Assembly (NCBI GenBank): GCA_020831765.1
Contig: JAFIFY010000100.1
Coordinates: 1-34,997, forward strand
DNA: 34,997 bases
Source: Phycisphaeraceae bacterium
GTDB lineage: Bacteria > Planctomycetota > Phycisphaerae > Phycisphaerales > Phycisphaeraceae
Direction of reading: 5' to 3'
Below are positions 1-34,997 of the stretch, piece after piece. Numbering within the stretch: the first letter of the stretch is position 1; every line of letters starts with the position of its first letter. Made by a program: the position numbers and the translations under genes. Below the pieces are notes generated by a model, which was not told the origin of the DNA, ran no database searches, and worked only from the letters and a program-made list of their open reading frames with translations.

Positions 1-144
1 TTGTATCGGGATGCCCGGGTGAGGCGCTAATGCCTTGAACCTGATCGCGCCAGGGTTCCGCGAGTGGAATGACTCGGGTTGGACGATCAGGGACGGTAAG
101 GGTCACATGGGCGTCGAGATGACGGCCCGAAAAGGAGACGATGC

Positions 145-1035
145 ATGACAGGTTTGAATCATCGATTGGGTTCCGGTTTGGCCGTTGGTGCTTTGGCTTT
201 GGCCGGAGCCCTTGGGACAGCTAACTTCGCCAGGGCCGAGGCGGTGGTCGGTTCCAGCATTTCGACAAGCTTGGCCGCCACCTGGGTTTCAGACTACTAC
301 TTCAGGGGTGAGCCCGTTGAGAATCAGGGATTCATCTTCCAGCCTGAAGCCGAAGTGACGTTCAACGATGTGCTTTCCTTCGAGGTGATGGATGGCGAGT
401 CGATCTCGATCAGTCCGTACCTGGGCACCTGGATGAGCATTCATGACCCCAGTTCGCCATCGGCCGGCGGCAATTCGCTTTTCGAGATCGACTACTACTT
501 CGGCATCGATATCGGCCTGCCCTACGGCTTCGGGTTCGATATCAACTACACGTTCTACACCTATCCGAACGATGCCACGGAGGAGGAACTCATCCTGACG
601 CTCTACTACGACGCCACGGACCTGATCGCGGGCCTGGGCGTTGACGGCCTCAGCGCGGAGGTCTATTACTCGCTGGCGATCGGAACCCAGGGCAGCGCGA
701 CGATCTACAACGAGATCGGCTTCTCCCTGGATTATGAAATGGATGTCATGGAAGACATGCCGATCACGCTGGGCCTGGATTTCGCCCTGGGCCTGTCGTA
801 TCGCGGCTACTACACCGCCGAGTTCGATGCCGGCCAGCATCAGAATTTCGGCTTCGCCGCGGTCACCCTTCGGGCGGGCATGCCGCTGAGCTTCATTCCG
901 GAGGAATTTGGTGAATGGTCGATCGAAGCCGGTGTGATGTTCAACTTCATCAACAGCAACATCGGCGACGCGGCCATCGCGCCCAGCGAGGATTTCAAGG
1001 CCATCGGCTATCTGACCGTTGGCGTGGACTTCTAA
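145..1035 (+). CDS. TorF/Gcw_chp-like outer-membrane beta-barrel protein
   Basis: A 296-residue secreted protein. A signal peptide is visible at residues 1-31 (basic start, Ala/Leu-rich core, cleavage near ARA-EA). The mature part opens with an SDYYFRG motif (residues 49-55), the hallmark of the Gcw_chp/TorF putative porin family, and continues as alternating aromatic/hydrophobic strands ending in a C-terminal Phe, typical of outer-membrane barrels. This implies an outer membrane and a channel or surface role, but no substrate can be named. The start is set by AAAGGAG at 131-137, seven bases before ATG 145; the ATG at 141 is out of frame. It is transcribed alone and closed by the terminator at 1116-1145. 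Family placement is by motif only. Confidence 0.75.
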   Translation: MTGLNHRLGSGLAVGALALAGALGTANFARAEAVVGSSISTSLAATWVSDYYFRGEPVENQGFIFQPEAEVTFNDVLSFEVMDGESISISPYLGTWMSIHDPSSPSAGGNSLFEIDYYFGIDIGLPYGFGFDINYTFYTYPNDATEEELILTLYYDATDLIAGLGVDGLSAEVYYSLAIGTQGSATIYNEIGFSLDYEMDVMEDMPITLGLDFALGLSYRGYYTAEFDAGQHQNFGFAAVTLRAGMPLSFIPEEFGEWSIEAGVMFNFINSNIGDAAIAPSEDFKAIGYLTVGVDF

Positions 1036-1115
1036 GGGCACATCACCGTAATGGTTCGACATTGCACTGGCGGCCCGCCCAGGAACCTCGGGCCGGACCA
1101 TGTGCGACGACTTTG

Positions 1116-1145
1116 GCGGTCCGCCTCCTGGCGGGCCGCTTTTTT
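1116..1145 (+). terminator. Rho-independent terminator of the barrel-protein gene
   Basis: GCGGTCCGCC (1116-1125), loop TCCT, then GGCGGGCCGC (1130-1139) form a 10-bp stem with one G-T wobble, followed by six T (1140-1145). It lies 80 bases after the stop codon of the barrel-protein gene and is the clearest terminator in the window. Confidence 0.92.
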
Positions 1146-1374
1146 ATGTGTGCCCGGATCGGTCCGCCGGCGGCGCGCGATGGTTCGCGCCCGGCCCCGG
1201 GGAGCCCAAGGTTTGGGGATTTGGGGGCTGAGCGGCCGATATCCTTTTGGGCGGGGCTGATTCGTATTCAGTTGACATGATCGCCCCTGCGTATCCCTTT
1301 CGCCGGCAGGTCTTGCTTCGGCGATACGATACCGGGGCTGTACCGGCCCTTTCGTGTCTCTTCGGAGCATTCGC
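1146..1374 (+). other. Intergenic region before the histidine kinase
   Basis: No gene is seen between the terminator and the kinase. A perfect TTGACA lies at 1272-1277, but the sequence 16-18 bases later is CCCTTT-like, so no convincing -10 accompanies it. GGAG at 1364-1367 serves as ribosome-binding site for the GTG at 1375. Confidence 0.4.
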
Positions 1375-4300
1375 GTGTCGAGCGGACATCAAGTCGATCG
1401 GAAGTCGACCGACCGTGCGGTCGGGCGAGCCGTGGGCGCGGCGGTGTTGGCCGGGATGCTGGTTGTGTTGTCGCGGATCATGCCCGTTTCGCTTGAGGGT
1501 GTGATGCTTTTCTGGCCTCTGACCGGGCTGCTGATCGTCTTGGTGGCCCTTTGTGGCCGAACGATCGTCCTGGCCGGTGTCGCAGGCATGGTTTCCGGGA
1601 TGCTCCTTCTGGCGGTCTTCCCCGTTCCGACCTGGAGCATCGCGGGGCGAGCTTTGGCCGCGCAGCCCTCCTGGGTCGGGCTGGTCGCGCTGCTTACGCT
1701 TGTCCTGGCCTGCTGGCTGGGTTGGCGGCTTGGACGGAACGTTGAGCAAGTCGGCGGCGATGCATCCAGGCGCCGGATTCCGGATCGCCGGTTGCTGAGA
1801 TTCTGCTTTCTCACGGTTCCCCTGACCACGCTGATTCTTGCCCTTGTGCTGCCATTGATCCTGACGTTGTGGGGGGGCTTCACCGGAACGGGCGTTGTGA
1901 AGATCGCCATGCTCTGGTGGTTGCGCGAGTGTCTTGGCATCTGGTTGGTCGTGCCGTTGGTGGTCTATGTGATCGAACAATGGAGAGAAGGCGTCTCCCG
2001 CACGGGACGTGTGCTGGTGGTGGTTGGGCTTGTCGTTGTGATGGGTCTGGGTGGCGGACTGATCCTGCTGATCCACGAGAGGGAACATGACTATGGTGAA
2101 TTGCGACGATCGGCATCCATGCATGGGGAGATGCTCAGTCGCGTGCTGGAGGAAAAATTGCGGGCCAATCGGGCGATTTTCGCCGGTTTCCACAACATGC
2201 TGCGGGATGATCCCGATCCGGATGGGAAGCAGTTTGCGAGGATCGCCGCGCCGGTCGTCGGCAACTGGCCCGCTCTTACCGCGCTGGGTTGGATGATCCC
2301 GGTCCGTGGTGTGGAGCGCGGTGACTATGAGCGGGCGCAGCGTGAGCAAGGGCGTGGCGATTTCCATATTCATGAAACCGTGGATGGTCGGTCGGTGCCC
2401 GCCGGGGCGCGCCCGCTGCATGTGGTGGTCCATCAGGTCGCGCCCGTTGAAACCTTTGGACAGGTGCTGGGTTTCGACATGATGTGGGACCCGCGCCGTC
2501 GCGTGGCCGTTGATCAGGCGATGCGGTCGAGTGGGATGTTCATTACCCAGCCGATCCGAATCCACGACAATCCTCATGAGCCTTGGACAGTGCTCATGAT
2601 CCAGGCGGTTCATCGCGATGAGGCGAGCTCGATCGAACCAGACCGGCTTCCAGCGGGTTTCGCGGTGATGATCCTTCGCGTGGTGGATATTTTCGGTCGG
2701 ATCATTGATACGATCGATCTGGCCCGTATGGATGTTCAGCTTCAAGACATCACCGGGGATGTCGAGCCGGTTGTGCTCCTGGCTTTGTCCGATGGCCGGC
2801 CGATGCCCGTGGATACGGATGCTCCGCTGGACGCACGTCAGGCGGGTCGGACGGATGGGTATCAACGTGAGCTTGGTTTCGGCGCGCGGCGCTGGCGTCT
2901 GGTGGTTGAGCCTCGTTACGATGCCCTGTTCGCCCGAATCGCCGGAAGCACGTTCCGGTTACACGGCTCGACGGGTTTGTTTCTGCTGAGCCTGGCGCTG
3001 ACGGGATTGATCTGTCAGTATCTCCTGATGGTTCAGCGCCGATCGGCCACGATTCAGCGCGAGGTTCAACTCCGGACCGAGCAGATTTCCCGGATCAATC
3101 AGCGGCTTCGGGATGAGGTCGAGCGGCGTTCCGTTGCTCAGCGTGAGCTTCGGGAGAATGAAGCGCTCTTTCGGGACATCTCCGAGGCGGCGCCGGTGGG
3201 CATGTTCCTGCTCGATGCCCGCGGGCGGCTGGTCCATGCCAATCCGCGCTTCGCGCAACTGCTGAGTCTCGATCCGGCCGACGTGTCGGGTGAGGGTTGG
3301 CTTGAAGGCGTCGATCCGTCGAGCCGTGAGGCCATCCGTGCGCTCTGGCGAAACCCATCGAGCCGCGAGTCACCGCTGGTTCGCATGGAATGGCCGTGTC
3401 TTCCCTCCGGCAGCGCGCAACGGTGGATATCCATGCAGGCGCTGCACCGGATCGAAGGCGGCTGGGTCGGCACGTTGATGGATGTTACCGATATCCGGGA
3501 GGCGATGAACTCGACGCGGATCGCCGAGCAGCGCTATCGCCTTCTTCTGGATTCGATACCCGATTATCTGCTCCAGGTCGATGGGTTTTGTCGGGTCACT
3601 TACGTTAACCAGGCGATGGCCGCGCTGGTCGGTGTGAGCCCCGACTGTCTGCGTGGACAGAGGCTTGATGGATTGGACTTTGATCCGGCGGTGATCCGCC
3701 TGATCATGACCAGGTTGCACGAGGTCCAGCGAGACGGCCATGCGCTTGATTTTGAATGGCAAGGCCTGGGAGGTTCGGTCGATGTGCCGCGTTATTTTGA
3801 ATCACGACTCATTCCGGAATGTGATTCCCTTGGCCGGGTGGACCGGATTTTGATGGTGGCCCGCGATGTGACCCGTCGCAAAGAGTATGAAGGCCTGATC
3901 ATCGAAGCGAGGGCGACCCTGGAGAACCGTGTGCGTCAGCGAACGGAGGAGCTGGCCCTGGCCAACGCCTCGCTCAAGGAGGCGAACAAAGACTTGACTC
4001 GCGAGGTCTTTGAACGCGGTCAGGCCGAAGATGCGCTGCGCAATAGCGAGCGGTTCAATCAGCAGATCGTGCAGGCCACCGAAGCGCTGATTTACGTCTA
4101 TGACCCGGTGCGGCGCGTCCTGACGTTCCACAACCGCCGCGCGGCCGAAATCTTTCCGGAGTCATGGGTCGGACCGGAGCCTCTGACGATCGAAGCGGTG
4201 ATTGATGCGATTCATCCCGATGACCGGGAGCGGGTTCGACATCACCTGGCCCAGGTCATGCGCCTTGAGGTCGATCAGCACGCCGAGATGGAATGCCGAT

Positions 4301-5202
4301 TCGGGGGTGCCGACGAAGATCGGCGATGGTTCCATGTTCTGCACCGCGTTTTCGAGCGCGGCGAAGACGGCGCGCCGATCCGGATACTGGGCATGGCCGT
4401 CGAGATCACGGCGATCAAACAGGCCGAACTGAGCGTGCGTCGTTCGGAACGGCTGGCCTCGATCGGAACCCTGGCCGCGGGTATCGCCCACGAGATCAAC
4501 AATCCCCTGGGGATGATGTTGATCACCGCGCATGATGCGTTGATGTGCCTTCGCCAGAAGCGCAACGTTGAGGAAGTGCCCGGTTTGATCGAGGAGATTA
4601 TCGAGAGTACCCGGCGGTGCGCCGGCATTGTCAAGCGCGTGCTCGCTTTCTCCCGGCATGAACCGTCCATTCTCGAACCGGTGTCGTTGGCCGAGCCGAT
4701 CCGCCGAGGGGTGAGCCTCGTGGATCGCTTCGCCGGTGACCGTGGTTGCGAGTTGACCTTGGATCTCCCGCCCGAAGGCCCCACGGTGAACGCCGTCCCG
4801 TCCGAGGTGGAGCAACTGATCGTCAACCTGGTTCACAATGGCGTTCAGGCCGGAGCGAGGCGGGTTGCCGTACGCGCCCGCTCCGAGCCGGATGGTGTGG
4901 CGCGTGTATCGGTCATGGATGATGGGCGGGGCATGACCGCCGAGGAAGCCGAACGGGCCTTCGATCCGTTCTACACCAATCGGTTCGATGAGGGTGGCAC
5001 CGGACTTGGCCTGAGCATTTGCCATGGCATCATCAACGACCACGGCGGATCGATCCGAATCGACCGCACAGGCCCCGACGGCACGGAGATCAGTTTCACG
5101 CTGCCGCTTGCCGATCGCCAGGTCACCGCGCTGGCCGACTCATCGCAGGGGCAAGGCCAGACCAAGATCGAGGCGGGCATCAGTGCTCGGTCCGGGGATT
5201 GA
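1375..5202 (+). CDS. Membrane sensor histidine kinase (MASE1-like, CHASE, 3x PAS, HisKA, HATPase)
   Basis: A 1275-residue kinase. An N-terminal block of about 7-8 hydrophobic segments (residues ~15-230, MASE1-like) precedes a CHASE-like extracytoplasmic domain (~240-500), another membrane segment (~530-550) and a coiled coil. Three PAS domains follow (~595-715, ~720-850, ~890-1015). The HisKA box has HEINNP with His ~1039, then N-box NLVHNG (~1151), G1 DDGRGM (~1182), F-box DPFYT and G2 GGTGLGL (~1207). It autophosphorylates and should pass phosphate to a response regulator, but none is encoded nearby and there is no receiver domain, so it is an orphan here. GTG 1375 is preferred because GGAG sits seven bases upstream; an in-frame GTG at 1354 has no such signal. 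The stop is 23 bases from the convergent ABC gene. CHASE domains usually bind small extracellular ligands; the ligand is unknown. Confidence 0.93.
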   Translation: MSSGHQVDRKSTDRAVGRAVGAAVLAGMLVVLSRIMPVSLEGVMLFWPLTGLLIVLVALCGRTIVLAGVAGMVSGMLLLAVFPVPTWSIAGRALAAQPSWVGLVALLTLVLACWLGWRLGRNVEQVGGDASRRRIPDRRLLRFCFLTVPLTTLILALVLPLILTLWGGFTGTGVVKIAMLWWLRECLGIWLVVPLVVYVIEQWREGVSRTGRVLVVVGLVVVMGLGGGLILLIHEREHDYGELRRSASMHGEMLSRVLEEKLRANRAIFAGFHNMLRDDPDPDGKQFARIAAPVVGNWPALTALGWMIPVRGVERGDYERAQREQGRGDFHIHETVDGRSVPAGARPLHVVVHQVAPVETFGQVLGFDMMWDPRRRVAVDQAMRSSGMFITQPIRIHDNPHEPWTVLMIQAVHRDEASSIEPDRLPAGFAVMILRVVDIFGRIIDTIDLARMDVQLQDITGDVEPVVLLALSDGRPMPVDTDAPLDARQAGRTDGYQRELGFGARRWRLVVEPRYDALFARIAGSTFRLHGSTGLFLLSLALTGLICQYLLMVQRRSATIQREVQLRTEQISRINQRLRDEVERRSVAQRELRENEALFRDISEAAPVGMFLLDARGRLVHANPRFAQLLSLDPADVSGEGWLEGVDPSSREAIRALWRNPSSRESPLVRMEWPCLPSGSAQRWISMQALHRIEGGWVGTLMDVTDIREAMNSTRIAEQRYRLLLDSIPDYLLQVDGFCRVTYVNQAMAALVGVSPDCLRGQRLDGLDFDPAVIRLIMTRLHEVQRDGHALDFEWQGLGGSVDVPRYFESRLIPECDSLGRVDRILMVARDVTRRKEYEGLIIEARATLENRVRQRTEELALANASLKEANKDLTREVFERGQAEDALRNSERFNQQIVQATEALIYVYDPVRRVLTFHNRRAAEIFPESWVGPEPLTIEAVIDAIHPDDRERVRHHLAQVMRLEVDQHAEMECRFGGADEDRRWFHVLHRVFERGEDGAPIRILGMAVEITAIKQAELSVRRSERLASIGTLAAGIAHEINNPLGMMLITAHDALMCLRQKRNVEEVPGLIEEIIESTRRCAGIVKRVLAFSRHEPSILEPVSLAEPIRRGVSLVDRFAGDRGCELTLDLPPEGPTVNAVPSEVEQLIVNLVHNGVQAGARRVAVRARSEPDGVARVSVMDDGRGMTAEEAERAFDPFYTNRFDEGGTGLGLSICHGIINDHGGSIRIDRTGPDGTEISFTLPLADRQVTALADSSQGQGQTKIEAGISARSGD

Positions 5203-5225
5203 GCCCGGTCGCGGCGGGCCTCGGA

Positions 5226-7022
5226 TCAACCGCCCGGCCCAACAGCGGTCCCGGAAATATCAAGGCTTTGGATGTCGGCCTCGAGCAGTCGCATCGATCG
5301 AGAGTAGAAATTGTCGTGTTCCATCAGCGTGTCGTGAGTGCCCGCGGCGACCACACGGCCGCCTTCGATCAGCACGATCCGGTCCAATTCACGGGCATGG
5401 CGGAGCGAATGGGAGACCATGATCGTGGTTCGATCGCGCATGGCGACCTTCAGGGCACGCCGGAAGTCGACTTCCGCCTGCGCATCCAGGGCGCTGGTCG
5501 GTTCATCAAGGACGAGGATGCGGGGCTGGCGGACGATGGCGCGCGCGATGGCCAGACGTTGCTGCTGACCGCCTGAAAGCGTCAAGCCGTCCTGCCCGAG
5601 GCGCGTATCCAGACCGTCGGGCAGATCCCGCACGAACCGAAGCGCGTTGGCCTGCTCCAGGGCGTTGAGGATCGTCTGGTCTTCGATGTCCTGCCGGCCG
5701 TAGGCGATGTTTTCGCGGATGGTGCCTGAGAAGAACACCGACTGCTGCGTCACCACACCGATGTTGCGTCGGATCGATCGCATGTCCAGGTCATTCACAT
5801 CCCGGCCGTCGATCAGAACCTGCCCCCGGTCCGCCCGGAGAAAACCCATGGCCAGTGAGAGAAACGTGCTCTTGCCCCCGCCGGAAGGTCCGACAATGCA
5901 GACGCTCTGGCCCGGTTCGATAAGAAGATCGATGCCATCGAGAGCCGGTCGCCCCTGGCCGGGATAGGTGTAGTGGACGCCCTGGAATTCGATCTGCCCC
6001 ACGACGATGCTGACCTCGTCCCGGCCGCGGTTGAGCTCGATGTCCGGGGCATTGAGCACCTCGGTGACGGAAGCGAAGGCGTCGCGAACCTGGCTGAGCA
6101 TGGGCATGGTGTTGAGCAGATGCAACACCGCATGGGTCGCCGAGGCGAAAAACGCGTTGAACATCACCACATCGCCGGCGGTCAACATGCCGTGCATGGC
6201 CGCGACGGTGGTACACACCAGAAACAGCGTCTGGAACAGCGTGAACGTCACCCATCCGGAGGAGGCGAACCAGCCGCTGATCACATCGAATCGGACACCG
6301 GCGTGGGTGACCTGCCCGATGGCCTTCTCGGTGTCTTCCAGTTCCTCTTCCTCGACACCATGGGCGCGGGTCAGAGGGATCATGGTGATCATCTCGCTGA
6401 CCTGCGAACTCATGTTTTCCATACGGTGCCGATACTCGGTGGCACGGCTGCCCAGTCGGCCGCGAAAACCCCGGCGGATCGCCACCACCGCCGGAACCAG
6501 CACCACCGCCAGCGCCAGGGCCAAGGGGGCGCGGATCGCCATGGTGGCCATCGCCACCAGGATGGTGATGATGGAACTGAAAAGCGCCTCGATGAAGATT
6601 TTCGGCCCGTTCTCGATCAGGTCAACATCGCGGATCACCTTGCTTTGCAGCCTGCCGACCCCGGCCTTGTTGTGGTACAGCAATGAGAGATGCTGGAGCT
6701 GGCGGCATACGCGAATCCGCAGTTGATAGCCCACGCTTCGGCAGATTCGGCTGAGGAATCGGACATAGGTGACATGCGAGGGTATGTTCTGCGCGATCAG
6801 CAGCACCATGATCGCGGTGTAGATCGCCAGCCTGCGGCCGCGGCCTTCGGGCGGATGCGCCAGCAGGTCGATCATCAGACCGACATAGATCGGCATGGTC
6901 CATGCGGGCGAATGCTTGATGATGAAAAACACCACCATGCCGATGACCTGTCGGCCACGGCCCTGAACATACATCCGCACGATGCCGTGCGAGGTCAGCG
7001 GCTTCTTGAGTGGATCGAGCAT
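5226..7022 (-). CDS. MsbA-type ABC exporter, fused permease and ATPase
   Basis: A 598-residue half-transporter working as a homodimer in the inner membrane. The transmembrane domain (~25-320) has hydrophobic pairs around 30-75, 145-182 and 250-310. The nucleotide-binding domain is complete: Walker A GPSGGGKST (378-386), Q-loop Gln ~426, signature LSGGQQQ (482-488), Walker B ILVLDEPTSALD (~502-513) and switch His ~538 in MVSHSL. This is the layout of lipid/drug exporters of the MsbA/LmrA/HlyB group. Substrate cannot be read from sequence. The first ~25 residues are short and basic with no peptidase domain. No strong Shine-Dalgarno precedes ATG 7022. It runs convergently against the histidine kinase, leaving 23 bases between stops, and is 127 bases downstream of the sigma-factor gene on the same strand. 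Confidence 0.93.
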   Translation of the reverse strand: MLDPLKKPLTSHGIVRMYVQGRGRQVIGMVVFFIIKHSPAWTMPIYVGLMIDLLAHPPEGRGRRLAIYTAIMVLLIAQNIPSHVTYVRFLSRICRSVGYQLRIRVCRQLQHLSLLYHNKAGVGRLQSKVIRDVDLIENGPKIFIEALFSSIITILVAMATMAIRAPLALALAVVLVPAVVAIRRGFRGRLGSRATEYRHRMENMSSQVSEMITMIPLTRAHGVEEEELEDTEKAIGQVTHAGVRFDVISGWFASSGWVTFTLFQTLFLVCTTVAAMHGMLTAGDVVMFNAFFASATHAVLHLLNTMPMLSQVRDAFASVTEVLNAPDIELNRGRDEVSIVVGQIEFQGVHYTYPGQGRPALDGIDLLIEPGQSVCIVGPSGGGKSTFLSLAMGFLRADRGQVLIDGRDVNDLDMRSIRRNIGVVTQQSVFFSGTIRENIAYGRQDIEDQTILNALEQANALRFVRDLPDGLDTRLGQDGLTLSGGQQQRLAIARAIVRQPRILVLDEPTSALDAQAEVDFRRALKVAMRDRTTIMVSHSLRHARELDRIVLIEGGRVVAAGTHDTLMEHDNFYSRSMRLLEADIQSLDISGTAVGPGG

Positions 7023-7149
7023 GGTCGGGTCGAGTAGGCCGCCAAGATAGCCTCAGGTGGGTGGCGCGGCCAATCGATGGCGCCTGGATGACGACGATCG
7101 GGATGGATTGGCGGGGTGGCGCCGATCTGGTCGGATTCGGGCATCGATC

Positions 7150-7983
7150 CTATTTACGGGCCATCAACCGCAGCAGGGCACCGCATCCGATGGCGCCGAG
7201 TGTGGGCAGGAGATGCTCATCGCGGATACGGGTGAACCGGCTTCGGATGTCCTCGACGGTACGGCCGAGCTGCGCGGCCAGTTTCTCCGGCGGCGTTCGC
7301 TGGACCACGATCGCCTCGATCAGGGTCCAGTCTTCATCGCCAAGTCGATCGCGCAGCGGAGCGACCACGGTGGCCAGCAGTTGGTTGCGCTGGCGGCTGA
7401 GACGCTTGCGCGCGGCCTGGGCGCTCAGGCCGGCCTGTGCCGAGGCATTTTCCCAACTCTCGCCGGCAAGCACATAGTGTTCCACCAGAATCCTGTCGAC
7501 CCGGTCCAGTCCGGCCAGGAGGCGTTCCCGCAACTTCGCCAGAGCTTCCTGGTTGAGCGCCAGGGCCTCCATGGCCGCGACTCGTGTGCTGGGGCCGGCC
7601 TGGTTGCAGACCTTCTCAGGCGTCCTTGAATCATCCTCGACGGCGAGCTGGGATATCTGGATCGGCTCCCCTCGACGGCCACCCTTGCGGAGTCGATCGA
7701 TGATCTCATTACGCACCGCCTCGCGAAGATAGCGCTGGGCGTGCAGATCATCTTCGCATCGATCGACCATTCGATCGATCTGACCGACCATCACGGTTTG
7801 AACCACACTGTCCAACTGGTAATTGACCATCCGCGCGCGATCCCCCAGCCGGCGGCGCGCATGACGTTTGAGCATTTCAGACAGCTTTACCGCCGCGCGG
7901 TTCTGACGTTGCGGATCATCGCTCTGAAGGTCGGCCAGTAGACCGCTGCGATCCGATTCGGACAAAGTCTCGGAATTTTCCAC
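7150..7983 (-). CDS. ECF-like RNA polymerase sigma factor with two sigma-4-type HTH units
   Basis: A 277-residue sigma-70-family protein. Residues ~25-105 resemble region 2 (LDSVVQTVM, then AVRNEIIDRLRKGGRRG as the basic region 2.4 end). After a ~40-residue linker, residues ~150-205 form a region-4 helix-turn-helix (ESWENASAQAGLSAQAARKR). Unusually, residues ~215-260 hold a second similar unit (TPPEKLAAQLGRTVEDIRSR), making the protein longer than the usual ~180-200 residues of ECF factors. The C-terminal tail GAIGCGALLRLMARK is mildly hydrophobic. GTG 7983 is chosen because GAAAGG lies six bases upstream; a TAAAAT hexamer at 8016-8021 on this strand could be its -10. No anti-sigma gene is adjacent. 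It belongs to the lineage-specific ECF types common in planctomycetes (established for the phylum; placement here is inference). Confidence 0.82.
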   Translation of the reverse strand: MENSETLSESDRSGLLADLQSDDPQRQNRAAVKLSEMLKRHARRRLGDRARMVNYQLDSVVQTVMVGQIDRMVDRCEDDLHAQRYLREAVRNEIIDRLRKGGRRGEPIQISQLAVEDDSRTPEKVCNQAGPSTRVAAMEALALNQEALAKLRERLLAGLDRVDRILVEHYVLAGESWENASAQAGLSAQAARKRLSRQRNQLLATVVAPLRDRLGDEDWTLIEAIVVQRTPPEKLAAQLGRTVEDIRSRFTRIRDEHLLPTLGAIGCGALLRLMARK

Positions 7984-8015
7984 CGGTACCTTTCACTCTA
8001 AGCGTATCTGTCCTT

Positions 8016-8021
8016 ATTTTA
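8016..8021 (-). promoter_or_regulatory. Possible -10 element for the sigma-factor gene
   Basis: TAAAAT on the minus strand lies about 33 bases before the GTG start, in otherwise GC-rich DNA. No good -35 is visible 16-18 bases further upstream, so this is weak. Confidence 0.3.
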
Positions 8022-8428
8022 CCGGGACTTTTCCGCCCCCGCCGCGAGCGCGGCCGGTTTGGTCGAAACCGTAACGCGCTTGCGTTTTCTCGCCGCCACC
8101 CTTGAAGCCCGCGGATTGCCCAGCTTCACACGCCTCGGTGTCAGGCGATGCCGTTGGTGGTTGAAGTTCCGACGGTCACAAGCTGGATCGGTTGTTCGCA
8201 GTGGGTATTGGAGCGGCCTGACGCCTGGATTGCTGGTGGTCGTGGTGCTGGGGCGGAAAGCGGCTGGGGACGGGGCTTCTTGTCGAGAGGCCCTGAGACG
8301 GTGAACCGGGTCGGCGGAGCGTTGCGAATGGGCGGTGAGGAGTGAAGCCGGCTCCGAGGGTGATTTCGGGGGCCGGGTTCCCGGAACGGGTTCCGGGAGC
8401 TGGTCGTGGGGGAGCCGATTCCGGGGGT

Positions 8429-8453
8429 GGCCGAGCCCCGACCAGGCTCGGTC
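8429..8453 (-). terminator. Stem-loop after the HAD phosphatase gene
   Basis: Nine base pairs (one G-T) around a 7-base loop: core GCCGAGCC (8430-8437) pairs with GGCTCGGT (8445-8452). It begins three bases beyond the HAD stop codon. There is no T-run on the minus strand, so it may be a terminator of the U-poor kind or an mRNA 3'-end stabiliser. Confidence 0.5.
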
Positions 8454-8456
8454 ATT

Positions 8457-9176
8457 TCATATTTGCTGTGCAGCGCGGCTGATCAGCGATTCCAGCGGCG
8501 TGGGGTCGGAGAGGTCTTCCAGGACCAGGTCAGCCCCGGCGTTGCCAAGTTCATGCGTGGTGGAGGTGCCTGTGGCCACGCCGACCGCCAGGCAGCCGTG
8601 GACCTTGGCGCAGTGAACATCGTGGGGCGTATCGCCGATGATGATGACTTTACGGGGGTCGCAGGCGGTGTTGGTCCGTTGGGCGAATCGGCTCATGGCA
8701 ACAGCCGTCAGATCGGGCCGGGTTGGCCCATCGTCGCCATAGGCGCCCAGGGCGAAGATCGCGGTGTCGATGCCCGCCGCCGCCAGTTTGATCGGCGCAG
8801 CGCGTCGATAGTTTCCCGTCAGCAGTCCCAGCACGATATCGCCCCTGGCATCCGCCCGTCGGGCCAGTCTTTGGAGAATCTCGCGGATGCCCGGCATGAC
8901 CACGGTGCGGTCGGGATTGCCGCGCAGCTCCGATTCGAGCATTTCGAGATATCGATCGTGGAAGTCATCGTGATGGAGCTGGTGGTCATTGATGCCGTTG
9001 GCGATCGCCGCCTGGGCGTAGATGGATGGGTCCAGGCGGCCGGCCATGTCCACATCCCACTGAAACTCCGGACCGAAAAGATCGCGTGTGACCTTATCCA
9101 TGGCATGGAGGCCGGCGCGTTGCGTGCTGAGCAGGGTGCCATCGATGTCGAAAAGAATGAGAACAGGGTGGGACAC
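8457..9176 (-). CDS. HAD-superfamily phosphatase (phosphoglycolate-phosphatase-like)
   Basis: A 239-residue soluble HAD hydrolase. Motif I is LFDIDGTLL (residues ~8-16: Asp nucleophile and Asp+2), followed by an alpha-helical cap region (~20-90), motif II LLTGN (~118-122), and motif IV IIIGDTPHDVHCA (~180-192) with the two acidic residues that bind Mg2+. The cap and length suit the Gph/PGP group (type C1 cap), which dephosphorylates small molecules such as 2-phosphoglycolate; the actual substrate is not determined by sequence. The start is GTG 9176 with GGAG about ten bases upstream. It is divergent from the hydrolase gene at 9333, sharing a 156-base region that carries the CGGGATTC repeats. 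A terminator-like stem-loop follows it. Confidence 0.87.
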   Translation of the reverse strand: MSHPVLILFDIDGTLLSTQRAGLHAMDKVTRDLFGPEFQWDVDMAGRLDPSIYAQAAIANGINDHQLHHDDFHDRYLEMLESELRGNPDRTVVMPGIREILQRLARRADARGDIVLGLLTGNYRRAAPIKLAAAGIDTAIFALGAYGDDGPTRPDLTAVAMSRFAQRTNTACDPRKVIIIGDTPHDVHCAKVHGCLAVGVATGTSTTHELGNAGADLVLEDLSDPTPLESLISRAAQQI

Positions 9177-9204
9177 GACTGAAGGCTCCGATGGGCCACG
9201 GTTG

Positions 9205-9233
9205 CGGGATTCCGGGATTCCGGGATTCCGGGG
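9205..9233 (+). repeat. CGGGATTC tandem repeat in a divergent promoter region
   Basis: Three exact copies of CGGGATTC (9205-9212, 9213-9220, 9221-9228) followed by CGGGGG. It lies between the divergent HAD and hydrolase genes. The same unit family, with more G, recurs at 27561-27612 in another divergent intergenic region. Confidence 0.85.
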
Positions 9234-9332
9234 GTAGTGTAGTCATCCGGGACCGGCGGGGATATGCCGTCGTGAGGATGCGGTAAAATGCGGCCATTCA
9301 CCGCTTTGAACAGAGAATCAAGGAGCAGAGTC

Positions 9333-10160
9333 ATGATCCACAGGCAGGCGATCGCTTGGGTGTTAGTGGTTTGGTTATTGGCGGCGTTGCCGGCCGGTTG
9401 CGGGCCGAGTGAGACCGAGCGGGCGGCGGGGCGGTACGAGGTCGAAGAGCGTCAGGTCTCCTGGGAGCACGGGGGCGTTACGTTCCAGGGCTTTAAGTAC
9501 GTGCCCAAGGATGCGCCGGCGGCGAAGCTGGGTGTCGTGGTCTATCCAGAATGGTGGGGCGTCAATGCTTTTGCCCGTGACGAAGCCAGGAAGCTGGCTG
9601 AGCAGGCCGGGGTGGTGGTGCTTGCGGCTGATCTGTATGGCGACGGCCAAACGACGACCGAGGTTCCCCAGGCTCAGCAATGGGCGGGCGCCCTTTATGG
9701 GGATGTGGCCGAATGGCGAGGCCGGGCGCGCGCGGCGATCGAAGCGCTCAAGGCTGAGGCCGGTGTCGAGTCGTTCATGGTGATGGGCTATTGCTTCGGC
9801 GGTTCCACCGCGCTTCACATGGGCTATGCCTCGCCTGGTGTTCGTGGTGCGGTGAGCTTCCACGGCAGCCTGCCGGTTCCGCTGCCGGATGATCCGATCG
9901 ATGCCAAGATTCTCGTGCTCCACGGCGAGGCCGACCCGCTGGTGCCCCGGGAGCAGATCACCGAGTTCGTCGATGCCATGAATCATCGCACCGCCGACTG
10001 GACGATGATCGCCTATGGCCACGCGGTGCATAGCTTTACGAATCCGGCCGCCGATGAAGTCGGCATCGATGGCGTGGCCTACCAGGCGGAGGCGGCGAGG
10101 CGATCGTGGCAACACATGCTGGCGATGCTGGATGAACTTCGGCGGGCCGAGGCCCGCTGA
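9333..10160 (+). CDS. Dienelactone-hydrolase-family protein, probable lipoprotein
   Basis: A 275-residue alpha/beta hydrolase. ATG 9333 is chosen over the in-frame ATG 9288 because AAGGAG (9320-9325) lies just upstream and the protein then begins with a good signal peptide (MIHRQAIAW..). That ends in LPAGC at residues ~20-24, a near-lipobox (Pro at -3 is unusual), so the protein is probably exported and perhaps lipid-anchored. Catalytic residues of the DLH family are visible: Cys154 in GYCFGG, Asp201 in LHGEADPLVP, and His233 in GHAVHSF. The segment VVYPEWWGVNAFARDEARKLAEQ is typical of the family. Dienelactone hydrolases open lactones in aromatic breakdown, but extracytoplasmic relatives often have unknown substrates and no pathway genes adjoin. 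It is convergent with the DUF3592 gene. Confidence 0.88.
   Translation: MIHRQAIAWVLVVWLLAALPAGCGPSETERAAGRYEVEERQVSWEHGGVTFQGFKYVPKDAPAAKLGVVVYPEWWGVNAFARDEARKLAEQAGVVVLAADLYGDGQTTTEVPQAQQWAGALYGDVAEWRGRARAAIEALKAEAGVESFMVMGYCFGGSTALHMGYASPGVRGAVSFHGSLPVPLPDDPIDAKILVLHGEADPLVPREQITEFVDAMNHRTADWTMIAYGHAVHSFTNPAADEVGIDGVAYQAEAARRSWQHMLAMLDELRRAEAR
10142..10157 (+). terminator. Inverted repeat overlapping the end of the hydrolase gene
   Basis: GCGGGCC (10142-10148) and GGCCCGC (10151-10157) are exact complements two bases apart, ending at the TGA stop. No T-run follows, so a termination role is only possible. Confidence 0.3.
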
Positions 10161-10261
10161 GTGGCGCTTCGCGGGGGATGGGCCGCGCGTCGGTGTGCCT
10201 GGTATGGCCTGCCGACATCTGGCCGGGCCGGGGTTTCGCCAGTGCGGAGCGCCTGCGATGG

Positions 10262-11470
10262 TCAGCGGATCGGGTCTTCAAGCACCAGTGGCTGATCGGC
10301 ATCCTCGATCGACGGGGCGATGGGTTGCCGCGGCGCTGGAGCCCGCGCCGCCGGCAGGACCTCGATGGGGAAAATGGCCTTGTAATCCGGGCCCCGTGCG
10401 ATATCGGTATGCACCGTGATGAACCACTTGAATCGCGGATAATCCGGGCCGTGAAAGCTTGATGGTTGGCCGTCGGGCAGGGTCAGGATGCCCGAATAAC
10501 GAAGCGCTTCGCCGGGCGAGACCATCTTGCCCGATTCGAAATTATCCTCCTGCGGGCAGTGAAAGAGCGTTTCTGATTCGTAATGGACCTCGGTTCCGTA
10601 GGAGGTCTCATTTCCACTCTTGCGTCGATAGTGCTCCTCACAACGCAGGCCGACATATACCGCATCGATGATCAGGCCCCGCTTGATGAGTTGTTCCACA
10701 TAGACGGTGATCGATTCACCGATGCGCGGCTTGGCGGTGTTGATCATGACCATCGCATCGTGGACCTGGCCGTAAAGCTTCAGATAATGGCGCGTCACAC
10801 CAAGCCCGATCAGGCCAAGACCACCGTAGATGCCAAGCGCGATGCTTGGGAATGCGGTCATGCGGCCACCGATTCCCGTGAAATGCAGCAGGCAGAACAA
10901 GCCTGCGAGCCACCAGAGCCCGGTGACGAAGCCTGAAGCCTTGAGCCGGGCGATCAGGCTCGTCGATGGGGCAAGTTCGAAGAAGCCCTCGATCGCCGGC
11001 TTGGGGTCTTCCTCAGTTTTCGATATCCGAGGCGCGCCGATCATGAAGCTGACGCCGACGGCGAAGAAAAGCATGGGAAAAAGCACGAAGATGTACGGGA
11101 AAAATGTGGGTTCCTTGAGCAGAAAGGACGAGGATGGACTTGATGGGAGGTAGTACGCGGTGACCGACTGGCCGACCGTGAAGCGATTGATGGTGCGCTG
11201 GGCTTCGGAACGACTTGAAGAATGCACCTCCAGCGGAAAGACCCGGTTACCGACATGGCTCTGACCGGCTACTTCGTACCGGTGATCGACCTTGGGCGCG
11301 TAAGACGTCCCATCGCTGTCCGACTGGATGTCGATCCAGGTCCGTTCGATGGTGGCCGTGATCGGCTGGTAACGGACCAGCATCACATGCTGATAAATGG
11401 CGAAGCCGACCCCCGCGGCCATCATGGTCAAGGGGATCAAGGTGAAGAAAAAGCCGAACTTTCTCATCAT
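10262..11470 (-). CDS. DUF3592/arrestin-like membrane protein, copy B
   Basis: A 402-residue protein, paralogue of the gene directly upstream. A membrane segment at ~8-28 is followed by a DUF3592-type domain (ATIERTWID.., DHRYEV, AYYLPSSPSSSFL; ~38-115) that ends at a second membrane segment (FFPYIFVLFPMLFFAVGVSF, ~118-137). Two further segments lie at ~175-235. The C-terminal half (~250-385) has a CEE..GTEVHYESE pattern and ends WFITVHTDIARGPDYKAIFPIEVL, recalling arrestin/Spo0M-like beta-sandwiches. ATG 11470 (MMRKF) is chosen because AGGAG at 11478-11482 precedes it by seven bases. It lies 85 bases after its paralogue and is probably co-transcribed. Function is unknown; DUF3592 proteins are generally uncharacterised. 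Confidence 0.8.
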   Translation of the reverse strand: MMRKFGFFFTLIPLTMMAAGVGFAIYQHVMLVRYQPITATIERTWIDIQSDSDGTSYAPKVDHRYEVAGQSHVGNRVFPLEVHSSSRSEAQRTINRFTVGQSVTAYYLPSSPSSSFLLKEPTFFPYIFVLFPMLFFAVGVSFMIGAPRISKTEEDPKPAIEGFFELAPSTSLIARLKASGFVTGLWWLAGLFCLLHFTGIGGRMTAFPSIALGIYGGLGLIGLGVTRHYLKLYGQVHDAMVMINTAKPRIGESITVYVEQLIKRGLIIDAVYVGLRCEEHYRRKSGNETSYGTEVHYESETLFHCPQEDNFESGKMVSPGEALRYSGILTLPDGQPSSFHGPDYPRFKWFITVHTDIARGPDYKAIFPIEVLPAARAPAPRQPIAPSIEDADQPLVLEDPIR

Positions 11471-11555
11471 GGCCGATCTCCTGTGACTGGGGGCCATACG
11501 CCGGTGTCCTAAGACCACCGATGATCGACAAGCCGGCATCGGCATGTTCCCAGGA

Positions 11556-12782
11556 TCAGAGCGAGATCCGGCGGATCGGTTCTTCAAGCACCAGCGGCCG
11601 TTCTTTGTCGTCGGGCGATTCGCCGGATGAAGCGGCGGGCTGAGTGACGGACTTGGCCGGCAGGACGGTCAGGGGGAAACGAGCCTTGTAATCCGGGCCG
11701 CGCAGAATATCGGTATGCACCGTGATGAACCATCTGAAGCGGGGGTAAAGTTTCTGGCGGGCGGGGGTGGAAGCGGGCAGGTTGTCGGGCAGGGTCAGCG
11801 TGCCGGTATAGCGAAGCGCTTCACCGGCCGCGACCACGCGGTCGGATTCGGCGCTGGTGCCGTCCGCACACTCGAACGGCTCCGAGCTTTCGTGGCGGAC
11901 ATGCGTGCCATATTCGGTTGATCTACCGGTGCTGCGCTTGTAGCTCTCCTCGCATCGCAGGCCGACGTTCATCGCGCTGACCGTCAGCCCTCTTTTGATC
12001 AATTGCTCGACGTAGACGGTCAGGGAGTCGCCGATGCGGGGCTCAGTGCGATCAATCATCACCAGGGCATCATGAAGCTGGCTTTGAAGTTTCAGATAGT
12101 AGCCCAGAATGCCGAAGCCGACGAGGCCGACGGCCCCATAGACACCCATGGCGATGCTCGGCATCATGGTCATCCGGCCGCCGATCCCGGTGAAGTGGAG
12201 CAGACAGACCAGGCCGATCAGCCACCAGAGCCCGGTCACCAACACAACGGCCTTCAGTCGCCGGCTGAGCCCCGCATCCGGGCTCAACTCGAAAAAACCT
12301 TCGATCGCCGGGCGCGGCGCGACATCATCCTTCGCTGGGCGCGGCCCGGCTAGCAGTATGCTCAGACCGATCACCACGAACAGCATCGGGAACATCGCAA
12401 AGATATAGGGGAAGAAGTCGGGCTCCTTGACCAGAAACGATTCTGAAGGATCCGAAGGGTTGTAATACGCGGTAACGGTATCACCCACCTGAAAGCGGTT
12501 GATCGTGCGCTGCGCGGCGGACCGATTCGATGATGAAACCTCCAGTGGATAGACATGGTCGCCGACGTAAGTCTGTCCCTCGACCTCGTAGCGGTGATCG
12601 ACCTTGGCCGCGTAGTTCGTGCTCTCGCTGCCCCGTCTGCTTTCGATCCATGTCCGTTCGATCGTGGCCGTCACCGGCTTATAGCGGACCAGCTTGGCGT
12701 GCTGGTTAATGGCCAGACCCGTTCCCACGGCGATGAAGATCAGTGGAAACAGTGTGAAGATGAGGCCGAACCATCTGGGCAT
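11556..12782 (-). CDS. DUF3592/arrestin-like membrane protein, copy A
   Basis: A 408-residue protein with the same layout as copy B: membrane segment (~7-27), DUF3592-like domain with ATIERTWIESR and DHRYEVEGQTYVGD, membrane segments near 118-137 and 180-235, then a soluble C-terminal domain ending WFITVHTDILRGPDYKARFPLTVL. By eye more than half of the residues match copy B over the full length, with best conservation in the membrane segments and around GLWWL/VCLLHFTGIGGRM. The start ATG 12782 is set by AAGGAG about eight bases upstream; a longer frame to 12857 lacks support. A TGCTAAAAT extended -10 at 12871-12879 could start the pair's transcript. The two copies form an obvious tandem duplication. 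No function is established. Confidence 0.8.
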   Translation of the reverse strand: MPRWFGLIFTLFPLIFIAVGTGLAINQHAKLVRYKPVTATIERTWIESRRGSESTNYAAKVDHRYEVEGQTYVGDHVYPLEVSSSNRSAAQRTINRFQVGDTVTAYYNPSDPSESFLVKEPDFFPYIFAMFPMLFVVIGLSILLAGPRPAKDDVAPRPAIEGFFELSPDAGLSRRLKAVVLVTGLWWLIGLVCLLHFTGIGGRMTMMPSIAMGVYGAVGLVGFGILGYYLKLQSQLHDALVMIDRTEPRIGDSLTVYVEQLIKRGLTVSAMNVGLRCEESYKRSTGRSTEYGTHVRHESSEPFECADGTSAESDRVVAAGEALRYTGTLTLPDNLPASTPARQKLYPRFRWFITVHTDILRGPDYKARFPLTVLPAKSVTQPAASSGESPDDKERPLVLEEPIRRISL

Positions 12783-12870
12783 TGACAATCTCCTTGGAAG
12801 CGCGATCACCGAACGGTGTTTCAAACCCGACGCTACGCCCGCTCCTTGGTCATTCACACGGATGTCGTTG

Positions 12871-12879
12871 ATTTTAGCA
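12871..12879 (-). promoter_or_regulatory. Extended -10 element upstream of the DUF3592 pair
   Basis: On the minus strand the sequence reads TGCTAAAAT, matching the extended -10 form TGnTAnnAT, about 90 bases before the ATG at 12782. No clear -35 is present, as is common with extended -10 promoters. Confidence 0.4.
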
Positions 12880-12944
12880 GATCGCGGATCATCTCACGCC
12901 TCATGGTCGGAGCATGCATCGGTGACCAGGCGAATGCGGGGGCC

Positions 12945-14165
12945 TCAGCGGCGGGAGTCGGGCCCTGACTCGCTCGCCCCGGCGCCGCCCCGGCCATTTA
13001 TTTCGACGTTTTCGTGGTTGGTCGGATGAAACAGCTTCGTCTTGGCCGCCTGGGGCGTGATCAGGTCTTTTCCGGCCAGCGCGGCGATGAACAATCCCAC
13101 ACCGATCATCAGCGCATCCCAGATGCGGACGGCGAACAGGTAAGCCATCGCCGTCGCTTCGCCAATGCCGATCAAGAGAAACGCACCGATCATCCCGCCA
13201 TCGAACGTGCCCGCGCCGCCGGGTGTCAGCGGCAGGGCCAGAAGCGCCTGCCCGATGACGAAGAGAATCATCATCTCGCCCAGCGCCATGGACCCGGCCG
13301 GATCGACGATGAAGATGAAAAAGAACAGCGGCCGCAGCATCATCATGATGTGCGTACCCATGAGCATCAGCAGCGCAACGCCCGCGGCGGCTTTTTCACG
13401 GGCGAAAACCTCGCTGACCTGCTGTTCCATCTGCCGCGCGCGGATCGTCAGCCGAGCCAGCCAGCGCGAGTGGGGACGCCACCACCAGAACACGCGGACC
13501 AGATGCGTCACCGGCGTCCAGTGCCGGTATAACGCCAGAATCAGGAGGATGCCGAAGATGCTGATCGTGCCCGTCACGCTGAGGATGGTCACTCCGATCG
13601 GCGTATAGGGCCGCTCGAAGAACCATGCCCCGAACGCCAGCAGCGAAACCAAAGCGCAGAACCCGAAGAAAATGATGAAGCTGAGCAGCTCCAGATACTT
13701 GGCCAGCAGTACCGTCCCGCTGAGTTCGGTATAGGACAGCCCGGTCCTGCGGCCGACATAGAGCACGCGAAGCGCTTCGCCACCGACATAAGTCGATGGT
13801 GTGAGCGTGTTGATCGATTGTCCGACGACGATCCCCGCCAGCAGGGTGCGAAACGGAATGCGATGGCCGATGGTTCGGCTGAGCACGGACCATGCTCCGG
13901 CCTGGAAGAGGACGATGACCATCGGCGACAGGCCCACCGCCACCACCGCCAGCCAGCCGACCTCTCGCAGCACATCCATCGTCCTGACCGGGCCGACCAG
14001 CCATAACACGACGCCGAACAGCGCCGCGAACACCGCCGCCATCATGAACCAGGAACGCGGTGTGGTCACTTCGAATCCAGTCTCCAGACGGTCTTGGCCA
14101 TGCTCGGGTATCCATGCCCCCATGGGTTCAGGTCGGCGATTCACCGACTCGGACTCCAAGAGCAT
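12945..14165 (-). CDS. UPF0104/LPG-synthase-type flippase-like membrane protein
   Basis: A 406-residue polytopic inner-membrane protein with about eight hydrophobic segments (from ~35 to ~385). It matches the lysylphosphatidylglycerol-synthase transmembrane (UPF0104/YbhN/AglD-like) family: an early NTLTPSTYVGGEALRVLYVGRRTGLS motif with the conserved GG.A.R, a LLAKYLEL segment, and late LTPGGAGTFDGGMIGAF, a family signature in which a Pro-Gly-Gly loop precedes the last helices. Members move or modify lipids or lipid-linked sugars; the substrate here is unknown. There is no soluble LPG synthase domain. ATG 14165 is chosen; TTG 14177 would add four residues, and neither has a good Shine-Dalgarno. 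It follows the AspT-type gene by about 40 bases on the same strand, so co-transcription is likely. Confidence 0.85.
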   Translation of the reverse strand: MLLESESVNRRPEPMGAWIPEHGQDRLETGFEVTTPRSWFMMAAVFAALFGVVLWLVGPVRTMDVLREVGWLAVVAVGLSPMVIVLFQAGAWSVLSRTIGHRIPFRTLLAGIVVGQSINTLTPSTYVGGEALRVLYVGRRTGLSYTELSGTVLLAKYLELLSFIIFFGFCALVSLLAFGAWFFERPYTPIGVTILSVTGTISIFGILLILALYRHWTPVTHLVRVFWWWRPHSRWLARLTIRARQMEQQVSEVFAREKAAAGVALLMLMGTHIMMMLRPLFFFIFIVDPAGSMALGEMMILFVIGQALLALPLTPGGAGTFDGGMIGAFLLIGIGEATAMAYLFAVRIWDALMIGVGLFIAALAGKDLITPQAAKTKLFHPTNHENVEINGRGGAGASESGPDSRR

Positions 14166-14205
14166 ACTCAAGCCCAAGCCGGTGATGAAGCGGCCCGGTG
14201 GTTCT

Positions 14206-16050
14206 CTAGCGCAGCAGGGCGATCAGAAGCTGGGCGCTGATGGTCATCAGGATCAGCGCGACGGGATAGGATGCGGCATAGGCGATGGCCGGGCTGTCGG
14301 CATCGGTCCTGCTGGTCAAGGCACCCAGTCCCGGCGTCGAGGTCATGCCTCCGCAGGTCGCCCCGAGAATCTCCAGGAGCGGCAGCTTAAGCCAGTATCG
14401 CGCCACCAGGTAGCCAACGATCATCGGCAGCAGCGTGACCGCCGCGCCCATCAGCAGCAGCATCGGGCCGAATTCACCCACCACATCAACGAACGCTCCG
14501 CCGGCCCGTACACCGGCATCGGCCAGGAACAGGACCAGGCCGATTTCACCCATGACCAGGCGGCTGGCCCGCGGGATGTGCCCGACCAGACGGCCCACCC
14601 GGCCGAAATGACCGAGGATCAGCGCCACCAGCAGGGGCCCCCCGGCCATGCCCAGCGTGAAGGTATTGCCCCCGGGCAACGTGATCGGCGCCATGCCCAG
14701 CAGCACGCCCACCGTGATGCCGACGGCCATCGAGATCACATCGGTCTCATCGACGAGCTTGGCCCGGTGGCCGGCCACATCGCTGAACTTCTGAAGGTTC
14801 TCCGGATCGCCCACGCACCAGAGCGTGTCGCCGCTCTGCACCACCGTTTCACCACGCGGCACGAAATCCACGCCCAGCCGACTGATCCGTGAGATGATGA
14901 TGCCATAGTTTTTCAGCGGGTTGAGTTGCTGGATCGACTGCCCGATGATGGCGCGGCTGGAGACGACCACCTGCCGGCGCTCGCGCTCGGTGTCCATGTA
15001 GAAGCGCTCTTCGCTTCGCTTGCCCAGAAAGTCCACGACGTAGCCCACGGTCCGGTCTTCGCCGACGATGAGCACGTGGACGCCGGGCTGGAAAGTGAAA
15101 CCGGCATCGATCGGTGCCAGCCTCCCGCCCTCGAGACGTCGCGAGACCTGACAGGCCGAATCGCTGATGAAGGGAATCTCGGTCGGTGACTTGCCGGTGA
15201 CCGATGGATTGAGCACTTCAACCAGAACCCGGACGATCCGCCGATCGCGCCCTTGGCGCGCTTTGCTCTGACGCTCGAGGGTCTGAAAATCGCTGCCCAG
15301 CAGCCGGGGCAGCAGTTGCACGAACAACACCACGCCGATGACGCCGAAGGGATACGCGATGCCGTAGCCGATCGAGACCAGCGGACTGTCCGCGCCGGCG
15401 ACATCCAGTGCCGAAGCCAGGGCGGGTGTGCTGGTCAGTGAGCCGGCGAATAACCCGGCGGCCAGTTCCGCGGGCACGTCGATCAGCAGGGCCAGTGTCA
15501 AGGTGGTGACGACCGCGGTCAGGATGATGACCACGCTCAGATGCGCCAGTATCTTGCCCTGGCGAACAAAGACGCGGAAGAAACTCGGGCCGGCCGTGAT
15601 GCCCACGCAGTAGACAAAGAGCACCAGGCCCACGCCGCCCACGCCCTCGGGGACGCGATAGCCCAGATGGCCCAGCAGGATCGCGGCGAACACGACGCCC
15701 GAACTGCCCAGCGCGACATTGGCCACGGTGATCTGGCCCAGGGCCATGCCCACCGCGATCACGGCGAACAGCGCCACGATCGGATGCCCGAGAAAGGCAT
15801 CCATGGTCGCCTGGAGCGCATCGGGCTTCGATTGGGGCTCGGTCGGGGCCGAAGCCGCCGGCCCGTCATTGGCTGGTGCCGCGATGGCCTGGTCGCCCAA
15901 GATGCCGACGGCAAGGCTGGGCGGTGCGCAAAGCGTCGCGGCCAGCAGGCCCAGAGCAGCGCCCAGGCACGCAAAGAGAAGCCAGGATCGCGCCGGGCGT
16001 CCGGTTGGCGAACTTCGGGCGCACTGGGGTGTGGGATCGCGCAGAATCAT
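14206..16050 (-). CDS. AspT/YidE-type transporter with two RCK_C domains
   Basis: A 614-residue membrane protein of the aspartate-alanine-exchanger family. The membrane part is in two homologous halves, each ~5 helices, with matching motifs: GSLTSTPALASAL at ~203-215 and GGMTSTPGLGALTSR near residue 570. Between them lie two TrkA-C/RCK_C regulatory domains (~272-345 and ~355-432; each contains a PG-D-L-like turn such as QPGVHVLIVGE and QSGDTLWCVGD). AspT itself exchanges Asp for Ala; YidE/YbjL relatives have no settled substrate. Unusual is the N-terminal ~80 residues: a hydrophobic segment (22-45) followed by an Ala/Pro-rich stretch before the first family helix, an extra helix or signal-like extension. 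The next gene starts ~40 bases downstream on the same strand. Confidence 0.88.
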   Translation of the reverse strand: MILRDPTPQCARSSPTGRPARSWLLFACLGAALGLLAATLCAPPSLAVGILGDQAIAAPANDGPAASAPTEPQSKPDALQATMDAFLGHPIVALFAVIAVGMALGQITVANVALGSSGVVFAAILLGHLGYRVPEGVGGVGLVLFVYCVGITAGPSFFRVFVRQGKILAHLSVVIILTAVVTTLTLALLIDVPAELAAGLFAGSLTSTPALASALDVAGADSPLVSIGYGIAYPFGVIGVVLFVQLLPRLLGSDFQTLERQSKARQGRDRRIVRVLVEVLNPSVTGKSPTEIPFISDSACQVSRRLEGGRLAPIDAGFTFQPGVHVLIVGEDRTVGYVVDFLGKRSEERFYMDTERERRQVVVSSRAIIGQSIQQLNPLKNYGIIISRISRLGVDFVPRGETVVQSGDTLWCVGDPENLQKFSDVAGHRAKLVDETDVISMAVGITVGVLLGMAPITLPGGNTFTLGMAGGPLLVALILGHFGRVGRLVGHIPRASRLVMGEIGLVLFLADAGVRAGGAFVDVVGEFGPMLLLMGAAVTLLPMIVGYLVARYWLKLPLLEILGATCGGMTSTPGLGALTSRTDADSPAIAYAASYPVALILMTISAQLLIALLR

Positions 16051-16102
16051 GCAACGCCCTCAGCTCGACGGCCAAGCCGGATATCTCACCCGGTCAGCCG
16101 GG

Positions 16103-16122
16103 CCGGCATCGAATCATGCCGG
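16103..16122 (-). terminator. Stem-loop after the 723-residue membrane protein gene
   Basis: CCGGCAT (16103-16109), loop CGAATC and ATGCCGG (16116-16122) form a perfect 7-bp stem 22 bases past the stop codon. No T-run accompanies it on the minus strand, so it is a possible U-poor terminator. Confidence 0.35.
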
Positions 16123-16143
16123 ATCGGCCCGATCATGCCTGGC

Positions 16144-18315
16144 TTATCCAGCCGGGTTTTCCTCGGGCTTGTCCGGCTGCTGGGCGTCGGTCTCCTTGGT
16201 CGGCTCGACCTTGTCAGGCGTTGAGGCGTCGGGGGTCGGCCCGGAGTTGGTCGTCGCGGGCTCCTCATGAAACACCTCGTCCAACTCGGTGCCGTCCGCG
16301 GCCTGCCGAAGCAACAGGTAGACCCAGGTCTGCGTGGCCATCAGGATGTTGATGACAAAGGCGATGACCAGTGCCTGGAGCACGAACAGCCAGACGCGCA
16401 GCGCCGCCGAGGCGACCATGGCCGTGGCCGGAAGGTCGGTCCAGTCATCAGTCCGCAGCGCATCAAAGCGGTTGATGGCGGTTCCATCCACCTCAAGACC
16501 GCGGAAGACGCCCGAGGCGACAAAGTAAAGCGCCAGATCACGCGTCAGTGTCAGCAGCCAGGTGACGAAGATGATTGTGATGCCGGCATAGAACACGGAG
16601 AGCAGCACCAGCCCGAGCCATCGCCAGGGTCGGCTGAACAGATAATTGAAGGCTCGCGCGATGGCATCGAACGCATCGGTGCCTTCCGTGGCGATCGCCG
16701 GATAGAGCATCGGGCCGCCACCGGCCAGGCCGATCAGCAGCAGGGCCATCAGGAATCCGGCCAACAGCGCCAGGACGAAGCCCACCGCCACGAGAATGTC
16801 CAGGACCGGCACGTTGGCCAGCAGGCCAAGCAGCATCAGCAGGACACCCATCCCCAGCACCAGGAGAATGGGAATCGCCGGAGCCAGGAAGAAGCTGAGG
16901 AATCGGTCCTTGGAAAACAGGATGGCATCCATCGCCGCGACACGCTCATTGCATGTGGCGTGCAGGGCCATCATGCGCGCCAGCGCTCCGCCGAGGAAGG
17001 CGAAGATGGCCAGCACCAGGGGCAGGAAGATGATCGTGTAGACCGTGTGAGCGCGAAGCATCCACTGTGGGCCGGTGACGAAGAAATCCCGCAAGGCGGT
17101 GATCATCAGGCCGATGCGCTCGGTGATCGCGGTATCCGGTGGGATGGTCGAGGGCATGATGGGGTTGGGGATGATGCCCATGAGGCGATCCACCACGACA
17201 CCGCCCATTTCCAGCCAGGTGGCGAAGATGCCGGTGAACAGTTCGCGGCCGACGGTATCGATCTGGCGGATGAAATCATCGCGCTGAGCCTCCAAGGTCT
17301 CGATGCGCTCTTCCATGGCCTTACGATCACGTTCGACAGCTTCGCGATCCTCGCGTTCCTTGTTCTCCTCCTCGAACTCCTTGCGCATGTCCGCGATGGT
17401 TTTCGCGATGTTCGAGCGGATGTTGGACTTGACCGCGCCGATGGCCGCGACCGGACGACTGTCGTACCGCTCCAGGAAGCTGAACGCCGTCGAATGTTGC
17501 CACGCTCCGTTGCCGTCGGCCCGCTCGGGTTGTTGACTGAGTCCCATCGGTTCCGACGCTTCGTCAGTCAGCCCGGCCACCATACCGCGATGGATGCTTC
17601 GCAACGTGCGACGGAACTGACGTGTTGTCGGCGGGCCGGTATCTTCCCGCAGGGCAATCCTGCCTTCGGCAAGTCCCTCACGCGTATCCATGAAGCGTTC
17701 GAACACCAGGGCATCGATCTCGTACCGCGTCATGCGGATCGTCTCGATGGTTCGGATCTTGTTGGACCTCAAATTGTTGATCCGATCCCGAATCGCCAGC
17801 TTGCCAGATTCGGATTCTTCGGCGGCCAGTTCCTGCTCGGCCTCGGTGATGCGGCGGTCGAAGGACCGGCTTGTGCGCTCGACGATATTGGCGATCGCGC
17901 CGTCAAGATCGTCGCGATATCGCTCCTGGAACGATTCCCTCACGGATTCGACCTCGCGATTGACATCCGCCTGGGTGCGGGTTTCGCTCGGGGTGAGGTT
18001 GAGCAGGTCCGCGTTGATCCGGTTGGAAAGGCGATTAACCGCCGCGCGTTCGGCGTTGACCAGCACTTCGTGCAGCCCGACACCCATCGGCCCTTGCAGC
18101 TTGAGGCCGCCCTCGATCGCCGCGCGGCCGCCGATCCCTCGCCAGAGGCCATCCATGATGGTGCCCGCCAGGAAGATGGCGATCACCATGAGGAGGGCGA
18201 GCCCAAGCTTGTAGGGGTGGGTGGCGATCCGGAAGGAACGGAAGATTCCGCTGAAGGATGCCCAGTTGATGGATCCTTCGCGGTCGTGGGGTGCTAAATT
18301 GGGCGACTGCGACAT
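16144..18315 (-). CDS. Large membrane protein with coiled-coil region, unknown function
   Basis: A 723-residue protein not recognised as any named family. One hydrophobic helix (~37-57) is followed by a long charged, helical region (~75-400) with heptad-like stretches, including EEENKEREDREAVERDRK around 310-330. Then come about six membrane segments (~430-640), with a motif TEGTDAFDAIARAFNYLFSRPW between two of them. That kind of motif (E.xDAFDAISR.FSYVF.RPW) occurs in polytopic proteins of Phycisphaerae/Planctomycetes as I recall, without an assigned role. The last ~45 residues are Pro/Glu/Thr-rich and likely disordered. ATG 18315 is set by AAGGAG about nine bases upstream; the frame extends back to 18396 without support. 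Topology suggests an inner-membrane scaffold or transporter-like body with a large extramembrane coiled coil. Confidence 0.78.
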   Translation of the reverse strand: MSQSPNLAPHDREGSINWASFSGIFRSFRIATHPYKLGLALLMVIAIFLAGTIMDGLWRGIGGRAAIEGGLKLQGPMGVGLHEVLVNAERAAVNRLSNRINADLLNLTPSETRTQADVNREVESVRESFQERYRDDLDGAIANIVERTSRSFDRRITEAEQELAAEESESGKLAIRDRINNLRSNKIRTIETIRMTRYEIDALVFERFMDTREGLAEGRIALREDTGPPTTRQFRRTLRSIHRGMVAGLTDEASEPMGLSQQPERADGNGAWQHSTAFSFLERYDSRPVAAIGAVKSNIRSNIAKTIADMRKEFEEENKEREDREAVERDRKAMEERIETLEAQRDDFIRQIDTVGRELFTGIFATWLEMGGVVVDRLMGIIPNPIMPSTIPPDTAITERIGLMITALRDFFVTGPQWMLRAHTVYTIIFLPLVLAIFAFLGGALARMMALHATCNERVAAMDAILFSKDRFLSFFLAPAIPILLVLGMGVLLMLLGLLANVPVLDILVAVGFVLALLAGFLMALLLIGLAGGGPMLYPAIATEGTDAFDAIARAFNYLFSRPWRWLGLVLLSVFYAGITIIFVTWLLTLTRDLALYFVASGVFRGLEVDGTAINRFDALRTDDWTDLPATAMVASAALRVWLFVLQALVIAFVINILMATQTWVYLLLRQAADGTELDEVFHEEPATTNSGPTPDASTPDKVEPTKETDAQQPDKPEENPAG

Positions 18316-18431
18316 GGCGGCCTCTCCTTGGAATGATGCCGGCTGCGCCCCGAGCCAAGCCTGAATCACATCAGGTCCGGTTGGAACGGACCGCAACCGT
18401 CGCCGCTATCATAAGTTCCCGCCCGAAAGGT

Positions 18432-19001
18432 TCAACGTGAGGCGCTGGGCTGCCCGCGCCGCTCAGCCCCGGCCTCCGCATCCCCGGCCACCGCGTTCGG
18501 CTCCCCGGAGGAGGCTGGAAGGTCCATGGTCAGTGGTTTGCCCTCGGCCATCGCGACGCTGCAAGCCGCCTCGAACTGCTGGATTTTTGCCACACGCCGG
18601 GCATGACGGCCACCTTCGAACTCGGCCTGGAGCCAACTTTGGATCAATCGGTCGATATTCTGTCGCCCCAGGGTGTGCGCGGAGAGGCAGATCACGTTGG
18701 CATCGTTATGCCGCCGGCTCATCTGGGCTTCAAACTCATCATGGACCAGCGCGGCCCGGACGCCCGGCACCTTGTTGGCCGCGATGCACATCCCGATTCC
18801 CGAGCCGCAGATCAGGACGCCACGCTCGGCCCGACCGTGATGGATCGCCAGGGCCACCTCGAACGCCGCGACCGGATAGTCCGCGGTCTGTCCGTCCACC
18901 GAGCCGTGCAGGGTGATCTCGTGACCCTCGTTTTCAAGATTGTCACGGAGCCGTCGGAGAAATTCGCTGCCGCGGTGATCAGCGCCCAGGGCGATCTTCA
19001 T
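18432..19001 (-). CDS. rpiB: Ribose-5-phosphate isomerase B
   Basis: A 189-residue RpiB/LacAB-family sugar-phosphate isomerase that interconverts ribose 5-phosphate and ribulose 5-phosphate in the pentose-phosphate pathway. Visible motifs: GADHRG (6-11, phosphate/sugar binding), DYP (41-43), CGSGIGMCIAANK (65-77, with Cys65 the proton-transfer base of the family), and RRHNDANV (96-103, His98 the ring-opening residue). The core ends near residue 150; the usual length is ~145-150, and the extra ~40 residues here (Ala/Gly/Glu-rich) are a likely disordered tail. Its ATG overlaps the stop of the upstream fusion gene by ATGA (18998-19001), so translation is coupled. The order Sua5-like, YwlE-like, RpiB is that of the Bacillus ywlC-ywlE-ywlF region. 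Confidence 0.95.
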   Translation of the reverse strand: MKIALGADHRGSEFLRRLRDNLENEGHEITLHGSVDGQTADYPVAAFEVALAIHHGRAERGVLICGSGIGMCIAANKVPGVRAALVHDEFEAQMSRRHNDANVICLSAHTLGRQNIDRLIQSWLQAEFEGGRHARRVAKIQQFEAACSVAMAEGKPLTMDLPASSGEPNAVAGDAEAGAERRGQPSASR

Positions 19002-20131
19002 AATGAGAACTCCTCGATCCGCCGCTCGAGGGCGGTCTTGATCTGGTTAAGGCAGGTGGCGTAGGACTCGACATCGCTTCCGTACGGGTCAGCGATCTCG
19101 GCTTCGCTCGACAACAGGTGAACTTTATCCGAAGCCTCGGGAATCTGTCGCAAGATCGCATCCTGATGGCTCCGGGTCATGCAGAACACCAAGTCGGCCT
19201 GGTGAATCATCTCGGTGGTCAAGCCGCGCGAGCGATGTTCGGACAGATCCAGTCCCAGACGCTTGACCGCTTCCTGGGCGGGCAAGCTGGCCGGCACACA
19301 GCCCTGGCCGTAAACGCCGGCCGAACCAATTTCGATGCCCAGCTCCGGAAGCTGTTGCACGCGAACCTGATGCCTTTGGGAAAGCAGCGTCCGGGCCATG
19401 ATCTCGCTCATGGGCGAACGGCAGGTATTGCCGGTGCAGACAAAAAGGATATTGATTTTTAGCATCTTGCGGATGAAGCGTTCGCTGTACACGCCCTCCC
19501 GGACCACAAAGACATCATCCGGCCGGCCAGCGGCCCCGACGCGGATGACCGTGGATGGACGGGCGTACCGTGTCTGTCCATCCTCGAGCAGCAGATCGAG
19601 CGAATCGCCCACCTGAGAGAGGGCATCCTCGGGGGTGACCGGGAGGCTGCCGTTTTTCGATGCGCCGGCCGCGATCACCACATGGGGCACCGCATCGAGC
19701 ATGGCTCGGGCGACGGGATGGTCGGGGCATCGGAGGCTGATTACGCCGCCCCGCACAATCCTGTCCCGCATCGTGTCCGGGCCCGCCGGCCAGTCCGGGT
19801 CGGCGGCAAGCTGGTCGCTCAATTCCAACATGATGGTGACCGGTCCCGGCCACATGCGGCTGAACCAGTAGCGCACCAGCCCCGGCAACCTGCCGAGCAG
19901 TTGCTCGGCGGCACGTGCGTTGGCCAGATGAAGGGTCCAGGGTTGTTCAAGACCGGGCTCGCCGAGCAGGCCGGAGAGCTTTTCCATCGCCTGATCGTGG
20001 TCCGCGCGGGCGGCGATGCCATAGACGGTCTCGGTGGGGAACCCCACGAGCCCTCCTTCACAGAGGGTCTTGGCCGCGACCTCGACGGCTTCCGCCGCCG
20101 ATTCGGGTTGGCTGATCTGAATTCGCTCCAT
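18998..20131 (-). CDS. Fusion of Sua5/YrdC-like domain and YwlE-like protein (arginine) phosphatase
   Basis: A 377-residue two-domain protein. Residues 1-~220 are Sua5/YrdC-like: EGGLVGFPTETVYGIA (25-40), MWPGPVTIML (93-102) and RPSTVIRV (191-198). Active Sua5 makes threonylcarbamoyl-AMP for tRNA t6A. Here the usual KxR motif reads KLS (~51-53) and the usual SAN.SG reads GASKNGS (~156-162), so activity is doubtful. Residues ~224-377 are a low-molecular-weight phosphatase: P-loop CTGNTCRS (Cys232, Arg238) and general-acid Asp in ADPYGSD (~347-353). Thr236 occupies the place that is Thr in the arginine phosphatase YwlE and Ile/Leu in tyrosine phosphatases, pointing to phosphoarginine. The start is ATG 20131 because family similarity begins there; ATG 20179 is an alternative. 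The stop overlaps rpiB. Confidence 0.88.
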   Translation of the reverse strand: MERIQISQPESAAEAVEVAAKTLCEGGLVGFPTETVYGIAARADHDQAMEKLSGLLGEPGLEQPWTLHLANARAAEQLLGRLPGLVRYWFSRMWPGPVTIMLELSDQLAADPDWPAGPDTMRDRIVRGGVISLRCPDHPVARAMLDAVPHVVIAAGASKNGSLPVTPEDALSQVGDSLDLLLEDGQTRYARPSTVIRVGAAGRPDDVFVVREGVYSERFIRKMLKINILFVCTGNTCRSPMSEIMARTLLSQRHQVRVQQLPELGIEIGSAGVYGQGCVPASLPAQEAVKRLGLDLSEHRSRGLTTEMIHQADLVFCMTRSHQDAILRQIPEASDKVHLLSSEAEIADPYGSDVESYATCLNQIKTALERRIEEFSL

Positions 20132-20336
20132 CGTTGAACCACGGTACCAGAAGGGTGCGGCGCTCCTGCCGGTAATCATAGCACTCCAAAGTCGGCGATC
20201 GGGCGTCGGTGGCGATGACCTGACGGTACGTGCCGCCACGGGGCGGGGGTTCGAGGTTCGTGCGGCGAACGGGCAATGGAGATTGGCCGATCCGCTGATG
20301 AGCGGGGAGATTGCGCGGTGGTGACTCCTGTGATGG

Positions 20337-22154
20337 TTATCGGCCCGAGAGCAGCCAGGTGAGTTCCGGCCGTCGTGTCAGATGGGCCGCCAGAAGATAG
20401 ACCCCGGCCCCGGCCAGAACCAACCCGGCCAGAAGCAGGCTGGACTCGGTCCAACTGATCATCGCCGGGTTGAAAACAACCAGCCACGGGGCGAGCAGGA
20501 ACGCCATCAGCAGCGAAAGCGCCATCGTCCACCCCCAGCTTTGCACAACCTGGATATCTCCGGTCCGGTCGATTCTTCGGCGGATCGACCTCATCAGCAG
20601 CACGACCTGAAGCACCGCCGAGAGGGCGGTGGACCAGGCCAGTCCGGCAGCGCCCAGTGGCCAGATCAGGATCATGTTGCACACGAGATTGAAGCCGACG
20701 CAGATCAGACTGATGCGCAGTGGCGTGCGCGAATCATGCAGCGCGTAGAGGCCGCGTGTGAGCACGTGCATCATCGAGTAGGCCCAGATCGCCGACGCAT
20801 AGGCAAAGAGGATGGCCGAGACATGGATGGCATCGTCGAGCTCGAAACGGCCGCGCTCATAGACCGCGCGGCAAAGGGGGGTGGCGACGATCATCATGCC
20901 GACACTGGCGGGCAGGCCGATGAAGACGGTCAGGCGGAGGCCCTGCCGCAGTATCTGGCCGAACTCAGCCGGTGCCGTGGCCCGGGCTTCCACGGCAGCG
21001 CCCGCCGCCGCTCCCATCGGATCATCCCGCCTCGCCGCCGCCCTGGCCAACGCCGGGAAAACCGCCGTCGCCACCGCGATGCCGAATACGCCCAGGGGAA
21101 ACTGATATAGCCGCTGTGCCCATTGCAGCGCCGCGACCGAACCTTCACGCATCGGGCAAGCGATCACGTATCCGAAAAGGTTGATGGTATCCCGGTCGCC
21201 CTTGGGCGAAAGAAAGAACGCCAGCAGTCCATCGAAGAACGCGTTGACCTGAAACACCGCCAGCCCGAGCAGCATTGGCAGCATCATGATCAGCATGGAT
21301 TTGAACGGGCCGGTTACGCCCTGGACGTTGAATCTCAATCGCTCAAAACGCAAGACCGCCGCGATCTGCCAGCCGACCTGCAAGACGCCGGCGACCAGCA
21401 CCGACAGGGCGATGGGGATGACCGTCGCGGCGTCCGGTTCGTCGGCGGCCCGGCTGGATCCCCATGCCGCGCCGGCGATCATCAGCAGGTTCAGAACCAC
21501 CGGCGCGGCACTGGTCGAGCCGAAACGGCCGCGCACCTGCAGGATGCCGCCGATCAGCGCCACCATGCAGACCAGGGGCATGTAGGGCAGCATGAGCATG
21601 GCCAGCCGGATGGCCAGAGCCGTTTCCTCCGGCCAGCGCGCTGCGCTTAGACCCAGCAGCAGCACCTCGCCCACGATCACCAGGCCCAGTAGCGCCGCGG
21701 CCAGCACCCAGAAGCAGAGCCCGGCGAAACGCGCGGCCAACTCGCGGTCACTTTCCAGCAGTTGGGCATACTTGGGAATGAACGCCGCCGAGAGCGCTCC
21801 TTCGCCAAAGAGCCGCCGGAAAAGGTTGGGCACGAGAAAGGCCAGAAAGAACGCGTCCGCCACCGCGGCCATGCCCAGGACCGCCGCAAGTACCGCATCG
21901 CGGACCAGCCCGCTGATCCGCGAGGCCAGCGTCAGCAGACTGACCAGACGTGCTGAACCAATGAAGCCGCCGCCCGGTTCCGATGGCGATCCCTCGCCTT
22001 GGTGGACCTCCCAACGCCCCATGCTTTCGGCCTCGCGGCCGGCATGCTCCCGACCCCCCGCCGCTTCATCCGGGGTCGGGCCCGCCGTGGCGCATTCGGG
22101 GTCGGCTGGCCGGTTCGAAGAAGAGTCGGACGGTTCATTCATGCCCGGCGTCAC
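20337..22154 (-). CDS. murJ: Lipid II flippase MurJ (MviN family)
   Basis: A 605-residue polytopic protein of the MOP superfamily that flips lipid II across the inner membrane for peptidoglycan synthesis. After a disordered N-terminal ~65 residues (Glu/Pro/Gly-rich, longer than in the usual ~510-residue proteins), the family start is clear: LVSLLTLASRISGLVRDAVLAA (~70-91), then AFFLAFLVPNLFRRLFGEGALSAAFIPKY (~101-129), with the conserved RR..GEGA..AF.P segment. About 14 hydrophobic helices follow. GTG 22154 overlaps the upstream stop by GTGA (22151-22154), implying coupling to the VanZ-family gene; ATG 22142 is an alternative start. MurJ presence indicates that this organism is able to build a murein-type wall, relevant to the question of planctomycete cell walls. 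Confidence 0.95.
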   Translation of the reverse strand: MTPGMNEPSDSSSNRPADPECATAGPTPDEAAGGREHAGREAESMGRWEVHQGEGSPSEPGGGFIGSARLVSLLTLASRISGLVRDAVLAAVLGMAAVADAFFLAFLVPNLFRRLFGEGALSAAFIPKYAQLLESDRELAARFAGLCFWVLAAALLGLVIVGEVLLLGLSAARWPEETALAIRLAMLMLPYMPLVCMVALIGGILQVRGRFGSTSAAPVVLNLLMIAGAAWGSSRAADEPDAATVIPIALSVLVAGVLQVGWQIAAVLRFERLRFNVQGVTGPFKSMLIMMLPMLLGLAVFQVNAFFDGLLAFFLSPKGDRDTINLFGYVIACPMREGSVAALQWAQRLYQFPLGVFGIAVATAVFPALARAAARRDDPMGAAAGAAVEARATAPAEFGQILRQGLRLTVFIGLPASVGMMIVATPLCRAVYERGRFELDDAIHVSAILFAYASAIWAYSMMHVLTRGLYALHDSRTPLRISLICVGFNLVCNMILIWPLGAAGLAWSTALSAVLQVVLLMRSIRRRIDRTGDIQVVQSWGWTMALSLLMAFLLAPWLVVFNPAMISWTESSLLLAGLVLAGAGVYLLAAHLTRRPELTWLLSGR

Positions 22155-22981
22155 TCCGCCTCAGGGGGTACATCCTTCGGCACGCGCCAGAGCATACCCA
22201 GCCTGAGCCATGCGCCAAGAATCATCGCGCCCCAGACCAGGCTGATCTGGCTCTTGCTCAGAAGCTCGGGTGTTGAAGCGCCTTCCTCACCGTGCCGGAC
22301 CGATGAACGCTCCAGAATCCAGACCATCAGCAGGCTCAGCACAACCGGCGGCAATCTGAGCCAGGCACCGGGCCGGGCGAGCCCCGGTCGAATTTCCGCA
22401 TCGTGCGAGGGCAGCAACGGCGGTGGAACGGCCGCGATCCGCATCAGCCCGGCACCCAACAGGCACCCAAGCGCCGGCAACAGGAGCCAGGCGATCAGAT
22501 CGGATGATGCCGCACCAATGGCAAGAAGCACGGCCACCGCCGGTAGCGGCGCCAGGAGAACCGCGATCAGGAGCGGCGCGCGCCGGCCCGATACGCTTCG
22601 CGGGGTCAGCAGCAGCGTGATGGCCGCCACACCGTGAGCGTTGGCCAGCACATCAAAAATGTCGTAGGTCCGTCCGGTCCATGGCTGGGTCCGTTCATCG
22701 ACATAGCCGGCCAGGAACAGGATGCCTGAGAGAACCCATAAGCGTGCGGTTGGGTTCGGCCGGCCATGCACGAACGCGGCAAAGCCCAGCAGCATTAGAA
22801 GGGCATAGCCGAAGAAGTGCGCCAGCTTGTCGCTGGGCACGATTTGGGGCGCAAGTGGTGGCGGTGCCAGGCCGGGCATGTGCGTGGCGGTCCAGAGCGC
22901 CGCCAGGTAGATGAAGAACGCGGCGATCCAGTGGCGATGAGCAATGGTCGCCAGACCGGGCTTGTCTTGAGTCACGGGCAT
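22151..22981 (-). CDS. VanZ-family membrane protein
   Basis: A 276-residue protein with about seven hydrophobic segments. Residues ~15-130 fit VanZ: SDKLAHFFGYALLMLLGFAAF (~50-70) with the conserved DK..H...Y, VDERTQ (~94-99), and GRTYDIFDVLANAHGV (~103-118) with the D..D...N..G pattern. VanZ-like proteins are small membrane proteins, first noted with teicoplanin resistance, whose biochemical role is unsettled. The C-terminal half (~130-276) adds further helices and a variable loop (AVPPPLLPSHDAEIRPG). ATG 22981 has AGGA about seven bases upstream. Its stop overlaps the murJ GTG, so the two are translationally coupled, and a cell-envelope role is a reasonable inference. Confidence 0.88.
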   Translation of the reverse strand: MPVTQDKPGLATIAHRHWIAAFFIYLAALWTATHMPGLAPPPLAPQIVPSDKLAHFFGYALLMLLGFAAFVHGRPNPTARLWVLSGILFLAGYVDERTQPWTGRTYDIFDVLANAHGVAAITLLLTPRSVSGRRAPLLIAVLLAPLPAVAVLLAIGAASSDLIAWLLLPALGCLLGAGLMRIAAVPPPLLPSHDAEIRPGLARPGAWLRLPPVVLSLLMVWILERSSVRHGEEGASTPELLSKSQISLVWGAMILGAWLRLGMLWRVPKDVPPEAE

Positions 22982-23036
22982 TCAAAATCCTGACGGGGGG
23001 TTCTGGTTACGGGCGTTGAGGGCAACGCGCCGTCCT

Positions 23037-25211
23037 TCAGCCAATATCGATCAACGATAACGTCTGACCGTAGACCTCGATGAGAAGTTCGCGCAGATGG
23101 CGATGTTCGATGTGGCGAAGTTTCGGGTCGCGATTGACAATCGCCCGCGCCTCGCGCCCGGCCATCTGAAGCAGATCGAGCTGGCGGGGAAGCTGGGCGA
23201 CTTTCAGCGGCGGCATGCCGCTCTGTCGCGTGCCGAAAAAATCGCCCATGCCGCGAATCTCAAGGTCCTTCTCCGCCAGGCGGAAGCCGTCATGGTGCCT
23301 GCCGATCGCCTCCATCCGCTGTTCGGCCTGGGGATTGTTCGGTTCGGCCAGAAAGACACAGACATTCCTGCGCGGCGAGGGTCCGCGACCGATCCGGCCG
23401 CGAAGCTGGTGTAGCTGCGACAGCCCGAACCGTTCGGCATGCTCAACGACCATCATCGTCGCCTCGGGAACATCCACACCCACCTCGATGATCGTCGTGG
23501 CCACCAGCAGGCGCGTCCGTCCCTGGCGGAAACGTTCCATCACGGCCTTGCGCTCATCGGTCTTGATCCGACCGTGCAGAAGCTCGATATCCGGCCGATC
23601 GCCGTAACGCTCCTTGAGCCACGCGGCATGCGCTGAGACGGTTCGCAGGGGAGGTGCATCGACATCGTCCGAATCCTCGATCGTGGGCAGCACGACGTAA
23701 GCCCGGTCGCCCTGATCGAGGCGTTGAATCAGGTAGTCGTAGACTTCCTCGCGGCGATGAAGGGGAAGCACCCGCGTGGTGACCGGCGTTCGCCCGGGCG
23801 GCATGCCCTTGAGTGTCGAGAGATCAAGATCGCCAAAGAGCGTCAGGCTCAGCGAGCGGGGAATCGGTGTCGCGGTCATGACGAGATAATGCGGCGAGAA
23901 GGAAGTCCGCGATCGATCCTCATGATCGCGGCTTTCGCCCGAGCGGCGAAGTTTGCCGCGCTGCAATACACCGAAGCGATGCTGTTCATCGATGACCACC
24001 ACCGCGGGCGACTTGAACACAACGTTCTCCTGGGCCAGTGCCTGCGTGCCCACGACCATGTCCAGTTCACCATCGCGCAGTTGTTCGAGCATGGCGGCGC
24101 GGCGGCGCTTCTCGGCCACCGTGTTGCCGCCACTGATCAGCCCCAGCCGCACACGCGAGCCGTCGAGCATGGTGCTGATCGAAAGAAAATGCTGCTCGGC
24201 CAGAATCTGGGTCGGTGCCATCATCACCGCCTGATGATCCGATGCCACCGCCATCAGCATGGCGTAGAGCGCCACCACCGTCTTGCCCGAACCCACGTCC
24301 CCCTGGATCAGTCGGTTCATGGGTCGGGTTTGCTGAAGATCCTCGATCAAGGCCTGGATGACCTGGTTCTGACCGTCGGTGAGCGGGAAGGGGAAGCGTC
24401 CGCGGATGTGCCGGTCCAGCGCATCGCTCCATCGCAGTGCCGGGGCCCTTCGGCGCGTCCGCGAGTCATGTCGCTTCAGCGCGATGCCCAGTTGCATCAT
24501 CAGAAGTTCATCAAACGCCAGGCGACGGCGCGCTTCGGCGGCCTGTTCTTCACTCTCGGGCCGATGCAATCGCTCGACCGCCCAACGAAGCTCGGGCAAT
24601 GCGCACGCCCGGCGCACGGCCTCCGGCAGCGGATCATTGACCTGATCGATCAGCGAAGGCAGGGCTTCTGCGATGCGCAGCTCGATCACGCGGCTGGTCA
24701 GGGATTCGGTGGCCGGGTAGATCGGGTGGAGCCCTTCGGAAGTGGGCTGGGCCTGGGGCGCTTCGCTCAGGTCTTCCCATCGCGGGTTGACCATCTGAAA
24801 ATAATCCTGCCGACGGGTGGGCTTACCCTGCACACGGATGATCGATCCGGGGTGGATGCGATCGGCCAGGAAGCGCATGTTGAACCAGGTCAGCGAGAGC
24901 GTCCTGCCGGCATGATCCTCCAGGGTCGCTTCGAATCGCCCCTTTCCGCCTCGCCGCATGGCTGGTACCCAGCGGCACCACACCACGGTTCCGCGAACGG
25001 TGCCGGGCGTATCGGCCACGAGCGTATCGACCCCACCTTCGGCGGCTTCGCGTTCATAGCGCAGGGGGATGTGATGGAGCAGGTCGCCGGCACGCGTGAT
25101 GCCCAGTCGCGAGAACCTGCGCGCCACCGCGGGCCCGATGCCTGCCAGGGCGGTCAGGGGGCTCTGGAGCGTCAGCGGCGTGGGCGTGGTTTCCTGGGCG
25201 GGCTCGGACAT
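23037..25211 (-). CDS. recG: ATP-dependent DNA helicase RecG
   Basis: A 724-residue helicase that remodels stalled forks, Holliday junctions and R-loops. An N-terminal wedge/OB region (~20-160) contains the RecG-typical start LTALAGIGPAVARRFSRLGI. The helicase core has Walker A GDVGSGKT (~304-311), motif Ia APTQILAEQ, motif II DEQH (~408-411, RecG uses DEQH), motif III MTATPIPRSL (~452), motif IV-V (LLVATTIIEVGVDVPEA) and motif VI QLRGRIGRG (~614). The C-terminal TRG-type region GFRLAEKDLEIRGMGDFFGTRQSG is intact. The usual length is ~690, so this is full length. ATG 25211 starts 32 bases after the stop of the glycosidase-like gene, suggesting a shared transcript, and the VanZ gene follows 55 bases later on. 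Confidence 0.97.
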   Translation of the reverse strand: MSEPAQETTPTPLTLQSPLTALAGIGPAVARRFSRLGITRAGDLLHHIPLRYEREAAEGGVDTLVADTPGTVRGTVVWCRWVPAMRRGGKGRFEATLEDHAGRTLSLTWFNMRFLADRIHPGSIIRVQGKPTRRQDYFQMVNPRWEDLSEAPQAQPTSEGLHPIYPATESLTSRVIELRIAEALPSLIDQVNDPLPEAVRRACALPELRWAVERLHRPESEEQAAEARRRLAFDELLMMQLGIALKRHDSRTRRRAPALRWSDALDRHIRGRFPFPLTDGQNQVIQALIEDLQQTRPMNRLIQGDVGSGKTVVALYAMLMAVASDHQAVMMAPTQILAEQHFLSISTMLDGSRVRLGLISGGNTVAEKRRRAAMLEQLRDGELDMVVGTQALAQENVVFKSPAVVVIDEQHRFGVLQRGKLRRSGESRDHEDRSRTSFSPHYLVMTATPIPRSLSLTLFGDLDLSTLKGMPPGRTPVTTRVLPLHRREEVYDYLIQRLDQGDRAYVVLPTIEDSDDVDAPPLRTVSAHAAWLKERYGDRPDIELLHGRIKTDERKAVMERFRQGRTRLLVATTIIEVGVDVPEATMMVVEHAERFGLSQLHQLRGRIGRGPSPRRNVCVFLAEPNNPQAEQRMEAIGRHHDGFRLAEKDLEIRGMGDFFGTRQSGMPPLKVAQLPRQLDLLQMAGREARAIVNRDPKLRHIEHRHLRELLIEVYGQTLSLIDIG

Positions 25212-25243
25212 CGCTGCACGATCATAACCCCCCGCATCACGGA

Positions 25244-27361
25244 TCAGCGGTCTTCGAGCAGGTCGATGGCCACGACCTCGTGGTCGAGGATTGAATCCAG
25301 CGTCAGTTCGACGGTTGCCCCGGAAACGTTCGCCTCGGCTCGCTTGCCGGATACCAGCAGCTTGATCTCCCCGGGCCGGGCACCGGTCGGCAGGGTCAGG
25401 CGCACCTTCTGCGGCGGACTGGGGATCAACTCGCGCAATGGGGCCTTGAACAGCATCGGGTTGGTCAGGTTCACCAGGTGAACAGTCATGGACTGTGCCT
25501 GCCGCCAGAGGATTACCTCGATGAGCCCGGCGCCGCGCACCTCGACCGGCGGGCTCTCATTCAAGGCCCAGCGGATGGTGTTGATCAGCAGCTTCAGGTG
25601 ATCGACGGCCATGAATCGCCAGAACGCCCGGTCGATGTCCCAATTGAAATAGGCCACGCGGCCTGCGCCGTGGGTCTGGAGGAAAAGCTCGGGCTGATCG
25701 GGCCGCTCGCCGCGCGGATAAACCTCTTCCATGGGAAGATCGGGATAGGAAGGAATCAGGGTGACCGGCGCGGCATCGATCCGCCCGCGAGCCCGACATT
25801 CCAGCCGCTGGGTGCCGTGAATGATGCGGGGAGCATCACCCAGGCCGGCCAGCACGGGATGCCCGGCTTCATGATTCAGCCGGAGGTAGGTGTTCTGGAG
25901 CGGAAACCGGACCGGACCGATGCAATCAGCCCCCAGCACGTCGGCCAGGCCGAAGTTGCCCCGACGTTTGCCCTGCTCATCGTAAAGTGAGGTTTCCAGA
26001 GTGGCAATGATTGATCCGCCGCGATCGACAAAGCTTCGTAGCCGGCCGCATTGCTCATCACTCATGAAAGAGACGTTGGGCAGCACCAGGAGCTTGAAAC
26101 GATCGATGTCGGCCTCGGCCAGTCGCTGATCGTGAACCATCTCGAACGGCATCCGCGATTCGATCAGCGCATGGTAGAAGCCCTTGCCGTGTTCGCCGTA
26201 ATCCGATCCCGGCTGGGCGGGGATATGGTTCCGTCCGGACTGCTGTGAATAGACCATTCCGATGCGGGCGAGGTTGGCGGTATGTCGCAGATATCGCTGA
26301 TTGGCCGCATGCCACTGGTAGATCGAAGCGACCGGCTCGAACCAGCGATGATCGTGCGGATAGCCGGCGAATTTGCAGTACCACGGGCGGAATCCGTTGG
26401 CGATGCCCTCGATCACCCACATGCGAAGCTCGGTCTCGTGCTGAACCGAATCCTTCCACCGGTTTGCTTCTTCAAGACCGACGCTGAACAGTCCGGCGAT
26501 CCCCTTATCGCCGAACACCGCGCGATACTCCCGGGCGTTCTTGCCCGCCGCCCACATGGGCATCCAGCCCGATCGAGCCTGGCGGTCGGCCACACCCATG
26601 GCCGAAAGCTCGCCGATCCGCACCATGTCCAGGGCCGATTCCGTACCGCCGCCGACATTGGGCACGATAGAGACGCCCTGCCGGATCGCCTCCGCTCGAT
26701 CCTGCCACAGTCGCCAAAGGTCGAACATCCGCTGATTCCACCACTCCAGGTAGATTCGCTTAAGCTCACCCGACTGGTTGAGCGAGCCGGGAAGCTCCTT
26801 GCCGGTGGCCTCGGTGAACGATTGGCGGCAGTGCCGGCAATGGCACAATTTCGTGTCCGCCCAGCGATTGCAGAAGATGCCGTCGATCGGGTACCGCCGG
26901 ATGATCTCGCTGGTCACCTCGGTCATGAACTGGAAATTGAACGGCCCAAGGGTGCAGGTGGCCCAGTATTTTTCAGGATAGGCCCAGTGTCGGACCGGCC
27001 GGCCTTCGGCATCGACACGGACCCAGTCCGGATGGGCTTGCGCGGCGGCGAGCGTGCAGGCATGCGGATCGGTCCGAGCCAGAACCACCAGGCCCATCTC
27101 CTTGCAGCCCTCGACCAACTCCCCGAACGGATCGCCATCGCCCAGGAACTCGCTTCGCGGATGCAGCGGAACCTCGGTGGGATAGAACGCCATGCAGCCG
27201 CCGGCGTTCAAGCAGACCCCCTCGACTCTGGTGCGCTTGAAATAGTCCAGCCAGAACCCGGGATCAAACCGCCCCGGATCATCGGCCACCATCGTCAACT
27301 GGCCCCAGCGCATCACCTGTGATAGCCGTTGAGCGGTGGTCTGGTTTGCTTGACTTGGCAT
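25244..27361 (-). CDS. GHL6-type glycoside hydrolase with beta-galactosidase trimerisation-like domain
   Basis: A 705-residue protein without signal peptide, so probably cytosolic. Residues ~15-330 look like a (beta/alpha)8 barrel of the hypothetical-glycosyl-hydrolase-6 type (LNAGGCMAFYPTEVPLH, LVVLARTDPH, WATCTLGPFN, YPIDGIFCNRW, WVIEGIANGFRPWY). Residues ~365-590 resemble the beta-galactosidase trimerisation/GATase-like domain (LARIGMVYSQQSGRN, FKLLVLPNVSFMSDEQ, VDRGGSIIATLETSLYDEQG). A C-terminal beta domain follows. Cys173, Cys175 and Cys178 (CHCRHC) form a possible metal or redox cluster, and the residue that is often Asp after DGIF is Cys-Asn here (FCNRW), so the catalytic acids are not certain. 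Similar proteins are abundant in planctomycetes and act on poly- or glycosides of unknown type. ATG 27361 has AGGGA upstream. Confidence 0.8.
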   Translation of the reverse strand: MPSQANQTTAQRLSQVMRWGQLTMVADDPGRFDPGFWLDYFKRTRVEGVCLNAGGCMAFYPTEVPLHPRSEFLGDGDPFGELVEGCKEMGLVVLARTDPHACTLAAAQAHPDWVRVDAEGRPVRHWAYPEKYWATCTLGPFNFQFMTEVTSEIIRRYPIDGIFCNRWADTKLCHCRHCRQSFTEATGKELPGSLNQSGELKRIYLEWWNQRMFDLWRLWQDRAEAIRQGVSIVPNVGGGTESALDMVRIGELSAMGVADRQARSGWMPMWAAGKNAREYRAVFGDKGIAGLFSVGLEEANRWKDSVQHETELRMWVIEGIANGFRPWYCKFAGYPHDHRWFEPVASIYQWHAANQRYLRHTANLARIGMVYSQQSGRNHIPAQPGSDYGEHGKGFYHALIESRMPFEMVHDQRLAEADIDRFKLLVLPNVSFMSDEQCGRLRSFVDRGGSIIATLETSLYDEQGKRRGNFGLADVLGADCIGPVRFPLQNTYLRLNHEAGHPVLAGLGDAPRIIHGTQRLECRARGRIDAAPVTLIPSYPDLPMEEVYPRGERPDQPELFLQTHGAGRVAYFNWDIDRAFWRFMAVDHLKLLINTIRWALNESPPVEVRGAGLIEVILWRQAQSMTVHLVNLTNPMLFKAPLRELIPSPPQKVRLTLPTGARPGEIKLLVSGKRAEANVSGATVELTLDSILDHEVVAIDLLEDR

Positions 27362-27560
27362 AGGCGGTCCCTGTCATGGTCCTGCCCGGTCGCCCCGCAG
27401 TGGTTCGGTGGGTCGAATGCGGTTCCGGTCGCGTTGATGTCAAGCATAACGCGTTGGTCAGCGGTCGATGTCGCGTACTCTGGTTTTGCGATGTCTGGAA
27501 GTGAAGAGGGTTGTGGAGCAATGGGAGGCCGGATTGCGGGGTTGCGAGGTTTTTGAATTT

Positions 27561-27612
27561 CGGGGTTTCCGGGGCTTCCGGGCTTCCGGGGGTTCCGGGG
27601 GTTCCGGGGGTG
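27561..27612 (+). repeat. CGGGGnTTC tandem repeat before the polyphosphate kinase gene
   Basis: Six imperfect 8-9 base units: CGGGGTTTC, CGGGGCTTC, CGGGCTTC, CGGGGGTTC (twice), then CGGGGGTGG. It is the same family and strand as 9205-9233, and again sits in a region between divergent genes. Runs of 3-5 G give it G-quadruplex potential. Confidence 0.85.
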
Positions 27613-27645
27613 GCGATTCGTTATGGGGTGGGGTAATCTGTGGAC

Positions 27646-28488
27646 ATGGAAGACCTTGATCCACGGTTTGTCCGGGCGGATTCGAAGTGGCTGGCGCGTC
27701 ATCGGGTGGAGCCGGGCGGTGCGGTGGATCTGGCTTCGATTCCGTCGGTCGGTGGGCGGAAGCTGGACAAGAAGTCAGCGCGCAAGGCGTACCGGCGGTC
27801 GGTTCGGAAGCTCAGTGAGCTTCAGGAGAAGTTCTACGCCGATGGGCGTTTCGCCATGCTGGTGGTGTTCCAGGCGATGGATGCGGGAGGAAAAGACTCG
27901 ACGATCCGAAATGTTCTGGGCCCGCTGAATCCCCAGGGTTGCCGCGTTTCCAGCTTCAAGGTGCCGCACAGTGAGGAGGCCGCGCACGATTACCTCTGGC
28001 GAATTCACCGGGCCGCCCCTGCGCGGGGGATGATCGGCGTCTTCAACCGGTCGCATTACGAGGATGTGCTGGTGGTGCGCGTCAAGAATCTGGTCGAGGA
28101 GGAGCGCTGGCGGCGGCGGTATGAGCACATCAACCAGTTCGAGAAGATGCTCAGCGATGAGGGCACGGTGATTGTCAAATTTTTCCTGCACATTTCCAAT
28201 GAGTATCAGCGAAAGCGTTTGCAGCGACGGCTGGACCGGCCCGATAAGCATTGGAAGTTCAGTCCGGCGGACCTGGCCGAACGGGCCCGGTGGCCCAAGT
28301 ACACCGAGGCTTTTGAGGAGGCCCTGGCCCGTTGCTCGACGCCGCACGCTCCATGGCACATCATTCCGGCCGAGAACCGCTGGTACCGGAACTTAGCCGT
28401 CGCGCGGATTCTGCTGGCGACGATGCGTAAACTGGACTTGAGCTATCCGGAAGTCACGTTCGATCCATCCGAGATCAAGCTTACCTGA
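27646..28488 (+). CDS. Polyphosphate kinase 2 family, class III-type
   Basis: A 280-residue PPK2-family nucleotide kinase that uses polyphosphate to phosphorylate AMP/ADP or GDP. Walker A reads QAMDAGGKDSTI (~76-87), the lid region includes KVPHSEEAAHDYLWRIH, and Walker B reads GVFNRSHYEDVLVVRV (~131-146); the FNRSHYEDVL wording is that of the class III-like group (AMP and ADP acceptors), rather than DRSWYNR of classes I/II. Later motifs FFLHISNEYQRKRL and RWPKYTEAFEEAL..T are also typical. The start is ATG 27646; GTG 27640 in frame is possible. It is divergent from the glycosidase-like gene across the repeat region. The usual length of ~260-300 is met, with no transmembrane part. Confidence 0.93.
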   Translation: MEDLDPRFVRADSKWLARHRVEPGGAVDLASIPSVGGRKLDKKSARKAYRRSVRKLSELQEKFYADGRFAMLVVFQAMDAGGKDSTIRNVLGPLNPQGCRVSSFKVPHSEEAAHDYLWRIHRAAPARGMIGVFNRSHYEDVLVVRVKNLVEEERWRRRYEHINQFEKMLSDEGTVIVKFFLHISNEYQRKRLQRRLDRPDKHWKFSPADLAERARWPKYTEAFEEALARCSTPHAPWHIIPAENRWYRNLAVARILLATMRKLDLSYPEVTFDPSEIKLT

Positions 28489-28814
28489 ATCGGAGTGCAT
28501 GATCGGCCGCGATCGGGGCCGCCGGGGGCCGGGGGCTCGTGGCAACTTCCAAGCCTTGCCGAGTAATCCGCCGATATGCTTGATCGGGGTTCGCCGCGCT
28601 GGTGTGATGATCGGTCCCAAGACCCGAGGTGTGGTCTTGAGGTTGGCTGCTGCTGATGACGGCGGCACCGGGCGGATGTGCCTTGCGGGCAATCGTCCGC
28701 GTGTCGGAGGCCAGGCTTTCCGGGGCCGGGGCCGGGGCCGTGGGCGGGGTTCGGGGGTTCTGGGGTTTGTCTTCCGGGGGGCGGGGGCGGGGGTGGGCCT
28801 GTGGTGAGAACGGC
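28489..28814 (+). other. G-rich non-coding scar region before the truncated permease
   Basis: No convincing gene: the open frames in 28490-28807 are low complexity on both strands. It holds the G-rich tract at 28721-28800. The sequence does not match the region in front of the intact permease, so the similarity between the two loci begins at the ATG. Confidence 0.5.
28721..28800 (+). repeat. Long G-tract array with GGGGCC repeats
   Basis: Starts with three GGGGCC units (28722-28739) and continues with many runs of 3-6 G separated by 1-6 bases up to GGGGGTGGG. On this strand it has strong G-quadruplex potential. It stands 15 bases before the truncated permease copy. Confidence 0.85.
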
Positions 28815-29027
28815 ATGATTCGACAGATGGCACGAGAGGTTTACGAATACCGCGAGTTGCTGCTGGCGCTGGCATGGCGTGATATCCGCGTCAAGTACAA
28901 GCAGGCGGTGATGGGCATCACCCAAGCCACCAACGGCCTCCGCCCCGCACCCGACCGGTCAAGCCACAGGCCCATCGAACCGACGATAAACACCGGGCGT
29001 ACCAGACCGCGACGTGCCGATGCATAG
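28815..29027 (+). pseudogene. Truncated copy of the polysaccharide-export permease gene
   Basis: The first 106 bases (28815-28920) repeat the start of the intact permease gene (30308-30413) with five differences. Four are silent third-base changes and the fifth, at the edge, is Ile for Val. The protein begins MIRQMAREVYEYRELLLALA as in the intact gene, but after ...QAVMGI the frame runs into unrelated Pro/Arg-rich sequence and stops at 29027, before any membrane helix, so no transporter can be made. No Shine-Dalgarno as strong as that of the intact gene (GGAGG) is present. The silent changes suggest both copies descend from working genes. The copy and the intact gene bracket the epimerase gene as direct repeats 1,493 bases apart. 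Confidence 0.9.
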
Positions 29028-29047
29028 TGGATATGCTTAATTTCCAT
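28973..29047 (-). pseudogene. Possible 5' remnant of a sulfotransferase gene
   Basis: On the minus strand an ATG at 29047 opens a frame MEIKHIHYA... that reaches RPVFIVGSM (28973-28999). P(V/I)FIVGS(M/P) is the beginning of the PAPS-binding loop of sulfotransferases, normally followed by RSGTTLL. Here it continues GLWLDRSGAG and is unrelated from then on, as if cut. Sulfotransferases are common in planctomycete polysaccharide loci. The match is only eight residues, so this is tentative. Confidence 0.3.
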
Positions 29048-29108
29048 GAGGGCCCAGGGTCTGGTTCGGGCAGCTTCCGGGGTGAGCCCGTCGATGGAGG
29101 GTCGAAGA

Positions 29109-30179
29109 ATGGCAACGATTCTGATTACTGGTTCCAACGGCCTGATCGGCTCGGAGATGGTCCGCCATTTCCACGATCTGGGCTGGAAGGTCCACGGGGT
29201 GGACAACAACATGCGGGCCGATTTCTTCGGCACTCAGGGCGATACCCGCTGGAACCAGCAGCGCCTGCTCGAGCAGTGCCCGCGTTTCCAGCACGAGGAA
29301 CTGGACATCCGCGACCGCCCCGCCGTATCGGCCGTGGTCAGACGCCTTCGGCCGGATGCGGTCATCCACGCCGCCGCCCAGCCCAGCCACGACCTGGCCG
29401 CCCGGCGCCCCTTCGACGACTTCGACGTCAACGCTTCGGGCACGCTCAACCTCCTCGAGGCCATGCGCCAGGGCTGCCCGGAAGCGCCGCTCGTTCACCT
29501 TTCCACGAACAAGGTCTACGGCGACCGGCCCAACCGCATCGCCCTGCGAGAACTTGAAACCCGCTGGGACTTCGACGACCCGGCCTATGCCGAAGGCATC
29601 ACCGAGGACTTCCCCATCGACCAGTCCAAGCACTCGCTCTTCGGGGCCTCGAAGGTCGCCGGCGACATCATGGTCCAGGAGTACGGCCGCTACTTCGACA
29701 TGCCCACCTGCTGCCTGCGCGGCGGGTGTCTCACCGGCCCGGCCCACAGCGGCGTCGAGCTGCACGGCTTCCTCAGCTACCTGGTCAAGGTCAACGTCAC
29801 CGGCGGCCACTACACCGTCTTCGGCTACAAGGCCAAGCAGGTGCGCGACAACATCCACGCCTTCGATGTCGCCCGTTTCGCCGAGCTGTTCATCAACGGC
29901 CCCCGCACGGCCGAGGTCTACAACATCGGCGGCGGCCGGGCCAACGCCTGCTCGATCCTCGAGGCCTTCGCCCGCGTCGAGGCCCTCACCGGCCGGCCCA
30001 TGCAGTGGACCTACCGCGACCAGCCGCGAGAAGGCGACCACATCTGCTACATCAGCAACCTCGCCCGCATGAAGCAGCACTTCCCTGCTTGGGACATCAC
30101 GCGCTCGCTCGACGACATCTTCCAAGAGATCGTCGAAGCCTGGACCCGCCGCCTGGACACCGCCCGGCCCGTGGCCTGA
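29109..30179 (+). CDS. CDP-paratose 2-epimerase-like NAD-dependent sugar epimerase
   Basis: A 356-residue extended-SDR protein acting on nucleotide-activated sugars in surface-polysaccharide synthesis. NAD-binding TGSNGLIGS lies at 7-15, and the family's characteristic [11 protein letters not shown] near 136-146. A long conserved block follows: [60 protein letters not shown] and [10 protein letters not shown]. The SDR Tyr-x3-Lys is Phe178-x3-Lys182 here (LFGASK), so the usual catalytic Tyr is absent. ATG 29109 has GGAGG about eight bases upstream. Codon use differs from its neighbours: by my count about 22 of 27 Asp codons are GAC, whereas the downstream ATPase gene uses GAT for most. With the flanking permease duplication this suggests acquisition. 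The family also contains unproven sugar epimerases, so the substrate is open. Confidence 0.88.
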
Positions 30180-30271
30180 GGGGATGAACGCTCCATGAAA
30201 CAACGCAATCGACCAGACCTGATAGCAGCCGATCGCCATTGCGCGGCGTCGCCTCGCCTGTGGCCGCTGTG

Positions 30272-30293
30272 CCCCGCCGGAGGGCCGGTGGGG
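30272..30293 (+). promoter_or_regulatory. Hairpin just upstream of the permease ribosome-binding site
   Basis: CCCCGCCGG, a 4-base loop and CCGGTGGGG form a 9-bp stem (one G-T). It ends three bases before GAGGAGG, the ribosome-binding site of the permease. It could shield or position that site, or end the epimerase transcript; there is no T-run. Confidence 0.45.
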
Positions 30294-30307
30294 ACGAGGA
30301 GGCGACC

Positions 30308-30413
30308 ATGATCCGGCAGATGGCACGCGAGGTTTACGAATACCGCGAGTTGCTGCTGGCGCTGGCATGGCGGGATATCCGCGTCAAGTACAAGCAGGCG
30401 GTGATGGGCGTCA
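30308..30413 (+). repeat. Direct repeat, intact partner of 28815-28920
   Basis: The 5' 106 bases of the permease gene match 28815-28920 with five mismatches, starting exactly at the ATG. The offset between copies is 1,493 bases. Confidence 0.95.
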
Positions 30414-31159
30414 TGTGGATCTTCTTCATGCCCATTCTGGCGATTCTGGCCGGGATCATCATTCGCTTCGCGATGGCGTATCTTCAGGGCAGCGGCCTTT
30501 CGTGGGAGGCGGTGACCAGTGTCATCGCGCGGTCGCAGCCGTGGCTGATCTTCGCCGCGATCCTGGGCACCACCAGCCAGGGCCTGCTCAGCGGTATGCA
30601 ACTGGCCAGCAAGATTTACTTTCCGCGTCAGACCATTCCGTTGGCCAGCACACTGGGCGTCCTGTTTGATTTTGTCATCAGCATCACCGCGGTCAGCCTG
30701 GTGCTGGTTCTGGTCAGCGCTTTTGCGCCGGTGGGGATCATGTTCACCCCTTGGCTGTTGATGGTCCCGGTGCTGTTGTCACTGCTGGTGTTGATGGCGG
30801 TGGGTCTGGGACTGGTCTTCGGCACCGGGAACCTGTTTTTCCGTGATGTGAAGTACATTGTGCAGGTGATGCTTCAGTTTGGCATCTTTTTCACGCCCGT
30901 CTACTGGTTCGTCCACGAGATGGGCCGGTTCGGCCAGTTGATGATGCTCAACCCGATCGCGCCGCTGATCGAGGGGATCAGCCAGTGCGTCGTGGGGCAT
31001 GTCTCCGAAGGGGTGGGCGCGGGCGCGGTGTATATGCCCGGCATGGATGCGGCCATGTGGCCGTTCGTGATCTACAGCGCGGTGTTCGCGATCGGCTCGC
31101 TGTTGGCCGGCATGGCGATCTTCCGTCGAAGCGAACCGTGGTTCGCGGAGGTGATGTGA
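30308..31159 (+). CDS. ABC-2 type polysaccharide export permease (Wzm-like)
   Basis: A 283-residue inner-membrane permease with six hydrophobic segments. The start MIRQMAREVYEYRELLLALAWRDIRVKYKQAVMG is the amphipathic N-terminus typical of Wzm/TagG/RfbA permeases, followed by helices at ~38-58, ~85-105 (LIFAAILGTTSQGL), ~120-145, ~155-180, ~200-220 and ~255-275. The conserved LFFRDVKYIVQVMLQFGIFFTPVYW lies near 176-200. It pairs with the Wzt-type ATPase to export lipid-linked O-antigen or capsule. ATG 30308 is set by GGAGG (30298-30302). Its TGA overlaps a GTG just before the ATPase gene's ATG at 31162, so the two are coupled. The N-terminal sequence is duplicated upstream in a dead fragment. 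Confidence 0.95.
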   Translation: MIRQMAREVYEYRELLLALAWRDIRVKYKQAVMGVMWIFFMPILAILAGIIIRFAMAYLQGSGLSWEAVTSVIARSQPWLIFAAILGTTSQGLLSGMQLASKIYFPRQTIPLASTLGVLFDFVISITAVSLVLVLVSAFAPVGIMFTPWLLMVPVLLSLLVLMAVGLGLVFGTGNLFFRDVKYIVQVMLQFGIFFTPVYWFVHEMGRFGQLMMLNPIAPLIEGISQCVVGHVSEGVGAGAVYMPGMDAAMWPFVIYSAVFAIGSLLAGMAIFRRSEPWFAEVM

Positions 31160-31161
31160 TC

Positions 31162-32433
31162 ATGTCGGCAACCGAGCGGGCCATACGGATCGATCGAGTG
31201 TGGAAGAAGTTCCGCGTGGGGGAGTTCCACGATTCGCTGCGCGATCTGATTCCCGATCTGTTCCGCCGGATCGTCGGCCGGGGCGTTCAGCGGGATGAGC
31301 TGGGCAGCAAGGAGTTCTGGGCGCTCAAGGATGTGGCGTTCGAGGTTGGCAAGGGTGAATCGCTGGGCATCATCGGTCCCAACGGCGCGGGCAAGAGTAC
31401 GTTGCTCAAGGTTCTCAGCCGGATCATGCGGCCCGATCGCGGCCGCTACGAGGTCGATGGCCGCGTGTCAGCGCTGATTGAAGTGGGGGCCGGCTTCCAT
31501 CCCGACCTGACCGGCCGCGAGAACCTGTTCCTCAACGGCGCGATCCTGGGCATGAAGCGAGCCGAGGTCAAGGCCCGCGAAGAAGAGATCATCGAGTTCT
31601 CCGGCATCGGTCGATTCATCGATACACCGGTGAAGCGTTTCAGTTCGGGCATGAAGGCGCGCCTGGGCTTCGCCGTGGCAGCGCATCTGAAGCCGGACAT
31701 CCTGCTGGTGGATGAAGTGCTCAGCGTCGGCGATGCGGCGTTCCGTGGCAAGTGCGTACGCTTCATGCGGCAACTGATCCAGTCGGATGTGACGGTGGTG
31801 TTCATCAGTCACATCCTCGAGCAGGTCCGCCGGCTCTGTCCGCGAACGGTCGTGTTGGATCAGGGGCAGACGGTGTATGACGGCCCGACGGACGGAGCGA
31901 TTCGAAAGTACATGGAGTTGATATCGAAGCATACCGGGCTGGTTGGCGCATCGCAGGCGGCGGCGGTCATACAGAACGTGCGCTTCTGCGATCAGGATGA
32001 TCAGGAGGTTCTGGAGTGGAATGCGCAAGAGCCGGGTGTGGTTCACTTTGATCTGGTGGTCCACCGGCCGATCCATGCCCCGCATGTGAAGATCAACTTC
32101 TGCGCCCTGGGCGGACAGTGGCTGGGTGTGGCCAACTCCGTGGATAAGCTGGACCTGCCGGGCGAGCCGGGTGTGTATCCCCTCAAGCTGACGCTTGATC
32201 CGGTACCTTTTGTCAATGGTGATTTCGAGCTTCAATTCGAAATCGGCGGCGTTGATGGCGAGCGCGGCGATGAAGGCGGCCCGATATGGTCTTCCTCGCA
32301 GCCGATGGTGCTGACGGTGCGTGATCCGCGTTCCGGCGCTCCCGGCGTTCGTTGCGAAGGTGTATGGGAGCGCGCCAACGAGCCGGGACTGGGCGCATCA
32401 TTGGAACGCCTGAGCAGTCCGTCGATATCGTGA
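31162..32433 (+). CDS. Polysaccharide export ABC ATPase with Wzt-type C-terminal domain
   Basis: A 423-residue ATPase partner of the permease. Walker A GPNGAGKST (72-80), signature SSGMKARLGFA (161-171), Walker B ILLVDEVLSVGD (180-191) and switch His in FISHIL (~215) are intact; the FSSGM/VDEVLSVGD wording is specific to O-antigen/teichoic-acid exporters. Residues ~265-400 form a beta-rich domain of the Wzt-C kind, which in E. coli O9a binds the capped glycan end; this suggests that the chain is finished before export. ATG 31162 is chosen; an in-frame GTG at 31156 overlaps the permease stop. GGAGG at 31147-31151 serves as ribosome-binding site. Codon use returns to GAT-rich, unlike the upstream epimerase gene. 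Confidence 0.94.
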   Translation: MSATERAIRIDRVWKKFRVGEFHDSLRDLIPDLFRRIVGRGVQRDELGSKEFWALKDVAFEVGKGESLGIIGPNGAGKSTLLKVLSRIMRPDRGRYEVDGRVSALIEVGAGFHPDLTGRENLFLNGAILGMKRAEVKAREEEIIEFSGIGRFIDTPVKRFSSGMKARLGFAVAAHLKPDILLVDEVLSVGDAAFRGKCVRFMRQLIQSDVTVVFISHILEQVRRLCPRTVVLDQGQTVYDGPTDGAIRKYMELISKHTGLVGASQAAAVIQNVRFCDQDDQEVLEWNAQEPGVVHFDLVVHRPIHAPHVKINFCALGGQWLGVANSVDKLDLPGEPGVYPLKLTLDPVPFVNGDFELQFEIGGVDGERGDEGGPIWSSSQPMVLTVRDPRSGAPGVRCEGVWERANEPGLGASLERLSSPSIS

Positions 32434-32456
32434 GTGAAAGCTGAAGGGGTTCGCCT

Positions 32457-32531
32457 ATGCGTGTACCCGGGCTGCTGATGAACTTGCACGTGGCCAAGCG
32501 AAACATGCATGCGATCGGGCTCAACGTTTAG
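32457..32531 (+). CDS. Possible 24-residue small ORF between ATPase and glycosyltransferase
   Basis: ATG 32457 to TAG 32531 encodes 24 residues beginning MRVPGLLMNLHV, with AAGGGG about eight bases upstream. It fills the 112-base gap in an otherwise tight gene run and ends 14 bases before the next ATG. It may be a leader peptide, a remnant of a lost gene or chance. Confidence 0.25.
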   Translation: MRVPGLLMNLHVAKRNMHAIGLNV

Positions 32532-32545
32532 ACTGCCCCAACGTA

Positions 32546-33817
32546 ATGAGACTTCCGTTGACAAGCGCTTCAGGCCATCCCAAAGTTCTCGTGATCTCCA
32601 CCTCCTGGCCGCCGGTCAAGACCGGGGGCGCCAATTACGCCCTGCGGTACTGTCGGGAGTTGGTGACGCGGGGAATGGAAGTTCATGTATTGACCCGGCA
32701 GCGCCCGGATGCCGTTACGGACCCCACGCTGACTGTTGCCCCGATCATGCGCGACTGGTCATGGCGGAGCCTGCCTCGCTTGATGCGATTTGTTGATCGA
32801 CTCGGACCGGATGCCATTGTTCTGCACTTCATGGGGCGCATCTACGACAACCACCCGATGGTCACGCTGCTGCCCGCCCTGCTCAAGCGACGAAGGCCCG
32901 AACTGCGCTTTATCACCATGATGGAATACGCCTCCGGCACGGAACATATTCACTGGCGCCGCCTCACAGCAATGGGCCATCGTTGGTTCGCCCGGCGGGT
33001 CGGTTGGGAAGGGTTGAACTATGAATTCGGAGTGCTGCTTCGTGATAGTGATGCGGTCATGGCGCTTTGTCAGTCGCACCAGCAGAGACTGTGCGGATTG
33101 CAGCCGGGCCTCAATGGCCGTTGCCACCTCACGCCACCACCTCCCCTGATGGCGTTCAGTGAGAAGCCGCCGGAATCCGCCCGCCTTGCCGGCAGGAAAG
33201 CGCTGGGCGTGGAACCGGATCGCTTTCTGTTCGCCTATTTCGGTTACATCTACCCTTACAAAGGATTGGAGACGTTGATTCAAGCGGCGGCCATCGTCGA
33301 CCGGCAAGCGCCGGATCGGCCCTGGCGATTGGGCATGCTTGGTGGCGCGGCGGAGACTTATCTTCGCGATCTGGGCCGGCCGGACTATCCCGAGCAAATG
33401 CGTCGGCTGGCCGAACAGCACGGCATCGCGGATCGCCTGATCTGGTCGGGCTACATGGATGAGGATTCAATCTCGGACATTCTCCACGCGGTGGACTGCT
33501 GCGTCCTGCCCTTTGATAGCGGCGTGCATCTGAACAACAGTTCTTTCGCCGCCGTGGTCGCACACGGCATTCCCGTCCTGACCACCGGCGGGCCAAACAC
33601 CGATGAGCCCTTCGAGCACGGGCACAACTGCATCCTTGCCGAGCCGAAGAACGCCGAGAATCTTGCACAGTGGATGTTGCGGATCATGGATGATCAGACC
33701 ATGCGTGCCCAACTGCGTGCTGGTGGGATTCAGATGGCGCAAACATGGTTTTCATGGGATCGGACCATGAAAATCACAATGGAAGCGATGGGCATCCAGC
33801 CGCTTGAGGGTTCATGA
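32546..33817 (+). CDS. Glycosyltransferase family 4
   Basis: A 423-residue GT-B-fold sugar transferase, probably cytosolic or membrane-associated, adding a sugar to the polysaccharide repeat. The N-terminal Rossmann half opens with STSWPPVKTGGANYALRYC (~16-34), the GG acceptor/phosphate loop of GT4 enzymes. The C-terminal half has FLFAYFGYIYPYKGLETLIQAA (~228-249), where the Gly-x-x-Pro-x-Lys motif is seen, and LPFDSGVHLNNSSFAAVVAHGIPVLTT (~320-346), with the E-x7-E region altered (SGVHLNNSSFA). The NDP-sugar donor is not predictable. ATG 32546 has no strong Shine-Dalgarno. It is in the same direction as the permease and ATPase genes, and faces the convergent GT2 gene 36 bases away. Confidence 0.9.
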   Translation: MRLPLTSASGHPKVLVISTSWPPVKTGGANYALRYCRELVTRGMEVHVLTRQRPDAVTDPTLTVAPIMRDWSWRSLPRLMRFVDRLGPDAIVLHFMGRIYDNHPMVTLLPALLKRRRPELRFITMMEYASGTEHIHWRRLTAMGHRWFARRVGWEGLNYEFGVLLRDSDAVMALCQSHQQRLCGLQPGLNGRCHLTPPPPLMAFSEKPPESARLAGRKALGVEPDRFLFAYFGYIYPYKGLETLIQAAAIVDRQAPDRPWRLGMLGGAAETYLRDLGRPDYPEQMRRLAEQHGIADRLIWSGYMDEDSISDILHAVDCCVLPFDSGVHLNNSSFAAVVAHGIPVLTTGGPNTDEPFEHGHNCILAEPKNAENLAQWMLRIMDDQTMRAQLRAGGIQMAQTWFSWDRTMKITMEAMGIQPLEGS

Positions 33818-33853
33818 GCATGCTCCGGGGGAGGCACATGTCTGGAGAACCGG

Positions 33854-34789
33854 TCATTGCACAGTCTGTGTGAGCCAACCCCAGAAATGGCACGCCTCGG
33901 CGAGGCGGTCGTAGAAATCCTTGGTCGGCCAGGGACGCCAGTCCATGGTCGCCCGCGCGGCGCGGCGGGCGAACTCTCTCCATGCCCACCACGGCACGCC
34001 CCAGCGGCCCGGCTCGGGCCGGCCTCGCTTGAATACCCAGGCGCGGCCCCAGCCGGTGTTCCAGCGGCAGAAATACCGCACGCCCGTACGCTTGAGTGGA
34101 ATGTAATGCTTCACCACGGCATCGTGGATCAGCCAGCCCTCGTATCCCTTGCCCAATTGATGGTTGACCATCGCCACGTCCACACCCGAGACCCGCTTGC
34201 CCTGAAACATGCCGATATCGGTTCGGACCGATTCCGGCTGCCGCATGATCGAGGCCTCGAAGAGCATGTTCGGGCCATAGGCCTCGACCTTACCCTCGAC
34301 CATCCGCCGGTCTTCATCGAACTTCAGCAGCGCATGCACACCGTGGTAATGCTCGATCAGGAACGCACGCGTGCCGCTGACCGGGCGCTCGAGCCACGGA
34401 TGGATCGGTCCGCCGAACAGCTTCGCCTCCGGATACCGCGCCATGCCACGGCGATAAGCCGCAAGCAGACCCGGATCGACCAGCACATCATCATCCAGAA
34501 AGAGCAGCCAGTTGCCGCGCGCCTCGGCGATCAGTTGAACCAGCGCATAACCCTTGCCTTGCCTTGGCTCGTGCAGATATCGGACGGGCAGCCGGTCGGC
34601 GCATTCCTCGACAACCTGGCGTGTGCGATCGTTGCTGTTGTTATCGCACACCAGCACTTCCAGTTCATCGCCCTCCGGCAACCGGAGCGCTTCAAGGCCT
34701 TCCAGAGTCCGCGCGAGGATATCAGCCCGGTTCCAGGTCGGAATCAGGACGGACCAGCGGATCGGGGCTTCCGGGTTCGGCGAATTCAT
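33854..34789 (-). CDS. Glycosyltransferase family 2
   Basis: A 311-residue GT-A glycosyltransferase. Residues ~12-24 (WSVLIPTWNRADI) start the nucleotide-binding fold, CDNNSNDRT (~48-56) is the conserved Asp loop, GKGYALVQLIAEARGNWLLFLDDDV (~78-102) gives the DxD-like metal site D99-D101, and GPNMLFE (~172-178) plus the later D in VSGVDVAMVN are typical of the acceptor side. No membrane helix is evident, but the C-terminal third is Trp/Arg-rich (WGRAWVFKRGRPEPGRWGVPWWAWREFARR), likely membrane-associated. It is transcribed against the GT4 gene; the two presumably build the same glycan. ATG 34789 is used. The sugar is unknown. Confidence 0.9.
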   Translation of the reverse strand: MNSPNPEAPIRWSVLIPTWNRADILARTLEGLEALRLPEGDELEVLVCDNNSNDRTRQVVEECADRLPVRYLHEPRQGKGYALVQLIAEARGNWLLFLDDDVLVDPGLLAAYRRGMARYPEAKLFGGPIHPWLERPVSGTRAFLIEHYHGVHALLKFDEDRRMVEGKVEAYGPNMLFEASIMRQPESVRTDIGMFQGKRVSGVDVAMVNHQLGKGYEGWLIHDAVVKHYIPLKRTGVRYFCRWNTGWGRAWVFKRGRPEPGRWGVPWWAWREFARRAARATMDWRPWPTKDFYDRLAEACHFWGWLTQTVQ

Positions 34790-34860
34790 GGCGGTACAAC
34801 CGGGGTTGAGGCGGATCGGTGGACATCATATCGCCGGTGCGGGGGTTGGCCCCGCTGAGT

Positions 34861-34997
34861 CTATGCGCTCAGGCGACGGACCGAGCGGGCGTGGTGATCA
34901 TCCAGCATCCGCTCGTATTCGGTGAAGTCCATCCTTACGAAGATCGTGGCCAGCTCGGGGTCGAATTGCTGATTGCGGCAGCGCTCGATCTCATCAA
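34861..34997 (-). CDS. 3' end of an HD-GYP-type gene (cut by the window edge)
   Basis: The last 45 codons of a minus-strand gene ending at TAG 34861-34863. The visible protein reads DEIERCRNQQFDPELATIF, then ...MDFTEYERMLDDHHARSVR. The pattern I.....QFDP.L...F is the end of HD-GYP domains, which hydrolyse cyclic di-GMP. The HD and GYP motifs lie outside the window, so function is only inferred. It precedes the GT2 gene by 71 bases on the same strand. Confidence 0.6.
   Translation of the reverse strand, partial: DEIERCRNQQFDPELATIFVRMDFTEYERMLDDHHARSVRRLSA

Follow-up and report, generated by a model that had tools for sequence, protein, structure and literature searches.

Homology-facilitated illegitimate recombination (HFIR) has been proposed for the orphan immunity gene arrays at the T6SS loci of Vibrio cholerae (PMC5361080) and has been reported in E. 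coli conjugation (PMC3240628), and merodiploids of Streptococcus pneumoniae have been described in which tandem duplications form via the uptake of partly repeated DNA (PMC3784515). The HFIR scars of V. cholerae and E. coli have one side that is anchored by homology, another that is joined without homology, and a displaced piece of resident DNA, and the locus described here, from a Phycisphaeraceae bacterium, would likewise combine these traits. Our literature searches retrieved nothing relevant on remnants in wzm/wzt O-antigen loci and nothing on illegitimate recombination in polysaccharide clusters. The locus lies in a window of 34,997 nucleotides (the whole stretch of DNA analysed), taken from an assembly of 193 contigs that is probably a MAG. 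We consider it somewhat probable that the locus arose by a one-sided, homology-anchored insertion of DNA from a related strain, which left a dead 5′ stub of the permease gene behind; as a rearrangement the scar is clear, and of an ordinary kind. Its features, in window coordinates, are the following.

27640–28488, plus strand: gene for a PPK2-type polyphosphate kinase, the left neighbour, of ordinary codon use (Pfam PF03976, E 1.9e-75)
28489–28814, no strand: G-rich intergenic stretch ahead of the stub, unalignable with the sequence ahead of the intact permease
28815–28920, plus strand: stub, a dead 5′ permease copy comprising the first 35 codons and one base, from the repeat alignment
28920–28921, no strand: novel joint, the end of permease homology in the alignment of the copies
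28921–29108, no strand: 188-bp spacer from stub to epimerase gene, without a detectable permease or ATPase remnant
29109–30179, plus strand: epimerase gene (EPI), 356 aa, a CDP-tyvelose-2-epimerase-like extended SDR in which Phe178 replaces the catalytic Tyr, with extreme use of C-ending codons
30180–30307, no strand: 128-bp spacer from EPI to the intact permease
30308–31159, plus strand: intact ABC-2 permease (P), Wzm-like, 283 aa, whose first 106 bases are the second repeat copy
31162–32433, plus strand: ABC ATPase, Wzt-like, 423 aa (PF00005)
32546–33817, plus strand: GT4-type glycosyltransferase (GT4), relatives of which adjoin EPI in genome G004 and lie near the start of a short contig in genome G001

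The permease matches PF01061 with 29.1 bits, above the cut-off of 26.9, and adjoins an ATPase of the export group (PF00005), the C-terminus of which scores 26.7 bits against Wzt_C (PF14524), below the cut-off of 30.4. The best NCBIfam models for permease and ATPase are polysaccharide or teichoic acid exporters, with scores under their cut-offs, and among the matches listed for EPI, P, the ATPase (25 of 182) and GT4 no NCBIfam model reached its cut-off. Mobile-element genes were not found among the seven frames scanned around the joint, nor were promoter or terminator signals found at the locus. The PPK2 gene is close to the genome median in GC3 and in C-ending codons, the start of EPI is better taken at 29109 than at the longer 29046 start, and the stretch 28489–28814 is probably the upstream region of the first permease copy. 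Sequence similar to its G-rich part at 28714–28797 (and, by eye, to 27540–27630) recurs on eight further contigs of this genome, at nine places in all, which may represent simple-sequence likeness or a repeat family. A reverse-strand sulfotransferase remnant suspected by eye in 28921–29046 was discarded, as it has no Pfam match and its best non-self hit (E 0.004) contains internal stops. An open frame of 24 codons without a Pfam match lies between the ATPase and GT4 genes (32457–32531), and the same contig also holds an older tandem duplication, formed by the neighbouring minus-strand frames 10262–11587 and 11556–12857, with DNA repeats of 77–81% at a spacing of 1306–1312.

The duplication of the permease start that was claimed in a preliminary description was recounted and holds, as positions 28815–28920 and 30308–30413 are identical at 101 of 106 bases, with an exact common run of 44 bases. 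In a search of its own assembly the second copy scores E 6.5e-43, far above chance, and no third copy is present in the 4.71-Mb, 193-contig assembly. The match reaches one base 5′ of the start codon (28814/30307) and then ends; when the 40 to 131 bases upstream of both copies are aligned outward from their start codons, the scores are no better than those of shuffled sequence (1704, 929, 1318 and 676 of 2000 shuffles reach the score), and 32 of 500 shuffles score as high as the one short G+C-rich local match (an 18-mer) between the EPI–P spacer and the sequence preceding the stub. At the other end permease identity breaks off between 28917 and 28920, so that the stub frame, open over 70 codons until the stop at 29027, consists of 35 permease residues followed by 35 unrelated ones, and neither the frame nor its part after codon 35 has a Pfam match. 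Four of the five differences (ATT/ATC, CGA/CGG, CGA/CGC and CGT/CGG) are silent third-position changes, as had been noted; the fifth, ATC/GTC, is the replacement I35V, which makes the earlier wording of silent-only differences inexact.

Over the 35 codons Ks is about 0.19 and Ka 0.012 between stub and intact permease, and the probability of at least four silent differences in five is p 0.011 in the absence of constraint on either copy and 0.069 when one of them is assumed dead from the outset, a bias which is weak with only five differences. To judge from these values, most of the divergence probably predates the stub. Residue 35 is Ile in four of six relatives, Val in one and Phe in one; since the commonest residue, Ile, is that of the stub, the replacement probably arose on the lineage of the intact permease. 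It is most likely that both copies were functional while they diverged, either in separate cells or as a retained duplicate pair, and that the stub is younger than most of the divergence. The earlier proposal that the incoming copy derived from a related, functional permease gene rather than from a fresh duplication is in this respect supported by the excess of silent changes and weakened by I35V, and the copies themselves are indistinguishable as to which was the incomer.

When 400 genomes drawn from the order were searched, seven were found to carry P at E <= 1e-40, namely the window's own and six from other genera of its family, in which P is 46–58% identical (58% for the nearest permease). 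No genus mate of the window's genome appeared in these searches, and neither did a donor or an insert-free strain. The orthologous P–ATPase pair is present in all six relatives with a single P and without a 5′ fragment (stretches of 4.3–19.5 kb were examined), the other P hits in their genomes being long and more distant ones, and an orthologue of EPI is absent from five of the six (best E 1e-10 to 2e-18; these five assemblies are 70–96% complete). The alignment with relatives suggested in the preliminary description, in search of the pair without epimerase and without fragment, thus came out as it had anticipated for the fragment in all six and for EPI in five. The sixth relative, G004, of which RpoB is 76% identical to that of the window's genome, has the order P–ATPase–EPI–GT4 in one direction, with identities of 47, 56, 77 and 44% (tblastn). 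EPI is therefore a known associate of this export locus, and because G004 holds it across the ATPase beside the same type of glycosyltransferase, the tie may be old and a duplication followed by loss is possible. GT4 of this type is rare (at E <= 1e-30 it occurs in four of 61 genomes, counting that of the window), and its nearest relative (50%, in G001) sits on an 8.4-kb contig without P, ATPase or EPI. No relatives of the permease were found in viral contigs. All six relatives have a polysaccharide-deacetylase-like gene, so named by reading the sequence rather than by family search, which is divergent and in front of P. Its best match in the window's genome (L255, C26:36188-37036) is 53% identical, as against 63–70% in the relatives, and may be a paralogue; since it lies on another contig with no permease nearby, the deacetylase-like gene/permease pair has probably changed place in the window's lineage.

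The codon use of EPI sets it apart from its neighbours. As first described, 22 of its 27 Asp codons are GAC, compared to 0 of 4, 5 of 28 and 7 of 23 in the genes to its right, and the wider codon and GC3 comparison that had been recommended makes it an outlier in its genome and places it near the top of its own family. Against 243 genes with a minimum of 250 codons, sampled from 613 kb of the genome, the C-ending fractions of EPI (0.91 at two-fold and 0.66 at four-fold codons) exceed those of every sampled gene, its GC3 of 0.90 and its GAC use both stand at the 99.6th percentile, and the mean C-ending fraction over 151 genes is 0.56 as against 0.91. High expression was rejected as the cause, as EF-Tu (0.72) and RpoB (0.71) are less extreme. 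Relatives of EPI exceed their own neighbours in C-ending codons by a mean of 0.07 (sd 0.10) over 78 loci, two of 80 having been left out for having fewer than two neighbour frames; the excess of 0.326 in the window is reached by two of the 78, the near-identical sisters L235 (0.347) and L244 (0.328), in a comparison where neighbour frames were chosen by length, some of them false, and where four known neighbours were used for the window. Five of the ten sampled genes richest in C-ending codons (0.76–0.88) are mobile or R-M genes (a transposase, an integrase, a serine recombinase and two HsdM-type methylases), compared to none of ten near-median controls, and the other five, PrmC included, are not obviously mobile, for which reason the measure is no clean mark of import, though it may serve as a rough marker of acquired genes in this genome. 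The genes of the sample that are richest in C-ending codons include L140, L120, L119 and L121 (transposase, integrase, recombinase and HsdM-type methylases). The codon use of EPI supports a recent arrival without proving it.

A wider scan yielded 357 loci encoding relatives of EPI, of which the best 80 by likeness to the window were kept; these are 66–76% identical and come from Verrucomicrobiota, Bacteroidota, Chloroflexota, Cyanobacteriota, Acidobacteriota, Planctomycetota and other phyla. Matches in the order numbered 38 besides the window's own, and the 29 that came with loci were aligned with the window and with the 80 to give an alignment and tree of 110 rows. In this tree the EPIs of the window, of G004 and of a Verrucomicrobia protein (L167) group together (100/97) and are separate from the type that is common in the window's order. 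The window and G004 are sisters in the best trees (98/46 with 110 rows, 98/79 with 40 rows); the two alternative pairings among the three give AU p 0.28 and 0.16, and the test also does not reject (AU p 0.11) a tree in which three order-type rows join the window and G004. The trees were not taken as firm proof that EPI is shared by descent between the window and G004, as the AU test rejects none of these groupings. Of 109 loci, whose flanks are uneven in length, eight have P or ATPase at most 6 kb from EPI; EPI is directly ahead of P in L167 and L213 (the automatic count gave one, the stop-to-stop frame of the L167 permease overlapping EPI), and in G004 EPI directly follows the ATPase. The families found most often beside EPI in the 80 loci, each in at most 15, are glycosyltransferases, a second SDR and O-antigen ligase-like proteins, which fits a function in glycan synthesis.

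Under a one-sided insertion, P would in the ancestor have lain directly downstream of the G-rich region now at 28489–28814. DNA of a related strain would then have entered with EPI ahead of its own allele of P, about 5% different; its right end would have recombined by homology in P or beyond, and its left end would have been joined without homology at codon 35 of the resident P, by HFIR proper or by a close kin of that mechanism. The outcome would be the order stub, spacer, EPI, intact P, ATPase and GT4, in which P function would be kept and the resident 5′ end would have become the dead 106-bp stub. EPI would thereby come to precede the export pair in the same orientation, where the old upstream region could drive the whole run as a presumptive shared transcript, and its most likely role is to supply a nucleotide sugar for the glycan that is exported. 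A boundary at the start codon, a sharp joint and flanks that do not align are to be expected if two alleles of P from different contexts met, and the EPI–P order in L167 and L213 makes a donor of such an order plausible. As in an HFIR-type scar, two diverged copies of a resident segment bracket DNA that is presumably new. Homology stops abruptly at 28920, as read from the recipient side of the joint. The insertion accounts for both ends of the repeat, at the start codon and at the sharp joint, for the silent bias and the outlying codon use, and for the lack of the structure in the relatives.

A history without any foreign DNA, which we regard as rather unlikely, would start from the order P–ATPase–EPI–GT4 and proceed by tandem duplication of P–ATPase–EPI, after which the first copy lost the rest of P and the ATPase and the second lost EPI. 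Exactly this starting order, in one direction, is that of G004, where the rare GT4 adjoins the set as it does in the window, and the stub sits precisely where a half-deleted first copy would; the EPIs of the two genomes are sisters in the best trees, a grouping that the AU values do not make firm, and the nearest GT4 relative stands apart from P, ATPase and EPI. The remnants that such a history predicts were not found, there being no ATPase remnant ahead of EPI and no EPI remnant between ATPase and GT4, although short ones may have decayed too far: the scores of the 188-bp spacer were reached by 91 of 500 shuffles against the ATPase end and by 105 of 500 against the rest of P and ATPase, and those of the ATPase–GT4 spacer against EPI by 386 and 492 of 500. 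A duplication with loss would further make a repeat that starts at the start codon a matter of luck, would need both copies to stay functional until the observed Ks was reached, and predicts that EPI matches P, ATPase and GT4 in codon use, which it does not.

Integration of the Campbell type, in which one crossover within the 106 bp brought in a circular molecule with EPI and part of P, yields the same flank pattern with both copies as hybrids of resident and incoming sequence, and in E. coli there is a precedent of linear incoming DNA that was circularised before a single crossover (PMC3240628). The circle must have held just the first 106 bp of P, and we consider this route improbable; the five differences cannot show a hybrid point, so that it is inseparable from the favoured insertion. 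That reads of two strains or loci were joined at the permease during assembly is suggested by the number of contigs and by the exact 44-base run, and is very unlikely, as the joint at 28920/28921 lies outside the shared sequence, the assembly runs through the full length of both copies and the stated contamination is 0.06. Least probable of all is a fresh local duplication of the permease start, against which the silent bias counts, being unlikely under drift, or a stub that is a conserved small gene. The latter, named in the preliminary description as a ground for refutation, draws on the open frame of 70 codons, but no stand-alone copy was found in 60 relatives, and the frame after codon 35 has no Pfam family match; one short hit (G010, C23:3461-3580), considered as a second stub, was dismissed because it sits at the end of a 3637-base contig.

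The duplicate-and-insert reading of the preliminary description is accordingly the likeliest, and is unproven: its cassette recombined in at the permease agrees with the relatives, the codon outlier and the silent bias, whereas the order in G004 leaves room for duplication and loss, and the donor is unseen among the genomes searched. Given such an insertion, the scar is a readable case of a glycan gene entering a polysaccharide-export operon with export unbroken. It would differ from the V. cholerae and E. coli cases in what is left behind, a 5′ stub of 106 bp from a transport gene. Like the S. pneumoniae merodiploids, the window would hold a transfer-driven duplication beside a chromosomal gene, and it is unlike them in that theirs are tandem duplications with repeats at the flanks.

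The best solved relatives of EPI are CDP-tyvelose 2-epimerases (9rl0, TaTyvE, E 2.6e-33; 1orr, StTyvE, E 7.2e-31), and a model of EPI (pLDDT 84.8, pTM 0.87) has TyvE at Foldseek rank 1 (E 6.0e-26) and matches 1orr with a VIA Z of 42.6 and an rmsd of 1.7 over 330 aligned residues, the next entry having Z 36.4. The SDR triad of TaTyvE is Thr124, Tyr164 and Lys168, with Tyr164 as the likely base (PMC13098431), and roles of further TyvE residues, including the cytosine-binding Trp207, Trp210 and Phe211, have been described (PMC7851689). In the sequence alignment it is Phe178 of EPI (codon 29640–29642) that stands at Tyr164, and in 110 rows chosen by likeness to the window this column holds Phe in 109, Met in one (L213) and Tyr in none, as compared to Tyr in 18 of 18 more distant SDR relatives. 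Thr133, Asn134 and Lys135 (Thr-Asn-Lys) are invariant in 110 of 110, as are Arg246 and Arg307, which by alignment are the phosphate-binding Arg237 and Arg299 of TyvE; Lys182 of YxxxK is present in 109 with one gap, His94 is found in 109 rows, Asp95 in all 110, and Cys207 does not vary. Because the active site is conserved to this extent, EPI would appear to be a functional nucleotide-sugar enzyme, not a defunct one, that relies on a different base and perhaps on a different nucleotide.

A tentative extension of this reading places EPI in a family of TyvE-like nucleotide-sugar SDRs, spread across phyla, with Phe in place of the base Tyr (F-x3-K), which would use another base, perhaps His94-Asp95 or Cys207 of the substrate loop, would represent a third way beside Yx3K and Mx3K, and would travel as mobile cargo of glycan-export loci. 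A literature search found no title or abstract on a Phe-for-Tyr branch of TyvE-like enzymes, a weak negative given its poor coverage of subscription journals. Structures 1a9y, 8rdi and 6wj9 carry Tyr-to-Phe by their titles, as a deliberate change in related epimerases. Relatives of EPI in many phyla keep almost all of the epimerase active-site residues save the presumed base, which makes the need for Tyr directly testable, and the enzyme family may be a more useful by-product than the scar itself and raises the interest of the locus.

Compared to StTyvE and TaTyvE, EPI has the closest fold and shares the NAD-binding glycines, Thr-Asn-Lys, the Lys of YxxxK and both phosphate-binding Arg residues. 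It differs in that the catalytic Tyr is replaced by Phe178 and the cytosine-binding Trp207, Trp210 and Phe211 by Phe221, Tyr224 and Leu225, while the VAM segment of TyvE corresponds to Pro-Ser-His followed by Asp (His94-Asp95 replacing Met85-Thr86 of TaTyvE by alignment), and Ser193 of TaTyvE to the invariant Cys207 of the EPI family. An SDR that lacks the Tyr is not new in kind, because the UDP-GlcNAc 4,6-dehydratases WbpM and PglF, with Met for Tyr (Mx3K), are known to work, the base of PglF being a Thr-Asp pair (PMC8987622). WbpM and PglF resemble EPI as sugar-nucleotide SDRs without the catalytic Tyr, and are unlike it in having Met rather than Phe, in belonging to the dehydratase branch and, for PglF, in carrying Thr-Asp-Lys where EPI has Thr-Asn-Lys.
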